DNA of 64,000 bases from Roseateles sp. XES5 (GTDB lineage Bacteria; Pseudomonadota; Alphaproteobacteria; Rhizobiales; Rhizobiaceae): the NCBI RefSeq assembly GCF_020535545.1, contig NZ_CP084753.1:434001-498000 (forward strand). Reading direction: 5' to 3'. Shown piece by piece: positions 1 to 64,000 of the stretch (the first letter of the stretch is position 1; the number at the start of each line of letters is the position of its first letter). The notes below the pieces were generated by a model, which did no database searches, was not told the DNA's origin, and saw only the letters and a program-made list of their open reading frames with translations. A program made the translations under genes and the position numbers.

Positions 1-580
1 CCTGTCGCGCACCAAGCGGCGCACGCAGGTGCTCTGGCTGGTGGCGCTGCTGTCGATCCTGTCGCTCTCGGAAGTCATCATCGGCTTTGCCTGGTCGACG
101 CTCTTTTCGCGTACCGCCGGCATCACCAATCTTTTCGTCATGCTCGGCATCATGAGCGAACCGGTGGCGCTCAACCCGAGCTTCGGCGCGGTGCTGACCG
201 CCATGACCTACCAGGCGCTGCCCTATACGGTGCTCGTGCTCTATCCCGCCCTCGTGCGCCTCGATCCGACGCTGACGGAGGCCGCGCGCACATTGGGCGC
301 TTCGCCGGTGAAATCCTTCTTCACCGTCGTCGTGCCGGCGTTGCGCAACACCATCGTCGCCACGCTGATCATGGTCTTCATCTTCGCGCTTGGCTCCTAC
401 CTGCTGCCGCAGATCCTCGGCCGGCCGCAGCACTGGACGCTCTCGGTGCTCATCACCGACCAGGCGATCTATCAGTCCAACATGCCGTTCGCCGCAGCCA
501 TGGCCGTGTTCCTCGTGCTCGTCACGCTCGGCCTCGTCGCGCTCACGGTCATTGCCGGCCGCAAGGGAGAAGCCGCATGA
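1..580 (+). CDS. ABC transporter permease, PotB-type (5' end outside window)
   Basis: Inner-membrane permease of a spermidine/putrescine-like binding-protein-dependent importer. The frame is open from base 2, so the gene begins upstream; the visible 190 or so residues are the C-terminal part. Several hydrophobic membrane segments are visible, with the cytoplasmic EAA loop (EAARTLGASPVKSFF, then a VVP) that docks on the ATPase. The stop overlaps the next permease start by 4 bases (ATGA), so the two are translationally coupled and probably form the permease heterodimer. The family is clear; the substrate cannot be read from the sequence. The nitrilase gene two positions downstream suggests a nitrogenous substrate. 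Confidence 0.9.
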   Translation, partial: LSRTKRRTQVLWLVALLSILSLSEVIIGFAWSTLFSRTAGITNLFVMLGIMSEPVALNPSFGAVLTAMTYQALPYTVLVLYPALVRLDPTLTEAARTLGASPVKSFFTVVVPALRNTIVATLIMVFIFALGSYLLPQILGRPQHWTLSVLITDQAIYQSNMPFAAAMAVFLVLVTLGLVALTVIAGRKGEAA

Positions 581-1374
581 ACGCGCTTTTGCAGAAGGCC
601 TATTTCGGTCTCATCGGCCTCTTCCTGTCGCTGCCGATCATCGTGGTCGCCGGCGTCTCGGTGAACGAGAAACAGGACCTTGCCTTCCCGCCCAAGGGCT
701 TCTCCCTCGGCTGGTACGGCGAGATCTTCGCCAATGTCGAATGGCGCAACGCGCTCTTCGCCTCGATCACGCTGGCAGCCCTTTCGGCAGCCGTTGCGCT
801 CGCCATCGCCCTGCCGCTCGCCTGGTTCCTGTGGCGGCGGCATGCGCCCTGGGCAAACATCTTCCAGCTGCTCGGCGTCGCGCCCTTCACGCTGCCGCCG
901 GTCATCACTGCCCTTGGTCTTTTGACCTTCTGGGCGACCACCGGCTTCTATGGCCAGCCGGCGACCGCCGTCATTAGCCATGCGATCTTCTTCGTGACGC
1001 TGCCGCTGGTGACGCTGTCCCTCGGCTTCTCCTCCATCGACCGCTCGCTGGTGGAGGCCGCCGCGACCATGGGGGCGGACGACAGCACGATCTTCCGCAC
1101 GGTGGTCCTGCCGCTCATCCTACCCTATCTCATCTCTGGCTACGCCTTCGCCTTCGTTCTGTCGCTCAACGAGTATATCGTGGCCTACATGACGATCGGC
1201 TTCACCATGGAGACGCTGCCGATCAAGATCTTCAACGCGCTGCGCTACGGCTATACGCCGACGATGGCCTCGGTCACGATCCTCTTCGTCGCGATCGCCG
1301 CCACCATCTTCGGCCTCGTCGCCCGTTTCGGCGACCTGCCGAAACTGCTCGGCGCCATGTCGTCAAAGGACTAG
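577..1374 (+). CDS. ABC transporter permease, PotC-type
   Basis: Second permease of the polyamine-type importer, 265 residues, the usual length for PotC-like proteins. About six hydrophobic segments are visible. The EAA loop (VEAAATMGADDSTIFRTVVLP) lies near residues 160-180. The start overlaps the preceding permease stop in ATGA. The next gene, a nitrilase-family amidase, starts 6 bases after the stop, so it is very likely in the same transcript. Substrate unknown; related transporters carry putrescine, spermidine, opines or other small amines. Confidence 0.92.
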   Translation: MNALLQKAYFGLIGLFLSLPIIVVAGVSVNEKQDLAFPPKGFSLGWYGEIFANVEWRNALFASITLAALSAAVALAIALPLAWFLWRRHAPWANIFQLLGVAPFTLPPVITALGLLTFWATTGFYGQPATAVISHAIFFVTLPLVTLSLGFSSIDRSLVEAAATMGADDSTIFRTVVLPLILPYLISGYAFAFVLSLNEYIVAYMTIGFTMETLPIKIFNALRYGYTPTMASVTILFVAIAATIFGLVARFGDLPKLLGAMSSKD

Positions 1375-1380
1375 GACCCC

Positions 1381-2160
1381 ATGCGGATCGCCGCCCTCCA
1401 GATGCATGCCATAGCCGGCGACGGCGAGGCGAACATGGCGCGCATCGCCGCCGCTGCCGCGGATGCGGCGGCGGGCGGCGCGAAGCTCCTCATCGTGCCG
1501 GAGCTTGCGGTCACGGGCTATGGGGCAGGGGATAACGCCTTCGAGCGACTGGCCTCTTCCGCGACGGGCGATGTCGCGGCGCAGTTGAGTGCGATCGCGC
1601 GCGACAACGGTCTTGCCGTCGTCGCCGGCTTTGCCGAACTGGAAGGCACGACCACCTACAACAGCGCGCTCTTCACGGACGGCATCGGCACCAATGCCGT
1701 CTACCGGAAGTCCCATCTTTACGGCGACTACGAACGCGACGTCTTCAAGCCGGGCGTTCCCGCTTCCGTCATGGTGGAGATCGGCGGCATCCGGCTCGGC
1801 ATGCTGATCTGCTACGACGTGGAATTTCCCGAAAACGTGCGCCGCCTCGCGCTCGCCGGGGCCGACCTCGTCGTCGTACCGACTGCGCTACCGAAGGGCG
1901 CCTCCGGCACGTTCATCGCCAACCACATGATCCAGGTGCGCGCCTTCGAGAACCAGGTCTTCGTCGCCTATATCAACCATTGCGGCGCGGACGACCGTTT
2001 CACCTATGCGGGCCTCTCGCGCATCGCCGCACCTGACGGCAAACTGCTCGCCGAAGCCTCCGCCGAGGGCGAAACCCTGCTCTTTGCGGAAATCCGCCCC
2101 GAGGACTATGCGAAGTCGCGCGCGGAAAACACCTATCTCATCGATCTTGGCCGGACCTAG
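1381..2160 (+). CDS. Carbon-nitrogen hydrolase (nitrilase superfamily amidase)
   Basis: A 259-residue cytoplasmic hydrolase of C-N bonds. The nitrilase-superfamily Glu-Lys-Cys triad is visible: Glu41 in VPELAVTGYG, Lys110 in YRKSHLYGDYE and Cys144 in LICYDVEFPE. Length and motifs fit the small aliphatic amidase or omega-amidase branches; the exact substrate cannot be told. It follows the permease pair by 6 bases, which suggests that it processes the imported compound, for example releasing ammonia from an amide. The TAG stop is also the first three bases of the 103-bp RIME-like repeat, so the repeat may have fixed the present C-terminus. Confidence 0.88.
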   Translation: MRIAALQMHAIAGDGEANMARIAAAAADAAAGGAKLLIVPELAVTGYGAGDNAFERLASSATGDVAAQLSAIARDNGLAVVAGFAELEGTTTYNSALFTDGIGTNAVYRKSHLYGDYERDVFKPGVPASVMVEIGGIRLGMLICYDVEFPENVRRLALAGADLVVVPTALPKGASGTFIANHMIQVRAFENQVFVAYINHCGADDRFTYAGLSRIAAPDGKLLAEASAEGETLLFAEIRPEDYAKSRAENTYLIDLGRT

Positions 2161-2260
2161 AGTTTGTCAGGGAAAAGTGGGAACCGGTTTTCCCGAAAAG
2201 ACAAACGAAAACAAAAGAATTTAGAGCTTGTCTGGTTCAATCTGAACCTGACATGCTCTA
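2158..2260. repeat. RIME1-like intergenic repeat, copy 1
   Basis: A 103-bp element also present at 18508-18610 and 28522-28624, nearly identical in sequence. It has two palindromes. The first pairs GTTTGTC (2162-2168) with GACAAAC (2200-2206) and holds an inner GGGAA/TTCCC stem. The second is an 18-bp inverted repeat with a 3-base loop from TAGAGC to GCTCTA at the right end; this copy has GCTTG where the others have GCATG, breaking one extra pair. Size and two-palindrome design match the Rhizobium-specific intergenic mosaic element RIME1; the name is from memory of that family. Confidence 0.8.
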
Positions 2261-2290
2261 GGAAACCTTGCCGCCTCGACTGGAAATGCT

Positions 2291-3166
2291 TTAGAGGCTG
2301 ATCAATCCCGTACCGACCACCGCCAGCCCCGCGCCGATCCAGGCCGGCAGCGGCGGCACGATCCCGGTACGCGCCCAGACCATCGGCAGGATGACGACCG
2401 GTGTCATGGACGACAGCGTCGAGACGATGCCGACATTGCCATGCGCCAGCGCGGCCATCAGCAGGGACATGCCAAGCCCGACGCCGAAGAAGGCTGATCC
2501 CACGGCAAAACCAAGGGAGCGCCGGGCGATCTGCGGCGCGGGCTTCAAGGCGGGATGCGGCACGGCCAGCAGCGCCACGAAAAACAGCGCGGCAATGCCG
2601 GAACGCACCGCCATCGCCGTGAAGGGCTCCACGCCGCTCGCCATGGCCGGGCGGGCGGCAAGGCTGCCGAGTGCCTGGCCGATGGCCGTCACGACGCCAA
2701 GTCCGATGCCGAGCCAGGGCGTAGGCGCCGTGCCCGCGGCCTTCGAGGAACGCCGTCCGATGGCCAGCACGATGCCGCCGAGAACGCAGGCAATGCCGAT
2801 GCCCTGCCGGCCGGTCAGCGTTTCCCCGAGGAAGAGGTAGCCGAGCATCACCGCAAAGGGTGAGGCGAGCGAGAAGAGAAGGGCCGTGGTGCGGGGGCCC
2901 GCCGAATAGATCGCCGCGAAATAGGTCGTGCTGGCAATGATGATGCCGACGAGGCTGGACGCGGCGAGGAAGCCGATCTGCCAGGGCTCCAGGGTGCGCC
3001 AGCCGCCGACGACGAGCGAAGCGGTCCCCGTCATCAGAAACGCCGCAATCATCTGCACGCGTGCAAGATCGAGGAGCGGCATGCGCCCCTGCAACTCGCT
3101 GACGAACATGCCGCTCATCGCGATGCAGACGGCCGCACAAAGGGCGAGGATTTCAGCGATATACAT
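2291..3166 (-). CDS. EamA/DMT-family transporter
   Basis: A 291-residue protein made almost entirely of about ten hydrophobic segments in two halves, the usual layout and length of EamA (drug/metabolite transporter) carriers. Such proteins mostly export amino acids or other small metabolites. It is transcribed away from the amidase and lies 74 bases downstream of the amidohydrolase gene on the same strand, so it may be the last gene of the minus-strand catabolic operon. The ribosome binding site before the ATG is weak. Substrate unknown. Confidence 0.85.
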   Translation of the reverse strand: MYIAEILALCAAVCIAMSGMFVSELQGRMPLLDLARVQMIAAFLMTGTASLVVGGWRTLEPWQIGFLAASSLVGIIIASTTYFAAIYSAGPRTTALLFSLASPFAVMLGYLFLGETLTGRQGIGIACVLGGIVLAIGRRSSKAAGTAPTPWLGIGLGVVTAIGQALGSLAARPAMASGVEPFTAMAVRSGIAALFFVALLAVPHPALKPAPQIARRSLGFAVGSAFFGVGLGMSLLMAALAHGNVGIVSTLSSMTPVVILPMVWARTGIVPPLPAWIGAGLAVVGTGLISL

Positions 3167-3240
3167 GGAACGGCCGGGCGTTTGGGGACACCCGGCCTAT
3201 CGCACAGATTTGGCAAGGCCGATAGGGCTTGCCATCAGGA

Positions 3241-4911
3241 TCAGGCCTGATAGGTGATCCGGCCGTCGCAAATGGTGGTGACGGGGCGGACGGCGGCAAG
3301 CTTTGCAAAGTCCGTCGCTTCCACATCCGCCGAAAGCACGACGACGTCGGCGAGATAGCCCGGCTTCAGCACGCCCTTGCGGTCTTCCATGAATTCGACC
3401 CAGGCGCCGTTCTTCGTATAGGCCGCCAGCGTCTCGTGCAGCGAAAGGCGCTCGTCCTTCATGCCCTCCTTCCAGACCGTACGGGTCATGGCGCACTCGA
3501 TGCAGTTCATCGGATCGAGCGGAGAGACCGGCCAGTCGGTGGCGAAGACGATGGGCGCGCCGGCGTCGACCAGCGTGCGCCAGGCGAAGGCGTAGGGCCA
3601 GCGTGCCTCGCCGATATAGGAGAGGTAAGGCTCGGTCGGCAGGCCGGCGCTGCCCGGCGGATGGGTCGGCTGCATGGAGGCAACGGTGCCCAGTTCCTTG
3701 AAGCGCGGAATGTCGTCGGGGTGCACGACCTCGATATGCTCGATGCGGTTGCGGCTGTCGCGCTTGCCGTTGGCCTTGATGGCGGCCTCGTAGCCGTTCA
3801 GCACCATGCGCACCGCACCGTCGCCGATGGCATGCACGGCGACCGGCAGGCCGAGCTTGTCGGCGGCGATGGAGACGTCGTTGAAGTGCTCCTGCGAAAA
3901 CAGCGGATCGCCCTTCAGACCCGGCTGGTGGCAATAGTCGTCGACGAAGACGGCGGTGCCCGATTCCGTCACACCATCCATGAACAGCTTGACGAAATCG
4001 CAGCGCAGGCGATCGGAATTGAAGCGCGCGCGCCAGGCGGCGGCCTTGGTCTCGAGGTCCGAGAGCGGCATGAAATTCTTCATGTGGAAGGGCATGCGCA
4101 CCCGCACCGGCAGGCCCACCGTCGTTTCGATCTCATCCAGCATTTCCAGCTGGTAGAGGCTGCCGTCCATGTTCTGCAGCGAGGTGATGCCGAGCGAGGC
4201 GACGTAGGCAAGGCCTTCCTTGATGATCGCGATGTCGCCGGCCCGTTCCTCCGACGTCACATGGTCCGGATCGCCACCCGTCCCGACGCCGAGCATTTCG
4301 CGCCCCCCCGTTTCGCCGAGCGAAGAGACCGGACGAATGGCGTTGCTTTCGCGCAGTTCCCCATTGGCAAGGCCGTCCTCGCCCATGACAATCTCATTGC
4401 CGACGCCGACGTCCCGGCCTTCGATGATGCCGCCCATCTTCAGCGCCAGCGTGTTGGCCCAGGCCGTGTGGTGGTCGGGCGCGAAGATCAGCACGGCGCG
4501 ATCCGGCAGGATGCGGTCGAGATGGTGGCGCGTCATGCGCTCGTCGTCGGAAAGGATCGTGTAGTCGGCATGCTGGGCGATCAGCAGCTGGCGCTCCGGA
4601 TAGTCTGCCGCATAGGTCTTCAGCGCCTTCTCCAGCGCGTCGAACCCCTTGAGGCCGAAGAGCGAGAGTTCGCGCAGTTCGGCCGAACCGCCGAAGATAT
4701 GCATATGGGCTTCGTTGAAGCCGGGCAGGACGGTCGCGCCCTTGGCGTCGATCACATGGGTATCGGGACCGGAAAAGGCGTCGATCTCGGCCTCCGAGCC
4801 GACAGCAAGGATGCGGTTGCCGGCGAGGGCGAGCGCGGCGGCGCGCGGATTCGCCTCGTCCATGGTCAACACCCGCGCATTGCGGATGATGTAGCTCGCT
4901 TCTTTCTGCAT
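3241..4911 (-). CDS. Amidohydrolase family protein (YtcJ-like)
   Basis: A 556-residue metal-dependent hydrolase of the amidohydrolase superfamily, YtcJ-like branch. Visible marks are the metal-binding His-x-His in FNEAHMHIFGG (His69 and His71), the HAIGDGAV segment and the late catalytic Asp in ATDWPVSPLDP. Length fits this branch (about 530-570). A good ribosome site (GAGGA) lies 8 bases before the ATG. It follows the serine hydrolase gene by 18 bases in the same direction, in an operon with a polyamine-type importer, so it likely hydrolyses an amide, carbamate or cyclic amide derived from the imported compound. The precise reaction is not known for most members. Confidence 0.88.
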   Translation of the reverse strand: MQKEASYIIRNARVLTMDEANPRAAALALAGNRILAVGSEAEIDAFSGPDTHVIDAKGATVLPGFNEAHMHIFGGSAELRELSLFGLKGFDALEKALKTYAADYPERQLLIAQHADYTILSDDERMTRHHLDRILPDRAVLIFAPDHHTAWANTLALKMGGIIEGRDVGVGNEIVMGEDGLANGELRESNAIRPVSSLGETGGREMLGVGTGGDPDHVTSEERAGDIAIIKEGLAYVASLGITSLQNMDGSLYQLEMLDEIETTVGLPVRVRMPFHMKNFMPLSDLETKAAAWRARFNSDRLRCDFVKLFMDGVTESGTAVFVDDYCHQPGLKGDPLFSQEHFNDVSIAADKLGLPVAVHAIGDGAVRMVLNGYEAAIKANGKRDSRNRIEHIEVVHPDDIPRFKELGTVASMQPTHPPGSAGLPTEPYLSYIGEARWPYAFAWRTLVDAGAPIVFATDWPVSPLDPMNCIECAMTRTVWKEGMKDERLSLHETLAAYTKNGAWVEFMEDRKGVLKPGYLADVVVLSADVEATDFAKLAAVRPVTTICDGRITYQA

Positions 4912-4929
4912 GATGTTTCCTCGGTCTGT

Positions 4930-6111
4930 TCAGATTGCCCGGCGGCAGAGCGCCCGGAAGAAGGTGAAGATGTCCTGGTTCTCCTCGTCGCCCAGCGGTT
5001 CCGGCTGGGAGGAGAGCTTGACGATGACGGTCTCGGTGCTCGGATCGACATAGAGCCATTGGCCATGGATGCCGATGGCGCAGAACGCCTGGTCGGCTTC
5101 GCCGGACTGGTACCACTGGCTGCGGTAGCGCCCGTTCGGCAGGTCGACATTGCGCCCCTCCTGCCAGGCCTGCCGGTCGCCGTTTTCCTGCATGTCGCGG
5201 ATCCAGCCTTCCGGGATGATCTGCCGGCCATTGCGAACGCCATGGTTCCGCAGAAGCTCGCCGAGACGGGCGAGATCGCGCGCCGTCATGGAAACGCCGC
5301 CCGCCGTGCGCGGCGTGCCGATGGCATCCACGGTGATCTCGGCATTGCCCTTCGCCCCCATCGGCTTCCAGAGAAGCTCGGAGGTCAGATCGGCAAACCG
5401 CGCGCCGGTCGCGCGCTCGATGACGACGCCGAGCAGGTCGGCATTCGGCGAGGCATAGTAGAACGGCCCGCCATGCGGTCGCTCGGCCTTCTGCAGGGTC
5501 AGCAGGAACGAGGCCAGCGTCTCGGGCGCCGCGTCCGGCATCGGCGGGTTCCAGAGCATGGAGCGGCGATAGCGCGCGAAGGCGCCGTAAGGATCGAGAT
5601 AGGCCTCCTCGAAATCGAGGCTGACGCGCATGTCCAGCACGTCGCGATAGGTGCAGTCGCCATAGACGCTGCCCTTGGCCTCCGGCAGGTAATCTGTCAC
5701 CGGCCGGTCCGGATCGAGCAGGCCTTCGGCTTCCAGAATGCCCGACACGACCGCGGTCAGCGACTTGGAAATGGAGAAGACGAGATGCGGCGCGTTGGGA
5801 TCGGCATGCGGCGCATAATATTCCGCGACGATTTCGCCGCGGCGCATCAGCACGAAACCGTCCGTGTGCGCGTAGTCGAGGAAGGCGCGGGCCGTTGCCG
5901 CGCCGGCAAGGCCGGTTTCCATCGCCGCATCGAGAAAGGCATCGCTTGCAAGCGGCACCTCGGCAGCGGGAATGTCCGCCGCGATGGCGACCGACGGCAC
6001 GAGATCGCGCACGTTCTGGAAACTCCAGCGGCTGTAGGGGGCGGTACGCCAGTTGGCGAGGGTAATGTCGGCGCGGGCAAAGCCGTGCCTGTCCTGAAAG
6101 GTCTTGATCAT
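4930..6111 (-). CDS. Class C beta-lactamase-related serine hydrolase
   Basis: A 393-residue serine hydrolase of the beta-lactamase/penicillin-binding (AmpC, NylB-like) fold. The catalytic SxxK tetrad is Ser113-Ile-Ser-Lys116 in FSISKSLTAVVSG; a second catalytic loop is probably FYYASPNADLLG near residue 230. No signal peptide is visible, so it is likely cytoplasmic, unlike true beta-lactamases. Family members include esterases, amidases and 6-aminohexanoate-oligomer hydrolases. It lies 74 bases downstream of the solute-binding gene and just before the amidohydrolase, which points to hydrolysis of an amide or ester substrate brought in by the transporter. Substrate not identified. Confidence 0.88.
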   Translation of the reverse strand: MIKTFQDRHGFARADITLANWRTAPYSRWSFQNVRDLVPSVAIAADIPAAEVPLASDAFLDAAMETGLAGAATARAFLDYAHTDGFVLMRRGEIVAEYYAPHADPNAPHLVFSISKSLTAVVSGILEAEGLLDPDRPVTDYLPEAKGSVYGDCTYRDVLDMRVSLDFEEAYLDPYGAFARYRRSMLWNPPMPDAAPETLASFLLTLQKAERPHGGPFYYASPNADLLGVVIERATGARFADLTSELLWKPMGAKGNAEITVDAIGTPRTAGGVSMTARDLARLGELLRNHGVRNGRQIIPEGWIRDMQENGDRQAWQEGRNVDLPNGRYRSQWYQSGEADQAFCAIGIHGQWLYVDPSTETVIVKLSSQPEPLGDEENQDIFTFFRALCRRAI

Positions 6112-6185
6112 GAAAAATTCAGCCGATGCGCGGGAAGGCGCTGCGCCTTCCCGCGTGGACTGTCCTCTTTATGCGGCGATGCCGC

Positions 6186-7220
6186 TTACTTCTGCAGTTC
6201 CGTCCAGATCTTGGTGTAGAGTTCCTGGACTTCCGGCGGGCAGGCGAGGTTGAACTTGCCGGCGGCCTTCAATTCGTCGGGGATCTTGATCTCCGGCGCG
6301 TCCTTCATGTCCGCAGGCATGAACGGTTCGGAGCCCTTGATGCCATTCGCATAACGGCCGAAGGCCGAGAGCATCGCGGCGTTTTCCGGATCCATGATGA
6401 AGTTGAGGAAGAGCTTGGCGTTCTCGACGTTCTTGGCGTCCTTGAGGATCGCGGCATTGTCCATCCAGACCGGATAGCCTTCCTTCGGATAGCCGTAGGT
6501 GACCTTGTCGTTCTGCAGGCGGGCGCGGAAGGAAGCGCCGTTCCAGTTCACGCCGGCGGCAAGGTCTTCCTTGGAATATTTCTCGATATTGCCGTAGTCC
6601 ATCGAGATCCACTTCGGCTTGGCGGCCGTCAGGATATCGCGGGTCTTCTTCAGGATCGCAAGGTCGCCCGTGCAGGGCTCGCCGCCCGCATAGGTCACGG
6701 CCATGTGCATGACGTCGGACATTTCCGGGATCACGTTGACCTTGCCGACGAGTTCGGCCGGCGGATCGAGGAAGATGGCAGACGTGTTGATGTCGCCGGC
6801 ATAGACGCCCTTGTTGACCGTCACGCCCGTCGTGCCCCAGAGCCACGGAACCGAGTAATGGCGACCATCGTCGAACGGCACCTTCACCCACTGCTCATCG
6901 ACGTTCTTGAAGTTCTCGAGCTGGTTCGGTTCGGACTGCAGCAGCAGGCCTTCCGAAATCCAGATCGGCATGACGCTCGCCGAAGGCACGACGATGTCGA
7001 AGCCATGGCCGCCCTGGCGGACCTTGGCGAGCGCAGTGTCGTTCGAGTCATAGTCGGTGATCGTCACCTTGACCTTGAACTTCTCTTCGAACTTCTTGAT
7101 CATTTCGGGGCTGGTATAGTTGCCCCAGTTGAAGATGTTCAGTTCGCCTTCGGCATGCGCAATGGCGGTGGAAGCCATCAGGCCGGCTGCAAGCGCCATG
7201 AATCCCAGTTTCACTTTCAT
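6186..7220 (-). CDS. Extracellular solute-binding protein, PotD/PotF type
   Basis: Periplasmic receptor of the polyamine-type importer, 344 residues. I chose the ATG at 7220 because it is preceded by AGGAG and begins a clear signal peptide ([20 protein letters not shown]) ending near AHA-EG at residue 23. The mature start [15 protein letters not shown] is the hallmark of the PotD/PotF family, in which the NWG(E/N)Y segment lines the amine-binding site. It is the fourth gene of the operon ATPase, permease, permease, receptor. The ligand could be putrescine, spermidine or a related amine or opine. Confidence 0.93.
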
Positions 7221-7237
7221 CAGCTGTTCTCCTTTTT

Positions 7238-8050
7238 CTATTCGTTGTCCTTCTGAGGCGTACGGCTCAGGAAGAAGAAGAGGGTCACGATCGCCAGCGA
7301 CAGCACGAGGAAGACCGTGGAGATGGCGTTCATCTCCGGCGTCACCACGCGGCGCAGCTGGCCGAGCATATAGGTCGGCAGCGTATCCTGTCCGCCCGAC
7401 TTGACGAATTCGGTGATGACGACGTCGTCGAGCGAGATGACGAAGGCCAGCATCAGGCCCGCGAGAATGCCCGGCCACAGCAACGGCAGCGTGACATAGC
7501 GGAAGGTCTGGAAGGAGGAGGCGTAGAGGTCCGACGCCGCACGTTCCAGCGACAGGTCCATGCTTTCGAGGCGCGCCCGGATCGGCATATAGGCGAAGGG
7601 CACGCAGAAGGCCGAGTGGGCGATGATGAGGTAGCCGAGGCCGGAATAGCCCGTCCACACCTTGATGCGCGAGAAGAGGATGAGCAGCGCCACCGCCGTC
7701 ACGATTTCCGGCACCAGCAAGGGCATGTTGATGATGGAATATTTGAAGGTGAGGCCGCGATAGGGCGCCGTGCGCGTCGTGGCGATAGCCGCGAGCGTCG
7801 CACAGGCCGTGGCGATGAGCGCCGCGACGGCGGCGATCTGAAGCGAGCGCCAGGATGCTTCGACGACCTGCTGGTTGTTCCAGGCGCTCTCGAACCAGCG
7901 GAGCGAAAAACCCTCCCAGGTGGAGATCGACATGCCCGAATTGAAGGCATAGACGACGAGCGTGGCGATCGGCAGGTAGAGCAGGAAGAAGCAGAACATC
8001 GCAATGGTCGCGAAGCCCGGCTGGCGCTTGATGGAGAAGGACTTAGCCAT
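7238..8050 (-). CDS. ABC transporter permease, PotC/PotI type
   Basis: Inner-membrane permease, 270 residues, with about six membrane segments and an EAA-type loop ([18 protein letters not shown], then LPLL). The start at 8050 ([12 protein letters not shown]) is preceded by GGGAGGCGG and overlaps the upstream permease by 8 bases; a longer frame reaches 8101 but lies inside that gene. It is 17 bases from the solute-binding gene. Together with the PotB-like partner it forms the channel of the importer. Confidence 0.92.
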
Positions 8051-8969
8051 GGGCGCCGCCTCCCGACTTCGATGCATTGCGGACGTAGTAGAGCATCGCA
8101 AAGAGCACGATGATGACGAGCGTGACGGAGAGCGCCGCGCCGAGCGGCCAGTTCCGCCCCTGGCCGAACTGCAGCTCGATCAGGTTGCCGACCATGAGGT
8201 TCTTGCCGCCGCCGAGGACGCGCGGCACCACGTAGGATGAGAGCGCCGGCACGAAGACGAGGATGGAACCGGCGATGATGCCCGGCTTCACCAGCGGAAT
8301 GATGATCCGCCACAGCACCCCGAAGCGGGAGGCATAGAGGTCGTAACCCGCCTCGATCAGCCGGAAGTCGAGCTTTTCGAGGCTCGCATAGAGCGGCAGC
8401 ACCATCAGCGGAAGGAAGACATAGGTCATGCCGAGCATGATGGCGAAGTCGGTGAACATCATCTGGATCGGCGCGGAAATGAGGCCGAGCTTCAACAGCA
8501 GCGTGTTGATGATGCCCTCCGAGCGGATCACTTCCTGGATGGCGAAGGTGCGGATGAGCATGTTCGTCCAGAAGGGGATCGTGATCAGGAACAGCCAGAG
8601 AGAGCGGTTGTGCGGCGCGCGCGTCGCGATGAAATAGGCCGTCGGGAAGCCGAAGATCAGGCAGAAGACCGTCGTGGCGAAGGCGAGCTTGGCGCTGCGC
8701 CAGAAGATCGAGAAATGCGCATCCGCAAGCGACACGGTGTCGTCGAAGATGTCGCGGGTGAAGAGGACATTGAACCAGCCCTCCGTCGAGAACTCCCACT
8801 TCACGTCGCCGTAACTGCCGGGCGCGAGGAAGGAATAGAGGACCACGATGACCAGGGGACCGACGCCGGCCGCAAGGATCAGGAGGAGGGCGGGGGCGCT
8901 GAGAAACCAGCGATCCCGGATTTCTTTTTTCTGTCGCTGTTCGCTGACGTCCTGGGCGCTGACCGTCAT
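8043..8969 (-). CDS. ABC transporter permease, PotB/PotH type
   Basis: Inner-membrane permease of 308 residues. It has a basic, charged N-terminus (EQRQKKEIRDRW), then the first membrane segment, a long first periplasmic loop (the LAPGSYGDVKWEFS region) typical of PotB, and the EAA-like loop LIEAGYDLYASRFGVLWRI. The gene starts 2 bases after the ATPase stop and overlaps the next permease, so all are one transcript. The substrate is not deducible. Confidence 0.92.
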   Translation of the reverse strand: MTVSAQDVSEQRQKKEIRDRWFLSAPALLLILAAGVGPLVIVVLYSFLAPGSYGDVKWEFSTEGWFNVLFTRDIFDDTVSLADAHFSIFWRSAKLAFATTVFCLIFGFPTAYFIATRAPHNRSLWLFLITIPFWTNMLIRTFAIQEVIRSEGIINTLLLKLGLISAPIQMMFTDFAIMLGMTYVFLPLMVLPLYASLEKLDFRLIEAGYDLYASRFGVLWRIIIPLVKPGIIAGSILVFVPALSSYVVPRVLGGGKNLMVGNLIELQFGQGRNWPLGAALSVTLVIIVLFAMLYYVRNASKSGGGAHG

Positions 8970-8971
8970 GG

Positions 8972-10069
8972 CTAGTCCCTCAGAATCTGGGCGACATCGT
9001 CATTGATGGCGACGCTGACGCGTTCCTGCTCGGAGAAGCCGCAGGGGCCGCTCTTGGCGTTCTGCTGGCGCACGATGAAGGTGCCGCCGCCATCGACCTT
9101 GACGTGGAAGTGGTTGTCCGTGCCGAGATAGACGATGTCGTCGAGCACGCCGTCCAGCATCCCGGAACCGGCCGTGCCGAGGCGGGCATGTTCCGGACGA
9201 ATGACGATGGTGACCTTGCCCTTCGGCGTGATGTCCTCCGGATAGGTCGCGTTGATTTCCGCGCCGGAGGAAAGCCGCACGCGCGCCTTGTTGCCGGAAA
9301 CCGAAAGGACCTCGGCCTCGAGGAAGTTGGTCTCGCCGATGAAGTCGGCGACGAAGCGCTCCGCGGGACGGTCGTAGATATCCCAGGGCGAGCCGACCTG
9401 CCGGACCGTGCCCGTCGACATGACGGCGATGCGGTCGGACATGGTGAGGGCTTCTTCCTGGTCGTGGGTGACGAAGACGAAGGTGATGCCGGTTTCGAGC
9501 TGCAGGCGCTTGAGTTCCATCTGCATGGACTTGCGCAGTTTCAGGTCGAGGGCGGAAAGCGGTTCGTCGAGCAGCAGGACCTTCGGCCGCGGGGCGAGTG
9601 CGCGGGCGAGCGCCACGCGCTGCTGCTGGCCGCCCGAAAGCTGCGTGACCGGATTGTTGCCGCGCCCCTCGAGATGCACGAGCTTCAGCATGTCCTTGAC
9701 GACGCTCTCGATCTCGGACTTCGGCTTGCCGAGCATCTTGAGACCGAAGCCGATGTTCTCGGCGACCGTCAGATGCGGGAAGAGCGCGTAGTTCTGGAAA
9801 ACCGTATTGACCGGCCGCTGGTTGGGCAGAAGGTTGGAAATATCCACGCCGTCGAGCAGAATCTGCCCTTCGGTTGGCAGCTCGAAGCCGGCGATCATCC
9901 GCAGGAGCGTGGTTTTCCCGCAGCCCGAAGGGCCGAGAAGGGTGAAGAATTCGTTCGAGCGGATATCCAGCGTCACATCATTGACGGCCTGGAAGGTGCC
10001 GAACCATTTCTGGATGCCATGCATGCCAATGGCGCCGCCATGAGCTGCGGTCGTTCGGGTGTCAGTCAT
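8972..10069 (-). CDS. ABC transporter ATP-binding protein, PotA type
   Basis: ATPase of the importer, 365 residues with the ATG at 10069, preceded by GGGGAACCG. Walker A is GPSGCGKTT (residues 46-54), the signature is LSGGQQQR, and Walker B is [11 protein letters not shown]. The C-terminal third is a TOBE/OB regulatory domain, as in PotA. It is the first gene of the minus-strand operon that runs to at least 4930 and perhaps to 2291, and it faces the GntR regulator gene across a 254-base control region holding palindromes. Confidence 0.94.
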
Positions 10070-10173
10070 CGGTTCCCCGTTTTTCGACCGGCGCCCGAGC
10101 TTTCCCTGCCCAATCCGCCGGCTGTCCTCTGTCCGGCCGCTAATCACGGCTCTATGTGATAGGCTTGTCTTGC

Positions 10174-10206
10174 TTATGATCACAACAAATCATAATTTGA
10201 TCAAAT
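10174..10206. promoter_or_regulatory. Palindromic operator candidates between PotA-like operon and gntR gene
   Basis: The AT-rich divergent control region holds two adjacent inverted repeats. TTATGAT (10174-10180) pairs with ATCATAA (10189-10195) across 8 bases, and ATTTGATCAAAT (10195-10206) is a perfect 12-bp palindrome. TGATCA occurs in both. Palindromes of this size between a GntR/FCD gene and a divergent operon are the usual place for autoregulatory operators. Binding by the 10324 regulator is inference. Confidence 0.5.
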
Positions 10207-10323
10207 CTGTAAAGGGCGATTTTGGGCTTTGCGAATTTATCCGTTCTGCGTGCAAAACCCGGAGAATTCAGCCCTGGGACGAGAACCGGCGGGAGGCCGG
10301 GTCTGCGGAGGGAGGATTTCAGC

Positions 10324-11010
10324 ATGCTGGTGACAACCGGGCGGGAGGCGTCCGAATCTGCCAAACAATGGGTCTACCGCGTCCTGCGGCGCGGTATCAT
10401 GACCGGCCAGTTCGAGCCGGGCGATCCTGTGACGATCAACGGCCTGGCCGATACGCTCGGCGTCAGCGCCATGCCGGTGCGCGAAGCGCTGCACCGCCTT
10501 GTAGCGGACGGCGCGCTGGAACTGCTCGACAACCGCCGTGTCCGCGTGCCGGATCTCGATCCCCAGAGCTTCGAGGAGGTCCTCGAGGCGCGGGTCGCGC
10601 TCGAAACCCGCGCTGCCGAGCGCGCCATGCCCTTCATCGACGACCTCCGGCTCGCGCGCCTTAGGGCTTTCGACCAGCAGGCCGACCAGGCACTGGCCAT
10701 CGGCAATTTCGGCCGGCTCGTGGAGGCGAATTTCGACTTCCATCGCTGCCTCTATGAAGCCCGCCCCGGCACGGTGATGCTGCCGCTCATCGAATCCCTC
10801 TGGCTGCGTCTCGGCCCCTTCATGCGCCGGGCCGGCGAAACCCTGTCGCAGACCTATCAGGTCGACCGCCACGCCGAAGCGCTCGCCGCCATCGTCAAGC
10901 GGGACGCCGAGGCACTGAAGGCTGCCATCGCCGCGGATATCCGCGACGGCACCGGTTATCTCGGCCGGGGCCATTTCGAACGCATCGCCGCGCTCGGCAA
11001 GACAGGCTGA
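10324..11010 (+). CDS. GntR-family transcriptional regulator (FCD/FadR subfamily)
   Basis: A 228-residue DNA-binding regulator. The N-terminal winged helix-turn-helix includes LADTLGVSAMPVREALHRLV (about residues 40-60); the rest is a helical FCD ligand-binding domain with the pattern LEARVALETRAAERA and a later FDFHRCLYEA segment carrying a metal/ligand His. The ATG at 10324 is preceded by GGAGGGAGGA at the right distance, so longer upstream readings are unlikely. It is divergent from the PotA-type transporter operon and probably represses or tunes it in response to the imported compound or a breakdown product. Confidence 0.9.
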   Translation: MLVTTGREASESAKQWVYRVLRRGIMTGQFEPGDPVTINGLADTLGVSAMPVREALHRLVADGALELLDNRRVRVPDLDPQSFEEVLEARVALETRAAERAMPFIDDLRLARLRAFDQQADQALAIGNFGRLVEANFDFHRCLYEARPGTVMLPLIESLWLRLGPFMRRAGETLSQTYQVDRHAEALAAIVKRDAEALKAAIAADIRDGTGYLGRGHFERIAALGKTG

Positions 11011-11074
11011 TCGAGGCGCATCGGCATATTCTACAAATAAGATAGAAAATATTTTCGCATCCAGCCGACACGCT

Positions 11075-11098
11075 AGAGGGAAAGTTCCCATTCCCTCT
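11075..11098. promoter_or_regulatory. Perfect 8-bp inverted repeat upstream of metQ
   Basis: AGAGGGAA (11075-11082) and TTCCCTCT (11091-11098) form a perfect inverted repeat with an 8-base spacer, about 108 bases before the metQ start and just after a very AT-rich stretch (11028-11055) that could hold a promoter. There is no T-run, so a terminator for the gntR gene is less likely than an operator or leader hairpin. I see no SAM riboswitch signature here. Confidence 0.35.
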
Positions 11099-11205
11099 GC
11101 CCAACAAATCGCCATTCGTTGTCCGAAAAAGCGGCATTTGCGATTTTGCTTGCCGAAACAATCGTGTTTCGCCGTCGATCCTCCCAATCGCGAAAGCAGG
11201 CCAGA

Positions 11206-12054
11206 ATGTCGAACATCCGCAAGACCCTCCTCGAAACCACGCTTCTCACGCGCCGCGCCGCGCTCGCCGGCCTCGCCGTGGCGGCACTCGCCGTTTCCAC
11301 GCTCACCGCACCGGCGCCGGCCTCCGCAGAAGACAAGAAGGACCTGAAGGTCGGCATCATCTCGGGCGAGGACGAGGACGTCTGGCGCGTCGTGACGGCC
11401 GAAGCCGCCAAGAAGGGCCTGACCATCGAGACCGTCGTCTTCAACGACTATACCCAGCCGAACGAAGCGCTGGCGCGCGGTGAAATCGACGCCAATGCCT
11501 TCCAGCATCTTCCCTATCTGGAAAACCAGGTGAAGACGCATGGCTACAAGATCGTGCCTGTCGGTTACACCGCCGTCTGGCCCATCGGCCTCTACTCGAA
11601 GAAGCACACCAAGACCGCAGACCTGCCGGATGGCGCGGTCGTCGGCGTGCCGAACGATCCGTCGAACGAAGGCCGCGCCCTGCGCGTGCTGCAGCACGAA
11701 GGCCTGATCAAGCTGAAGGACGGCACCGGCATTCTCGCCACCATCGCGGACATCTCGGAAAACCCGAAGAACCTCGAGATCAAGGAACTCGACGCCGGCA
11801 TCGTCGGCCGCTCGGTCGATGACCTCGACGCCGCCATCGTCAACACCGACTGGGCGCTGAAGAGCGGCCTCACGCCGGAAAACCGCATCGCGCAGGAGCC
11901 GGTGGACGACAATCCGTACCGCAACTTCATCGCCGTGCGCGAGGAATCGAAGGACGAGCCCTGGGTGAAGCCGCTGGTGGAAGCCTACCAGAACGACGCC
12001 GTGAAGGCCGAGTTCGACCGCGTCTACAAGGGCACCGGCATCAGCGCCTATTAA
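11206..12054 (+). CDS. metQ: Methionine ABC transporter substrate-binding protein (MetQ/NlpA family)
   Basis: Receptor of a methionine importer, 282 residues from the ATG at 11206. The N-terminus carries a TRRAALAGLAV hydrophobic signal ending near ASA-ED at about residue 40. No lipobox cysteine is visible, so this member appears to be a free periplasmic protein rather than a lipoprotein. The mature part starts KVGIISGEDEDVWRVV, and contains NDYTQPNEALARGEIDANAFQH, the NlpA-family pattern, then PNDPSNEGRALRVL. It leads the metQ-metN-metI group. Methionine is the common ligand; sulfur-compound relatives exist. Confidence 0.88.
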   Translation: MSNIRKTLLETTLLTRRAALAGLAVAALAVSTLTAPAPASAEDKKDLKVGIISGEDEDVWRVVTAEAAKKGLTIETVVFNDYTQPNEALARGEIDANAFQHLPYLENQVKTHGYKIVPVGYTAVWPIGLYSKKHTKTADLPDGAVVGVPNDPSNEGRALRVLQHEGLIKLKDGTGILATIADISENPKNLEIKELDAGIVGRSVDDLDAAIVNTDWALKSGLTPENRIAQEPVDDNPYRNFIAVREESKDEPWVKPLVEAYQNDAVKAEFDRVYKGTGISAY

Positions 12055-12076
12055 GGCAGCCAGCGATTATCGGGAC

Positions 12077-12107
12077 AGCCCGCGACCGCCTCCGGCCGTC
12101 GCGGGCT
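12077..12107 (+). terminator. Stem-loop between metQ and metN
   Basis: AGCCCGCGAC (12077-12086) pairs with GTCGCGGGCT (12098-12107) around an 11-base loop, 10 perfect pairs, with no strong T-run. In receptor-first ABC operons such a hairpin typically allows partial read-through and protects the receptor message, giving more receptor than ATPase or permease. Confidence 0.6.
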
Positions 12108-12133
12108 TCCAGCGTTTCCGGAAGGAAGAACGA

Positions 12134-13198
12134 ATGAACGAACATGTGGCCTGGAGGGCGGCAGCGGCCGCCGAGCCGCCCGTCATCCATCTGGCCGACG
12201 TTCAGCGGCGTTTCGGCGGGACAGCGGCGCTGGCAGGCGTCTCCCTCGACGTGCGCCGCGGCGAAATCCTCGGCATCATCGGGCGCAGCGGTGCGGGGAA
12301 ATCGACCCTGATCCGTTGCCTCAACGGGCTGGAGCGGCCGGACAGCGGCACCATCGCCATTGAGGGCCGCGAGATCACCGGGCTCGGCGAAGCCGAGCTG
12401 CAGCCGCTGCGCCAGCGCATCGGCATGATCTTCCAGCACTTCAATCTGCTGGCCAGCAAGACCGTGGAAGAAAATGTCGCTCTTCCGCTGAAGATCGAAG
12501 GCTGGCCAAAGGCCAAGCGCCTTGCGCGCGCCGCCGAACTTCTGGAACTGGTCGGCCTCTCCGGCAAGGCCAAGGCCTATCCTGCGGCGCTTTCCGGCGG
12601 CCAGAAGCAGCGCGTCGGCATCGCCCGCGCCCTTGCCGCCAATCCGGCCCTCTTGCTTTCCGACGAGGCGACTTCGGCGCTCGATCCCGAAACGACGCGC
12701 GCGATCCTGACACTCCTGAAAGACATCAACCGCACGCTCGGCCTCACCATCCTGCTCGTCACGCATGAGATGGAAGTGGTGCGCACCATCGCCGACCGGG
12801 TCACCGTGCTCGATGCCGGCCGCATCGTGGAGGAGGGGCCGGTCTGGCAGGTCTTCTCGCAGCCGCAGGCGGAAACGACGAAGAGCCTGCTCAGCGGCAT
12901 CCGCCCGCAGCTTCCCGCGCATATCGCCGAGCGGCTTTCGGCCGACGTTGCGGGCGAGACCGTGCTCAGCCTCGACATTGCCGGCCCCGCCGCCACCGGT
13001 CCGTTGTTTCAGGAGCTGTCCGCAGCCTTCCCGAGCGGCTACCGCCTTCTCCATGGCGGCGTCGACCATATCCAGGAGCAGGCCGTCGGCCGCTTCTTCC
13101 TTGCCGTGCCGGCCAATGACTCGGCCCGGCTCGTTTCGTTCGCAGAGCGCTTCGGCGCGAAGGGGGAGGTCCTCGGCCATGTCGCCGGTCATGCTTGA
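12134..13198 (+). CDS. metN: Methionine ABC transporter ATP-binding protein MetN
   Basis: ATPase of the methionine importer, 354 residues. Walker A is GRSGAGKST (residues 50-58), the signature is LSGGQKQR, and Walker B is LLLSDEATSALD with the MetN-typical Ser-Asp instead of Leu-Asp. The C-terminal 80 or so residues, after GPVWQVFSQP, match the size and position of the NIL regulatory domain that senses methionine in MetN. The ATG is preceded by GGAAGGAAG. Overlaps metI by 20 bases. Confidence 0.92.
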   Translation: MNEHVAWRAAAAAEPPVIHLADVQRRFGGTAALAGVSLDVRRGEILGIIGRSGAGKSTLIRCLNGLERPDSGTIAIEGREITGLGEAELQPLRQRIGMIFQHFNLLASKTVEENVALPLKIEGWPKAKRLARAAELLELVGLSGKAKAYPAALSGGQKQRVGIARALAANPALLLSDEATSALDPETTRAILTLLKDINRTLGLTILLVTHEMEVVRTIADRVTVLDAGRIVEEGPVWQVFSQPQAETTKSLLSGIRPQLPAHIAERLSADVAGETVLSLDIAGPAATGPLFQELSAAFPSGYRLLHGGVDHIQEQAVGRFFLAVPANDSARLVSFAERFGAKGEVLGHVAGHA

Positions 13199-13835
13199 AC
13201 TGCTCGCCCGCTCGATCTGGGAAACCATCGTCATGACCGCTGCCTCCGGCGTCATCTCGCTCGTCTTCGGCCTGCCGCTCGGCCTCGCCCTGGTGGCGAC
13301 GGCACGGGGCGGCATTGCGGAAAATCTCTGGATCAACCGCGTGCTGGGCGCCGTCATCAACGGTTTCCGCTCGGTCCCCTTCATCATCCTGCTCGTCGCG
13401 CTGATCCCGGTGACACGCCTCATCGTCGGAACCTCCATCGGCACCTGGGCGGCCATCGTGCCGCTATCGATTGCCGCCACGCCGTATTATGCCCGCATCG
13501 CCGAGGTCTCGCTGCGCGAGGTCGACCGCGGCCTCATCGAGGCCGTGCGCGCGATGGGCGGCAACCGCTGGACCATCGTGCGCGAGGTGCTGATCCCCGA
13601 GGCATTGCCGGGCATCGTCGCCGGCTTCACGGTGACGCTGGTGACGCTGATCGGCGCCTCCGCCATGGCCGGCGCCATCGGTGCCGGGGGTCTCGGCGAC
13701 CTTGCCATCCGCTACGGCTACCAGCGCTTCGAGACATCGGTGATGGTGGCGGTCGTCGCCGTGCTGATCGTGCTCACCTGCGCCATCCAGTGGCTCGGCG
13801 ACCGGCTGGTCGCCCGCCTCGACCATCGCGGCTGA
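13179..13835 (+). CDS. metI: Methionine ABC transporter permease MetI
   Basis: Permease of the methionine importer, 218 residues, five to six membrane segments, with the EAA loop LIEAVRAMGGNRWTIVREVLIP. I chose the ATG at 13179 (MSPVMLELLARSIWET) because GGGGGAGG lies 9 bases before it and the N-terminus aligns in length with known MetI proteins; an ATG at 13191 is the alternative. The start lies inside metN, so the genes are coupled. A strong hairpin follows the stop. Confidence 0.92.
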   Translation: MSPVMLELLARSIWETIVMTAASGVISLVFGLPLGLALVATARGGIAENLWINRVLGAVINGFRSVPFIILLVALIPVTRLIVGTSIGTWAAIVPLSIAATPYYARIAEVSLREVDRGLIEAVRAMGGNRWTIVREVLIPEALPGIVAGFTVTLVTLIGASAMAGAIGAGGLGDLAIRYGYQRFETSVMVAVVAVLIVLTCAIQWLGDRLVARLDHRG

Positions 13836-13841
13836 ACGACA

Positions 13842-13868
13842 GCACCGGGCGGGAAGACCGCCCGGTGC
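13842..13868 (+). terminator. Stem-loop terminator after metI
   Basis: GCACCGGGCGG (13842-13852) pairs perfectly with CCGCCCGGTGC (13858-13868) around a 5-base loop, 6 bases after the metI stop. There is no T-run, but the strength and position suggest the end of the metQNI transcript. Confidence 0.65.
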
Positions 13869-13993
13869 GCCACGCGCCACAGGAATGCAAAGAATTTTTA
13901 TGGATTTTGCAGACTGTAGCAGCCTCTTCCTTACGAATCCTGCCGACCACGCCCATCATCCTGGCATCGTCGTTCGTCAAGGAAGGCCCCGTC

Positions 13994-14620
13994 ATGCCGC
14001 CCATCGATATCCCCGTCGACACGCTCATCCTGCCCGGCCTCAACGGGTCGCCGGAGGCGCACTGGCAGCGCCACTGGGCACGCGACAATCCGGAAAGCCG
14101 CGTCGTCGAGCAACACGACTGGACCTGCCCGGAGCGTGAGGACTGGCTGGCGGCACTGGAGCGGCAGGTGGACATGCTCGGCCGCGGCGTCTGGCTCGTC
14201 GGCCATAGTCTCGGCTGCGTGCTGGCGGCGCGTTTTGCCGAAAGCCGCCTTGCCACCCGCATCCGCGGCGCGCTGCTGGTTGCGCCCTGCGATCTCGACG
14301 CGACGGAGGTCCTGCATCCCTGCGCCATCAAGTTCGGCGCCATGCCGCAGAAACGCCTGCCGTTTCCCTCCCTCATCGTCGGCAGTCTCAACGATCCCTA
14401 CATGCCCGTCGACAGGCTGCAGCGCACGGCGCAGGCCTGGGGCAGCGACCTCATCGATATCGGCAATGCCGGCCATATCAACATTGCCAGCGGCTTCGGC
14501 CGCTGGTCGGCCGGCTACGATTTCCTCGAACTTCTGAAGGAACGCACCGCCCTTGCCGACGTGACCCGCGGCCGGCTTTTCACCGCCGCGGGCGTCCAGC
14601 AAGGCCTTTCCCTCAACTGA
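13994..14620 (+). CDS. Alpha/beta hydrolase, RBBP9/YdeN family
   Basis: A 208-residue serine hydrolase. The nucleophile elbow GHSLGC is near residues 71-76; the family pattern LILPGLNGSPEAHWQRHW lies at the N-terminus, and the late GNAGHINIASGFG supplies the catalytic His. This is the small RBBP9/YdeN group, usually about 180-210 residues, with no settled substrate. I chose the ATG at 13994 since the family motif begins right after it; a longer reading runs back into metI. The stop overlaps the convergent DHFR-like gene by 8 bases. Confidence 0.85.
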   Translation: MPPIDIPVDTLILPGLNGSPEAHWQRHWARDNPESRVVEQHDWTCPEREDWLAALERQVDMLGRGVWLVGHSLGCVLAARFAESRLATRIRGALLVAPCDLDATEVLHPCAIKFGAMPQKRLPFPSLIVGSLNDPYMPVDRLQRTAQAWGSDLIDIGNAGHINIASGFGRWSAGYDFLELLKERTALADVTRGRLFTAAGVQQGLSLN

Positions 14621-15140
14621 ACCGGTAGTGAAGCCGGACGCAGCCCTTGTCGAGAGCCTGAGCACCGACCAGGGTCGGGCTCGCACGAAATCCCGTCGCG
14701 GGGAAAAGCGGCCGGCCACCGCCGAGCATTTCCGGGATGACATAGATTTCGATCTCGTCGAGCGCGCCACGCTCCAGGAACGCCATCTGCAATTGCCCGC
14801 CACCCAGCATCCAGACATCGCCGTCATCGAGCGCGCGCAGTTCGCCGATCAGCGCATCGACGTCGCTGCGCAGTTCGAGCGGGCCTTTCGGGTTGTCGAT
14901 GGGCCGTGACGTGACGACGATCACGCGTTGCGCACCATAGGCCCAGGGGGAGGGCTCGTTGGCGATAAAGTCATAGGTCCCGCGGCCCATCACCACCGTG
15001 CGGATCCGCGTGATGAAGGTGCGGTAGTCGTGTTCGCCGAGATCCATGCTGTCATACTTGAACAGCCAGTCGAGATTGTCGTCCTCGGTGGCGATCATGC
15101 CGTCGAGACTGGCGGCGATATAGCCGAGAATGCGGGCCAT
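14613..15140 (-). CDS. Dihydrofolate reductase family protein (RibD C-terminal-like)
   Basis: A 175-residue NADPH-dependent reductase of the DHFR/RibD C-terminal fold. Visible marks are the start MARILGYIAASLDGMIA, the YDFIANEPSPWAYG region, and the nucleotide-binding DGDVWMLGGGQLQMAFLE. Proteins of this YyaP/YwjB type are common beside TetR or PadR regulators; true folate activity is unproven. It is divergent from the TetR gene, with a 20-bp palindrome between the two starts, so the two are likely co-regulated. Confidence 0.85.
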   Translation of the reverse strand: MARILGYIAASLDGMIATEDDNLDWLFKYDSMDLGEHDYRTFITRIRTVVMGRGTYDFIANEPSPWAYGAQRVIVVTSRPIDNPKGPLELRSDVDALIGELRALDDGDVWMLGGGQLQMAFLERGALDEIEIYVIPEMLGGGRPLFPATGFRASPTLVGAQALDKGCVRLHYRFS

Positions 15141-15158
15141 GCGAAATCTCCTTGAATA

Positions 15159-15178
15159 ATAAATGAATGTTCATTTAT
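15159..15178. promoter_or_regulatory. TetR-type operator palindrome
   Basis: ATAAATGAA (15159-15167) and TTCATTTAT (15170-15178) are perfect 9-bp arms around TG. It lies between the divergent starts of the DHFR-like gene (15140) and the TetR gene (15187), where a repressor would block both promoters. Arm length and spacing fit a TetR dimer site. Confidence 0.75.
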
Positions 15179-15186
15179 ATAAAAGC

Positions 15187-15765
15187 ATGGCACGACGAAA
15201 GACAATCCCCGACGAAGCGGTGCTCGACACCATCCTGGAAACCCTGCGGCAAACCGGCCCCGCCGGCCTCACCTTCGCCCTTGCCGCGAAGGCGGCCGGC
15301 CTTTCGGCCGCCACACTGGTGCAGCGCTACGGCGACCGGGAGGCCCTCCTGGAAGCCGTGCTGCTGCGCGCCTGGGACCGTCTGGACGCGGAGACCGAAG
15401 CCGCTGACGCCGAGGAAGCCCCGGACCTTCAAGGGGCGATTGCCTTTCTCCTTCGCCTGATGCCGCCCGAAGCGGCCGAGGAAACCGCAACCGACGGCCT
15501 GCTCCTGTTGCGCGAGGATATCCGCAATCCCGTGCTGCGCGCACGGGGCGCGGCGTGGGGGCTGCGCGTCGCCAGAGCCCTCGGCCGGCGCCTGTCCGCC
15601 GATCCCGTCGATGGCGAACGTCTCGGCTGGCAGATGGCCGGCATCTGGCAAGGCGCCCATCTCTGGTGGGCCTTTACACGCAGCCAGCCGGCGGAAGCGG
15701 CGATGCGAAGCGCGCTCGAGGATTGGGCGAGGGGGCTGCCGGTGGAGAATGCCCCGCGGCCTTAA
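15187..15765 (+). CDS. TetR-family transcriptional regulator
   Basis: A 192-residue one-component repressor. The N-terminal helix-turn-helix covers FALAAKAAGLSAATLVQRYG (about residues 31-50); the C-terminal two thirds is the helical ligand-binding and dimer domain, with a late QMAGIWQGAHLWW segment. I chose the ATG at 15187 (MARRKTIPDEAV) because the alternative ATG at 15163 falls inside the palindromic operator; neither has a clear ribosome site. It probably controls itself and the divergent DHFR-like reductase. Confidence 0.88.
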   Translation: MARRKTIPDEAVLDTILETLRQTGPAGLTFALAAKAAGLSAATLVQRYGDREALLEAVLLRAWDRLDAETEAADAEEAPDLQGAIAFLLRLMPPEAAEETATDGLLLLREDIRNPVLRARGAAWGLRVARALGRRLSADPVDGERLGWQMAGIWQGAHLWWAFTRSQPAEAAMRSALEDWARGLPVENAPRP

Positions 15766-15878
15766 TCCTTGCACAAACCGCGCGCAGCATTGGTATGGGC
15801 GGGCGAAATCTGCTATGGCTCTTGTCGGTGGCCGTAGCCAGCGGCGATAGTGCCGGGCGGAGCGGCGCGGGAGGTCTG

Positions 15879-16898
15879 ATGGCGGTGGATGTTCGGACAT
15901 CGAAGGAGATGAGCGGAGCGACGGCGCCGAAAGCGTTGCGCGTCGGTTTCATTCTGTCGAAGAGTTTCACCCTCTCCGCCTTCGCCCTGTTCGTGGATAC
16001 ATTGCGCCTTGCCAGCGACAGCGAGGACCGCTCCCGTCGCGTCAATTGCGACTGGGACGTGCTCAGCAGCACGCGCAACTTCATTTCCTCCTCCAGCGGC
16101 ATCCAGGTCGCGCCCACCGCACCCTTCGCCGATCCCGCCTGTTTCGACTATATCGCCGTCGTCGGCGGGCTTCTGAGTGTCGAGGAACCGATCGACAGCT
16201 ATGCGCTGACCTATCTGCGCAAGGCGGCCCAGGCCGGCGTCGGGCTGATCGGCCTGTGTACGGGCAGCTTCATCCTCGCCGAAGCCGGATTGCTCAAGGG
16301 CCATACGGCCTGCGTGAGCTGGCTGCACCACCGCGATTTCCGCGGCCGCTTCCCGGATATCGAGGCAACCTCGGAACAGATTTTCCGCTTCGACGGCAAG
16401 GTCGCCACCTGCGCCGGCGGCAGCAGCGTCGCCGATCTCGCGGCGACCCTCGTGCGCCATCATGTCGGCGAAGCGGCGGAGCGCAATGCGCTGGAAATCC
16501 TGCAAATCCGCCACCGGCGCGATGCCACCGACCTTCAGCCGCGCAATCCCCTCGGGCTCGAAGCGCGCGACCGTCGCGTGCATCTCGCCATCATGATGAT
16601 GGAACAGCACACCGAGGATCTGCTCTCGATCGACAGCATCGCCACCATGACCGGCGTTTCCCGCCGCCAGCTCGAACGCCTGTTCGAGAGCGACATGGGC
16701 ACCTCGCCGAGCGCGATCTACATGAAGATCCGCATGGCGGCCGCGCTGAACATGGTGATGCGCACCAACAAGCCGCTGATCGAAATCGCGCTGGAAACCG
16801 GCTTCGAAAGCCTGTCGCACTTCACCCGCCGCTTCCGCGCCGCCTTCGGCGACACGCCCTCGCAGATCCGCCGCGACGGCCGCCGACAGGCGGGCTGA
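15879..16898 (+). CDS. GlxA-family AraC-type transcriptional regulator
   Basis: A 339-residue regulator with two parts. The N-terminal DJ-1/PfpI-like domain (about 20-200) holds LIGLCTGSFILAEAG, where the Cys is at the nucleophile-elbow position of that fold; in this family the domain senses a ligand. The C-terminal AraC domain (about 230-335) has two helix-turn-helix units, DSIATMTGVSRRQLERLFE and PLIEIALETGFESLSHFTRR. The ATG at 15879 follows GGGAGG. Relatives such as GbdR and CdhR control amine and betaine catabolism; the target here is unknown. Confidence 0.88.
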   Translation: MAVDVRTSKEMSGATAPKALRVGFILSKSFTLSAFALFVDTLRLASDSEDRSRRVNCDWDVLSSTRNFISSSSGIQVAPTAPFADPACFDYIAVVGGLLSVEEPIDSYALTYLRKAAQAGVGLIGLCTGSFILAEAGLLKGHTACVSWLHHRDFRGRFPDIEATSEQIFRFDGKVATCAGGSSVADLAATLVRHHVGEAAERNALEILQIRHRRDATDLQPRNPLGLEARDRRVHLAIMMMEQHTEDLLSIDSIATMTGVSRRQLERLFESDMGTSPSAIYMKIRMAAALNMVMRTNKPLIEIALETGFESLSHFTRRFRAAFGDTPSQIRRDGRRQAG

Positions 16899-16922
16899 CG
16901 GGCGATTTCCAGAGGCCGCCAG

Positions 16923-16947
16923 GGAACCAAGCTGTGCGCCATCCGTT
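16923..16947 (+). promoter_or_regulatory. EcfG (general stress sigma) promoter candidate
   Basis: GGAAC (16923-16927), then 16 bases, then CGTT (16944-16947), an exact match to the alphaproteobacterial EcfG consensus GGAAC-N16/17-CGTT. It lies 29 bases before the start of the YqjD-like gene, a fitting position for its promoter. Confidence 0.7.
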
Positions 16948-16975
16948 GCCTCTCCATTCTGACAAGGAGACCGCA

Positions 16976-17299
16976 ATGGCAAGCACCGACGTTCAATCCC
17001 AGATTTCCGCTCTTCGCGCCGAACTCGCCCAGCTCCAGAAGGATCTCGGCGACCGTGGCGCCGAGGCCTATGAGGCGATGCGCGACCGGGCCGGCGATGC
17101 CGTCGAGGCCGCCCGTCCCGCCATGCGCTCGGCCCGCCGCTATGTCCGGAACGAGGGCGCGGCGGTCGCGGAAGCCGCACGCGAACATCCCGCAGCCATG
17201 TCGACGGTGGTGCTTGCAGCGGGTTTTGCCGGCCTTGTCGTCGGCTACCTGCTCGGCACCCTCGAAAACGAGCCACCCCGCCGCCAGCGCTGGTTCTGA
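16976..17299 (+). CDS. Small YqjD/ElaB-like (DUF883-type) membrane-anchored protein
   Basis: A 107-residue protein with an N-terminal helical, likely coiled-coil part (QISALRAELAQLQKDL), an Ala-rich amphipathic middle, and one C-terminal membrane segment (AAGFAGLVVGYLLGT) with a short basic tail. This is the layout of the ElaB/YqjD family, whose E. coli members are stress-induced, tail-anchored inner-membrane proteins. The ATG is preceded by AAGGAGACC. An EcfG-type promoter lies just upstream, which fits stress control. A similar small protein is encoded at 18623-18928 across the IS element. Confidence 0.75.
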   Translation: MASTDVQSQISALRAELAQLQKDLGDRGAEAYEAMRDRAGDAVEAARPAMRSARRYVRNEGAAVAEAAREHPAAMSTVVLAAGFAGLVVGYLLGTLENEPPRRQRWF

Positions 17300-17307
17300 A
17301 CGCAGGA

Positions 17308-17328
17308 AAGCCCGGCAATGCCGGGCTT
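17308..17328 (+). terminator. Stem-loop terminator after the YqjD-like gene
   Basis: AAGCCCGGC (17308-17316) pairs with GCCGGGCTT (17320-17328) around a 3-base loop, 9 bases after the stop codon, followed by an AT-rich stretch. Typical size and place of an intrinsic terminator, though the T-run is poor. Confidence 0.65.
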
Positions 17329-17335
17329 ATACATT

Positions 17336-17373
17336 ACGAGGCCGGAGCATCGGTTATGATGCTCCGGCCTCGT
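17336..17373. repeat. Perfect 16-bp inverted repeat at the left flank of the IS110 element
   Basis: A 16-base arm at 17336-17351 (starting ACGAGGCC) is exactly complementary to 17358-17373 around the 6-base loop GGTTAT. It lies directly before the presumed IS left end. It could be a second terminator or a palindromic target used by the IS110 element, some members of which insert beside such structures. Confidence 0.7.
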
Positions 17374-18491
<1,118 letters not shown>

Positions 18492-18507
18492 CACCGTTGC
18501 TTTTCTT

Positions 18508-18610
18508 TAGAGTTTGTCAGGGAAAAGTGGGAACCGGTTTTCCCGAAAAGGCAAACGAAAACAAAAGAATTTAGAGCATGTCTGGTTCAATCTGAACCTG
18601 ACATGCTCTA
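18508..18610. repeat. RIME1-like intergenic repeat, copy 2
   Basis: 103-bp copy of the element described at 2158. Here GACAAAC of the first palindrome is GGCAAAC, which still pairs with GTTTGTC through a G-T wobble. The second palindrome has 17 of 18 pairs. It starts 16 bases after the IS110 transposase stop, so the IS lies directly beside it. Confidence 0.8.
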
Positions 18611-18622
18611 AAGGGAACCGTT

Positions 18623-18928
18623 TTACCGGTGACGCAGGCCGAAAAGGTAACCGATGAAGGCAGCCCCAGCGAGCGTGGCAAGCGGATTGGCCTGAATGGT
18701 CCGGCGCACTTCATCGCGCAACGATTCCGCCTTGGCGACGGCAAGGTTGCCCGTGCCCTCGGCAATCAGCCCTGCCGATTCTTTCAGGCGTGAGATTTCC
18801 GTCTTCAGCGCCTCGATCTGTTCGTTCACCGTCGCTTCCGCAGCCGCGGCACGCGCTTCCTGCGAAATGCTGTCGCCGTTTTCAACGACGCCGAGCGTGC
18901 GCTTGCCGGTGCTCTTTTCGTCAGCCAT
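18623..18928 (-). CDS. Small YqjD/ElaB-like membrane-anchored protein
   Basis: A 101-residue protein. A hydrophilic N-terminus is followed by a coiled-coil stretch (NEQIEALKTEISRLKESAG), a basic amphipathic region and one C-terminal membrane segment (ATLAGAAFIGYLFGL) with the tail RHR. The arrangement equals the ElaB/YqjD family and the protein at 16976-17299. I chose the ATG at 18928 (MADEKSTGKR), preceded by GGAGACAGGCCC; the longer frame to 19012 adds a poor sequence. An EcfG-like promoter lies about 55 bases upstream. Confidence 0.75.
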   Translation of the reverse strand: MADEKSTGKRTLGVVENGDSISQEARAAAAEATVNEQIEALKTEISRLKESAGLIAEGTGNLAVAKAESLRDEVRRTIQANPLATLAGAAFIGYLFGLRHR

Positions 18929-18980
18929 GGGCCTGTCTCCTGAATTGATGGACTTGAATGATGAGAATGGCGTGGAGAAG

Positions 18981-19005
18981 AACTTCCGCCGCGCCCGTTG
19001 GTTCC
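18981..19005 (-). promoter_or_regulatory. EcfG-type promoter candidate (minus strand)
   Basis: On the minus strand GGAAC (19005-19001) is followed after 16 bases by AGTT (18984-18981), one mismatch in the -10 from the EcfG consensus. It lies 53 bases before the start of the YqjD-like gene at 18928, in the right direction. Confidence 0.55.
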
Positions 19006-19068
19006 CGGGCATGATTCAAACTGTGATCTTTCCCGTACGGCAGGGCGGTTGACTCCTGTCGAAATTGA

Positions 19069-19083
19069 GAACAAATAAAGAAC
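19069..19083 (+). promoter_or_regulatory. LexA (SOS) box upstream of imuA
   Basis: GAAC, 7 bases, GAAC (19069-19083), the direct-repeat LexA site typical of Alphaproteobacteria (GTTC/GAAC-N7-same). It ends 30 bases before the imuA start, so LexA bound here would block the imuA-imuB-dnaE2 operon until DNA damage. Confidence 0.85.
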
Positions 19084-19113
19084 AAATATCCTCCAACAGG
19101 AGCTGCAAAGCCG

Positions 19114-19872
19114 ATGTCCGCCTCCGCCCATGCCGTTGTCGCCGACCTGCGCGAGCGCATCCGGCAGTTCGACGGCCGCGCCTTGCCCGACCGGGCGGTG
19201 TTGCCCTTCGGCGTGCCAGACATCGACGGCCGCCTGCCGGGCGGTGGGCTGGCCCTCGCCAGCCTGCACGAGATCTGCGGTGGCAGCGAGGATGCCGTGG
19301 AAGGCACGGCCGCCATGCTTTTTGCCGCCGGCATCGCCGCCCGCACCCGGGGGCAGGTGCTCTGGTGCCTGACACAGCCCGACCTCTTCGCCCCGGCGCT
19401 GGCGCAGGCGGGGCTCGCGCCGGGGCGCGTTGTCTATGTCGAAGCAGGCGACGAGAAGAGCCTGCTCCTCTGTTTCGAAGAGGGGCTCCGCCATGGCGGG
19501 CTCGGCGCCGTCGTGGCGGAGGTCACGCGTCTGTCGATGACCGCCTCGCGCCGCCTGCAGCTTGCCGCCGAGGCGGGCGGCACGCTTGGCATCGCCCTGC
19601 GCCGTCTGCCGCGCGGCAGGCCGGCGGATGTCTTTGCCCTGCCGTCCGCCGCCGTCACGCGCTGGCGGGTATCCCTGCGGCCGTCCGCGCCGCTTCCCGT
19701 GCCCGGCATCGGCCGGGCGCGGTGGCTGTTGCAACTCGTACGCTGCCGGGCCGGCGAAGCGGCGGACTTTGACGTGGAGGCATCCGATGCCGAGGGTCGT
19801 ATCGCTCTTTCTTCCGGGCTGGCCGATCGATCGCCTGCGGCGGACGCTTGGTTCCGCAGCGCCTCCGCCTGA
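19114..19872 (+). CDS. imuA: ImuA, SOS mutagenesis RecA-like protein
   Basis: A 252-residue protein, first gene of the damage-inducible mutasome. The segment LPFGVPDIDGRLPGGGLALASLHEICG resembles the start of RecA/SulA-like folds, without a clean Walker A lysine, as usual for ImuA of this group. It ends with a long hydrophilic tail that overlaps imuB by 86 bases in another frame, indicating tight coupling. ImuA acts with ImuB and DnaE2 in error-prone translesion synthesis. A LexA box lies upstream, and AACAGGAGC precedes the ATG. Confidence 0.9.
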   Translation: MSASAHAVVADLRERIRQFDGRALPDRAVLPFGVPDIDGRLPGGGLALASLHEICGGSEDAVEGTAAMLFAAGIAARTRGQVLWCLTQPDLFAPALAQAGLAPGRVVYVEAGDEKSLLLCFEEGLRHGGLGAVVAEVTRLSMTASRRLQLAAEAGGTLGIALRRLPRGRPADVFALPSAAVTRWRVSLRPSAPLPVPGIGRARWLLQLVRCRAGEAADFDVEASDAEGRIALSSGLADRSPAADAWFRSASA

Positions 19873-21310
19873 CAGGCAACTCGTTCTCGTCGGGCGCGAG
19901 GGATCGCGCCGCATCGTCACGGCTGTGAGCCGGCCGGCCGAACAGGCAGGCCTTCGCGTCGGCATGCCGCTCACCAAGGCCCATGCGCTGCGGCCCAACA
20001 TCCTGACCATGCCTGCCGATCCCGCCGCCGATGCCGCCGCGCTGCGGCGCCTTGCCCTGTGGGCCCTGCAGCACTACGCGCCGATCGTCGCCCCCGACCC
20101 GCCGGACGGCCTCGTCATCGACACGACCGGCGCCGACCACCTGCATGGCGGCGAGGCGCAGATGCTGACCGGCCTCGTCAACCGCCTCTCCGCATCCGGC
20201 ATCTTCGCCCGTGCGGCGGTGGCCGATACCTGGGGCGCGGCCCATGCCGCCGCCCGGCTCCTGGCCGACCCCGTGCGCATCCTCCCGCCCGGAGGGTCGC
20301 GGGAGGCTGTGTCGCCGCTGCCGATCCCGGGTCTGCGCATCGCGCCGGAAACCGTCACCGGCCTGCACGGGCTCGGCTTCACCACTATCGGCGATGTGCT
20401 GGCCGTACCCCGCGCACCGCTGGTGCTGCGCTTCGGCGCAGAGCTCGGCCGGCGGCTCGACCAGATGTTGGGCACGGTCGGCGAACCCGTCGATCCGCTG
20501 CGCGACCCCGAGCTTGCCACCGTGCGAAAAGTCTTCGGCGAGCCGATCGGCGCGCCTGAGACCATCGCGCGCTACGCGACAGCCCTCGTGCACGACCTCT
20601 GCCATACGCTGGAAAAACGCGGTCTCGGCGCCCGCCGGCTCGATCTCCTTTTCCACCGCGTCGACAATTCCCTGCAGGCGATCCGCGTCGGTACCGCGCA
20701 GCCGGTTCGGGATGAAAAGCGTCTTGTCCGACTGCTCTGCGACCGGATCGAGACGATCGATCCGGGCTTCGGCATCGAAATCATGGACCTGACGGCAACC
20801 CTCGCCGAACCGCTCATGCTGCAACAGGCGGTCTCTTCGCTGATTGCGGAGGAGACGGCGGACATTGCCGGCCTCGTCGACGTGATCGCCAACCGCATCG
20901 GCGCACGCCGGCTCTACCGTATCGCCCCCGTCGAAAGCGACGTGCCGGAGCGCTCGATCCAGCGCATCCCGCCACTCGCGCCGGATGACGGCGCGACCTG
21001 GCAGGGCCACTGGCCACGTCCCGCCCGCCTGCTCGCCCGCCCGGAGCCGATCGACGTCATGGCGCTCCTGCCCGACCATCCGCCCGCCTCTTTCACCTGG
21101 CGCGGCGTGCGGCGGCGCGTGCGGCACGCCGACGGGCCGGAACGCATTTTTGGCGAATGGTGGACGCGCGACGCGGAGCGTGCCGCCGTGCGCGACTATT
21201 TCCAGGTCGAGGATGAAACGGGCGCCCGTTTCTGGCTCTACCGCTCGGCGGACGAAACGCAGGCCGCAAGCGGCCTCGGCCGCTGGTTCCTGCATGGGCT
21301 CTTCGCATGA
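19787..21310 (+). CDS. imuB: ImuB, Y-family polymerase-like mutasome protein
   Basis: A 507-residue member of the Y-family DNA polymerase superfamily (UmuC/DinB fold). The N-terminal motif is VSLFLPGWPIDRLRRT, lacking the first catalytic Asp of active DinB, as expected for ImuB, which acts as a clamp-binding hub rather than a polymerase. The thumb-type region follows (LHGLGFTTIGDVLAVPRAPL). I chose the ATG at 19787 (MPRVVSLFLP); the longer frame to 19562 lies inside imuA. The last 4 bases overlap dnaE2 (ATGA). Confidence 0.92.
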   Translation: MPRVVSLFLPGWPIDRLRRTLGSAAPPPDRQLVLVGREGSRRIVTAVSRPAEQAGLRVGMPLTKAHALRPNILTMPADPAADAAALRRLALWALQHYAPIVAPDPPDGLVIDTTGADHLHGGEAQMLTGLVNRLSASGIFARAAVADTWGAAHAAARLLADPVRILPPGGSREAVSPLPIPGLRIAPETVTGLHGLGFTTIGDVLAVPRAPLVLRFGAELGRRLDQMLGTVGEPVDPLRDPELATVRKVFGEPIGAPETIARYATALVHDLCHTLEKRGLGARRLDLLFHRVDNSLQAIRVGTAQPVRDEKRLVRLLCDRIETIDPGFGIEIMDLTATLAEPLMLQQAVSSLIAEETADIAGLVDVIANRIGARRLYRIAPVESDVPERSIQRIPPLAPDDGATWQGHWPRPARLLARPEPIDVMALLPDHPPASFTWRGVRRRVRHADGPERIFGEWWTRDAERAAVRDYFQVEDETGARFWLYRSADETQAASGLGRWFLHGLFA

Positions 21311-24300
21311 AACCGCGCTACGCCGAGCTTCAGGTGACGTCCCACTTCTCCTTCCTGCGCGGAGCAAGCAGCGCGGCGGAACTCTTCGCGCAGGCAAGCG
21401 CCCTCGGCATCGATGCCCTTGCCGTCGTCGACCGCAACAGCCTCGCCGGCGTCGTCCAGGCCCACAAGGCGGCGAAGGAACTTGCCAAGGATGCGCCCCG
21501 GGTGCGCCTCGTGGTCGGCTGCCGGCTGGATCTGGTCGATGGCATGTCCCTGCTCGTCTACCCAACGGACCGCGAAGCCTATGCCCGTCTCTGTCGCCTG
21601 CTCACCATCGGCAAGAAGAGGGCCGGCAAAGGCAAGTGCCATCTCGACTGGGCGGACGTCGTGGCATGGAACGAAGGCCTCCTTGCCGTTCTGGTGCCGG
21701 ACGAGGCGAATGAGGAGACTGCCTTTCGCCTCCGCCGCGTCGCCGAAACCTTCCGCGGCCGCTGCTACCTCGCCCTCACGCTGCGCCGCCGCCCGAACGA
21801 TCCGTTGCGCCTCTTCCAGCTCTCGAACCTTGCCGCACAACACCGCGTGCCCACCGTCGTCACCAATGACGTGCTCTACCACGAGCCCGCCCGACGCATG
21901 CTGCAGGATATCGTCACCTGCATCCGCCACAGCGTGACCATCGACAATGCCGGCTTCCTGCGCGAGCGCCACGCCGATCGCTACCTGAAGCCGCCGGAAG
22001 AAATGCACCGCCTCTTTTCCCGCTACCCGCAAGCGCTCGCCCGCACGATGGAGATCGTGGAGCGTTGCCAATTCTCGCTGGACGAACTGAAATACCAATA
22101 TCCCGACGAGAAGGAATATACCCACCTCACGCCACAGGAGGCGCTTGAGAAATACACCTGGGAGGGGGCGGCACACTTCTATCCCGACGGCATTCCGGAG
22201 AAGGTGCGCGGCAAGCTCATTCATGAACTCAACCTCATCGCGCGGATGAATTATGCCCCGTATTTCCTCACGGTGCGGTCCATCGTGAAATATGCGCGGT
22301 CCATCGATATCCTGTGCCAGGGCAGGGGATCGGCCGCCAACAGCGCCGTCTGCTATGTCCTCGGCATCACCGCCATCAATCCCATGGTCAACGGCCTTCT
22401 CTTCGAGCGTTTCGTCTCAGAGCAGCGCGGCGAGCCGCCGGATATCGACGTGGACTTCGAGCACGAACGCCGGGAAGAAGTGATCCAATGGATCTACGAC
22501 ACCTATGGAAAGGACCGGTCCGCGCTCTGCGCCACCGTCATCCGCTACCGTTCGCGTGCCGCCATGCGCGATGTCGGACGGGCGCTCGGCATGCCGGAGG
22601 ACATGCTGAAGTCCCTGTCCTCTCAGGTCTGGGGCTGGTCCAACGAGTTGCCGCAAAGCCATGCCGTCGAAGCCGGCTTCAATGTCGACGACCGCCGCAT
22701 CAAGCTGCTGTTCGAACTTGCCCGCCAGTTGATCGACCGGCCCCGACACCTCTCGCAACATCCGGGCGGCTTCGTGCTCACCCAGGGGCCGCTGGACCGC
22801 CTGGTGCCCATCGAGAACGCGGCCATGGCGGACCGCACCGTGATCGAGTGGGACAAGGACGATCTGGACTCGGTCGGGCTGATGAAGGTGGATGTGCTGG
22901 CCCTGGGCATGCTGAGCTGCCTGCAGCGCTGCTTCGATTTCTACCGCCAATGGCGTGGCAAGGACTACGAGCTGGCCAGCATCCCCGAGGGTGACGTGCC
23001 GACCTACGACATGATCTGCAAGGCCGACACCGTGGGCGTGTTCCAGATCGAGAGCCGCGCCCAGATGTCCATGCTGCCGCGCCTGCAGCCGCGCAACTAT
23101 TACGACCTGGTGGTCGAGGTGGCGATCGTGCGGCCCGGGCCCATCGAGGGCGGCATGGTCCACCCCTATCTGCGGCGGCGGCAGGAATTGGAGGACGTAG
23201 ACTATCCCAGCCCCGCCTTTCGGAATGTTCTGGAGCGGACGCTTGGCGTTCCCCTTTTTCAGGAGCAAGCCATGCAGGTGGCCATCGACTGCGCCGGGTT
23301 TTCTGCCGGCAAAGCAGATGAACTGCGACGTGCCATGGCCACCTTCAAACAGACCGGAGGCGTCGACAAGTTCCGCACGGAGCTGGTTGATGGCATGGTC
23401 GACAACAACTACCCCCGGGAATTCGCCGAACGCATATGCCGCCAGCTCGAAGGGTTCGGCTCCTACGGCTTTCCGGAAAGCCATGCATACAGTTTCGCCA
23501 TCATCGCCTATGCCTCGGCCTGGATGAAATGCCACCATCCAGACATCTTCTGCGCTGCCCTTCTCAATTCCCAGCCGATGGGCTTTTACGCCCCGGCGCA
23601 GATCGTGCGTGATGCGCGCGATCACGGCGTGGAAGTGCGGCCGGTCTGTATCAACCAAAGCCGCTGGGACTGCACGCTGGAGCCGACGCAAGAGGCGGGG
23701 CGTTTTGCCGTCCGGCTGGGACTGCGAATGGTGAAGGGGCTCGACAACAAGAAAACCGCCGCCTGTATTCAAAACCGGGAGCAGGACGCCTTCGCCTCGG
23801 TCGACGATTTCTGGCGTCGCTCGGGCCTGCCGGCCGACGATCTGGTCCGCCTCGCCGAGGCCGATGCCTTCCTGCCGTCGCTCGGCCTTTCCCGCCGCGA
23901 GGCGCTCTGGGCGATCCGGGGCCTCAGGGACGAGCCATTGCCGCTCTTTTCCGCGGCGGCCGAGCGGGAGGCGGCAGTCATCCCTGAACTGAACGAGCCG
24001 GCAGTGGCGCTACGCCCCATGGCGACGGGCGGCGAGGTGGTGGCGGATTACGGCCATGTCGGACTGACGCTGCGGGCCCATCCGGTGAGCTTCCTGCGTG
24101 AAAGCCTCACGCACCGGCGCTATCTCAGCTGCGCCGCGGCGACACGGCTCAAGGATCGCCAGAAGGTCGAGACGGCCGGCATCGTGCTGGTGCGCCAGCA
24201 ACCCGGCTCGGCCAAGGGCGTCATCTTCGTCACCATCGAGGACGAGACGGGCATCGCCAACCTCGTCGTCTGGCGCAAGGTATTTCTTGCCTACCGGCCC

Positions 24301-24495
24301 ATCGTGATGGGCGCGCCGATGATCGGCATGAAAGGCTATGTGCAGCGGGAGGGCGAGGTGGTGCATCTCGTCGTGCAGCAGCTTACCGATCTCTCCACGG
24401 ATTTTGCCACCATCGCCCGGCGCGGCGGTGTCGCCGGGCAGGAAGAGGTGGGCGAGACGCGGGCGATCCGCGTCCTCTCCCGCGACTTCCACTAA
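21307..24495 (+). CDS. dnaE2: Error-prone DNA polymerase III alpha subunit DnaE2 (ImuC)
   Basis: A 1062-residue C-family polymerase of normal DnaE2 length. The N-terminal PHP domain starts YAELQVTSHFSFLRGASS. The polymerase core is visible: GRGSAANSAVCYVLGI (near 340) and PPDIDVDFEHERREE (near 380) carry the catalytic acids, and the C-terminal OB fold includes GIVLVRQQPGSAKGVIFVTIEDETG. It is the catalytic member of the imuA-imuB-dnaE2 cassette. The stretch around 22780-23200 uses mostly CTG and GTG for Leu and Val, unlike the flanks, hinting at a recombined segment. Confidence 0.95.
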   Translation: MKPRYAELQVTSHFSFLRGASSAAELFAQASALGIDALAVVDRNSLAGVVQAHKAAKELAKDAPRVRLVVGCRLDLVDGMSLLVYPTDREAYARLCRLLTIGKKRAGKGKCHLDWADVVAWNEGLLAVLVPDEANEETAFRLRRVAETFRGRCYLALTLRRRPNDPLRLFQLSNLAAQHRVPTVVTNDVLYHEPARRMLQDIVTCIRHSVTIDNAGFLRERHADRYLKPPEEMHRLFSRYPQALARTMEIVERCQFSLDELKYQYPDEKEYTHLTPQEALEKYTWEGAAHFYPDGIPEKVRGKLIHELNLIARMNYAPYFLTVRSIVKYARSIDILCQGRGSAANSAVCYVLGITAINPMVNGLLFERFVSEQRGEPPDIDVDFEHERREEVIQWIYDTYGKDRSALCATVIRYRSRAAMRDVGRALGMPEDMLKSLSSQVWGWSNELPQSHAVEAGFNVDDRRIKLLFELARQLIDRPRHLSQHPGGFVLTQGPLDRLVPIENAAMADRTVIEWDKDDLDSVGLMKVDVLALGMLSCLQRCFDFYRQWRGKDYELASIPEGDVPTYDMICKADTVGVFQIESRAQMSMLPRLQPRNYYDLVVEVAIVRPGPIEGGMVHPYLRRRQELEDVDYPSPAFRNVLERTLGVPLFQEQAMQVAIDCAGFSAGKADELRRAMATFKQTGGVDKFRTELVDGMVDNNYPREFAERICRQLEGFGSYGFPESHAYSFAIIAYASAWMKCHHPDIFCAALLNSQPMGFYAPAQIVRDARDHGVEVRPVCINQSRWDCTLEPTQEAGRFAVRLGLRMVKGLDNKKTAACIQNREQDAFASVDDFWRRSGLPADDLVRLAEADAFLPSLGLSRREALWAIRGLRDEPLPLFSAAAEREAAVIPELNEPAVALRPMATGGEVVADYGHVGLTLRAHPVSFLRESLTHRRYLSCAAATRLKDRQKVETAGIVLVRQQPGSAKGVIFVTIEDETGIANLVVWRKVFLAYRPIVMGAPMIGMKGYVQREGEVVHLVVQQLTDLSTDFATIARRGGVAGQEEVGETRAIRVLSRDFH

Positions 24496-24500
24496 CCCGT

Positions 24501-26501
24501 TTACATGAAATCGCGCGGGATCGCCTTCTCGAAGGATTTCTCGAAGATCTGCGTCTCGCCCTCGAAGGCGCGCACATTGGCGGCGATCAGCCAGTCCGTC
24601 GCCGTGCAGGCTATGGTCGCGGTCGAAACCGTGCGCACGAACCAGCCGGGCCGCTGCATGTCGCAGGTCCAGACGGACGTGCCGGTCATCGATAGCGGGT
24701 CGTTTTCCGCAATCGACCACAATTCGTCGCGCACCTGCCGTGTCGCGAGCCCCGTTCCGGGGTGTTCGTAAAGGCCGGTATCCTCGTAGATCGTGTATTC
24801 CGTCAGTCCGTTCGTCAGGTCCCGCTCCACGCCACGGGCAGTCTCGGCCGGGGCAAGCTCGGTATATTTCGGCAGCGGATCGGTGTTTTCCGGCTCAGGC
24901 AGGGAAACGACCCGGTGCGCCCCGAGCTTCGGCAGGGAAAGACCAAGCGAGGCGAGGTCCACCGTCACGCCGGCGTCCACCGGCGGCGGCAGCACCATCG
25001 GCCAATAGGATGTCGAAAGCGACAGACGGATGCGATGCCCGGCGCGGAAGCGGTAGCCCATCGCATCGAGCACGAGGCGGATGCGGGTTCTTTCGCCTTT
25101 CGGCATCGCCCTGGGCTCGGCGTTGCCGTCGCGATGCGCAAGATTGAGGACACCGAAGGTCACACGTGTCGCCGTGCCGTCAGGATGGATATCGACGAGA
25201 CGGGCGCAGAGATTGCCGATGTCCGCCTCGGTGGAGAGGTCCAGCTCCAGCACCGGTTGGCCAAGGAAGTCTTGGGGCTCTGCGAGCGGCGGCGTCTCGA
25301 TGACGAGCGATCCGGCATCGTCGAGACGCTGGTCGAGCGCCATTTCCGCATCCGGCTTCAAGGTGAACCATTCACCGGCCATGGTGCCGGTATCGAGCGG
25401 CGAACGGAGATAACGGTCGTTCGCCGCGGCACCGGCCACCGGAAGGCCCGGTGCGAGCATGCCGGACGCGCCGACATGGAAGGCCGCCATCTCGGGAGTC
25501 TCCCAGCGCTCCTTGGCGATCCAGAAGCCGGGATCGGCTTCCCGCCGGAGGGCAGGGCGCGCGGCATCCTGGATATAGGCGCGCACCTGCGGAGCCTTGT
25601 CCGCGCCGTTCTCCTCGCCGCGCAGCCAGCGGTTCCACCAGGCGATGGCCTCCGCGTGGAAATCCATGCGCGGCTTCGGCCAGGCGAAGTGCGGGTATTT
25701 ATGGACCCACGGGCCGATCAGCGCCTTGGCTTTGTCGCCCAGCCCTTCGACAGCCTTCAGCGGCGTGCTGCGATAGCCGTCCGCCCAGCCCGCAATGACG
25801 AGGGCGGGCACGGGGAAGCCGGCAAAGTCTTCCGAGATCGAACCATGTTTCCAGAAGGCGTCGCGGCGCTGGTGTTGCAGCCACTCCTCCAGGAAGAAGG
25901 GCTCCTTCTCCAGCCGTTCCAGCCACATGGCCTTCCAGCGGTCGCCGACGATTTCCGGATCGGGCGAGCGGGACTGGTAGGCGAGCATGGTCGCGGCCCA
26001 GGAAAGCTGGGCGGAAAGATGCGTGCCATTCTTGTAGTGGATGTCGTCGTTGTAGCGGTCGACGGTGGAGGCGATGGAGATGACGGCCTTCAATGCCGGC
26101 GGTTTGAGGCTGGCGACCTGAAGGCAGTTGAAGCCGCCCCAGGAGATGCCCATCATGCCGACAGACCCGTTCGACCAGGGCTGGGCGGCGATCCAGGCAA
26201 CGAGCTCACAAGCGTTCGCCAGTTCCAGCGGCGTATATTCACCGTCGATGACGCCATCGGATTCGCCCGAACCGCGGATATCGACACGCACCCCGGCAAT
26301 GCCGGCGGCGGCGAAGACGGGATAGGTCGATTCGTCGCGCGGGCTTGTCCCGTCGCGCTTGCGATAGGGCAGGAATTCGAAGACGGCGGGCACGGGATCG
26401 CTCTCCGCGCCATCGGGCATCCAGATGCGGGCGGCGAGCCGCGTGCCGTCGGCAAGGGTGATCCATTCGTTCTCGATGACGGTGAAGGCGCGCGATATCA
26501 T
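24501..26501 (-). CDS. CocE/NonD family X-prolyl-type hydrolase
   Basis: A 666-residue serine hydrolase. The N-terminal alpha/beta-hydrolase domain carries the nucleophile in GMMGISWGGFNCLQ (Ser near 133) and the VDIRGSGESDG segment typical of CocE and X-Pro dipeptidyl-peptidases; the C-terminal half is the jelly-roll XPDC domain (GHRIRLSLSTSYWPM). There is no signal peptide. I chose the ATG at 26501 (MISRAFTVIENEW), preceded by AGAGGA; the frame is open far upstream but does not resemble coding sequence there. It converges on dnaE2 with 5 bases between. Substrate unknown: ester, acyl-amide or peptide. Confidence 0.88.
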   Translation of the reverse strand: MISRAFTVIENEWITLADGTRLAARIWMPDGAESDPVPAVFEFLPYRKRDGTSPRDESTYPVFAAAGIAGVRVDIRGSGESDGVIDGEYTPLELANACELVAWIAAQPWSNGSVGMMGISWGGFNCLQVASLKPPALKAVISIASTVDRYNDDIHYKNGTHLSAQLSWAATMLAYQSRSPDPEIVGDRWKAMWLERLEKEPFFLEEWLQHQRRDAFWKHGSISEDFAGFPVPALVIAGWADGYRSTPLKAVEGLGDKAKALIGPWVHKYPHFAWPKPRMDFHAEAIAWWNRWLRGEENGADKAPQVRAYIQDAARPALRREADPGFWIAKERWETPEMAAFHVGASGMLAPGLPVAGAAANDRYLRSPLDTGTMAGEWFTLKPDAEMALDQRLDDAGSLVIETPPLAEPQDFLGQPVLELDLSTEADIGNLCARLVDIHPDGTATRVTFGVLNLAHRDGNAEPRAMPKGERTRIRLVLDAMGYRFRAGHRIRLSLSTSYWPMVLPPPVDAGVTVDLASLGLSLPKLGAHRVVSLPEPENTDPLPKYTELAPAETARGVERDLTNGLTEYTIYEDTGLYEHPGTGLATRQVRDELWSIAENDPLSMTGTSVWTCDMQRPGWFVRTVSTATIACTATDWLIAANVRAFEGETQIFEKSFEKAIPRDFM

Positions 26502-26645
26502 GGGCAATCCTCTTCTCTCCTCTTTATGGCCGGGGCCTGTTGGGTGGGCAATAGGCCGGTTTTGACCTTCCATGTCGCTTTTGCCCTCGGCTTGCCCGTG
26601 CCGGAAAACTCGCCTACGAAACAGGATGGGAGAGGGAGGGGCGTC

Positions 26646-28082
26646 ATGCAGGATCACGAAGACACGGGACGGGCGGACGACCCGCAACGGGCCTACAAGG
26701 TGCTCATCGCCGACCTCGTCGGCCTTCGTTTCGGCGCGGACGGTGAACCGGATCCGAGCGAGGTTCGCGCCCATGTCGCGGCAAGGGGCGGCATCTTCCA
26801 CGAGGGCGGTTACCAGCGCGAAGACCTGCCGCCGGGCCTTCATTTCTTCTACCAGCCGGATCTCAGCGCCGAGGCCGAGATCATCGCGCAGACGGCCGAC
26901 GGGCGCTACGACGCGTTGATCGCCGCGGCGACCTTCATTCCCAAACAGGCGGTCTTTCCGCTCGGCGGCGTACGCATCGGCGCGGGCACGGGCAATATGG
27001 GCTCGGCCTCCTGGGGCGGCGGCAACGGCGAGGGCGGCGTGGCGCCGCTGATGAACACGCCCGGCATCAACAGCCGCGCGACGGCGCAAATGGCCATGAA
27101 AGCGCTCCTGAAGGTGACGCCCGATCTGCCGGTCGATCTGCTGCATGAGCGGGTGGCAGCCGGCGATTTCGATACGGGGCGGGACCTGAGGCTCTATCCG
27201 ACCGCCAAGCTGGAAGGACAGCGCATGGCCGTGCTCGGCTACGGCAATATCGGCCGGGAGGTGGCGAGGCTCGCCCGCGCCTTCGGCATGGATGTCGTCG
27301 TCTATGCCCGCCCGCAGCACCGGCAATGGATCGAGGCGGAAGGCTTCGGCTATGCGCCAAGCCCCGCGGAGGCGGCGGACGGGGCGGATGCGCTCTCCGT
27401 CCATATCGGCCTCGGCCGGTTGGACGAAGCGACGCGCCGCTATGCCAATGCGGGTCTCGTCGGTGAGACCGTGCTGTCGGCGATGAACCGCGGCGCCGTC
27501 CTCGTCAACTACGACCGGGGCGAGGTGGTGGATACGCTCGCGCTCGACCGGGCGCTCGCTTCCGGCCAGGTACGCCACGCGGCCATCGACGCCGATCTTT
27601 TCAAGAGCGCGTCCAGCGGCACGCTCAGCGGCCCCATGCTGCCCTATCTGAAGCTTGCCGAGCGGCACGCCGGAAAACTGGAGCTCCTACCCCATGCCGC
27701 CGCGGATACGGATCACCCCTCGCGCGTCGCCGGCGCCTGCCAGGCCATCGACCAGATCATAGACGTCATCCGTCACCGCCGCGTCGTCAACCTGAGGGGC
27801 GAATTGCCGGAAGGCTATATCGACGGCGGTGCGATGGTGCCGCGCGGCATCGGGCGCGTCACGACGGCAACGCTTGCCGCGGCTGCGATCGATCCGGCCT
27901 TTGCCGAACTGCACGATCTTTCCCGCGAGATCGCCGATACGCTGGAGGCCATCGTGGAAGCGGTGGAGGAGGGCATGACGCACCAGCCGGCAAAAGGCGA
28001 TGTCGCCTCGCTGACGCATCTCCTGCTGCGCCAGCGCCGCCTTCTCGAAGCGCTGGGACTGGACGGGCCGGCGGAAGCCTGA
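26646..28082 (+). CDS. D-isomer specific 2-hydroxyacid dehydrogenase family protein (PGDH-like)
   Basis: A 478-residue NAD-dependent dehydrogenase of the D-2-hydroxyacid family. The Rossmann motif is VLGYGNIGREVARLARAFGM near residues 197-216, followed by an Asp-less VYARP; the substrate Arg region is VLVNYDRGEVVDTLALDRAL; the late LLPHAAADTDHPS carries the catalytic His. A C-terminal helical extension of about 100 residues is longer than in simple dehydrogenases and is not the usual ACT domain. The ATG follows GGGAGAGGGAGGGG. The true substrate is unknown; phosphoglycerate is only one possibility. Confidence 0.8.
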   Translation: MQDHEDTGRADDPQRAYKVLIADLVGLRFGADGEPDPSEVRAHVAARGGIFHEGGYQREDLPPGLHFFYQPDLSAEAEIIAQTADGRYDALIAAATFIPKQAVFPLGGVRIGAGTGNMGSASWGGGNGEGGVAPLMNTPGINSRATAQMAMKALLKVTPDLPVDLLHERVAAGDFDTGRDLRLYPTAKLEGQRMAVLGYGNIGREVARLARAFGMDVVVYARPQHRQWIEAEGFGYAPSPAEAADGADALSVHIGLGRLDEATRRYANAGLVGETVLSAMNRGAVLVNYDRGEVVDTLALDRALASGQVRHAAIDADLFKSASSGTLSGPMLPYLKLAERHAGKLELLPHAAADTDHPSRVAGACQAIDQIIDVIRHRRVVNLRGELPEGYIDGGAMVPRGIGRVTTATLAAAAIDPAFAELHDLSREIADTLEAIVEAVEEGMTHQPAKGDVASLTHLLLRQRRLLEALGLDGPAEA

Positions 28083-28086
28083 GAAG

Positions 28087-28112
28087 GGAACTTTTCCGTT
28101 CCAAGCCCAGTT
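28087..28112 (+). promoter_or_regulatory. EcfG-like promoter candidate
   Basis: GGAAC (28087-28091), 17 bases, AGTT (28109-28112), one mismatch to the EcfG -10. It lies 34 bases before the small membrane-protein gene at 28147. Overlapping short repeats (GGAAC/GTTCC) make the match less specific than the one at 16923. Confidence 0.4.
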
Positions 28113-28146
28113 CCTTCCCTGAGACGAACTTCAGGGAGTGCAGACC

Positions 28147-28524
28147 ATGACCCACCAGCAGGACGAACGCGGCGATCCGCTGACCCGCACCCACGACCCA
28201 GCTCGCAAGACCTATACTGCGCAAGAGAGCCGCCAGGGCGGTCTCGGGCGGCCCGTACTGACGGTGCTCGGCACCAGCCTTGTCCTGGTCTTCCTCGTCT
28301 GGGGCGCGGTCGAAATCTGGGGCGAGGCGAGTGATCCGATCGAGCCGGTCGACGCTTCCCAGACGTCCTCGACGACAAACGGCACGCAAAGCCCGACGCA
28401 GGATACCATCGACGACACCGTGCCCGGCGGTGGCCAGACCGTGCCGACCGACCGCGATCCCACCCAGCAATCCGGCACCGGCGGCGACAGCCAGCGCGTC
28501 ACCCCCGATGGCAACGCCAACTAG
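28147..28524 (+). CDS. Small single-pass membrane protein of unknown function
   Basis: A 125-residue protein that I do not recognise. It has a polar N-terminus of about 35 residues, one membrane segment (VLTVLGTSLVLVFLVWGAVE) and a long Thr/Ser/Gln/Asp-rich low-complexity tail. The tail is probably periplasmic and disordered. The ATG at 28147 follows CAGGGAG; a GTG at 28138 is less likely. The TAG stop is the first three bases of RIME-like copy 3, so the tail end may have been set by that repeat. An EcfG-like promoter upstream suggests a stress-related role, which is inference. Confidence 0.7.
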   Translation: MTHQQDERGDPLTRTHDPARKTYTAQESRQGGLGRPVLTVLGTSLVLVFLVWGAVEIWGEASDPIEPVDASQTSSTTNGTQSPTQDTIDDTVPGGGQTVPTDRDPTQQSGTGGDSQRVTPDGNAN

Positions 28525-28624
28525 AGTTTGTCAGGGAAAAGTGGGAACCGGTTTTCCCGAAAAGACAAACGAAAACAAAAGAATTTAGAGCATGTCTGGT
28601 TCAATCTGAACCTGACATGCTCTA
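28522..28624. repeat. RIME1-like intergenic repeat, copy 3
   Basis: 103-bp copy of the element at 2158 and 18508, with GACAAAC and GCATG both in the well-pairing form. Its first three bases are the stop codon of the small membrane-protein gene. It separates two convergent genes. Confidence 0.8.
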
Positions 28625-28653
28625 GGCAATTCGGATGACCGCCCGCGCGCCGG

Positions 28654-29772
28654 CTAGGCGAGCCGACCGTACTGACGCATGACGTCGAGCAGCGCGTCGT
28701 GCCTGATGGCGTCGACGCGCAGGCGATCATGCGGCGTGCCGCCGGCATCCTCCGCCGCCAGCATGGCATTCACCACCGCTTCCTCCACACTGTCGACCGC
28801 CGCCATATAGGTAGCGTCGAGATGTTCGTCGTTGAGGATGTCGAGGGACAGCATCTCCGGCGCGCGATGGGCCATCGGCTGCGGATTGGCGGTGGAGAAG
28901 GCGAGGAAGATGTCGCCGGAATTGTTGCCGCCGGGCGTTCCGTTGCGGCCGATGCCGATAGCGGCGCGGCGGGCGAGGCGCTTCAACTGGTGCGGGGCGA
29001 GCGGCAGATCGGTGGCGATGACGACGATGATCGAGCCGCGCTCCTTGAGCTGGCTTTGCGGGGTGTTGTCCTGAAGGTGCTTTCCGACGGGAACGCCGCA
29101 GACCGTCAGCCAGTCGCGCTGGCCGTGATTGGCCTGCACCAGCGTGCCCACCGTATAGTCCCTGCCGCCATAGGAGACGATGCGGGAGGACGTGCCGGTG
29201 CCGCCCTTGAAGCCATAGGTGATCATGCCCGTGCCGCCGCCGCAATTGCCTTCCGTGACAGGGCCCCGAGAAAGGTTTTCCAACGCCGCACGCGCGTCGG
29301 CCTCCGTCACCGGCAAGCCGTTGATGTCGCTCAGCGCGCCGTCATAGGTCTCGGCGATGACAGGCATCAGCCAGAGGAAATCGCCGATCTCGTAGGTCGA
29401 GGCAAAGTGCTCCAGCATCCAGCGGATCGTCGCATGATGGGTGATGCCGACACCGTGGGTGTTGGTGATCATGACGGGGCCGAGGAAGGTGCCGCCATCC
29501 TCGATCCAGTGCGTGCCGGTCATTTCGCCATTGCCGTTGAACCGGTGCACGCCGGCATAGACCGGCACCGGCGTCCGGCTTTCGCTGTGCGGCAGGATGG
29601 CGGTGACGCCGGTGCGCACCGGCAGCTTGCGACCCGGGCGCGGGCTCTCCTCCCGGATCGTCTGGAAGCCGACGGCGACGCCCTCGACATCGGTGATGGC
29701 GTTGAAGGGGCCGGTGCGGCCGGTGAAGGGGAGGCCGAGATCGCGGGCGCGGGGCTTTGTCTTTTGGGTCAT
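28654..29772 (-). CDS. P1-family aminopeptidase (DmpA/BapA type, self-cleaving)
   Basis: A 372-residue N-terminal-nucleophile hydrolase of peptidase family P1 (DmpA, BapA). The nucleophile is probably the Ser in PGGNNSGDIFLAFST; the precursor cleaves itself just before it into alpha and beta chains. Another family pattern is VTEGNCGGGTGMITYGFKGG. Members release N-terminal residues from D-amino acid amides or beta-peptides. I chose the ATG at 29772 (MTQKTKPRARDLG); the longer frame is inside the permease. It is 2 bases downstream of that permease, so it is part of the transporter operon and probably acts on the imported amide or peptide. Confidence 0.9.
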   Translation of the reverse strand: MTQKTKPRARDLGLPFTGRTGPFNAITDVEGVAVGFQTIREESPRPGRKLPVRTGVTAILPHSESRTPVPVYAGVHRFNGNGEMTGTHWIEDGGTFLGPVMITNTHGVGITHHATIRWMLEHFASTYEIGDFLWLMPVIAETYDGALSDINGLPVTEADARAALENLSRGPVTEGNCGGGTGMITYGFKGGTGTSSRIVSYGGRDYTVGTLVQANHGQRDWLTVCGVPVGKHLQDNTPQSQLKERGSIIVVIATDLPLAPHQLKRLARRAAIGIGRNGTPGGNNSGDIFLAFSTANPQPMAHRAPEMLSLDILNDEHLDATYMAAVDSVEEAVVNAMLAAEDAGGTPHDRLRVDAIRHDALLDVMRQYGRLA

Positions 29773-29774
29773 GG

Positions 29775-30605
29775 TTATTTCTGCCGGGAGCGAAGATAGA
29801 GGCCGAGGGAGGCGATGACGAAGGAGAAGGTCAGCATCATCACGGCGATTGCGTTGATCTCCGGCTTGATGCCGCGCCGGAGCATGGCGAAGATGAACAT
29901 CGGCAGGGTCGTGACGTCGACGCCGGCGATGAAATAGGTGATGACGAGGTCGTCCATCGAGATGATGAAAGCGAGCAGCGCGCCGCCGAGGATGCCAGGC
30001 AGGAGCTGCGGAAAGACCACCCTGCGGAAGGTTGTCCATTCATTCGCCCCGAGATCGGCCGAGGCATGCTCCAGCGTGCGGTCCATGCCGGCGAGCCGGG
30101 CGGTGACGACGATGAAGACATAGGAGGTCAGGAAGGTGCACTGGCCGATGATGATCGTGCCGATGCCGAGACTGATGCCGGCATTGACGAAGAAGATCAG
30201 CAGCGCGATGCCGAGCACGATATCCGGCATCAGCATCGGCATGAACATGACGACGCGGTAGAACCGGCGGCCGAAGAAATCGAAACGGTAAAGCGCGATC
30301 GCCATGGCCGTGCCGAGCACGGTGGCGATGGCCGTGGTGGAGGCGGCAATCCTCAGGCTGTTCCACACGGCCTGTACGAGCTGGTCGGTGGATTCCAGAT
30401 AGAGCGCGTTTTCCGAAATCTTCGTCTTGAAGCCGAGGACCTGGGCGTACCAGTCCGTGGTGAAACCGGTCCAGGTCATCATGTTGACCGGGTTCGCATT
30501 GAACGAATAGACCGCGATCAGCGCCAGCGGAATATAGATGAAGGCGAAGAACAGCGCGGTATAGGCAAAGAGGCTGCCGCGGGCGAGGGTGGCGAAAATC
30601 TTCAT
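29775..30605 (-). CDS. ABC transporter permease, PotC type
   Basis: Permease of the third polyamine-type importer in the window, 276 residues with about six membrane segments and an EAA-like loop (LEHASADLGANEWTTFRRVV). The ATG at 30605 (MKIFATLARG) is preceded by GGAGAGACCG. It lies 10 bases from the PotB-like permease and 2 bases before the P1 peptidase gene, all in one direction. Substrate unknown. Confidence 0.92.
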   Translation of the reverse strand: MKIFATLARGSLFAYTALFFAFIYIPLALIAVYSFNANPVNMMTWTGFTTDWYAQVLGFKTKISENALYLESTDQLVQAVWNSLRIAASTTAIATVLGTAMAIALYRFDFFGRRFYRVVMFMPMLMPDIVLGIALLIFFVNAGISLGIGTIIIGQCTFLTSYVFIVVTARLAGMDRTLEHASADLGANEWTTFRRVVFPQLLPGILGGALLAFIISMDDLVITYFIAGVDVTTLPMFIFAMLRRGIKPEINAIAVMMLTFSFVIASLGLYLRSRQK

Positions 30606-30615
30606 CGGTCTCTCC

Positions 30616-31518
30616 TCAGCGTCCGGCTGCGGCATCGAGGCCGCGGCGGCCGGAAACGACCACGTAGATGAAGAGCAGCACCAGCATCACGCTCATCACC
30701 ATCATGGCGAGTGCCGAGCCGAAGGGCCAGTTGCGCGCGGCGAGGAACTGCTGCTCGATGAGGTTGCCGAGCATCATCACCTTGGCGCCGCCCAGGATGG
30801 TCGGCACGATGAAATTGCCGAGCGCGGGGATGAAGACGATGACCGCTCCGCCCGCAATGCCCGGCGCCGTCAGCGGCAGGATGATGCGCCAGAAGGTGCG
30901 GATCGGTCCCGCGCCGAGATCCAGCGAGGCGCGCACCAGCGTCCAGTCGAGTTTTTCGACGCTGGCATAGACGGGCATGAACATGAAGGGAATGAAGACA
31001 TAGACCATGCCGAGGATGATCGCGCCCTCGGTGTAGATGAGGTCGAGGGGCCGGGCGATGAGGCCGGTCTTCAGCAACACGTCGTTGGCAAGGCCGGTCT
31101 GGCGCAGGATCAGCACCCAGACGAAGAGCCGCACGATGAGACTGGCGAAGAAGGGCAGGGTGATGAGGAAGAGGCAGAAGTTCTTCCAGCGCTCCGAAAG
31201 GCGGCTGATGCAGAAGGCGGCCGGGTAGCAGACGAGAAGCGTCGCGATCACGGTCATGGCCGCGATCCTCAGCGAGCGCAGGAAGATCGCGATATAGATC
31301 GGATCGAAATCCTCGAACATCGGATCGGCGAAGCCGAGGATGCGGCCGAAGTTATGCGGATACCATGTCCACTCCACACCGCCGTAAAGACCGGGGGCCA
31401 GGAAACTGGTCACGATCATGATGGAGAGCGGACCGAGGAAGAAAACCGCCAGGAACAGCGAGACCGGTCCGAGCAGGACGGCAAGCTGGGCGCGGCGGCG
31501 AAAGGCAATCGACGACAT
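30616..31518 (-). CDS. ABC transporter permease, PotB type
   Basis: Permease of 300 residues. It has a basic N-terminus (MSSIAFRRRAQ), the first membrane segment, a PotB-type periplasmic loop (FLAPGLYGGVEWTWYP), and the EAA-like loop LVRASLDLGAGPIRTFWRI. I chose the ATG at 31518, directly after the ATPase stop (1-base gap); a longer frame to 31785 is inside the ATPase. Partner of the permease at 29775-30605. Confidence 0.92.
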   Translation of the reverse strand: MSSIAFRRRAQLAVLLGPVSLFLAVFFLGPLSIMIVTSFLAPGLYGGVEWTWYPHNFGRILGFADPMFEDFDPIYIAIFLRSLRIAAMTVIATLLVCYPAAFCISRLSERWKNFCLFLITLPFFASLIVRLFVWVLILRQTGLANDVLLKTGLIARPLDLIYTEGAIILGMVYVFIPFMFMPVYASVEKLDWTLVRASLDLGAGPIRTFWRIILPLTAPGIAGGAVIVFIPALGNFIVPTILGGAKVMMLGNLIEQQFLAARNWPFGSALAMMVMSVMLVLLFIYVVVSGRRGLDAAAGR

Positions 31519-31519
31519 G

Positions 31520-32603
31520 TCAGGCAGCCTCCGCCGGAATGAGGTGCACGGCCGACGGATCATAGGCAAGGCGCGCATGGCGCGACTGCTCGATTTCCCC
31601 GACGAGGCTGCGCCGCGCCGCGGGAATCTCCGCGATGACGCGCCGCCCCGTCGCCGTGCGGCCGAAAAGCTCGAAGGTCGAGCCGACGAAGACGATCTGC
31701 TCGAGGTCGACGTCGAGAGCCGGCGCGCCGTTGCCGGCCTCCGCAAGGAAGAATTGTTCCGGGCGAATGAGCGCCGTTGCGGCACCGGTCGCGCCCGGTC
31801 GACCGTGGGAGATCGCGATACCGTCCTGCGTCACCAGTTGCCCGCCGCCGGCCTCTCCCTCGAAGAGGTTGCTGGCGCCGACGAAGGTGGCGACGAAGCT
31901 ATTCTTCGGCTGGTCGTAGATGGCGCGCGGCGTGTCGAGCTGTTGGATCCGCCCGCCCGACAGCACGGCGACACGATCCGACATGGTCAGCGCCTCCTGC
32001 TGGTCGTGGGTGACGAAGATGAAGGAAATGCCGAGCTCGTTCTGCAGCGTCTTCAGTTCGATCTGCATCGCTTGGCGCAGGTTCTTGTCGAGGGCCGAAA
32101 GCGGTTCGTCGAGCAGGAGCAGCTTCGGACGGGCGATGATGGCGCGAGCCAGGGCCACGCGCTGCTGCTGGCCGCCGGAGAGCTGGGCGGGGCTTGCGGC
32201 TTTCCAGCCCATCGAGGCCGACCATGGCCAGCGCCTCCGCGACGCGCTTCATCCTTTCGGGCTTGGCGACGCCCGCGACTTCCAGCGCATAGCCGGTGTT
32301 TTCGCCCACCGTCATATGCGGAAAAAGCGCATAGTTCTGGAACACCGTATTGACCGGCCGGCGATAGGGTGGCCTGTCCGTCATGTCCTCGCCGTCGATC
32401 AGGATGCGGCCGGAATCGAGTTCCACGAAGCCGCTGATCGCCTGGAGGAGCGTGGTTTTTCCGCAACCCGACGGCCCCAGCAGCGTCAGGAATTCATTGC
32501 GCCGGACATCGAGATCGATGGCGTCCAGCGCGGTCACCGTCTGGCCTTCAGGCGTGGCAAAGGCCTTCGCCGCCTTCTCCAGGCGGACTATGGAGTCTCG
32601 CAT
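31520..32603 (-). pseudogene. ABC transporter ATP-binding protein, PotA type, single-base frameshift
   Basis: ATPase of the third importer, broken into two frames. The N-terminal part (from ATG 32603, MRDSIVRLEKAAKAF) has Walker [10 protein letters not shown] at residues 43-51. Near residue 138 the coding strand has CCCC (32192-32189) where CCC would join the halves as [12 protein letters not shown]. After it the second frame has the signature LSGGQQQR, Walker [13 protein letters not shown] and the C-terminal TOBE-like domain, ending at 31520. Removing one base restores a full 360-residue PotA. It could be a real lesion, disabling the importer, or a sequencing error in a C run. Confidence 0.88.
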
Positions 32604-32767
32604 CGTCGTTCCCCAATTTGTTATAAAAATAACGCTTGTGCGATTTAGATATATGGATACCATTTACTCATCCAAGTCAACGGCCGAAAAGAAGCCGGGA
32701 CGGGAAAGCAGGGCGCAAAGGAAAGCGCCGGGGCCGGCAAGGCCGAACCATCAGAGGAGACTATTCC
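32604..32767. promoter_or_regulatory. Divergent control region between PotA-like and PotD-like genes
   Basis: AT-rich 164-base gap between divergent genes of one transport system. GTTAT-AAAA-ATAAC (about 32620-32633) is a short inverted repeat, next to further AT-rich sequence with TATATGGATACC near 32650. It must hold promoters for both directions. No known operator could be identified; the RpiR regulator at 33895 is a candidate binder. Confidence 0.4.
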
Positions 32768-33838
32768 ATGACGAAAGCTCATCGCGCCGGCGCATCCGGT
32801 TTTCAGGCCTGGATGCGCGGCACTGCCCTCTCGCTTGCGGCCCTCGTGGCGACGGCAGGCATGGCGGGCGCCAGCGAACTCAATGTCTATAACTGGGGCG
32901 AATACATCAATCCGGAAGTGCTGAAGAAGTTCGAGGAGGAGACCCAGATCAAGGTCAACCTCTCGACCTATTCCTCCAACGAGGAAATGCTGGCAAAGAT
33001 CCAGGGCGGCGCGACGGGCTACGACGTGGTCTTCCCGTCCGTGCACATGCAGGACATCATGGCCAAGCTCGACCTGCTCGAAAAGACCGACATCAACACA
33101 TACGAGGGTTTCAAGAACATCGATCCGGCGTTCCTGCGCGCCAAGAGCGATCCGAACGGCGAGTATTGCCTGCCCTATGCCTGGGGTTCGGTCGGCATCT
33201 TCTATAACCGCAAGATTCTCGGCAAGGACGTCACCGGCTGGAAGGACCTGGTCGAGACGGTGAAGGCGAAGGGGCTGAAGTTCACCCTGCTCGACGACAT
33301 GCGCGAGGTGCTCGCTGTCGGCCTTATCCTCAACGGCCACAAGATCAACTCGACCGATCCCGCCGAATTGCAGCAGGCCGCCGACACGATCATCGCCATG
33401 AAGCCCGACATCGCTGCCTTCACCTATGACGAGCGGCCGATGGTGCAGGCGGGCGACGTTGCCGCCGGCCACGCCTTCGTCGGCGCCATGATCGACGTCT
33501 TCGGCAACGAAAAGGACCTCGGCTACGTGATCCCCGAAGAGGGCGCGACCATGTACCAGGAGGATATCTGCGTCCTGAAGAGCGCGCCGAACAAGGAGAA
33601 CGCCATCAAGTTCCTCCAGTTCTACACGCGCCCGGAAATCGTCGCCCTCAATGTCTCGCAGCAGACCAACGGCACGGCCAATGTGCCGGCGCGGCAATTG
33701 ACCATTGAAAAGATCAAGAATAGCAAGGAAATCAACCCGCCGGCCGAGACGATGAACCGGCTCCAGATATTCGAGGATCTGGGACCGGCCCTGCGTCAGG
33801 TGGACCGCGTATGGACGCGGGTCAAGACGGCCCAGTGA
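32768..33838 (+). CDS. Extracellular solute-binding protein, PotD/PotF type
   Basis: Periplasmic receptor of the third importer, 356 residues. The N-terminal signal (WMRGTALSLAALVATAGMAG) ends near GAS-EL at about residue 36; the mature start ELNVYNWGEYINPEVLKKFE is the PotD/PotF pattern. I chose ATG 32768, preceded by AGAGGAGAC; the upstream frame has no such site. The gene is divergent from its ATPase and permeases, an arrangement that allows separate dosage of the receptor. A hairpin follows it, then the RpiR gene. Confidence 0.92.
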   Translation: MTKAHRAGASGFQAWMRGTALSLAALVATAGMAGASELNVYNWGEYINPEVLKKFEEETQIKVNLSTYSSNEEMLAKIQGGATGYDVVFPSVHMQDIMAKLDLLEKTDINTYEGFKNIDPAFLRAKSDPNGEYCLPYAWGSVGIFYNRKILGKDVTGWKDLVETVKAKGLKFTLLDDMREVLAVGLILNGHKINSTDPAELQQAADTIIAMKPDIAAFTYDERPMVQAGDVAAGHAFVGAMIDVFGNEKDLGYVIPEEGATMYQEDICVLKSAPNKENAIKFLQFYTRPEIVALNVSQQTNGTANVPARQLTIEKIKNSKEINPPAETMNRLQIFEDLGPALRQVDRVWTRVKTAQ

Positions 33839-33850
33839 GTGCGGTTGATC

Positions 33851-33874
33851 CCCGCCCGTCCCTGGACGGGCGGG
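33851..33874 (+). terminator. Stem-loop after the PotD-like gene
   Basis: CCCGCCCGTC (33851-33860) pairs perfectly with GACGGGCGGG (33865-33874) around CCTG, 13 bases after the receptor stop and before the RpiR ribosome site. It probably ends or attenuates the receptor transcript. Confidence 0.7.
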
Positions 33875-33894
33875 ACTTTGAAGAGAGGGGCGAC

Positions 33895-34749
33895 GTGTCG
33901 AAACGCATTGTGAAGCTCGTTCAGTCCGACGATCTCCGGCGGTCCAAATCCGACAAGCTCATCGCCCACTATATCGAGCGGAATATCGCCGAGCTTCCCT
34001 TCGAGACGGCGCGCTCCATCGCCCAGCGCCTGCAGATCTCCCCGATGACCGTCGGGCGGTATCTGCGCCGCATGGGCTTCGACGGGCTGGACGACCTGAA
34101 GAGTGAATTGCGCCACGGCAGCTCCAATCCTGCCTGGCAGGTCAAGGGCCGCGTCGACCGGCTGGAGCAGGACCGCAAGGAGGGCAAGCTGCTCGCCGGT
34201 CTCATCCAGCAGCAGATCGACAATCTCGGCCAGATCTACGCCATTACCAGCGCGCCGGAATGGCAGCAGACGATCGACGCCTTGATAAACGCGACCGAGG
34301 TCTATGTCGCCGCCTACCAGAACGTGCGCGGCATCGCGCAATATTTCGCCAGCCAGCTTTCCTATACCCGCCCGCGCGTGCAGTTCGTCGACGGGCTCAA
34401 CGGCACCTATGCGGAACTGCTCGACGGCTCCGTCGAGGGGCGTCTGCTCTTCCTGCATGACGTTCGCCGCTTCGCCGCCAAGGCCCGGCCGCTCGCGCTC
34501 GAGGCGCGGCGCGCCGGCGTCAAGGTCGTGCTCCTGACGGACGAATTCTGCCCCTGGGGACCGGAGGTCTCCGATATCTGCCTGATCGTGCCCGGCTCGC
34601 ACGGCCCGCTCTGGGACGGTGCCGCCACCATGACCGCTGTCATGGACCTCATGCTCAGCAACATCATCGTCGTCATGGGCGACGAGGTGAGCGAGCGCGT
34701 CGACACGCTGACCCGCCTGCAGGACGTCTTCGGGGATTTCGAGACCTGA
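33895..34749 (+). CDS. RpiR-family (MurR/RpiR) transcriptional regulator
   Basis: A 284-residue regulator. The N-terminal helix-turn-helix covers ARSIAQRLQISPMTVGRYLR (about residues 37-56). The C-terminal half is a SIS domain, usually a sugar-phosphate sensor; the segments NVRGIAQYFASQLSYT and KVVLLTDEFCPWG fit it. I chose GTG at 33895 because AGAGAGGGG lies before it; an in-frame start at 33811 would overlap the receptor gene. It may control the adjacent importer, but an amine importer ruled by a SIS-domain regulator is unusual, so the ligand is open. Confidence 0.85.
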   Translation: MSKRIVKLVQSDDLRRSKSDKLIAHYIERNIAELPFETARSIAQRLQISPMTVGRYLRRMGFDGLDDLKSELRHGSSNPAWQVKGRVDRLEQDRKEGKLLAGLIQQQIDNLGQIYAITSAPEWQQTIDALINATEVYVAAYQNVRGIAQYFASQLSYTRPRVQFVDGLNGTYAELLDGSVEGRLLFLHDVRRFAAKARPLALEARRAGVKVVLLTDEFCPWGPEVSDICLIVPGSHGPLWDGAATMTAVMDLMLSNIIVVMGDEVSERVDTLTRLQDVFGDFET

Positions 34750-34802
34750 TAGCGGCCCATGCCTTGACGCTGCCGCGCGGCGCGGACTAAGGATGGGTCG
34801 AC

Positions 34803-35003
34803 GGTTCCCCGAAGGATGACTCCCAGGGGATTAATAGGGAACACGGTGCGGACGACCCAACAGGGACCCATTCCGTGGCTGCCCCCGCAACTGTAGGCGG
34901 ATTGCCGCCTGTCCTTGGACGCGTTTCGCGTCATGCCACTGCGCCTTGCGCGGGAAGGCAGACAGGTCGCAGATATCCGTGAGCCAGGAGACCTGCCGTC
35001 AGA
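34803..35003 (+). promoter_or_regulatory. Cobalamin (B12) riboswitch
   Basis: The 417-base gap before the corrinoid transporter holds the conserved blocks of a cobalamin riboswitch in order: GGGAACACGGTG (34838-34849), GCCCCCGCAACTGTAGGCGG (34881-34900), GCCACTG (34935-34941), GGGAAGGC (34952-34959), and the B12 box AGCCAGGAGACCTGCC (34982-34997). Ends are approximate. Cobalamin binding should lower expression of the downstream importer. Confidence 0.93.
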
Positions 35004-35048
35004 GCCACAATCCGAACACGGGCGGGGATGCCCGGAACAGGAGACGCC

Positions 35049-35132
35049 ATGACGAACCCGACTGCCGGCGACGGCAGACCACCCTTCGTTTTCTCCCGAC
35101 CGACCGCGCGCAGCCCTTGGCCCGTCGCGTGA
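35049..35132 (+). CDS. Possible 27-residue leader ORF after the B12 riboswitch
   Basis: A short frame from ATG 35049 to TGA 35132 (MTNPTAGDGRPPFVFSRPTA, then RSPWPVA), with a very good ribosome site ACAGGAGACGCC. It sits between the riboswitch and the receptor gene. It could be a leader peptide that couples ribosome loading to expression, or an accidental frame; there is no homology to judge by. Confidence 0.35.
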   Translation: MTNPTAGDGRPPFVFSRPTARSPWPVA

Positions 35133-35166
35133 GCCCGTCCGCCTTCCTTCACCTCGGGAGATATCC

Positions 35167-36201
35167 ATGACCCATTCCGCTGCGGCCCCGCGCGCCGCCT
35201 CCTTCCTGTCGCTCATGGCCGGGTTCGTCCTTGCCGCCGGCACGGCCCAGGCCGCCGAAACGGTGTATCCGCTGACGCTGGAAAACTGCGGCCGCCCCGT
35301 CACCTTCGAGAAGGCGCCGGAACGCGCCGTCTCGCTCGGCCAGAGTTCGACGGAAATCCTCTACCTGCTCGGCGTCGGCGACCGCATGGTCGGCACCGCC
35401 GTCTGGATCGGCCCGGTTCTGGCAGGCTATGAGGAGGCGAACGCCAAGGTGGAGCGCCTTGCCGACAACGATCCGAGCTTCGAAAGCGTCGTCGCCAAGA
35501 AGCCCGATCTCGTGACCACGCAGTTCCAGTGGCATGTCGGCCCGGAAGGCGTCGTCGGGACGCCCGAACAGTTCGCGGAACTGAAGATCCCGGTCTATAC
35601 GTCGCCGGCCGACTGCATGGGCAAGGACAATTCCGGTGGCGGTGACGGCGTGCGCAACACCGTCTTCACCATGGAGCTGATCTACAAGGAAATCAGCGAG
35701 CTGGCGCAGATCTTCAACGTACAGGATCAGGGCGAGAAGGTCATCGCCGATCTCAAGGCGCGCGAGGCCGCGGCCCGTAAGAAAATCGCCTCGGCCGATG
35801 GAAAGCTGTCCGCCGTCTTCTGGTTCTCCAGCGCCGAACTCGACATCGATCCCTATGTCGCCGGCCGCAACGGCGCGCCCGGTTACATCCTGTCGGCGCT
35901 CGGCATCAGGAACGTCATCGAAAGCGACGAGGAATGGCCGACGGTCGGCTGGGAGACCATCGCCAAGGCAGATCCCACCATCATCGTTACCGGCAAGATG
36001 GAGCGCCGCCGCTACCCCGCGGACGATGTCGCCATCAAGCACAAGTTCCTCAAGGAGGACCCGGTCGCCAGCCTCATGCCGGCCGTGAAGAACGGCCATG
36101 TCGTCGATATGGACGCGCAGGCGATGAACCCGACGATCCGCACGATCGAAGGCATTGAGGTGCTGGCCGACGCTGTCGAAAAGGCTGGCCTCGCACAGTG
36201 A
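35167..36201 (+). CDS. ABC transporter substrate-binding protein, BtuF/FecB type
   Basis: A 344-residue periplasmic receptor. The signal peptide covers about 1-30 (FLSLMAGFVLAAGTAQA). The mature part has the class III binding-protein pattern: RPVTFEKAPERAVSLGQSSTEILYLLGVGDRMVG, and KKPDLVTTQF. The start at 35167 follows TCGGGAGATATCC. The B12 riboswitch upstream points to vitamin B12, another corrinoid or a cobalt chelate as ligand. The C-terminus overlaps the permease start by 4 bases (GTGA). Confidence 0.88.
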   Translation: MTHSAAAPRAASFLSLMAGFVLAAGTAQAAETVYPLTLENCGRPVTFEKAPERAVSLGQSSTEILYLLGVGDRMVGTAVWIGPVLAGYEEANAKVERLADNDPSFESVVAKKPDLVTTQFQWHVGPEGVVGTPEQFAELKIPVYTSPADCMGKDNSGGGDGVRNTVFTMELIYKEISELAQIFNVQDQGEKVIADLKAREAAARKKIASADGKLSAVFWFSSAELDIDPYVAGRNGAPGYILSALGIRNVIESDEEWPTVGWETIAKADPTIIVTGKMERRRYPADDVAIKHKFLKEDPVASLMPAVKNGHVVDMDAQAMNPTIRTIEGIEVLADAVEKAGLAQ

Positions 36202-37226
36202 CGAAGGATCGCCCCATCCTGCTCCGGACGGGCGCCGCTATCGCGGCGCTCGTGATGCTCATCGCCGCGCTCGGTGTGGGCGCGGCGGTGGGTGAGACCG
36301 CCATTCCGCTCGCAACCGTGGCGAAGACGGTCGCGAACCGCCTCTGGCAAGCGGGCCATGCGCTGGATCCCATCGACGAGGGTATCGTCTGGAACTATCG
36401 CCTGAGCCGCGCGGTGGTCGCCGCCTGCTGCGGTTCGGCGCTGGCGCTGTCCGGCGTCGTCCTGCAATCCCTGCTGCGCAATGCGCTCGCCGATCCCTAT
36501 ATTCTCGGCATTTCCGCCGGCGCCTCCACGGGCGCGGTGGGCGTCGCGATCCTCGGCTTCGGCGGCGGCATGCTCACGCTGCCGGCCGGCGCCTTCCTCG
36601 GCGCGCTCGTCGCCTTCGGGCTTGTCAGCGTGCTGGCCGTCAGGGCCGGGCGGGGCACGAGCGCCATCATTCTGGCGGGGGTCGCCGGCTCGCAGCTGTT
36701 CAACGCGCTCACCTCCTTCATCGTCACCAAGGCGGCCAATGCCGAGCAGGCGCGCGGCATCATGTTCTGGCTGCTCGGCAATCTCTCGGGCGTGCGCTGG
36801 CCGGATGTGTGGCTGGCGCTGCCGGTCGCCCTTGCCGGCCTGCTCGTCTGCCTCTGGCATGCCCGCGCGCTCGACGCCTTCACCTTCGGCACGGAATCGG
36901 CCGCCTCGCTCGGCATTCCCGTTCGCCGGGTCTATGTCGTGCTGATCGCCATTTCCGCACTGATGACGGCCGTCATGGTCTCCATCGTCGGCTCCATCGG
37001 CTTCGTCGGCCTTGTCATTCCCCATGCCGCGCGCATGGTCGTCGGCGTGCGTCACGGCCTGCTGCTGCCCGCCTCCGCGCTGATCGGCGCCATCTTCATG
37101 ATCGCGGCGGACATACTTTCCCGCATCATCATTCCCGGTCAGGTCCTGCCCATCGGCGTCATCACGGCGCTGTTCGGCGCGCCGGCCTTCGCGCTCATCC
37201 TCAGCCAGAGGAGGTCGGCCCTGTGA
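36198..37226 (+). CDS. FecCD-family ABC transporter permease (BtuC type)
   Basis: A 342-residue permease with about ten membrane segments, normal for the FecCD/BtuC group. Typical segments are LRNALADPYILGISAGAS and VGSIGFVGLVIPHAARM. The GTG start at 36198 overlaps the receptor stop, and the stop overlaps the ATPase GTG start. The protein forms the channel for a corrinoid, heme or siderophore-like ligand; the riboswitch favours a corrinoid or cobalt-related one. Confidence 0.92.
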   Translation: MTKDRPILLRTGAAIAALVMLIAALGVGAAVGETAIPLATVAKTVANRLWQAGHALDPIDEGIVWNYRLSRAVVAACCGSALALSGVVLQSLLRNALADPYILGISAGASTGAVGVAILGFGGGMLTLPAGAFLGALVAFGLVSVLAVRAGRGTSAIILAGVAGSQLFNALTSFIVTKAANAEQARGIMFWLLGNLSGVRWPDVWLALPVALAGLLVCLWHARALDAFTFGTESAASLGIPVRRVYVVLIAISALMTAVMVSIVGSIGFVGLVIPHAARMVVGVRHGLLLPASALIGAIFMIAADILSRIIIPGQVLPIGVITALFGAPAFALILSQRRSAL

Positions 37227-38029
37227 CGCTGTCCGCAACAGGTCTCCACTGGTCGGCCGGCGGCACGGCCATTCTCTCGGACGTCTCGCTCGACGTGCGC
37301 CCCGGGGAATTTCTCGGCATCATCGGCCCCAACGGCTCCGGCAAGACCAGCCTGATGGCGCTGCTTGCGGGCATCCGCAAACCGCAATCCGGCGCGGTGA
37401 CGCTCGACGGCCGGCCCCTCACGACCCATGGCCGGCAGGCGATCGCCCGGCGCATCGCCTTTGTCGAGCAGCAGGCTGAAACCACCGAGCGCATCACCGC
37501 GCGTCAGGCCGTCGCGCTTGGCCGCACGCCCCATCTCGGCGCGCTGACGCCGTGGTCGCGGGCGGACGACGCCATCGTCGATCGCGCGCTGGAGGAGGTG
37601 GACATGGCGCATTTCGCCGGCCGGCTGTGGCACACGCTGTCCGGCGGCGAACGGCAGCGGCTGCACATCGCCCGGGCGCTTGCCCAGCAGGCGCCGATCC
37701 TGCTTCTGGACGAGCCCACCAATCACCTCGACATCGGCCACCAGATCGGCCTGCTCCAGCTCGTGCGCGAGCAGGAATTGACCGTCGTCGCCGCGCTGCA
37801 CGACCTCAACCACGCCGCCATGTTCTGCGACCGCATCGCGGTCATGCAGGCGGGCCGCATCGTTGCGCTCGGCACGCCCGCCAGGGTGCTGGAACCGCAA
37901 CGCCTGGCCGACGTCTTCGGCGTCACTGTCGATGTCGAGCGTGACAGCGCGGGCGGCTGCTTCATCCGCTATCGCCAGCCCGAGCCACGACCGCCGCGCT
38001 TGAAGCTCGTCGCCAGCGAGGGAAAGTGA
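37223..38029 (+). CDS. ABC transporter ATP-binding protein, BtuD/FecE type
   Basis: A 268-residue ATPase. Walker A is GPNGSGKTS (residues 35-43), the signature is LSGGERQR and Walker B is ILLLDEPTNHLD, the exact pattern of the FecE/BtuD class. GTG at 37223 overlaps the permease stop (GTGA). It ends in TGATG against the methyltransferase gene, so that gene is in the same operon. Confidence 0.92.
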   Translation: MTLSATGLHWSAGGTAILSDVSLDVRPGEFLGIIGPNGSGKTSLMALLAGIRKPQSGAVTLDGRPLTTHGRQAIARRIAFVEQQAETTERITARQAVALGRTPHLGALTPWSRADDAIVDRALEEVDMAHFAGRLWHTLSGGERQRLHIARALAQQAPILLLDEPTNHLDIGHQIGLLQLVREQELTVVAALHDLNHAAMFCDRIAVMQAGRIVALGTPARVLEPQRLADVFGVTVDVERDSAGGCFIRYRQPEPRPPRLKLVASEGK

Positions 38030-38811
38030 TGCACGGCGCGGGCTCCAACAGCCACCTCAAGGAAGACATCCGCGACTACTGGTCGGCCCGCTCGCAGACC
38101 TTCGACCTTGCCTTCGGCCACCGTATTCCCGAAGGACCGGAATTCGACGCCTGGGCGGCCGCAATCCGCGACTATCTCGGACCCGAACCGCGCCGCGTGC
38201 TGGAGCTTGCCTGCGGCACGGGCGAGGTGACGCGACTTCTCCTGTCGCTCGGTCACAGTGTCACGGCGCTTGATTTCTCCGAGGCCATGCTCGCCGCCGC
38301 GCGTCGAAAACATGCCGGGGCGCCCGGCTTGCGTTTCCTCCTCGCCGACGCGGAAAATCCGATGGAGCCGGAGGAAAGCTACGACGCCATCGTCTGCCGA
38401 CACCTCGTCTGGACGCTGACGACGCCGGCCGAGGCTTTTGCCCAGTGGTACCGCATTCTCAAGCCCGGCGGCACGCTGCTGTTCTTCGACGGCAACTGGG
38501 CCACACCTGCGCCCCTTGGCAAGCTCGCGGGCCGCGCTATTGCCTTGCTCGACCGTTTCATCGGCACCGACCCGCATTATGACGGCGCGATGAGCGACCG
38601 GCATGCCAGCATCATGGACCGATTGCCTTTCGGCGACGGGCTTACCGTCGAGCGCGTGTTGCCCCTGCTGGCGGCTGCCGGCTTCCGCGAAGTGTCGGTC
38701 GGATCGCACGCGCCCATCGCCAGGGCTCAGCGCCGGACGGCGGATCTGCGCAACACGCTGCGCACACTGCTCTATCGCCGTTTCATTCTGCGCTGCCGCA
38801 AGCCGGCCTGA
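38029..38811 (+). CDS. Class I SAM-dependent methyltransferase in the corrinoid transport operon
   Basis: A 260-residue Rossmann-fold methyltransferase (11-group). Motif I is VLELACGTGEVTRLLLSLG near residues 57-75, then a SAM acidic residue in TALDFSEAML, and the post-motif segment YDAIVCRHLVWTLTTPAEAF. The ATG at 38029 overlaps the ATPase stop by one base; GTG at 38026 is the alternative. No corrin-biosynthesis signature is seen. It may modify the imported ligand or, less likely, be a lipid or quinone-type methyltransferase. Function unknown. Confidence 0.85.
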   Translation: MHGAGSNSHLKEDIRDYWSARSQTFDLAFGHRIPEGPEFDAWAAAIRDYLGPEPRRVLELACGTGEVTRLLLSLGHSVTALDFSEAMLAAARRKHAGAPGLRFLLADAENPMEPEESYDAIVCRHLVWTLTTPAEAFAQWYRILKPGGTLLFFDGNWATPAPLGKLAGRAIALLDRFIGTDPHYDGAMSDRHASIMDRLPFGDGLTVERVLPLLAAAGFREVSVGSHAPIARAQRRTADLRNTLRTLLYRRFILRCRKPA

Positions 38812-38844
38812 CGGCGAAGTGGTGTTGCTCCGGTCGCAAATGCG

Positions 38845-39573
38845 TCAGGTCTCCGGCTCCACCGTCAGCCTGACGCGGTCGGCGGCAAAGCGGGAGCGGG
38901 AAAACTGCACCGGCGTTCCGGCAAGGTCCGTGTTCACCGCCGCCGCGACCAGAATGATCGCACCGGGCGACAGCTTGAGATGTCGCATGTCGTCGCCTTC
39001 GGCGTGAATGGCCGAGATTTCAGTCGATCGCCGCACATAATCGGGCACGCCGAGTTCCTGGAAGGATGCGGTGATGGACCGCGTCCGCTCGTAGACCGCC
39101 GCGATATCCGCGAAACGGTCGGCCGGAAAATAGTGCGTTGCGCGTGAGATCGGACGCTTGTCCGCACTGTTCAGGGTTTCGAGGCGCACGCAGATCGTGC
39201 CGATGGGCAGGCCCAGCGCCTCGGCCACGGCGGCAGGCGCAATCTCCGTCGCCGACGCCAGCAGCCTGCCTTCGAGATCGCGCGCCTGGTTGCCGAGCCC
39301 TTGCGAAAAGCGGGTGCGGCGGGAGATCGGAAAGCGCAGGCTGTCACGCCGCTCGATGCGCGTGCCGATGCCCTGGATGGGGCGCACGATCCCTTCTTCC
39401 GCCAGTGCCGCCATGGCGCTGCGCACCGTGTGCCGGTTCACGCCGAAGCGGCCCGCCAGCACCGTTTCCGGCGGCATCATGCCGGTCTCGTCGAAATCGC
39501 CATTGTTGATCGCCAGGCGCATGCGGTCCGCGATCTGCCGCCAGAGCGCCACGCCCGATTGCCGTTCCACCAT
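38845..39573 (-). CDS. phnF: PhnF, GntR/HutC-family regulator of phosphonate genes
   Basis: A 242-residue regulator. The N-terminal winged helix (ETVLAGRFGVNRHTVRSAMA, about residues 36-55) is followed by a UTRA ligand-binding domain (about 90-235). Length and motifs equal E. coli PhnF. I chose the ATG at 39573 (MVERQSGVALWRQ); an upstream GTG at 39612 would overlap the Pho box. It is divergent from phnG and probably binds palindromes in the gap. Phosphonate catabolism genes follow on the other strand. Confidence 0.9.
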   Translation of the reverse strand: MVERQSGVALWRQIADRMRLAINNGDFDETGMMPPETVLAGRFGVNRHTVRSAMAALAEEGIVRPIQGIGTRIERRDSLRFPISRRTRFSQGLGNQARDLEGRLLASATEIAPAAVAEALGLPIGTICVRLETLNSADKRPISRATHYFPADRFADIAAVYERTRSITASFQELGVPDYVRRSTEISAIHAEGDDMRHLKLSPGAIILVAAAVNTDLAGTPVQFSRSRFAADRVRLTVEPET

Positions 39574-39605
39574 TTTCGCCCCGCTCGGTCCTTTTCCATG
39601 CGCCG

Positions 39606-39623
39606 CTGTCACACCCTTGTCAT
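39606..39623. promoter_or_regulatory. Pho box between phnF and phnG
   Basis: CTGTCAC-ACCC-TTGTCAT (39606-39623), two 7-bp PhoB half-sites with 11-base spacing, one step from the consensus CTGTCAT. It lies between divergent phnF and phnG, so PhoB would activate the phn operon when phosphate is low. Confidence 0.78.
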
Positions 39624-39632
39624 TCCGGCCGC

Positions 39633-39675
39633 CTAAGACGAGACTTAGATGTTCGGTTGTCTAGATTAATAGACA
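39633..39675. promoter_or_regulatory. Candidate PhnF operators
   Basis: Two inverted repeats lie in the phnF-phnG gap. CTAAG and CTTAG (39633-39648) have a 6-base spacer. TGTCTA and TAGACA (39658-39675) have a 6-base spacer and lie just before phnG. HutC-type regulators usually bind this kind of site; binding by PhnF is inference. Confidence 0.55.
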
Positions 39676-39690
39676 TTTGGAGATGAGGCA

Positions 39691-40167
39691 ATGACATCAA
39701 CACAGAAATCCGCCGACACGACCGCGAAGGATGCGGCGGAGCGGCAGAAGGCGATGGGCCTGCTCGCGAAGGCGAGCCGTGCGGAGTTGCAGGCCGCTTT
39801 CGAAGCGCTGGAAAACAAGCCTGCGGCACAGCCGGTGCGCGGCCCGGAAACCGGGCTCGTCATGGTGCGCGGACGCATTGGGGGAGGCGGTGCGCCGTTC
39901 AACCTCGGCGAGGCAACCGTGACCCGCGCGAGCATCCGTCTTGAGGATGGCACGGTCGGCCACGGCCAGTCGCTTGGCACGGACGGCGCGAAGGCACGGC
40001 TTGCGGCGATCTTCGACGCGCTCTTCCAGCAGCCGGCCCGCAAGGCCGACGTGGACATGCTGCTTGAGACCATCGCGGCGCGCGTCGCCGAAGAGGATGC
40101 TGCAAAGGCGCGCCAGACGGCCGCCACCCGCGTCGACTTTTTCACCATGGTTCGCGGAGAGGATTGA
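39691..40167 (+). CDS. phnG: PhnG, C-P lyase complex subunit
   Basis: A 158-residue core subunit of the carbon-phosphorus lyase complex. PhnG, H, I and L together catalyse displacement of adenine of ATP by a phosphonate. Family marks are QKAMGLLAKASRAEL, LVMVRGRIGGGGAPFNLGEA and the C-terminal TRVDFFTMVRGED. It is the first structural gene behind the Pho box and candidate PhnF operators; GGAGATGAGG precedes the ATG. The stop is followed closely by phnH. Confidence 0.93.
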   Translation: MTSTQKSADTTAKDAAERQKAMGLLAKASRAELQAAFEALENKPAAQPVRGPETGLVMVRGRIGGGGAPFNLGEATVTRASIRLEDGTVGHGQSLGTDGAKARLAAIFDALFQQPARKADVDMLLETIAARVAEEDAAKARQTAATRVDFFTMVRGED

Positions 40168-40169
40168 TC

Positions 40170-40775
40170 ATGTCGAATACGCTCGCCTTTTCCGGCGGCT
40201 TCCAGGAACCGGTGTTCCAGGCTCAGGCCGTCTTTCGCACCCTGATGGACGGCATGGCACGGCCCGGCACGATCGGCGAGATCGCCGCCGTCGCCAATCC
40301 GCCCAAGCCTCTGGGCGCCACGGCCGGCGCCGTCGCGCTGACGCTCTGCGACCATGACACGTCCATCTGGCTCACCCCCGCGCTCGCCGCCTCGGCGCTG
40401 CCCGGCTGGCTCGCCTTCAACGCCGGCGCGACCATCGCGAGCGAGCGCCAGAACGCTCGCTTCGCCCTCGTGGAAAAGGGCGCGATGCTGCCGAACCTCT
40501 GCCTCTTCGCACAGGGCACGCAGGAATATCCGGATCGTTCGACCACGCTGGTCGTCGAGATCGAGGCTTTCGCGGGCGGCCGGCCGCTGACGCTGACGGG
40601 ACCCGGCATCCGCACGCAGGAAAAGATCGCTCCCGTCGGCCTGCCGGACATGTTCCCGCATTTCTGGTCGGAGAACCGGCAGAAGTTTCCGCGCGGCGTC
40701 GACCTTATCCTCGTTGCCGGCGCGAACGTGCTCTGCCTGCCCCGCACCACCATTGTTCGCGTGAAGGAGGCTTGA
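40170..40775 (+). CDS. phnH: PhnH, C-P lyase complex subunit
   Basis: A 201-residue core subunit of the C-P lyase complex, homologous in length to PhnH (about 194). Marks are FQEPVFQAQAVFRTLMDGMARPG and LTLTGPGIRTQEKI. I chose ATG 40170; a TTG reading to 40164 overlaps the phnG stop. It pairs with PhnG, PhnI and PhnJ in the (GHIJ)2 core. phnI follows after 4 bases. Confidence 0.93.
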   Translation: MSNTLAFSGGFQEPVFQAQAVFRTLMDGMARPGTIGEIAAVANPPKPLGATAGAVALTLCDHDTSIWLTPALAASALPGWLAFNAGATIASERQNARFALVEKGAMLPNLCLFAQGTQEYPDRSTTLVVEIEAFAGGRPLTLTGPGIRTQEKIAPVGLPDMFPHFWSENRQKFPRGVDLILVAGANVLCLPRTTIVRVKEA

Positions 40776-40779
40776 GACC

Positions 40780-41886
40780 ATGTATGTTGCCGTCAAGGGT
40801 GGTGAAGCCGCCATTTCCAACGCCCATCGTCTTCTCGCCGACCGCCGCCGCGGCGACCGTTCGCTGCCGGCTATCGGCATCGACCAGATCGTCGCCCAGC
40901 TCGGCCTCGCCGTCGACCGTGTGATGGCCGAAGCCTCGCTCTACGACCGGGCGCTTGCGGCGCTTGCCGTCCGGCAGGCGCGCGGCGACATGATCGAGGC
41001 GATCTTCATCCTGCGCGCCTATCGCACGACGCTGCCGCGCTTCGGCTATTCCAGACCCGTCGAGACGGGAGCGATGCTGGTCGAGCGCCGCGTGTCGGCG
41101 ACCTACAAGGACCTGCCGGGGGGCCAGCTCCTCGGCCCGACCTTCGATTATACCCACCGCCTGCTCGATCCGTCGCTGCTTTCCGACGAAACCGTGGATG
41201 CGCCGCTGGAACGCGACGACGCCGGCGAGCCGGTCATGCGCGTCTCCGACATCCTTGCCGGTGAAGGCCTCGTCGAGGACGACGGCAGCCTGCCAGAAGG
41301 CCATGTGCCCGGGGACATCACCCGTGAGCCGCTGGAATTCCCGCTGGCGCGCGACCTTCGTCTGCAGGCGCTCGCCCGTGGCGACGAGGGTTTCCTGCTG
41401 GCGCTGGGTTATTCCACCCAGCGCGGCTATGCCCGCACCCATCCCTTCGTCGGGGAAGTGCGCATCGGCGAGATCGAGGTGGAACTGGACATGCCGGAAC
41501 TCGGCTTCCCGGTCTCGCTCGGCCGCGTCCAGGTGACCGAGTGCCAGATGATCGCCCAGTTCAAGGGCTCGGCGAAGAACCCGCCGCAATTCACCCGCGG
41601 CTACGGCCTCGTCTTCGGCCAGAGCGAGCGCAAGGCCATGGCCATGTCGCTGGTCGACCGGGCGTTGCGCGCGGAGGAGTTCGGCGAGGATATCGTCGCC
41701 CCCGCGCAGGACGAGGAATTCGTCATTTCCCATTCCGACAACGTTCAGGCGACCGGCTTCGTCGAGCACCTGAAACTCCCGCACTACGTGGATTTCCAGG
41801 CCGAACTCGACCTCGTGCGCCGCATGCGGCGCGAATACGAGGCCGCACATGGTCAAAACACCGAACTTCCGGAGGCCGCAGAATGA
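40780..41886 (+). CDS. phnI: PhnI, C-P lyase nucleosidase subunit
   Basis: A 368-residue subunit, the largest of the C-P lyase core, normal length. PhnI is the nucleosidase; with G, H and L it joins the phosphonate to ribose triphosphate. Marks are the N-terminal MYVAVKGGEAAISNAHRLLA and a C-terminal HNxQATGFVEHLKLPHYVDF-like segment. The stop overlaps phnJ by 4 bases (ATGA). Confidence 0.95.
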   Translation: MYVAVKGGEAAISNAHRLLADRRRGDRSLPAIGIDQIVAQLGLAVDRVMAEASLYDRALAALAVRQARGDMIEAIFILRAYRTTLPRFGYSRPVETGAMLVERRVSATYKDLPGGQLLGPTFDYTHRLLDPSLLSDETVDAPLERDDAGEPVMRVSDILAGEGLVEDDGSLPEGHVPGDITREPLEFPLARDLRLQALARGDEGFLLALGYSTQRGYARTHPFVGEVRIGEIEVELDMPELGFPVSLGRVQVTECQMIAQFKGSAKNPPQFTRGYGLVFGQSERKAMAMSLVDRALRAEEFGEDIVAPAQDEEFVISHSDNVQATGFVEHLKLPHYVDFQAELDLVRRMRREYEAAHGQNTELPEAAE

Positions 41887-42767
41887 GCACGGCAGACCTG
41901 GCGACCTACAACTTCGCCTATCTCGACGAACAGACGAAACGCATGATCCGCCGCGCGATCCTGAAGGCCATCGCCATCCCCGGCTATCAGGTGCCCTTCG
42001 CCTCGCGCGAAATGCCCATGCCCTATGGCTGGGGCACGGGCGGCGTGCAGGTGACGGCGGCGATCCTCGGTCCTGAGGACGTGCTGAAGGTCATCGACCA
42101 GGGGGCGGACGATACGACCAACGCCGTCTCCATCCGCGCCTTCTTCCAGAAGGTCGCCCGCGTGGCGGTGACCACGAAGACGCGCGAGGCGACGATCATC
42201 CAGACGCGCCACCGCATTCCCGAGGAAAAGCTGACCGCCGGCCAGACGCTCGTCTACCAGGTGCCGATCCCCGAACCGCTGCGCTTCCTCGAACCGCGCG
42301 AGACCGAGACGCGCAAGATGCATGCGCTGGAAGAATACGGCCTCATGCACGTCAAGCTCTACGAGGACATCGCCCGCAACGGCCATATCGCCACCACCTA
42401 TGCCTATCCGGTGAAGGTGGAAGGCCGCTACGTCATGGATCCGTCGCCAACGCCGAAATTCGACAATCCGAAGATGCACATGTCGGACGCGCTCCAGCTC
42501 TTCGGCGCGGGCCGCGAGAAGCGCATCTATGCCGTGCCGCCCTATACCGACGTCGTCAGCCTCGATTTCGAGGACCATCCCTTCCAGATCCAGACCTTCG
42601 ACAAGCCCTGCGCGCTGTGCGGCGCGGAGGACGTCTATCTTGACGAGGTGGTGCTCGACGACAAGGGCGGGCGGATGTTCGTCTGCTCGGATACCGACCA
42701 TTGCGAAGACCGCTGCGCCAAGGGCCACCGCGGCCATCTCGCCTATAACAAGGAGGCTGCCGAATGA
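41883..42767 (+). CDS. phnJ: PhnJ, radical SAM C-P lyase
   Basis: A 294-residue iron-sulfur radical enzyme that cleaves the C-P bond of ribose 1-methylphosphonate 5-phosphate. Cys243, Cys246, Cys268 and Cys274 (CALCGAED and VCSDTDHCEDRC) correspond to the cluster ligands and the catalytic Cys of E. coli PhnJ at offset +2; Gly34 in IPGYQVPFASREMPMPYGWG is the glycyl-radical position. The ATG at 41883 overlaps phnI. All key residues are present, so the lyase looks functional. Confidence 0.96.
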   Translation: MSTADLATYNFAYLDEQTKRMIRRAILKAIAIPGYQVPFASREMPMPYGWGTGGVQVTAAILGPEDVLKVIDQGADDTTNAVSIRAFFQKVARVAVTTKTREATIIQTRHRIPEEKLTAGQTLVYQVPIPEPLRFLEPRETETRKMHALEEYGLMHVKLYEDIARNGHIATTYAYPVKVEGRYVMDPSPTPKFDNPKMHMSDALQLFGAGREKRIYAVPPYTDVVSLDFEDHPFQIQTFDKPCALCGAEDVYLDEVVLDDKGGRMFVCSDTDHCEDRCAKGHRGHLAYNKEAAE

Positions 42768-43540
42768 ACGATACGCCGCTTCTCAAAGTCCGCGACATCT
42801 CGAAATTCTACGGCGCGCGCATCGGCTGCCAGAATGTCTCCTTCGATCTCTGGCCGGGCGAGGTACTGGCCATCGTCGGAGAATCCGGTTCCGGCAAGAC
42901 GACGCTGCTCAACTGCCTTGCCACGCGACTGATGCCGACCTCCGGCGCGGTCGAATACCGCATGCGCGACGGCCAGATGCGCGATCTCTCCCGCATGAGC
43001 GAGGCGGAGCGCCGCTTCCTGATGCGCACGGACTGGGGCTTCGTGCACCAGAACCCGGCGGACGGCCTGCGCATGGCGGTCTCGGCCGGCGCCAATGTCG
43101 GCGAGCGGTTGATGGCCGTCGGCGAACGGCACTACGGCAATATCCGCGAGACGGCCGGCAACTGGCTGAGCCGCGTGGAGATCAGCGTTGACCGTATCGA
43201 CGACCAGCCGCGCGCCTTCTCCGGCGGCATGCGCCAGCGCCTGCAGATCGCCCGCAACCTCGTGACGTCGCCACGGCTGATCTTCATGGACGAACCGACG
43301 GGCGGCCTCGACGTCTCGGTGCAGGCCCGCCTGCTCGATCTGCTGCGCAGCCTCGTGCAGGACCTCGGCCTCTCGGCGATCATCGTCACGCACGATCTTG
43401 CCGTCGCGCGCCTCCTCTCGCACCGCATGATGGTGATGAAGGACGGTCTCGTCATCGAGCAGGGCCTGACGGACCGCGTGCTCGACGATCCGCGCGAAGC
43501 CTATACCCAGCTCCTCGTTTCCTCGATCCTCCAGGTGTAA
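42764..43540 (+). CDS. phnK: PhnK, ABC-type ATPase of the C-P lyase complex
   Basis: A 258-residue ABC-type ATPase that binds the core complex rather than a membrane permease. Walker A is GESGSGKTT (residues 39-47), the signature is FSGGMRQRLQIARN and Walker B is LIFMDEPTGGLD. ATGA overlap with phnJ. PhnK is needed for activity in E. coli. Confidence 0.94.
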   Translation: MNDTPLLKVRDISKFYGARIGCQNVSFDLWPGEVLAIVGESGSGKTTLLNCLATRLMPTSGAVEYRMRDGQMRDLSRMSEAERRFLMRTDWGFVHQNPADGLRMAVSAGANVGERLMAVGERHYGNIRETAGNWLSRVEISVDRIDDQPRAFSGGMRQRLQIARNLVTSPRLIFMDEPTGGLDVSVQARLLDLLRSLVQDLGLSAIIVTHDLAVARLLSHRMMVMKDGLVIEQGLTDRVLDDPREAYTQLLVSSILQV

Positions 43541-43542
43541 TC

Positions 43543-44250
43543 ATGGCGACCCCGCTCGTTGTTTCCGAAGTGGCGAAGAGCTTCACCATGCATCTTCGCG
43601 ACGGCATCCGCCTGCCGGTGGTGTCGAACGTCACCTTCTCGGTGAAATCAGGCGAATGCGTCGTGCTCGGCGGCCCGTCCGGCATCGGCAAGAGTTCGCT
43701 GCTCAAGATGGTCTACGGCAACTATGCCGTAGACGGCGGCCAGATCCTCGTCGACCACGAGGGCAGACTGGTCGATCTCGCCACCGCCAATCCGCGCACC
43801 ATCCTGTCGGTGCGCCGCGGCACGCTCGGCTATGTCAGCCAGTTCCTGCGCACCGTGCCGCGCGTCGCGGCCGTCGATGTCGTCGCCGAACCGCTGACGG
43901 CGCGCGGCGTCGATGCAGCGGAGGCGCGGGCGACGGCCGAAACCATGCTTGCCCGGCTCAACCTGCCGCGCGAACTCTGGCAGCTTCCGCCCGCCACCTT
44001 CTCCGGCGGCGAACAGCAGCGCGTGAACATCGCCCGTGGCTTCATCACCGATCACCGCATCCTCTTGCTCGACGAGCCGACCGCCTCTCTCGACGCGAAG
44101 AACCGCGCCGTCGTCGTCGGCATGATCGAGGAGAAGAAGGCGGCCGGCGTCGCGCTTCTCGGCATCTTCCATGACGAGGACGTGCGCGAGAAGGTCGCCG
44201 ACCGCATCGTCGACGTTTCCGCCTTCTCGCCGCGAAAGGCCGCGGCATGA
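43543..44250 (+). CDS. phnL: PhnL, ABC-type ATPase of the C-P lyase pathway
   Basis: A 235-residue ATPase with Walker A GGPSGIGKSS (residues 43-52), signature FSGGEQQRVNIARG and Walker B ILLLDEPTASLD. With PhnGHI it supports formation of the ribose triphosphate phosphonate. It starts 2 bases after phnK and overlaps the acetyltransferase-like gene by 4 bases. Confidence 0.94.
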   Translation: MATPLVVSEVAKSFTMHLRDGIRLPVVSNVTFSVKSGECVVLGGPSGIGKSSLLKMVYGNYAVDGGQILVDHEGRLVDLATANPRTILSVRRGTLGYVSQFLRTVPRVAAVDVVAEPLTARGVDAAEARATAETMLARLNLPRELWQLPPATFSGGEQQRVNIARGFITDHRILLLDEPTASLDAKNRAVVVGMIEEKKAAGVALLGIFHDEDVREKVADRIVDVSAFSPRKAAA

Positions 44251-44861
44251 CCCGGCTCTCGGAAACGCCGCTCATTCATCCGACGGCCGTCGTCTCCGAC
44301 ACGACGCTCGGCCGCTATACGGAGATCGACGAGAACTGCCGCGTCAGCGAGGCCGAGATCGGCGACTATTCCTACATCATGAACGGCGGCTCCGTCTGGT
44401 GTGCGACGATCGGCAAGTTCGCCAACATTGCCGCCTCGGTGCGCATCAACGCCACCAACCACCCGATGTGGCGCGCGACGCTGCACCACTTCACCTACCG
44501 CGCCAACGACTACTGGCCGGATGCCGATCCCGAGGCCGACTTCTTTTCCTGGCGGCGCGAGCATCGCGTCGTGATCGGCCATGACGTGTGGATCGGCCAC
44601 GGATCGACGATCCTGCCGGGTGTCACCATCGGCAACGGGGCTGTCATAGGCTCGGGCGCGGTCGTCACGAAGGACGTCGAACCCTACACGATCGTCGGCG
44701 GCGTCGCGGCGAAAGTCATCCGCGAACGTTTCCCGAAAAGCACTGCCGAGCGGATGGAAAAACTCGCCTGGTGGGACTGGGATCACGCCCGGTTGCGCAC
44801 CGCCCTCGACGACTTTCGCAAATTTGACGCAGAAGCGTTCCTCAGCCGTCACGGCGGCTGA
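44247..44861 (+). CDS. Phosphonate-operon hexapeptide-repeat acetyltransferase
   Basis: A 204-residue left-handed beta-helix acyltransferase. Hexapeptide repeats run from LIHPTAVV to [13 protein letters not shown], and then [20 protein letters not shown]; the His in [11 protein letters not shown] is the expected catalytic site. This DapH/LpxA-like family is a regular member of rhizobial phn operons, where it may acetylate aminoalkylphosphonates in place of PhnO. It overlaps phnL (ATGA). The acceptor is not proven. Confidence 0.9.
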
Positions 44862-44899
44862 GGACACCCGTCCGAATGCCGGATTTCCAAGGCTGTGGA

Positions 44900-44928
44900 C
44901 TGTTATTTTTCCGACATCGAACTGACAT
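44900..44928 (+). promoter_or_regulatory. Triple Pho box before phnC
   Basis: CTGTTAT-TTTT-CCGACAT-CGAA-CTGACAT (44900-44928) has three 7-bp PhoB half-sites at exact 11-base steps, all close to CTG(T/A)CAT. It lies 89 bases before phnC, so the importer genes have their own phosphate-controlled promoter separate from the phnG one. Confidence 0.8.
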
Positions 44929-44975
44929 CGCCCCTTCATCAACAGCGTTTAGAGCCAGTCCCGAAAACGACAATG

Positions 44976-45003
44976 CCCCCTGTTGCTGGCCCCCTGTTGC
45001 TGG
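44976..45003. repeat. Tandem 14-bp duplication before phnC
   Basis: CCCCCTGTTGCTGG occurs twice in direct succession (44976-44989 and 44990-45003), 13 bases before the phnC ATG and directly upstream of the AAGAGA ribosome site. It looks like a recent slip or duplication. Confidence 0.85.
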
Positions 45004-45016
45004 AAAGAGATCCGCC

Positions 45017-45860
<844 letters not shown>

Positions 45861-45866
<6 letters not shown>

Positions 45867-45926
45867 AGCAATTCCAGCAAAGCCGTGCAGCGTCTTTGCG
45901 TCCGCAATGCGGAACGAACTCTAGAG
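45861..45926. repeat. Degenerate rhizobial intergenic repeat between phnC and phnD
   Basis: A 66-bp stretch flanked by CTCTAGAG on both sides (45861-45868 and 45919-45926), with TAGAGCAATTCCAGCAAAG at the left and the small hairpin TCCGC-AAT-GCGGA inside. It resembles intergenic elements I recall from rhizobia and shares TAGAG/CTCTA ends with the RIME-like copies. Only one copy is in this window, so this is weakly supported. Confidence 0.45.
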
Positions 45927-46005
45927 CCCACCGGGATCGAATGGCCCGCGTGAAGGGTCAGAAACTTTCAAGGCCCGGCGAAGCCGGCCAAACAGGAGAG
46001 AGACC

Positions 46006-46911
46006 ATGCTGAAGAACATCCTTCTGGGCGCCGTCGCGCTCATCGCGCTTGCCGGCCACGTACAGGCCGAAGACCTCAAGGAATTCCGCGTCGGCATCAT
46101 CGGCGGCGAAAACGAAGCCGACCGCCTGCGCAACTACCAGTGCCTCGGCGACCAGCTGAAGGCCGAACTCGGCTTCGAAAAGGTCTCCTTCTTCCCGGCT
46201 GCCGACTATGACGGCGTGATCCAGGGCCTGCTCGGCGGCACGCTCGACTACGCCGAACTCGGCGCGTCCGGCTTCGCCAAGATCTACCTCGCCAATGCCA
46301 ATGCCGTAGAGCCGATCCTGACGACCGTCCAGACCGACGGCTCGACCGGCTACCACTCGATCATGGTCGCCCGCAAGGATTCCGGCATCACCAAGCTGGA
46401 AGACCTGAAGGGCAAGAAGCTCGGCTTCGCCGACCCGGATTCCACCTCCGGCTACCTCGTCCCGCTCGTCACGCTGCCGGAAGCCATCGGCGGCCCGGTC
46501 AAGGAATACTTCGCCGAGACCGGCTTCGGCGGCGGCCACGAAAACCTCGTCCTCGAAGTGCTGAAGGGCACCTTCGACGCCGGCACGACCTTCGGCTCGG
46601 GCGTTGGCGAGTGGAAGGACGGCTACACGTCCGGCAACCTGCACAAGATGGTCGAGAAGGGCATTCTCGACATGAACGACCTCGTCGAACTCTGGAAGTC
46701 GCCGCTGATCCCGAACGGCCCGATCGTCGTGCGCTCGTCGATGGAAGCCGACATGAAGGCGAAGTTCAAGCAGTTCATGCTCGACCTGCCGAAGAAGGAC
46801 GCCGCATGCTTTGCCGCCGTCATGGGCGGTGACTTCACCTCCTTCACGGAAGTCAATGTCGACTTCTACAAGCCGATCATCGACGCCCGCAAGGCGACCA
46901 TCGGCGGCTGA
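46006..46911 (+). CDS. phnD: PhnD, phosphonate-binding periplasmic protein
   Basis: A 301-residue receptor with a signal peptide ([19 protein letters not shown]) cut near VQA-ED at residue 22. The mature part contains the PhnD patterns [45 protein letters not shown] and [17 protein letters not shown], which bind the phosphonate group. The ATG follows CAGGAGAGAG. It lies after phnC and before a strong terminator, then phnE1. It gives specificity for alkyl phosphonates. Confidence 0.94.
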
Positions 46912-46927
46912 TCGTCGCGATGCATCC

Positions 46928-46959
46928 GGCGCCGGCCGACATCCTGGCCGGCGCCTTTT
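46928..46959 (+). terminator. Stem-loop with T-run between phnD and phnE
   Basis: GGCGCCGGCC (46928-46937) pairs perfectly with GGCCGGCGCC (46946-46955) around an 8-base loop, followed by TTTT. It is 16 bases after the phnD stop, so it would partly end the transcript and keep receptor levels above permease levels. Confidence 0.85.
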
Positions 46960-47050
46960 GCCGACAGTGCGGACCTGACCTCGACAGGGTGGGGCCCGGC
47001 ACATCGTCGGCCACCGGAATTGCAGAAGAGAACCGCGAGGCGGACAGACC

Positions 47051-48013
47051 ATGGCCATGAACACGCTTCACGACGGCTTCAGCGAGAAGGGCGCGCTCAT
47101 CGAGCAGCACTTCCAGGAGCTGACCGCGCGCCGCCGCCTCTATACCTGGCTCGGCCTTGCGATCCTCGTGGTCGCACTCACGGGCTCGCTCTGGTTCGCC
47201 AACGAGACGAATGCCGGCAAGTTCCTCGATCGGCTGCCCTATTTCTTCGACTTCATCGGCGAGATGGTGCCGCGCGACGGGCTGGAAGTGTTCCGCGCGT
47301 TGTTCGACCTGCCTTCGCCTTATGACGACGGAAGCTTCAAGTACAATTACCCCGAGGGACGGCTCTATCTCACCGAAAGCCTCTATGTGCCGGAATACTT
47401 CCACAAGATGCTGGAGACGCTGAACATCGCGATCTTCTCCACCGTCATCGGCATGGTCTTCGGCTTCCTGCTGTGTTTCCTCGCGGCCAGGAACCTTGTC
47501 GCCAATCGCCTGCTGCGCGGCTTCGTGCGCCGCTTCATGGAGATCCTGCGCGCCTTTCCCGAGGTCGTGCTGGCCGGCTTCTTCCTCGCCATTCTCTCGC
47601 TCGGCCCGCTGCCGGCCGTCATCGCCGTGTCGATCCACACGGTCGGCGCACTCGGCAAGCTTTTCTTCGAGGTGGTCGAGAATGCCGACATGAAGGCGGA
47701 GGAAGGACTTCGCGCAGTCGGCGCAAGCTGGGTGGAGCGCGTCTGGTTCGGTATCGTGCCGCAGGTCCTGCCGAATTTCATGAGCTATTTCCTGCTGCGC
47801 CTCGAGATCAACGTGCGCGCCTCGACCATCATCGGCGCCGTCGGTGGCGGCGGCATCGGCGAGCTGCTGCGCCTGTCCATCGGACAGGGCCATGCGGCAA
47901 AAACGCTCGCCATCGTGTCGCTGCTGCTCGTCACCATCGTCGCCGTCGACCAGTTTTCCGCCTGGCTGCGCCGCAAGCTTGTCGGCGACCACGCCTTCAA
48001 GCCGGCCCAATAG
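47051..48013 (+). CDS. phnE: PhnE1, phosphonate ABC transporter permease
   Basis: A 320-residue permease with a membrane segment near residues 30-48, then several more, and a PhnE loop pattern (GLRAVGASWVERVWFGIVPQVLPNF). Its length is above the E. coli permease (about 260) because of a longer first periplasmic loop, common in rhizobial phnE1. ATG at 47051 with an alternative at 47057. phnE2 starts 9 bases after the stop. Confidence 0.92.
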   Translation: MAMNTLHDGFSEKGALIEQHFQELTARRRLYTWLGLAILVVALTGSLWFANETNAGKFLDRLPYFFDFIGEMVPRDGLEVFRALFDLPSPYDDGSFKYNYPEGRLYLTESLYVPEYFHKMLETLNIAIFSTVIGMVFGFLLCFLAARNLVANRLLRGFVRRFMEILRAFPEVVLAGFFLAILSLGPLPAVIAVSIHTVGALGKLFFEVVENADMKAEEGLRAVGASWVERVWFGIVPQVLPNFMSYFLLRLEINVRASTIIGAVGGGGIGELLRLSIGQGHAAKTLAIVSLLLVTIVAVDQFSAWLRRKLVGDHAFKPAQ

Positions 48014-48022
48014 GAGCGTGCC

Positions 48023-49518
48023 ATGACGACCCTCAATCCCGCACAGATGGATGAGATCGCGGCGCGCCATCCGGCCGTATTCCATCGCTCGTTCTGGCAG
48101 CGTTTTCGCGTCGCCATCATCGCCGGCAGCTTCCTGCTCTACGCGCTCTATTGCTGGTGGTTCTTCGCCATCGGCCACGTGCTCGGCACCGCCAACTGGA
48201 ACATCGCCGGCACCTATCTGGCCGACTGGGTCTCCTACGAGGTGCGCCCGGAGGTGACGATCGCCGAAGACGGCGCGATGAAACTCACCTATCCGCGCTT
48301 CTCCCCGCTCGGCCCGGACGCCAAGCCGGACTGGGTGGAGATCGAGCGCGGCACGATGATCCGCACGGCGCCGGCGGGCACGGGCACCACCGCGAAGAAG
48401 CCCGCCTCCATGGGCTTCATGGGATCGGGCGGCGCCGTCGGCGGCTCGGCCGCAGCCGCGGAAGCCGTGGCGACCGCCACCACCCGCGAGGAGGACGTGG
48501 TCAAGCGCGCGAAGATCACGCTGAACGCCTCCACGAGCGTCGAGGTGGTGCCGGAACGCGTGACGGTCCAGCACGCCGGAGAGACGCTGGTGGTCGATCT
48601 CGAACGCTCCGGCATGACGGTCGATGGCACGCTGCCCGAATGGGCGACGCAGAAGGCGCCGGGCGAGAAGATCACGCTTTCCTTCGGCTTCGCCGGATGG
48701 GGCGAGATCGAAGCCGACGACATCAGCATCCGCAGGCGCTTCCTCGGCTGGGCGAACTTCCTGTTCGACACGAATTCGCCTTTCCACGGCAAGCCGGCCT
48801 CCGAGATCGTTTCGCTGATCACCTCGGGCGAACGCATCGATCCGAAACAGTCGAACCTGTCGCTGGCCTGGAACAACATCCTCTACAACGCGGAATGGCA
48901 GCATCTCGACGTCTGGACCAAGTTGCTCCAGACCATCGTCATGGCTTTCGTCGGCACGCTCTTCGCCATGCTGCTGGCATTCCCGCTCGCCTTCCTTGCC
49001 GCCCGCAACATCACGCGAAGCTGGCTTTCCAATCAGGTGACGAAGCGGCTCTTCGACTTCCTGCGCTCGGTCGACATGCTCATCTGGGCGCTGTTCTTCA
49101 CCCGCGCCTTCGGCCCGGGACCGCTCGCCGGCATGTCGGCCATCTTCTTCACGGATACCGGCACGCTCGGAAAACTCTATTCCGAGGCCTCGAGAACATC
49201 GACGACAAGCAGCGCGAAGGTGTCAAATCCGTCGGCGCGGCGCCCATCGCGGTGCAGCGCTATGGCGTGCTGCCCCAGGTCATGCCCCTCTTTGTCTCCC
49301 AGGCGCTTTATTTCTGGGAATCGAACACCCGTTCTGCAACGATCATCGGCGCGGTCGGGGCAGGGGGGATCGGTCTCAAACTCTGGGAGGCGATGCGCAC
49401 CAATTCCGACTGGGAGAACGTCGCCTACATGGTGCTCCTCATCCTCGCCGTGGTCTTCGTCTTCGACGGCATATCGAATGCGTTGCGCTCCCGTCTGATG
49501 GGCAAGCCGGCGCATTGA
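48023..49518 (+). pseudogene. phnE: PhnE2, second phosphonate permease, single-base frameshift
   Basis: A permease of about 498 residues in two frames. The first part has one membrane segment (IIAGSFLLYALYCWWFFAIG), then a long Ala/Gly-rich periplasmic insert (MGSGGAVGGSAAAAEAVATA), then the permease core. Around 49187-49190 one base is missing (GAGGCCTCGAG instead of a Glu-Ala-Leu-Glu coding GAGGCGCTCGAG), after which the second frame has NIDDKQREGVKSVGAAPIA, the PhnE loop, and runs to 49518. With one base restored it reads through. Lesion or sequencing error; it follows phnE1 directly. Confidence 0.88.
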
Positions 49519-49611
49519 TCTCGCGATGGCGGCATGATGCTGCCACACGAATCCCTTCATGATCCGGCGCCGCCTTCAGCGGCGTCGATGGACTTTTACA
49601 GGAATGAGCCC

Positions 49612-50319
49612 GTGCGTTACGCCCTCTACTTCACGCCGTCCGCAAGCGACCCCCTGACCCTTGCCGCCCAGCGCTGGCTGGGGCGCAATGCGTTTACAGG
49701 CGCCACGCTGGAGCAGCCGGTTGCAAGCGGCTTCGACGCCGCGGCGCTTGCCGGCCTGACCGCCGATCCGCGCCGCTACGGTTTCCACGCCACCCTGAAA
49801 GCCCCCTTCACGCTCGCCGAAGGCCGCAGCGAAGCCGAGCTCCTCGCCGAGATCGGCCGCTTCGTTTCGGAGGCAGACCCCTTCGACATCCCCGAAGTCG
49901 TCGTCGGCCGCCTCGGCTCCTTCTTCGCGCTGGTACCGGGCGATCATTGCGAACCGCTGCAGGCTTTCGCCGGCGAAGTGGTGCGCCGCTTCGAGCGCTT
50001 CCGCGCGCCGCTGACCTCGGCCGACATCGCCCGCCGCAAGCCGGACGAACTGACCGCCGACGAGCGCCAGAACCTCGTGCAATGGGGCTACCCCTATGTC
50101 TTCGACGAATTCCGCTTTCACATGACGCTGACGGGCCGCGTCCCGGCCGAGCGCCGCGATGCCGTCGAAAAGGTACTGCTCGATCATTTCGCCGAATTTC
50201 ACGGCCGGCCGCTGCCGGTCGCCGGCCTCTCGCTCTTCCGCGAACCCTCGCGCGGCGCCGATTTCACCATTCATTCGCTCTTCCCGCTCGGGGGAGCCGC
50301 CAACAGAAAGACCGCCTGA
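49612..50319 (+). CDS. 2H phosphoesterase-like phosphonate-operon protein (DUF1045)
   Basis: A 235-residue protein with the two HxT motifs of the 2H phosphoesterase fold: His59-Ala-Thr61 (GFHATLKAP) and His170-Met-Thr172 (FHMTLTG), which in that fold open cyclic phosphates. It belongs to a family found in phosphonate operons. Since phnP, the enzyme that opens the 1,2-cyclic phosphate made by PhnJ, is not found here, this gene could supply that step. I chose GTG 49612 (VRYALYFTPSASDPL), with AGGA upstream; an ATG at 49588 is possible. phnM follows after one base. Confidence 0.85.
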   Translation: MRYALYFTPSASDPLTLAAQRWLGRNAFTGATLEQPVASGFDAAALAGLTADPRRYGFHATLKAPFTLAEGRSEAELLAEIGRFVSEADPFDIPEVVVGRLGSFFALVPGDHCEPLQAFAGEVVRRFERFRAPLTSADIARRKPDELTADERQNLVQWGYPYVFDEFRFHMTLTGRVPAERRDAVEKVLLDHFAEFHGRPLPVAGLSLFREPSRGADFTIHSLFPLGGAANRKTA

Positions 50320-50320
50320 C

Positions 50321-51454
50321 ATGACCCGCGAAACCGTTCTTTCCAATGCCCGTATCGTGCTTGAGGACAGGGTCCTCGACGGCACGCTGGTTCTGCGCGA
50401 CGGCCTTATCGCCGACATTTCCGAAGGCGCGTCCGCTGCCGGCGAGGACATGGAGGGGGACTTTCTCCTGCCCGGCCTCGTCGAATTGCACACCGACCAT
50501 CTCGAAGCCCACTATTCGCCGCGTCCCGGCGTGCGCTGGGGCCTGACGGCCGCGATCCAGGCGCATGACGCCCAGGTCGTCACATCGGGCATCACCACCG
50601 TCTTCGACTGCCTGCGCATGGGTTCGGACGAGGACGGCGGCTTCGAGAAGGGCGAGATGCGCTCCATGGCAAATGCCATTGCCGAGGCGCAGGACGACGA
50701 CCGCCTGCGCGCGCAACACCTCATTCACCTGCGCTGCGAAGTATCGACCGACAACGTGCTCGACCACTACGAGGAATTCGAGGACGACCCGCTCGTCCGC
50801 CTCGTCTCGCTGATGGACCACGCCCCCGGCCAGCGCCAGTTCCAGACGATGGAACAGTACATCCTCTACTACAAGAAGAAGCGCGGCCTGACCGACGACG
50901 AGTTCGCCGCCTTCTGCAAGCGCCAGCAGGATCTTTCCGCCCGCTATGCCAAACCGCATCGCGACGCCATTGCCGCCTCCTGCGCCGCCCGCGACATCTC
51001 CGTCGCCAGCCACGACGATGCGACGCTGGAACATGTCGAGGAAGCCATCGGCTATGGCATCCGCCTTGCCGAATTTCCCACCAGTTTCGAGGCCGCCAAG
51101 GCCTCGCATGGCGCTGGCATGAGCGTGCTGATGGGCGCGCCGAACATCGTGCGCGGCAAGTCCCATTCGGGCAACATCGCCGCTCGCGACCTTGCGGAGA
51201 TGGGCGTGCTCGACGTGCTGTCCTCCGACTACGTTCCGTTCAGCCTCATGCATGCGCCCTTCATCCTGGCCGACGAGGGCATGGATCTGCCGAAGGCGAT
51301 CGCGATGGTATCCACCACGCCCGCCCGCACCGTCGGCCTCGATGACCGCGGGGCCATCGCGAAAGGTCTGCGCGCCGATCTCGCGCGCGTGCGCCGTCCC
51401 TCCGGCGTTCCCGTCGTGCGCTCGGTCTGGCGCCAGGGCCGGCGGGTGGCATGA
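50321..51454 (+). CDS. phnM: PhnM, ribose 1-methylphosphonate 5-triphosphate diphosphatase
   Basis: A 377-residue amidohydrolase-fold enzyme that removes diphosphate from ribose 1-phosphonate 5-triphosphate. The metal-binding segment is GLVELHTDHLEAH; later metal ligands fall in ISVASHDDAT and the last region is LSSDYVPFSLMHAPF. I chose ATG 50321, right after the previous stop. ATGA overlap with phnN. Complete and of normal length. Confidence 0.94.
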   Translation: MTRETVLSNARIVLEDRVLDGTLVLRDGLIADISEGASAAGEDMEGDFLLPGLVELHTDHLEAHYSPRPGVRWGLTAAIQAHDAQVVTSGITTVFDCLRMGSDEDGGFEKGEMRSMANAIAEAQDDDRLRAQHLIHLRCEVSTDNVLDHYEEFEDDPLVRLVSLMDHAPGQRQFQTMEQYILYYKKKRGLTDDEFAAFCKRQQDLSARYAKPHRDAIAASCAARDISVASHDDATLEHVEEAIGYGIRLAEFPTSFEAAKASHGAGMSVLMGAPNIVRGKSHSGNIAARDLAEMGVLDVLSSDYVPFSLMHAPFILADEGMDLPKAIAMVSTTPARTVGLDDRGAIAKGLRADLARVRRPSGVPVVRSVWRQGRRVA

Positions 51455-52041
51455 CCATGGAGGCACGGCCGCTGCCGGCACCGACCGGCACGATGATCGT
51501 CGTGGTAGGGCCGAGCGGCGCAGGCAAGGACAGCGTCATGTCCTATGCCGCACGACACTTTGCCGAGGAGACCCGCGTGGGGTTCGTGCGCCGTGTCATC
51601 ACCCGTCCGGCCGATGCCGGCGGGGAAGCGCATACGGCCATCGATGCGGACGGGTTTCGCAGGCAGGCAGCCGGCGGCGGCTTCGCCGTCTCCTGGGACG
51701 CGCACGGCCTTTCCTACGGCATTCCGCGCGAGACGCTGGCGCAGCTGGCGGAGGGCGTGACGCTCGTCGCGAATGGCAGCCGCTCCGCGCTGCCGGCCTT
51801 TGCCGATGCCTATCCGCGCCTCAAGGTCGTTCTCGTTACCGCCCGGCCCGACATCCTCGCCGCACGCCTTGCCGCCCGCGGCCGCGAGAGCGCCGAGGCC
51901 ATTGCAAAGCGGCTGGACCGCGCCACGCCGGAAATCGTCGTCGCCGCCGACACCGTCGTCATCGACAACAGCGGCCCGTTGGAGGCGGCGGGGGAGGCCT
52001 TCGTTTCCCTGCTGACCGCAGCGCTCGTACGCAGCGATTGA
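51451..52041 (+). CDS. phnN: PhnN, ribose 1,5-bisphosphokinase
   Basis: A 196-residue kinase that makes PRPP from ribose 1,5-bisphosphate. The P-loop is GPSGAGKDS (residues 20-28); the fold is guanylate-kinase-like with VRRVITRPADAGGEAHTAI as the family substrate-binding segment. The ATG overlaps phnM (ATGA); a Met two codons later is an alternative start. This is the last step of the pathway visible here. The next gene is convergent. Confidence 0.93.
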   Translation: MTMEARPLPAPTGTMIVVVGPSGAGKDSVMSYAARHFAEETRVGFVRRVITRPADAGGEAHTAIDADGFRRQAAGGGFAVSWDAHGLSYGIPRETLAQLAEGVTLVANGSRSALPAFADAYPRLKVVLVTARPDILAARLAARGRESAEAIAKRLDRATPEIVVAADTVVIDNSGPLEAAGEAFVSLLTAALVRSD

Positions 52042-52042
52042 A

Positions 52043-53485
52043 TCAGTCGTTTTTCAGGGACTTATAGGCGGCAAGGGCGCGCTCGCGCGCCTTGCCATGG
52101 TTCACGACGGGCTTGGGATAGGTTTTCCCAAGCGCGATCCCGGCGTCCTTCAACGCGCTTTCAGGAGCATCGAAGGGCTTGTGGATCCAGGCGGCATCCA
52201 GCTTTTCCAGTTCGGGCACGAAGGTGCGGACATAGGCGCCGTCAGGGTCGAATTTTTCGCCCTGCAGGATCGGATTGAAGATACGGAAGAAGGGCGAGGC
52301 ATCGGCGCCAGACCCCGCCACCCATTGCCAGTTTGCCGCATTCGAGGCCGCATCGGCGTCCACAAGCGTATCGCGGAACCATGTCTCACCGCGCCGCCAG
52401 TCGATCATCAGATGCTTGATGAGGAAGGAGGCGGTGATCATGCGCACGCGGTTGTGCATCCAGCCGTGTTTCCAAAGCTGTCGCATGCCGGCATCGACAA
52501 TCGGATACCCGGTCATGCCTCGTGTCCAGAGCCGGAAATGCGTCTCGCCCGTTTCCCAAGGAAAGCCGTCGAACCGCGCGTTCCAGTTTTTCTCGGCAAG
52601 CTCCGGGAAGTGGAAATGCAGGTGATGGCAGAATTCCCGCCAGGCCAGTTCCTTGCGGAAATGGATCACATCCTCCGCGGGCGCCTTCAGGCCACGCGTT
52701 GCATGCCAGACGCGGGCAGGGGAGATCTCGCCCATCGCCAGATGCGGCGACAGGAAGGACGTCGCGTCGATCGCCGGCCGGTCGCGGTCCGCCTTGTAGC
52801 CGCCAATCGCATCGTCGACGAAATCGTCGAGCCGTTCGCGCGCCGCATCCTCTCCCGGTGTCCAGATCTCCGCGAAGGATGCCGCCCAGTCCGGCTTTTC
52901 CGGTAGCAACGCCCAATCCGCCAGATTTTCCGAGCCGGGCGGCCTGGCCGGCGACGACAGCCGCTCCGGCGCATCGACCGGTTCATGCGGCTCGCCCTCC
53001 CGCTCCAGCGCCCGCCAGAAAGGCGTATAGACCCGATAAGGCTTCTTCTCGCCGGTCAGGAGACGCATCGGGTCGTGCAGCAATTGCCCGGCAAAACTCT
53101 TTGCAGCGATACCGCGCGCCTTCAAGGAAGCCTTGATGTCCTTGTCGATGGCGATGCCCGGCGGATCGTGCCGACGGTTCCAATAGATCGTGTCGGCGCC
53201 GGTTTCCGCGATGAGACTATCCAGCACGTCGCAGGCTGCCCCGCTGCGCAGAATGAGCTGCGCACCGAGCGCATCCAGCCGCCGGGCGAGGGACGCCAGC
53301 GAATGGTGCAGCCACCAGGCTTGCGCCGCGCCGAGGGGGCCTGTGCCGACGGCTTCAGGCTCGCGAACATAGAGGGCGACGATGGGACGTTCCGTTTGTG
53401 CCGCGGCGGCGAGGGCCGCGTTGTCGTCGGTGCGCAGGTCCTTGCGAAACCAGACGATGACGGGTGCCTGCTCCTGTTGTGCCAT
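52043..53485 (-). CDS. phrB: Deoxyribodipyrimidine photolyase (cryptochrome/photolyase family)
   Basis: A 480-residue blue-light enzyme that repairs pyrimidine dimers. The N-terminal alpha/beta domain begins APVIVWFRKDLRTDDNAAL, as in photolyases. The C-terminal FAD-binding domain shows WREFCHHLHFHFPEL, GMTGYPIVDAGMRQLWKHGWMHNR and MIDWRRGETWFRDTLVDADAASNAANWQW, with the conserved Trp and Asn residues. Length is normal for class I CPD photolyases. It converges on phnN with one base between. Confidence 0.94.
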   Translation of the reverse strand: MAQQEQAPVIVWFRKDLRTDDNAALAAAAQTERPIVALYVREPEAVGTGPLGAAQAWWLHHSLASLARRLDALGAQLILRSGAACDVLDSLIAETGADTIYWNRRHDPPGIAIDKDIKASLKARGIAAKSFAGQLLHDPMRLLTGEKKPYRVYTPFWRALEREGEPHEPVDAPERLSSPARPPGSENLADWALLPEKPDWAASFAEIWTPGEDAARERLDDFVDDAIGGYKADRDRPAIDATSFLSPHLAMGEISPARVWHATRGLKAPAEDVIHFRKELAWREFCHHLHFHFPELAEKNWNARFDGFPWETGETHFRLWTRGMTGYPIVDAGMRQLWKHGWMHNRVRMITASFLIKHLMIDWRRGETWFRDTLVDADAASNAANWQWVAGSGADASPFFRIFNPILQGEKFDPDGAYVRTFVPELEKLDAAWIHKPFDAPESALKDAGIALGKTYPKPVVNHGKARERALAAYKSLKND

Positions 53486-53488
53486 GGC

Positions 53489-53854
53489 TCAATTCCCTTT
53501 CGGCAGGGGTCGCGTCGCGATGAAGAGGGCGCTTGCCGAGAGGATCGAGGCAACGACCGCGGCCAGCAGAAGCGAAGGCTGCACCCGATACCAGAAGAAA
53601 CCGTAGCTGACGGCGATCAGGCTGAGAGCGACCACCTTCGTGCGCCCGGAGATCGCACCCTCGCGCTTCCAGTTGGCGAGAGGCGGTCCGAGCGTGCGGT
53701 GGTTCAGGAGCCAGGCTTCGAGGCGCGGCGAAGAGCGGGAAAAACACCAGACGGCGACGAGCAGGAACGGCGTCGTCGGCAGCAGCGGCAGAAAGACGCC
53801 GATGATGCCGAGCGCCGTCATCAGCAGGCCGGCCAGCATGTAGATCGGGCGCAC
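53489..53854 (-). CDS. YbaN/DUF454-family membrane protein
   Basis: A 121-residue inner-membrane protein with three or four hydrophobic segments. The family pattern GIIGVFLPLLPTTPFLLVAVWCFSRSSPRL is near identical in layout to E. coli YbaN. I chose GTG 53854 (VRPIYMLAG), preceded by CGAGGA; the much longer frame to 54208 is inside the opposite gene. It ends 3 bases before the photolyase gene start. Function of YbaN is not known. Confidence 0.82.
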   Translation of the reverse strand: MRPIYMLAGLLMTALGIIGVFLPLLPTTPFLLVAVWCFSRSSPRLEAWLLNHRTLGPPLANWKREGAISGRTKVVALSLIAVSYGFFWYRVQPSLLLAAVVASILSASALFIATRPLPKGN

Positions 53855-53986
53855 TTGGGTCCTCGTCGAAAGATGCCTCGCCCGATCAGATAGAGTGCTT
53901 TGTCGCCGCCTCCAAGGGGCCAAGGCGTCGCGGCATGTGGAACGAACATCTTCGCCGGGCATTCCTGCGGAACCGGAACAGACGGG

Positions 53987-54808
53987 ATGCAGCGGATGAC
54001 GGACGAAAACGGACAGGTGGACGAGCATATCTGGTGGACCGTGCAGCGCGGCGCTTCGCCCGTCGTCGGCACGGCCATCCATGACGGCCACGCCGTGCGA
54101 CCCGGCCTCCTCGACAAGATGGCGCTCGACGCCCGCGAACGCCTGCGGGAGGAGGATCCGTTTACCGGCGAGACCATTGCCGGCCTCGCCAATCGCATCG
54201 TTTTTCATCGCTCCCGCTTTGAGGTCGACATCAATCGCGCCCGCGACGGCGCGATCTATCTGACGCCGGAGCAGGCATGGGGTCTGAAGGTCTGGCGGTC
54301 GCCGCTATCCGAGACCGAGGTCGACGATAGCCTCGGCGTGCATGATGCCTATTACGACATGCTCGAAAACCACCTGCGCGGCGTTGAGGCGCAGCACGGC
54401 CGCTTCGTCGTGCTCGACATCCACAGCTACAACCACCGGCGCGCCGGACCGGCCGCGCCACCGACGGAACAGAACGCCGCACCCGATATCAATATCGGCA
54501 CCGCCTCCATGGACAGAACGCGATGGGCACCCGTTGTCGATGCCTTCATGGCCTTTGCGGCCGACTTCGACTTCCTTGGCCGCCGGTTGGACGTGCGCGA
54601 GAACATCGCCTTCCAGGGGCGCGGCGAGCAGACACGTTTCATCCATGAGCGCTTTCCCCAAAACGGCTGCGCCATCGCCGTGGAGTTCAAGAAGTTCTTC
54701 ATGGACGAATGGACCGGCACGCCCGACTGGCAGGCCATCGCCGCGTTGCAGGCGCTCCTGACCGCCGCCGTGCCGATCCTTGAACGGGCATTGCGGGAGG
54801 TCGAATGA
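53987..54808 (+). CDS. N-formylglutamate amidohydrolase-like protein
   Basis: A 273-residue hydrolase of the N-formylglutamate amidohydrolase (HutG/FGase) superfamily, which uses zinc. Marks are VVGTAIHDGHAV, FHRSRFEVDINRARDGAIY, and FVVLDIHSYNHRRAGP with a metal-binding His. The classic role is in histidine breakdown, but no hut genes are here; instead it starts an operon with a QEGLA protein and a GshB-like ATP-grasp ligase. Start 53987 is chosen for GGAACAGACGGG before it; 53996 is possible. It overlaps the next gene by 4 bases. Confidence 0.85.
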   Translation: MQRMTDENGQVDEHIWWTVQRGASPVVGTAIHDGHAVRPGLLDKMALDARERLREEDPFTGETIAGLANRIVFHRSRFEVDINRARDGAIYLTPEQAWGLKVWRSPLSETEVDDSLGVHDAYYDMLENHLRGVEAQHGRFVVLDIHSYNHRRAGPAAPPTEQNAAPDINIGTASMDRTRWAPVVDAFMAFAADFDFLGRRLDVRENIAFQGRGEQTRFIHERFPQNGCAIAVEFKKFFMDEWTGTPDWQAIAALQALLTAAVPILERALREVE

Positions 54809-56700
54809 CCAGAGAAAGATCCGCACGTAAACCGCCTGCGGCGAAAGCGAAATCGCTTGCAGAGGAGGTGATTGCGGCGCTTGCGGCCGGCAAGCCCGTG
54901 CGCCGGGAGCTGGACGGTGGCCGGCTGCACATCGACCGCCCACTGCCGTTCCTGTGCGTCTACATCGGCGATCCCGAAGCCCATATCGTGGCCCGCGAAG
55001 TGGCGGCAGCCAATGCCTCCTATCTGCTTACCCGCACTGTCGAGGATGCCTTGCCGCTGATCGCCTCCATTGCCGAGGCACTGCGCAAGCAATGCGGCGC
55101 CTTCGTGCTGCTCGACGTGGATGAATTCCAGCGCGATCGGCTGCTCTCCGGCGATGCCCCCTTCCTCCAGCCGTTCGAGGTGATGCTGTCCGCGCCGGAC
55201 GGAAAGGCCGGGGCGAGCGCGATGGCGGCCTTCGAGACGGCAGTAGAGGGGTTCGAGACGCGTTTCCGGACGCCACGGGTCGAGACCTGCGCGGCAAGCG
55301 ACGATCCCTGCGCACGGCCGGAGCTGCTTTCCCTGAAGCTTCCCCTGCTGACGCTGCGCTTCGCACCGATCTATCGCGTTACCGGCTCGGACGCGATCTA
55401 CCCCGACCTGCGCGAGCGCCTCATCGACAACTTCCTCGACGCCGGTCTGCAGGCCCTGACGGCTTATCTCGAAGCGGAGGGTTTCCCGAAACCGGCAACC
55501 TACCGCGCCTTCGGCCGCAAGGCCTTCATCGATGCGGTCGAGCGCGCGGACCGCGGCATGGACGACGTCGCGTCCAGTTTCGACTTCCTCCTCGCCGTAA
55601 CCCCGATCAATGCCAATGCCGCCTGGCAGGAGTTCAAGGCAAACCGCTTCGACCGGCCGCCGCGGTTCCTCTATCGGCCGCTGAGCCTTCTGGTGGAACG
55701 GGAGAAGCGCCGCCTCTACGCCATCGCGCTCGACCGGCTGGAAGATCCGGTCCTGCATCAGATCTACCGCGAGAAGCGGCAGGAACTCGATCTTCAGCTG
55801 ACGCTCATCGCCGAGCGCGAAAGGGCGCGCTTCGTCGAGTTCGGCCGTGCGCTCTATGGCCCGGTCGAGCCATCCCTGCTGAAAGCGGCTTCAGAGGTTC
55901 TCGACGGCACCACCAGGGCACAGCGCATGCCGACCCGCACGCCCGATGACGAGGATGTGGTGGATTGCTTCCATGTCGAGCGGCGTGCCCGCGCGATGAT
56001 GATGTCCTACCATCAGCGCTATGACGGGTTCGATGCGGCCATCGAGTTGCGCGACGACGTGCCGGCGGGCCTGCTCGTCTCCGGACCGCGCCTCCTGATC
56101 TCACGGCGCACGCGCATGATGCGCCAGCGCGTCGATGCCCTGCTCAGCCACGAAGTCGGGGTGCACCTTCTCACCTATTTCAACGGCTCGGCGCAGGGCT
56201 TGCGCGTCTTCCGCACCGGCCTTGCCGGCTATGAAGGCATGCAGGAAGGACTTGCGGTCTTCGCCGAATTCCTGGCCGGCGGCTTCACGCCGGAGCGGTT
56301 GCGGCTGCTTGCCGCGCGCGTCGTCGGGTGCGACCTGATGCTGGCAGGCGCCTCCTTCGTCGAAAGCTTCCAGCACCTCACCCGGCAGCACGATCTCGAT
56401 GCGGAAACCGCCTTCGGCCTGCTGTTGCGCGTCTTTCGCGGCGGCGGGCTTGCCAAGGATGCGATCTACCTGCGGGGTCTCCTGTCCCTGCTCAGCCATC
56501 TGAAGGCCGGTGGTGCGCTCGATCCGTTCTGGATGGGCAAGATCGCCGCGATCCATTTCAGCGTGATGGAGGAACTCGGCGTGCGCGGCCTGCTGAAGCC
56601 GCCGGTCCTCCGCCCGCTGTGCCTCGAAACGGAACGCGGACGCGCGCGGCTGGAGCGCGCCCGCACCGGACTCACCCCCCTTGCCATGCTCGAAGCTTGA
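54805..56700 (+). CDS. QEGLA-motif metallopeptidase-like protein (DUF1704)
   Basis: A 631-residue protein of the flavohemoglobin expression-modulating QEGLA family. HExxxH appears as His449-Glu-Val-Gly-Val-His454, and the QEGLA motif is at residues 480-484, whose Glu may be the third zinc ligand. The same DUF1704 fold is used by eukaryotic MATCAP tyrosine carboxypeptidases. The N-terminal 350 residues are unlike that domain and unrecognised. It overlaps the FGase-like gene (ATGA) and is followed 11 bases later by the ATP-grasp ligase, so the three act together. Its substrate is unknown. Confidence 0.88.
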   Translation: MTRERSARKPPAAKAKSLAEEVIAALAAGKPVRRELDGGRLHIDRPLPFLCVYIGDPEAHIVAREVAAANASYLLTRTVEDALPLIASIAEALRKQCGAFVLLDVDEFQRDRLLSGDAPFLQPFEVMLSAPDGKAGASAMAAFETAVEGFETRFRTPRVETCAASDDPCARPELLSLKLPLLTLRFAPIYRVTGSDAIYPDLRERLIDNFLDAGLQALTAYLEAEGFPKPATYRAFGRKAFIDAVERADRGMDDVASSFDFLLAVTPINANAAWQEFKANRFDRPPRFLYRPLSLLVEREKRRLYAIALDRLEDPVLHQIYREKRQELDLQLTLIAERERARFVEFGRALYGPVEPSLLKAASEVLDGTTRAQRMPTRTPDDEDVVDCFHVERRARAMMMSYHQRYDGFDAAIELRDDVPAGLLVSGPRLLISRRTRMMRQRVDALLSHEVGVHLLTYFNGSAQGLRVFRTGLAGYEGMQEGLAVFAEFLAGGFTPERLRLLAARVVGCDLMLAGASFVESFQHLTRQHDLDAETAFGLLLRVFRGGGLAKDAIYLRGLLSLLSHLKAGGALDPFWMGKIAAIHFSVMEELGVRGLLKPPVLRPLCLETERGRARLERARTGLTPLAMLEA

Positions 56701-56711
56701 GGAGAGCAACC

Positions 56712-57758
56712 ATGCGTATCGCCTTTTTCGTCAACTCGATCGAGGGGGAAACCCCGACCTACACCACCACCGCGCTCGCCATGGCGGCGCTCTCGCGGGG
56801 GCACGACATCTGCTACCTGACGCCCGGTGACTTCGTGCTTCGGGCGGACGACAGCCTCAACGTGCGCGGCCGCCTTCTGCCCGGCAAGCGCTACAAGAAG
56901 GCGGAAAGTTTCCACGCGGCCCTTCAGGGCGACGAAACGACCGTGGAGACGATGGACGTGCGCGACGTCGACGTGCTGTTCCTGCGCAACGATCCTTCGC
57001 TCGATGCTGAGGCGAGGCCCTGGGCGGCCCATGTCGGCGCGATGTTCGGCCGGTTGGCGAGCGCCCGCGGTACGATCGTCGTCAACGATCCGGACGGTCT
57101 CGCCCTCGCGCAGAACAAGCTTTACTTCCAGGCATTTCCGCAGGCCGTCCGACCGGAAACGCTGATCTCCAAGAGCATCGATGAAATCCGCGCCTTCATC
57201 GACATGCACAAGGAGGGCGTGATCGTGAAGCCCCTGCAGGGCTCCGGTGGCAAGAACGTCTTCAAGATCGGCTCGCCGGACGAAGCCAATCTCAACCAGA
57301 TCTTCGAGGCGGTGAGCGGGGAAGGGTACCTGATCGCCCAGAACTATCTGCCGGCGGCGAGCGAAGGCGATATCCGCCTCTTCCTGATGAACGGCCGCCC
57401 ACTCGTGCGCGACGGCAAATATGCCGCGATCCGGCGCGTGCCGGCAAAGGGCGAGGTGCGTTCCAACATCCACGCCAGCGGCACGGCGGCCCCCGTCGCG
57501 ATCACGCCCGACATCCTCGCCATTGCCGAGATGGTGCGCCCGAAACTCGTCGAGGACGGCATGTTCCTCGTCGGCCTCGACATCGTCGGCGACAAGATCC
57601 TGGAAATCAACGTCTTCACGCCGGGCGGGCTGAGCACGATGTTCGATCTCTACGAGGCCGATTTCGCAGACAGCGTCATCGCCGCGCTGGAGGAAAAGGT
57701 CGCCCAGCGCGACGCCTATGCCGGCGCCATCGCCAACCGGACGCTCGCAACGCTGTAG
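56712..57758 (+). CDS. GshB-like ATP-grasp ligase
   Basis: A 348-residue protein with the prokaryotic glutathione synthetase layout: an N-terminal substrate domain (MRIAFFVNSIEGETPTYTTT) and an ATP-grasp domain with VIVKPLQGSGGKNVFKI (glycine-rich loop) and the metal-binding ILEINVFTPGGLS. The start at 56712 follows GGAGAGCAACC. It could make glutathione, but the usual gshB is a separate housekeeping gene in rhizobia and this copy sits in an operon with FGase-like and QEGLA proteins, so a peptide- or protein-modifying ligase is possible. Confidence 0.85.
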   Translation: MRIAFFVNSIEGETPTYTTTALAMAALSRGHDICYLTPGDFVLRADDSLNVRGRLLPGKRYKKAESFHAALQGDETTVETMDVRDVDVLFLRNDPSLDAEARPWAAHVGAMFGRLASARGTIVVNDPDGLALAQNKLYFQAFPQAVRPETLISKSIDEIRAFIDMHKEGVIVKPLQGSGGKNVFKIGSPDEANLNQIFEAVSGEGYLIAQNYLPAASEGDIRLFLMNGRPLVRDGKYAAIRRVPAKGEVRSNIHASGTAAPVAITPDILAIAEMVRPKLVEDGMFLVGLDIVGDKILEINVFTPGGLSTMFDLYEADFADSVIAALEEKVAQRDAYAGAIANRTLATL

Positions 57759-57759
57759 G

Positions 57760-58080
57760 TCAGATCGGCTTGCTGTTGATCGCCTTGGCCGATTTCGCCT
57801 TCGCGACGGCCTTGGCGGCAACCGGTTTTTCCGCTTCCGCCTTCTTCTTCGGCTTGGCAGAGACGGTGTTCGTGGCCTTCGCGTCAGTGGAGATGTCGAT
57901 CAGCGGCTTCTTTGCGCCGATCGGCTTGACGTCGTCGACAAGCGCCACGCGCTCGAACTCGTCGCGCTCGCGCACTGCCTGTTCCCAATGATCGCCGTCA
58001 TGCCCGTGAGGGCGGCCGGCCTCTTCCCAGAGCGTGTAGGCCCGCTTGCTGATCCATTCCCGTCGCGCATCCGTCATCAT
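57760..58080 (-). CDS. DUF2934-domain small protein
   Basis: A 106-residue protein. The N-terminal 45 residues (ARREWISKRAYTLWEEAGRPHG, in two pieces: residues 5-15 and 16-26, then HDGDHWEQAVRE) are a DUF2934 domain; the rest is a basic, Ala/Lys-rich tail like those of nucleoid-associated proteins. I chose ATG 58080, preceded by GGGGGTCA. It converges with the ATP-grasp ligase with 1 base between. Function unknown; such proteins are common in rhizobia. Confidence 0.8.
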   Translation of the reverse strand: MMTDARREWISKRAYTLWEEAGRPHGHDGDHWEQAVRERDEFERVALVDDVKPIGAKKPLIDISTDAKATNTVSAKPKKKAEAEKPVAAKAVAKAKSAKAINSKPI

Positions 58081-58471
58081 TGACCCCCGTTCGGTGTGAA
58101 TTGACGCCGTGCCGGAAATGCCGCGGGCAGGAACCGGAACACGGAACTGACTGGCGGCCGGGAACAATCGACCGGCTGTCCAGATATTCGGCGCACCTTG
58201 CGCTCCCGGCAGTGCCGCAGCGGAGCAGGTCTGCTTCATGCGATTCGCAAGGTCTAGAATGCGCTTGAAACGAAGGGGCAGCAAGCAGGACCAGGCGCGA
58301 CAGAATGCCGGCTTTCGCGAATGGTAAGGAAAATCATCCCGTCTTTTGCGGCAAATCGGCTCAATTTTGGAAAAGTTTCATGCCCGCGGGTGGACAGCGC
58401 CGTTCCCGCCAACGTATTGTCCTGATGAAAGAATCCTTCAGGATGGGCGACGATATCGAGAGGCAGCGCGT
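58081..58471. other. Noncoding stretch with no recognisable element
   Basis: About 390 bases between the DUF2934 gene and the doubtful secreted-protein gene. I found no known RNA, repeat, riboswitch or clear operator, and no frame with a ribosome site. It must hold the promoter of the DUF2934 gene and perhaps others. Confidence 0.6.
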
Positions 58472-58855
58472 TTGACAGCAACAAGGCAACAGGATCGACC
58501 GTTTCACCGGGCCTTCCGCCTTCTTTGCACTGCGCTCACCTGTCTTTTGCTGTTGATATCGACGCTCACGGCGTCCTCCACCGCCGCCGCTCCAGCCAAG
58601 ATGCTTCGATATGGCACGCACAAGACTGCGAGCGCTCCATCGACGGCCGGTGAGAAGGACATCCGCAAGCGCACCGTCGCCGGCAAGATGACGGGGCAGG
58701 ACGGCCCGGGCGTCGATCTTGCCTGCCTTCCGGCGCAAACCGTGCTTCGCCTCCATGCCGCCCCTGCCGCCATCGCCATGGTTCTGCCGTTCCGCTCCGG
58801 CACGGGCTCGCTCGACACACGCGGGGCACGTGCCCCTCCGCCGATTTTCGCCTGA
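58472..58855 (+). CDS. Hypothetical small secreted or membrane protein (doubtful)
   Basis: A 127-residue frame from TTG 58472, with GAGAGG 8 bases before it. The start is followed by a basic region and a hydrophobic segment (LLCTALTCLLLLISTLTASS) resembling a signal peptide, then a polar tail that ends RGARAPPPIFA. No homology is recognised and the tail has no domain. It stands between the DUF2934 gene and mrpA. An ATG 126 bases upstream in frame is less likely. It may be an unannotated short gene or an accidental frame. Confidence 0.4.
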   Translation: MTATRQQDRPFHRAFRLLCTALTCLLLLISTLTASSTAAAPAKMLRYGTHKTASAPSTAGEKDIRKRTVAGKMTGQDGPGVDLACLPAQTVLRLHAAPAAIAMVLPFRSGTGSLDTRGARAPPPIFA

Positions 58856-58953
58856 CGGCCGCCTCGATCGATCCGGATCGCGCGCGGCTTCCCGATACCG
58901 CCGGCTTGCCGGCTTGTGAGAAGCTCTGACGTTCAAAAGCGATCGATCGAACG

Positions 58954-61872
58954 ATGACAGGTGAAACTATACTGGTGCTGCTGGTCTGCCTTCCCTTCGC
59001 GGGAAGCCTTGCCGCGACGCTGTTGCTGCGGACGGATTCCCGCGTCCTTGCGGCGCGGATGGCCGGGGGCGTCGCCCTGGCCGGCCTGGTGCTGACGGCG
59101 ACGCTCTATCCGGCCGTGCGCAATGGCGGCAAGGTCCGGCTCGACATCGAATGGTTGCCCCAGCTCGGATTGAACGTCACCCTGCGCATGGACGGCTTCG
59201 CCTGGATGTTTGCCCTGCTGGTGCTGGGCATCGGCCTGCTGGTGGTGATCTATGCGCGCTACTACATGTCGCCCGAGGACCCGATGGCGCGCTTCTACGC
59301 CGCCTTCCTGGCCTTCATGGGCGCCATGCTGGGCGTGGTGCTCTCGGGCAATCTGATCCAGCTGGTCTTCTTCTGGGAGCTCACCAGCCTCTTCTCCTTC
59401 CTGCTGATCGGCTACTGGCACCACCGGCGCGATGCGCGCCGCGGCGCCCGCATGGCGCTCACCGTGACCGGCAGCGGCGGCCTGGCCCTGCTGGCCGGCG
59501 TGCTGATGCTGGGCCATATCGTGGGCAGCTATGAGCTGGACGCGGTGCTGGCCGCCGGTGATCGCATCCGCGCCCATGCGCTCTACACCCCGATGCTGGT
59601 GCTGGTGCTGCTGGGCGCCTTGAGCAAGAGCGCGCAGTTCCCCTTCCAGTTCTGGCTGCCGCACGCCATGGCCGCGCCCACGCCGGTCTCGGCCTATCTG
59701 CACTCGGCCACCATGGTGAAGGCGGGCGTCTTCCTGATGGCGCGGCTCTGGCCCGCGCTCTCGGGCACCGAGCAGTGGTTCTGGATCGTGGGCGGTGCGG
59801 GCCTGGTCACCCTGCTGATCGGAGCCTACGCGGCCATGTTCCAGAACGATCTCAAGGGCGTGCTGGCCTATTCCACCATCAGCCATCTGGGCCTGATCAC
59901 CCTGCTGCTGGGCCTCAACAGCCCGCTGGCCGCCGTGGCCGCGGTCTTTCACATCCTCAACCACGCCACCTTCAAGGCCTCGCTCTTCATGGCCGCGGGC
60001 ATCGTGGACCACGAGACCGGCACCCGGGACATCCGCCGCCTGGACGGGCTCTTCCCCCTGATGCCCATCACCGGCACCCTGGCCCTGGTGGCCAGCGCCG
60101 CCATGGCCGGCGTGCCCCTGCTCAACGGCTTTCTGTCCAAGGAGATGTTCTTCGCCGAAGCGGTGGAGACCCACGCCGATTCCGTTCTCGACCGCATCCT
60201 GCCCTATGTGGCGACGCTCGCCGGCGCCTTCTCCGTGGCCTATTCCATCCGCTTCATCCACATGGTCTTCTTCGGCCCCGAGCCGACCGACCTGCCGAAG
60301 CCCAAGCCGCACGAGCCGCCGCACTGGATGCGCTTCCCCATCGAGTTCCTCGTGCTCGCCTGCCTCGTCGTCGGCATCATCCCGAGCCTCTCTATCGGCC
60401 CCTTCCTGCACTCGGCGGTCGTCTCCGTGCTGGGTGAGCGCACGCCGGACTACAGCCTCGCCATCTGGCACGGCATCAACACGCCGCTCATCATGAGCGT
60501 GATCGCGCTTATCGGCGGCGCCGCGCTCTATGCGTTGCTGAAGGACTATCTCGCCAAATGCGACGACGGCCCGCCGCTCTTCCGCCACCTGGCCGGCCAG
60601 CGCATCTTCGAGCGCGTGCTGGTCACGGTGTCCTGGAAATGGGCGCGCTGGATGGAAAGCAATCTCGGCACCCGCCACCTCCAGCCGCAGTTGCGCCTCG
60701 TCGCGGCGGCCGGGCTGCTCGCCGGCGTGCTGCCGCTCTATATCGCCGGCTTCTCGCCCAAGGCCCTCGATTTCGTCGGTTTCGATCCGATCTTCGCGGC
60801 CGTCTGGTGCATCGGCGCGTTCTGCGCGCTCGGCGCGGCCTATCAGGCGAAGTATCACCGCCTTGCCGCGCTCGTGCTGCTCGGCGGCGCAGGCATCACC
60901 ACCTGCATCACCTTCGTCTGGCTCTCGGCACCGGACCTTGCCATCACGCAGCTCGTCGTGGAAGTCGTCACCACCGTGCTCCTGCTGCTTGGCCTCCGCT
61001 GGCTGCCGAAACGCTCCGAGAAGGTCGACAACGCCGTTTCGCTCGCCGCGCGCAGCCGCCGCTTCCGGGACTTCCTGCTCGCGCTCGCCTGCGGCTTCGG
61101 GATGTTCCTCTTCTCCTACGCCATCATGAAGCAGCCCGTGCCGGACGCCATCGCCAGCTACTTCCTCGAAAAAGCCTATACCGAGGGCGGCGGACGCAAC
61201 GTGGTCAACGTCATCCTCGTCGATTTCCGCGGCTTCGACACGATGGGCGAGATCGCTGTTCTTGCCATCGTGGCGCTGACGGTCTTCGCGCTGCTGCGCC
61301 GCTTCCGTCCCGCGCCAGACAGCATCGAGAAGCCCGAGCAGCAGCGTCTCCAGGCCGCCTTCGACGCGGAGCGTCCCGAGCGCTCGGCCGGCGACACGGT
61401 GCGCGACTACCTGCTGGTGCCGTCGGTCATCATGCAGTGGATGTTCCCGGTCGTCATCACCTTCGCCATCTACCTGTTCCTGCGCGGGCATGACCTGCCG
61501 GGCGGCGGCTTTGCCGGCGGCATCACCATGGCCATCGCCTTCCTGCTGCAATATCTTGCCGGCGGCGTGCGCTGGGCGGAGGACCGCATCCGCATCCTGC
61601 CGCTGCGCTGGATGGGCTTCGGCCTGCTGATGGCGGTTGCGACGGGCATCGGCGCCTGGTTCTTCGGCTATCCGTTCCTGACGACCCACTCGCAATACAT
61701 ACAGGTGCCCTTCATCGGCAAGGTGCCGGCGGCGACGGCGCTCCTCTTCGATCTCGGCGTCTTCTCGCTCGTCGTCGGCGCGACCGTGCTCATCCTCATC
61801 GCACTCGCCCACCAATCCATTCGCATGCACCGGGTCCGCAGCGTCGAAGCGCCCAAGGCGGAGGAAGCCTGA
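58954..61872 (+). CDS. mrpA: MrpAB fusion subunit of multisubunit Na+/H+ antiporter
   Basis: A 972-residue membrane protein. The first 780 or so residues are MrpA (NuoL-like, with about 20 membrane segments; GLLVVIYARYYMSPEDPMAR and PTPVSAYLHSATMVKAGVFL are family patterns). The last 170 residues are an MrpB domain (RGHDLPGGGFAGGITMAIAF), a fusion usual in rhizobial mrp operons. No clear ribosome site is seen before the ATG. The codon style changes within the gene: 59200-60170 uses mostly CTG and GTG, unlike later parts. Confidence 0.94.
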   Translation: MTGETILVLLVCLPFAGSLAATLLLRTDSRVLAARMAGGVALAGLVLTATLYPAVRNGGKVRLDIEWLPQLGLNVTLRMDGFAWMFALLVLGIGLLVVIYARYYMSPEDPMARFYAAFLAFMGAMLGVVLSGNLIQLVFFWELTSLFSFLLIGYWHHRRDARRGARMALTVTGSGGLALLAGVLMLGHIVGSYELDAVLAAGDRIRAHALYTPMLVLVLLGALSKSAQFPFQFWLPHAMAAPTPVSAYLHSATMVKAGVFLMARLWPALSGTEQWFWIVGGAGLVTLLIGAYAAMFQNDLKGVLAYSTISHLGLITLLLGLNSPLAAVAAVFHILNHATFKASLFMAAGIVDHETGTRDIRRLDGLFPLMPITGTLALVASAAMAGVPLLNGFLSKEMFFAEAVETHADSVLDRILPYVATLAGAFSVAYSIRFIHMVFFGPEPTDLPKPKPHEPPHWMRFPIEFLVLACLVVGIIPSLSIGPFLHSAVVSVLGERTPDYSLAIWHGINTPLIMSVIALIGGAALYALLKDYLAKCDDGPPLFRHLAGQRIFERVLVTVSWKWARWMESNLGTRHLQPQLRLVAAAGLLAGVLPLYIAGFSPKALDFVGFDPIFAAVWCIGAFCALGAAYQAKYHRLAALVLLGGAGITTCITFVWLSAPDLAITQLVVEVVTTVLLLLGLRWLPKRSEKVDNAVSLAARSRRFRDFLLALACGFGMFLFSYAIMKQPVPDAIASYFLEKAYTEGGGRNVVNVILVDFRGFDTMGEIAVLAIVALTVFALLRRFRPAPDSIEKPEQQRLQAAFDAERPERSAGDTVRDYLLVPSVIMQWMFPVVITFAIYLFLRGHDLPGGGFAGGITMAIAFLLQYLAGGVRWAEDRIRILPLRWMGFGLLMAVATGIGAWFFGYPFLTTHSQYIQVPFIGKVPAATALLFDLGVFSLVVGATVLILIALAHQSIRMHRVRSVEAPKAEEA

Positions 61873-62210
61873 TGGAACTCGTTCTCGCAATCGGCATCGG
61901 CATCATGACCGGATCGGGCGTCTGGCTCATCCTGCGCCCGCGCACCTATCAGGTCATCATCGGCCTGTCGCTCCTGTCCTATGCCGTCAATCTCTTCATC
62001 TTCGGCGTCGGCGGCGTGAAATCCAATGCCGCGCCCCTCCTCGAGGAGGGCGTTCCCATCTCGTCCATGACCGATCCCGTGCCCCATGCGCTGGTGCTCA
62101 CCGCCATCGTCATCGGCTTCGCCACGACGGCGCTGTTCCTCGTCGTGCTGCTCGCGGCGCGCGGCCTCACCGGCACGGACCATGTCGACGGCAGGGAGCA
62201 GCCCAAATGA
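61872..62210 (+). CDS. mrpC: MrpC subunit of Na+/H+ antiporter
   Basis: A 112-residue NuoK-like membrane protein with three hydrophobic segments and the family pattern GSGVWLILRPRTYQVIIGLS. It shares one base with the mrpAB stop (TGATG) and overlaps mrpD by 4 bases. Normal length. It works with the other Mrp subunits in sodium-proton exchange. Confidence 0.94.
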   Translation: MELVLAIGIGIMTGSGVWLILRPRTYQVIIGLSLLSYAVNLFIFGVGGVKSNAAPLLEEGVPISSMTDPVPHALVLTAIVIGFATTALFLVVLLAARGLTGTDHVDGREQPK

Positions 62211-63844
62211 GCGCCTGGCAGCAACATCTCATCATCGCGCCCATCATCATCCCGCTCGTCGCGGGCGCGCTGCTTCTCTTCTTCGACGAGCGCCAGCGCG
62301 TCGTCAAAGCCATGGTCAGCGTCGTCTCGTGCCTCGCGCTCGCCGCCGTCGCCATCAGCCTGTTCCGGCTGGCGAGCAGCGAGGCCGGCAGCTTCGAGGG
62401 CGTCTATCTTCTCGGTAACTGGCCGGCGCCCTTCGGCATCGTGCTGGTGGTGGACCGGCTGTCGGCGCTGATGCTCGTGCTAGCCTCGATCCTCTCCATC
62501 CCGACGCTCGTCTATGCGCTTGCCCGCTGGCACACCGCCGGCGCGCATTTCCATTCGCTCTTCCAGTTCCTGCTGATGGGCCTCAACGGCGCGTTCCTCA
62601 CGGGCGACCTCTTCAATCTCTTCGTCTTCTTCGAAGTGATGCTGGCGGCCTCCTACGGCCTGCTGATGCACGGCTCCGGCTCCATGCGCGTCAAGGCGGG
62701 CCTGCACTATATCGCCGTCAACCTGGCCGCCGCGCTCTGCTTCCTCATCGGCGTCAGCGCCATATACGGCTCGGCCGGCACGCTCAACATGGCCGACCTT
62801 GCCGTGCGCATCGGCGAGATCGAGGGCGAACGGCGCATGCTGCTGGAGGCGGGGGCCGGCATTCTCGGCGTCGTCTTCCTCATCAAGGCGGCGCTGTGGC
62901 CGCTGAACTTCTGGCTGGTGCCGGCCTACTCGGCGGCCAGCGCACCGGTGGCCGCGCTCTTCGCCATCATGACCAAGGTCGGCATCTATGTCATCCTGCG
63001 CCTGTCGCTGCTCGTCTTCGGGCAGGGCGCATCGGCCGGCCTCGGCCTCAACGTGCTGCTCTATGGCGGCATGGCCACCGTCGCCTTCGGCACGATCGGC
63101 GTGCTTGCCTCGCAGGCGCTCGGCCGGCTCGCGAGCTATTCGGTGCTCGTCTCCTCCGGCACGCTGCTGGCCGTGCTCGGCCTCAGCAACGGCGAGGTCA
63201 CGGCCGGCGCGCTCTTCTACATGGTCAGTTCCACGCTGACGATCGCCGCCTTCTTCCTGCTCATCGAACTCGTCGAACGCGGCCAGGATGCCGGCGCCTC
63301 GGTTCTCGCCGTCACCATGGAAGCCTATGGCGACGCCGACGACGAAGATCAGGAGGTCGAGGTCGGCGTCACCATGCCGGGAACCATCGCCGTGCTCGGC
63401 ACCTGCTTTGCCGCCTGCGGCATCCTGCTTTCCGGTCTGCCGCCGCTCTCCGGCTTCGTCGCGAAGTTCGCCATGCTGTCGGGCATGATCGGCACGAATG
63501 TCCAGGGCGAGGGACCGATCCCGGCCTCCGTCTGGTGGATCGTCGCCCTCCTCATCCTCTCCGGCCTTGCCGCGCTCATCTCCATGACGCGCGCCGGCAT
63601 CCGCACCTTCTGGGCCTCGATGGAAGGCACCGTGCCACGCGTGCTCGTCATGGAAATGGCGCCCGTCATGCTGCTGATCGCGCTGACCCTGGCGCTGACG
63701 ATCAAGGCGGGGCCTGCCATGAGCTACATGGAGGAGACCGTGCGGACCCTGCAGCAACCCGCGAGCTATATCGACGCGGTGGTCAATGCCCGCCGCGCGG
63801 GCGTTGCGGGGCCGAGCGGCCCGGATGGCGGGGGAGGGATCTGA
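62207..63844 (+). CDS. mrpD: MrpD subunit of Na+/H+ antiporter
   Basis: A 545-residue NuoN/M-like antiporter subunit with about 14 membrane segments. Family segments are VFLIKAALWPLNFWLVPAYS (with the proton-path Lys) and SSGTLLAVLGLSNGEVTAGA. The loop near residue 380 is acidic (DADDEDQEVEVG). ATGA overlap with mrpC. The C-terminal tail is Pro/Gly-rich and short. Confidence 0.94.
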   Translation: MSAWQQHLIIAPIIIPLVAGALLLFFDERQRVVKAMVSVVSCLALAAVAISLFRLASSEAGSFEGVYLLGNWPAPFGIVLVVDRLSALMLVLASILSIPTLVYALARWHTAGAHFHSLFQFLLMGLNGAFLTGDLFNLFVFFEVMLAASYGLLMHGSGSMRVKAGLHYIAVNLAAALCFLIGVSAIYGSAGTLNMADLAVRIGEIEGERRMLLEAGAGILGVVFLIKAALWPLNFWLVPAYSAASAPVAALFAIMTKVGIYVILRLSLLVFGQGASAGLGLNVLLYGGMATVAFGTIGVLASQALGRLASYSVLVSSGTLLAVLGLSNGEVTAGALFYMVSSTLTIAAFFLLIELVERGQDAGASVLAVTMEAYGDADDEDQEVEVGVTMPGTIAVLGTCFAACGILLSGLPPLSGFVAKFAMLSGMIGTNVQGEGPIPASVWWIVALLILSGLAALISMTRAGIRTFWASMEGTVPRVLVMEMAPVMLLIALTLALTIKAGPAMSYMEETVRTLQQPASYIDAVVNARRAGVAGPSGPDGGGGI

Positions 63845-63845
63845 C

Positions 63846-64000
63846 ATGCTGCCCTATCCGCTGCTCAGCGCCTCGCTCGTCCTCACCTGGCTCGCCCTCA
63901 ACGGCTTCACGCTCGGTCATCTCATTCTCGGCTGCATCGTCTCGGTCTTCGCGTCCTGGGGCATGGCCTCGTTGCGGCCTGCAAAGCCGCGCCTGCCGAA
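63846..64000 (+). CDS. mrpE: MrpE subunit of Na+/H+ antiporter (3' end outside window)
   Basis: Only the first 51 codons are present, beginning MLPYPLLSASLVLTWLALNG; these show the hydrophobic N-terminus of MrpE. It starts one base after mrpD ends. The rest and the expected mrpF and mrpG genes lie beyond the window. Confidence 0.85.
   Translation, partial: MLPYPLLSASLVLTWLALNGFTLGHLILGCIVSVFASWGMASLRPAKPRLP

Follow-up and report, generated by a model that had tools for sequence, protein, structure and literature searches.

A conserved operon pairing a GshB-like ligase with a MATCAP-type carboxypeptidase and an FGase-family protein as a possible add-and-remove module

In the 64,000-nucleotide stretch of Roseateles sp. 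XES5 DNA that was analysed (the window; contig NZ_CP084753.1, positions 434,001 to 498,000), three genes lie close together on one strand:

53987..54808, plus strand: FGase gene, encoding an FGase-family (PF05013) metallo-amidohydrolase of 273 aa, predicted active
54805..56700, plus strand: QEGLA/MATCAP gene, encoding 631 aa (TIGR02421, 348 bits against a cut-off of 339)
56712..57758, plus strand: gene of a GshB-like ATP-grasp ligase of 348 aa, of the NCBIfam NF009110/PRK12458 subfamily

The FGase stop and the QEGLA start share four bases (ATGA at 54805-54808), and the ligase ATG (56712) follows the QEGLA stop (56700) after a gap of 11 bases. The coordinates, strands and spacing of a tight three-gene operon are all as an earlier note on this DNA had described them. 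The FGase start at 53987 is consistent with a 273-aa database protein (P0121). No promoter-like site was found between 53700 and 58000, and the two terminator-like sites in this interval are both on the minus strand and did not rise above shuffled sequences.

The product of the first gene belongs to the FGase family by its match to Pfam PF05013 (89 bits, cut-off 28.9), and it retains the DxNR motif and the catalytic residues of its fold:

54080..54082, plus strand: His32 (first His of AIHDGH), predicted metal ligand, in 78 of 80 relatives, the other two not covered
54422..54424, plus strand: His146 (LDIHSY), predicted metal ligand, in 80 of 80 relatives
54683..54685, plus strand: Glu233 (VEFKK), predicted catalytic glutamate, in 80 of 80 relatives

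The DxNR motif serves carboxylate binding in M14/aspartoacylase enzymes. The protein has its family and conserved residues in common with the N-formylglutamate deformylase HutG, but it scores far under the cut-off for true deformylases (TIGR02017, 26 bits against 278.75, or about 279), and a profile search of seven window proteins found no histidine-degradation enzyme among them.

The QEGLA protein passes the TIGR02421 cut-off and matches PF08014, a family now named MATCAP, over residues 275-618 (292 bits, cut-off 27). Its parts are as follows:

54805..55608, plus strand: N-terminal domain, residues 1-268, a degenerate FGase/M14-type fold without the two metal-binding histidines and the DxNR motif
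55627..56658, plus strand: MATCAP zincin carboxypeptidase domain, residues 275-618, placed by Pfam, profile alignment and model; activity predicted
56149..56166, plus strand: HEVGVH (His449, Glu450, His454), predicted HExxxH metal-binding and catalytic motif
56245..56247, plus strand: Glu481 of the QEGLA motif, predicted third metal ligand

The four residues were kept in all 80 named relatives. In a profile alignment HEVGVH is matched to the HExxxH of human KIAA0895L, and the QEG that contains Glu481 is matched to the human EEG motif, where a passage of PMC10499314 proposes a third metal-binding residue in the human enzyme; the earlier suggestion of an HExxxH motif with Glu481 as a possible third ligand is thus borne out in its positions and its conservation. 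The structure model also supports the proposal that the protein shares its fold with MATCAP enzymes. This assignment comes from the model and from VIA alignments within the same Foldseek list as the whole-model search; in that search no hit to the entire QEGLA model reached E ≤ 0.001, and the matches listed did not include human MATCAP.

The N-terminal part, called unrecognised in the earlier note, can be recognised as a degenerate FGase domain that shares common descent with FGase. In a residue alignment against the FGases of the same genomes (L083, L084, L087 and L089, n=4; such labels denote loci), the metal-binding histidines and the DxNR motif were lost in six of six QEGLA N-domains, and a Glu in the catalytic column was retained in one of the six. 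The modelled fold of the domain matches M14 carboxypeptidases as well as FGase. A new fold was considered for this domain and rejected, given the FGase relationship and the fold match.

Tubulin tails are trimmed by MATCAP/TMCP enzymes, according to a part of PMC10499314. The QEGLA protein differs from these tubulin carboxypeptidases (KIAA0895L and KIAA0895, also PF08014) in being bacterial, with 18% identity over the aligned part, in carrying the degenerate FGase domain and in being encoded beside a ligase gene in one operon; tubulin is not an expected target. We found no paper stating a role for bacterial MATCAP relatives, and no passage on bacteria was found in a MATCAP1 preprint (PMC12393276).

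The third protein matches Pfam GSH-S_ATP (173 bits) and falls within NF009110/PRK12458 (479 bits, cut-off 408), a subfamily bounded by a clear gap in scores, from 436 down to 241 bits. Two segments bear on its relation to glutathione synthetase:

57459..57482, plus strand: RSNIHASG loop, ligase residues 250-257, corresponding in the alignment to the Arg233-Gly240 loop of E. coli GshB
57603..57629, plus strand: EINVFTPGG, ligase residues 298-306, subfamily signature where canonical GshB has EINVTSPT

The ligase thus has both domains and the Arg/Gly loop in common with GshB, but it lies under the canonical cut-off (TIGR01380, 197 bits against 299), in a separate subfamily with another C-terminal signature (PGG-type instead of EINVTSPTG). 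Among solved structures, E. coli GshB is the closest to it (142 bits); at E ≤ 0.001 the solved relatives are glutathione synthetases followed by RimK-type alpha-L-glutamate ligases (six sequences), with no tubulin-tyrosine ligase among the solved structures matched by sequence, and any link of the ligase to tubulin-tyrosine ligase appears weak.

The three genes are not neighbours by chance in a few genomes. Among 394 Rhizobiaceae genomes, all 46 with a QEGLA gene have a ligase of the subfamily adjoining it (one cut by a contig end), and no ligase-subfamily match over the cut-off was found in the other 348; the same QEGLA-ligase coupling was seen in a 398-genome Pseudomonadota sample, and together with the neighbourhood comparison these counts led us to reject chance co-location. 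MAGs labelled Gemmatimonadota, Phycisphaerae and Verrucomicrobia also contain the trio, and in Colwellia and relatives the FGase and QEGLA proteins are fused into one. By comparison, the 34 other PF08014 genomes held no NF009110-subfamily ligase over the cut-off, and neither partner was nearby in the 17 short-type QEGLA loci looked at, except for one weak ATP-grasp match in L066. Two of the 19 fetched Pseudomonadota long or fusion loci break the pattern, with no FGase in 12.5 kb of L055 and neither partner at L050; in L052 and L056 the FGase is 2.4-2.8 kb upstream, separated by other genes. In the L045 fusion the FGase half is altered (His146 to Asn, Glu233 to Gln), and because it has lost these residues, FGase activity may not always be needed. 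In the model of a fusion protein, pLDDT is under 50 over 34-118 and 146-255, and for this reason the FGase half of the model was left unused. Mirror-distance correlations of 0.81-0.97 (96 of 97 loci) mostly reflect shared descent, and one of the 20 dN/dS cells (ligase, L093) was undefined.

The operon neighbourhoods held no conserved target protein, and no conserved gene for a small precursor peptide was seen near the operon. Four small secreted-looking proteins occur near it at three loci from two gamma-type genera or fewer (L052, L055, L056). A RimK-type gene is divergent beside the L045 operon, and at L051 the gene set immediately downstream of the trio is of rlo type. MscS-type genes, confirmed by Pfam, lie within L045, L052, L055 and L168; a profile built from these four found matches at least 4 kb away in Rhizobiales L096, L101, L108, L109 and L110, three of the five confirmed, while a tblastn count, which missed L045 and L108, gave 7 of 100 long or fusion loci and 0 of 17 short-type loci. 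A part of PMC10308900 reports a Photobacterium damselae gene named QEGLA as 27.5-fold higher at 1% than at 3% NaCl and names rimK among the top 20 genes of that comparison. We regard the mechanosensitive-channel link as a lead and not a result, and a hypo-osmotic role of the module likewise as a lead only.

Since a predicted adder is paired with two predicted removers, one of them related to human tubulin-tail trimmers, the trio may be a bacterial add-and-remove module. The reading we prefer, with about an even chance of being right, is that all three enzymes work on one substrate, adding to it and trimming it at its free carboxyl end; a small (gamma-)glutamyl or glutathione-like peptide is the likeliest candidate. 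In this scheme the GshB-like enzyme would use ATP to activate the C-terminal carboxylate of the substrate and couple it to an amine, which is probably an amino acid; the MATCAP protein would take off a C-terminal residue by zincin chemistry (HExxxH and Glu481); the separate FGase would split an N-acyl or gamma-glutamyl linkage to free an amino acid; and the N-domain of the MATCAP protein, once an FGase domain but now without a metal site, probably has the task of holding or presenting the substrate. The computed basis of the module is operon conservation and coupling, domain identities and residue conservation; the activities, the shared substrate and the role of the degenerate domain are what we infer. 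Of the earlier proposal of a ligase, a peptidase and a zinc amidase acting in a cycle, the families and residues fit and the trio is conserved and kept in distant bacteria, while the activities are predictions from sequence.

The same genes could serve glutathione turnover, the ligase being an ordinary glutathione synthetase paralogue, with both hydrolases acting on glutathione or its conjugates to release Gly or gamma-Glu. E. coli GshB as the nearest solved relative and the retained Arg233-Gly240 loop favour this account, as do the six of 14 ligase-bearing genomes without a canonical GshB over the cut-off (two of the six only 65% and 82% complete) and a GCS2-family match in all eight genomes tested, these six included. 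The GCS2 family is not restricted to glutamate-cysteine ligases, and E. coli-type GshA (PF04262) had no match in eight of eight genomes. Yet the other eight of the 14 genomes carry a separate canonical GshB over the cut-off; one is the window's own (411 bits), which argues there against the earlier alternative that the ligase makes glutathione only. The subfamily score gap, the PGG-type motif and the tandem ligases (two in L166, three in L168) also count against glutathione turnover, and we consider it rather unlikely. Less probable still is a cycle on protein tails, in which the ligase would extend a protein at its C-terminus and the MATCAP domain would take the added residues off again, in the manner of tubulin tyrosination or of S6 glutamylation by RimK. 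The tubulin trimming described in part of PMC10499314 and the matching fold speak for it, as do the result from PMC10308900 for the Photobacterium gene named QEGLA and for rimK and the RimK-type gene at L045, but the ligase is nearest GshB and not RimK or TTL, and the neighbourhoods offer no conserved target. We are equally doubtful of a bacterial counterpart of tubulin tyrosination and detyrosination, in which an ATP-grasp enzyme would extend a protein or peptide at its C-terminus and a MATCAP-type carboxypeptidase with a dead FGase reader would remove the added residues, the cycle operating in hypo-osmotic or envelope stress. Three enzymes with different substrates, merely co-expressed in a conserved stress operon, would explain second, unlinked ligase copies in six genomes of one genus and short-type QEGLA loci that stand without partners; the 46 of 46 coupling, the fusion of two of the three proteins in some loci and the presence of the derived FGase domain in non-fused form make this very improbable.

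Iyer et al. in 2009 reportedly predicted amidoligase-peptidase neighbourhoods that have the general idea of a ligase-peptidase gene cluster in common with the trio, which makes them possible prior art; no description of the trio itself was found in the literature searched. The RimK-RimB and RloABC operons of Pseudomonas also pair an ATP-grasp protein with a peptidase, but, as a part of PMC12239564 describes them, their peptidases are aspartic retropepsins, in contrast to the metallo-carboxypeptidases of the trio, and they differ further in having a transmembrane transglutaminase-like protein.

A once 'unknown' N-domain is explained here as a decayed enzyme domain retained for a different purpose; forms that are fused or half decayed are still extant. 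A conserved operon with its own ligase offers a direct route to the substrate, through the product of the ligase and then its cutting by the neighbours. With a small thiol or gamma-glutamyl peptide as substrate, the operon would represent an unrecognised branch of glutathione-type metabolism; with a protein end as substrate, a reversible C-terminal modification system in bacteria. Were the comparison with tubulin tyrosination to hold, the eukaryotic MATCAP enzymes would represent the hydrolase member of a pair that arose earlier, in bacteria.

The operon in the window comprises three genes:

53987-54808, + strand: FGase (PF05013)
54805-56700, + strand: QEGLA/MATCAP, zincin carboxypeptidase family (PF08014)
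56712-57758, + strand: GshB-like ligase (GSH-S_N and GSH-S_ATP)

These coordinates bear out the earlier note's spacing, a 4-base overlap between the FGase and QEGLA genes and an 11-base gap before the ligase gene, all on the + strand. In NCBIfam, NF009110/PRK12458 takes the ligase with 479 bits against a cut-off of 408; the ligase stays under the cut-off for canonical glutathione synthetase, GshB (197 versus 299 bits), and the FGase far under that for the deformylase HutG (26 versus 279 bits). The nearest named relatives are from Shinella. Upstream lie phnN (ribose 1,5-bisphosphokinase; 51451-52041) and a DNA photolyase gene (52043-53485), and a convergent DUF2934 gene (57760-58284) directly follows the operon.

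A profile scan yielded at least 573 relatives, the best 80 of which form our named loci. In all 80 of these best matches, QEGLA is preceded by the FGase and followed by the ligase on the same strand, and 77 satisfy narrow distance limits. The other three deviate in their spacing: the ligase match starts one base ahead of the end of the QEGLA match (L167), the best-scoring matches belong to ligases two and three in a row of three (L168), or the FGase is a fragment at a contig edge (L169). The loci span Rhizobiales, Brevundimonas, and MAGs labelled Gemmatimonadota, Proteobacteria, Phycisphaerae and Verrucomicrobia. At most 11 of 81 loci (the 80 and the window) share any one gene cluster outside the trio, so the trio is conserved but its flanks are not. 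DUF2934-like matches lie near the operon in 8 of the 80. Among 19 fetched Pseudomonadota loci with long-type or fusion-type QEGLA (L044-L059, L077-L079; part of all found), 17 have both partners, with the FGase 2.4-2.8 kb distant in L052 and L056; L055 has the ligase without an FGase, and L050 has neither. The latter (8158-10080) is a second long-type QEGLA of genome G153, near Na/H exchanger-TrkA and CNNM ion-transport genes. In the stretches fetched for the 17 short-type loci (L060-L076) there is neither an FGase nor an NF009110-type ligase; a single weak ATP-grasp match lies 5 kb off in L066.

QEGLA and the ligase are also coupled across genomes. PF08014 occurs in 46 of 394 Rhizobiaceae genomes, and NF009110 exceeds its cut-off in 45 of these and in none of the 348 others; in the 46th, G603, the match is a fragment ending at a contig end. 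With G603 scored as present, Fisher's test gives p = 3e-61, a value too small because the genomes are related. The ligase adjoins QEGLA on the same strand in all 46, with 42-222 bases between profile matches. In six Rhizobiaceae genomes, all from a single genus, there is a second NF009110 ligase at a separate site from QEGLA (L178-L183, about base 7600-9000 each), in varying neighbourhoods. In Pseudomonadota, PF08014 occurs in 47 of 398 genomes and NF009110 exceeds its cut-off in 14, with a score gap from 436 to 241 bits; 13 of the 14 have long- or fusion-type PF08014 (G232 typed from the match alone), and in the remaining one, G168, the ligase lies at base 48 of the contig. NF009110 does not exceed its cut-off in any of the 34 further PF08014 genomes.

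Loci L045-L049 and L054 carry a single open frame of 660-703 aa that joins FGase to MATCAP and adjoins the ligase. Both Pfam domains are present in 120 of 120 homologues among the matches listed for the L049 protein (750 found), including Colwellia, Thalassotalea, Litorilituus, Thalassomonas and Psychrobium. Such a fusion indicates that FGase and MATCAP would work together, and we consider three unlinked enzymes quite improbable. The degenerate FGase domain of the QEGLA protein suggests that its binding role outlasted its catalysis. Enzymes of the FGase, M14 and MATCAP types work next to a free carboxylate, and GshB-type enzymes lengthen one; from this family chemistry, the simplest joint reading would be that one common substrate has its carboxyl end extended and trimmed. 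We give an even chance to such a module acting on one small peptide, and think it unlikely that the substrate is instead a protein tail.

Plain glutathione turnover is a further, rather doubtful, account. The ligase keeps the loop equivalent to E. coli GshB Arg233-Gly240, and the window's own genome encodes a canonical GshB at a separate site (411 bits). The later ligase motif is EINVF[ST]PGG, or E[IV]N[VI]..PGG with fusion-type sequences included (14 sequences), versus EINVTSPTG in the own-genome GshB and INVTSPTC in E. coli GshB; RimK-type ligases presumably have PG at this position. Among the best 80 of at least 573 relatives, Pro304 and Gly305 are conserved in 78 (two not covered) and Gly306 in 70. 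Tandem ligases occur in L166 (two) and L168 (three). Canonical GshB exceeds its cut-off in 8 of the 14 NF009110-bearing genomes, and in none of G066, G097, G153, G168 (82% complete), G172 and G232 (65% complete); a GCS2-family match was found in all eight genomes tested, these six and two others. Glutathione may therefore be the ligase product in the lineages of these six.

For the operon, hypo-osmotic physiology is a tentative lead, the observations behind it all coming from organisms other than that of the window. By Pfam, an MscS-type gene lies 20 bases downstream of the L045 operon on the same strand (9001-9525), and MscS-type and CorA genes lie near the operon in L168 (12140-15601), L052 (159-2040) and L055 (2147-6279). 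In L051 (3765-6777), a set resembling the Pseudomonas ligase-protease (rlo) genes, namely a putative zinc/retropepsin-type protease, a transglutaminase-7TM protein and an ATP-grasp protein (ATPgrasp_ST), stands directly 3' of the ligase on the same strand. In Pseudomonas aeruginosa, rlo genes control hypo-osmotic tolerance (PMC12239564), and a Photobacterium damselae QEGLA gene is 27.5-fold up at 1% versus 3% NaCl (PMC10308900). Other neighbours include four small, apparently secreted proteins of 90-124 aa with two common cysteines (L056 13174-13895; L052 4237-4509; L055 10536-10838), two of which, one each from L052 and L056, were scanned and gave no Pfam match; LysR-type regulators (L044, L047, L048, L049, L051, L052, L054, L055; 10 of 82 neighbour proteins scanned); and genes for CDP-alcohol phosphatidyltransferases, within or next to the operon (L056 10884-11687, L049 9691-10356). 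The FGase, MATCAP and GshB-like families are each already known, and no paper describing the trio was found in the literature searched (Iyer et al. 2009 lay outside that search); we file the trio under the ligase-peptidase kind of system, as a variant of it.
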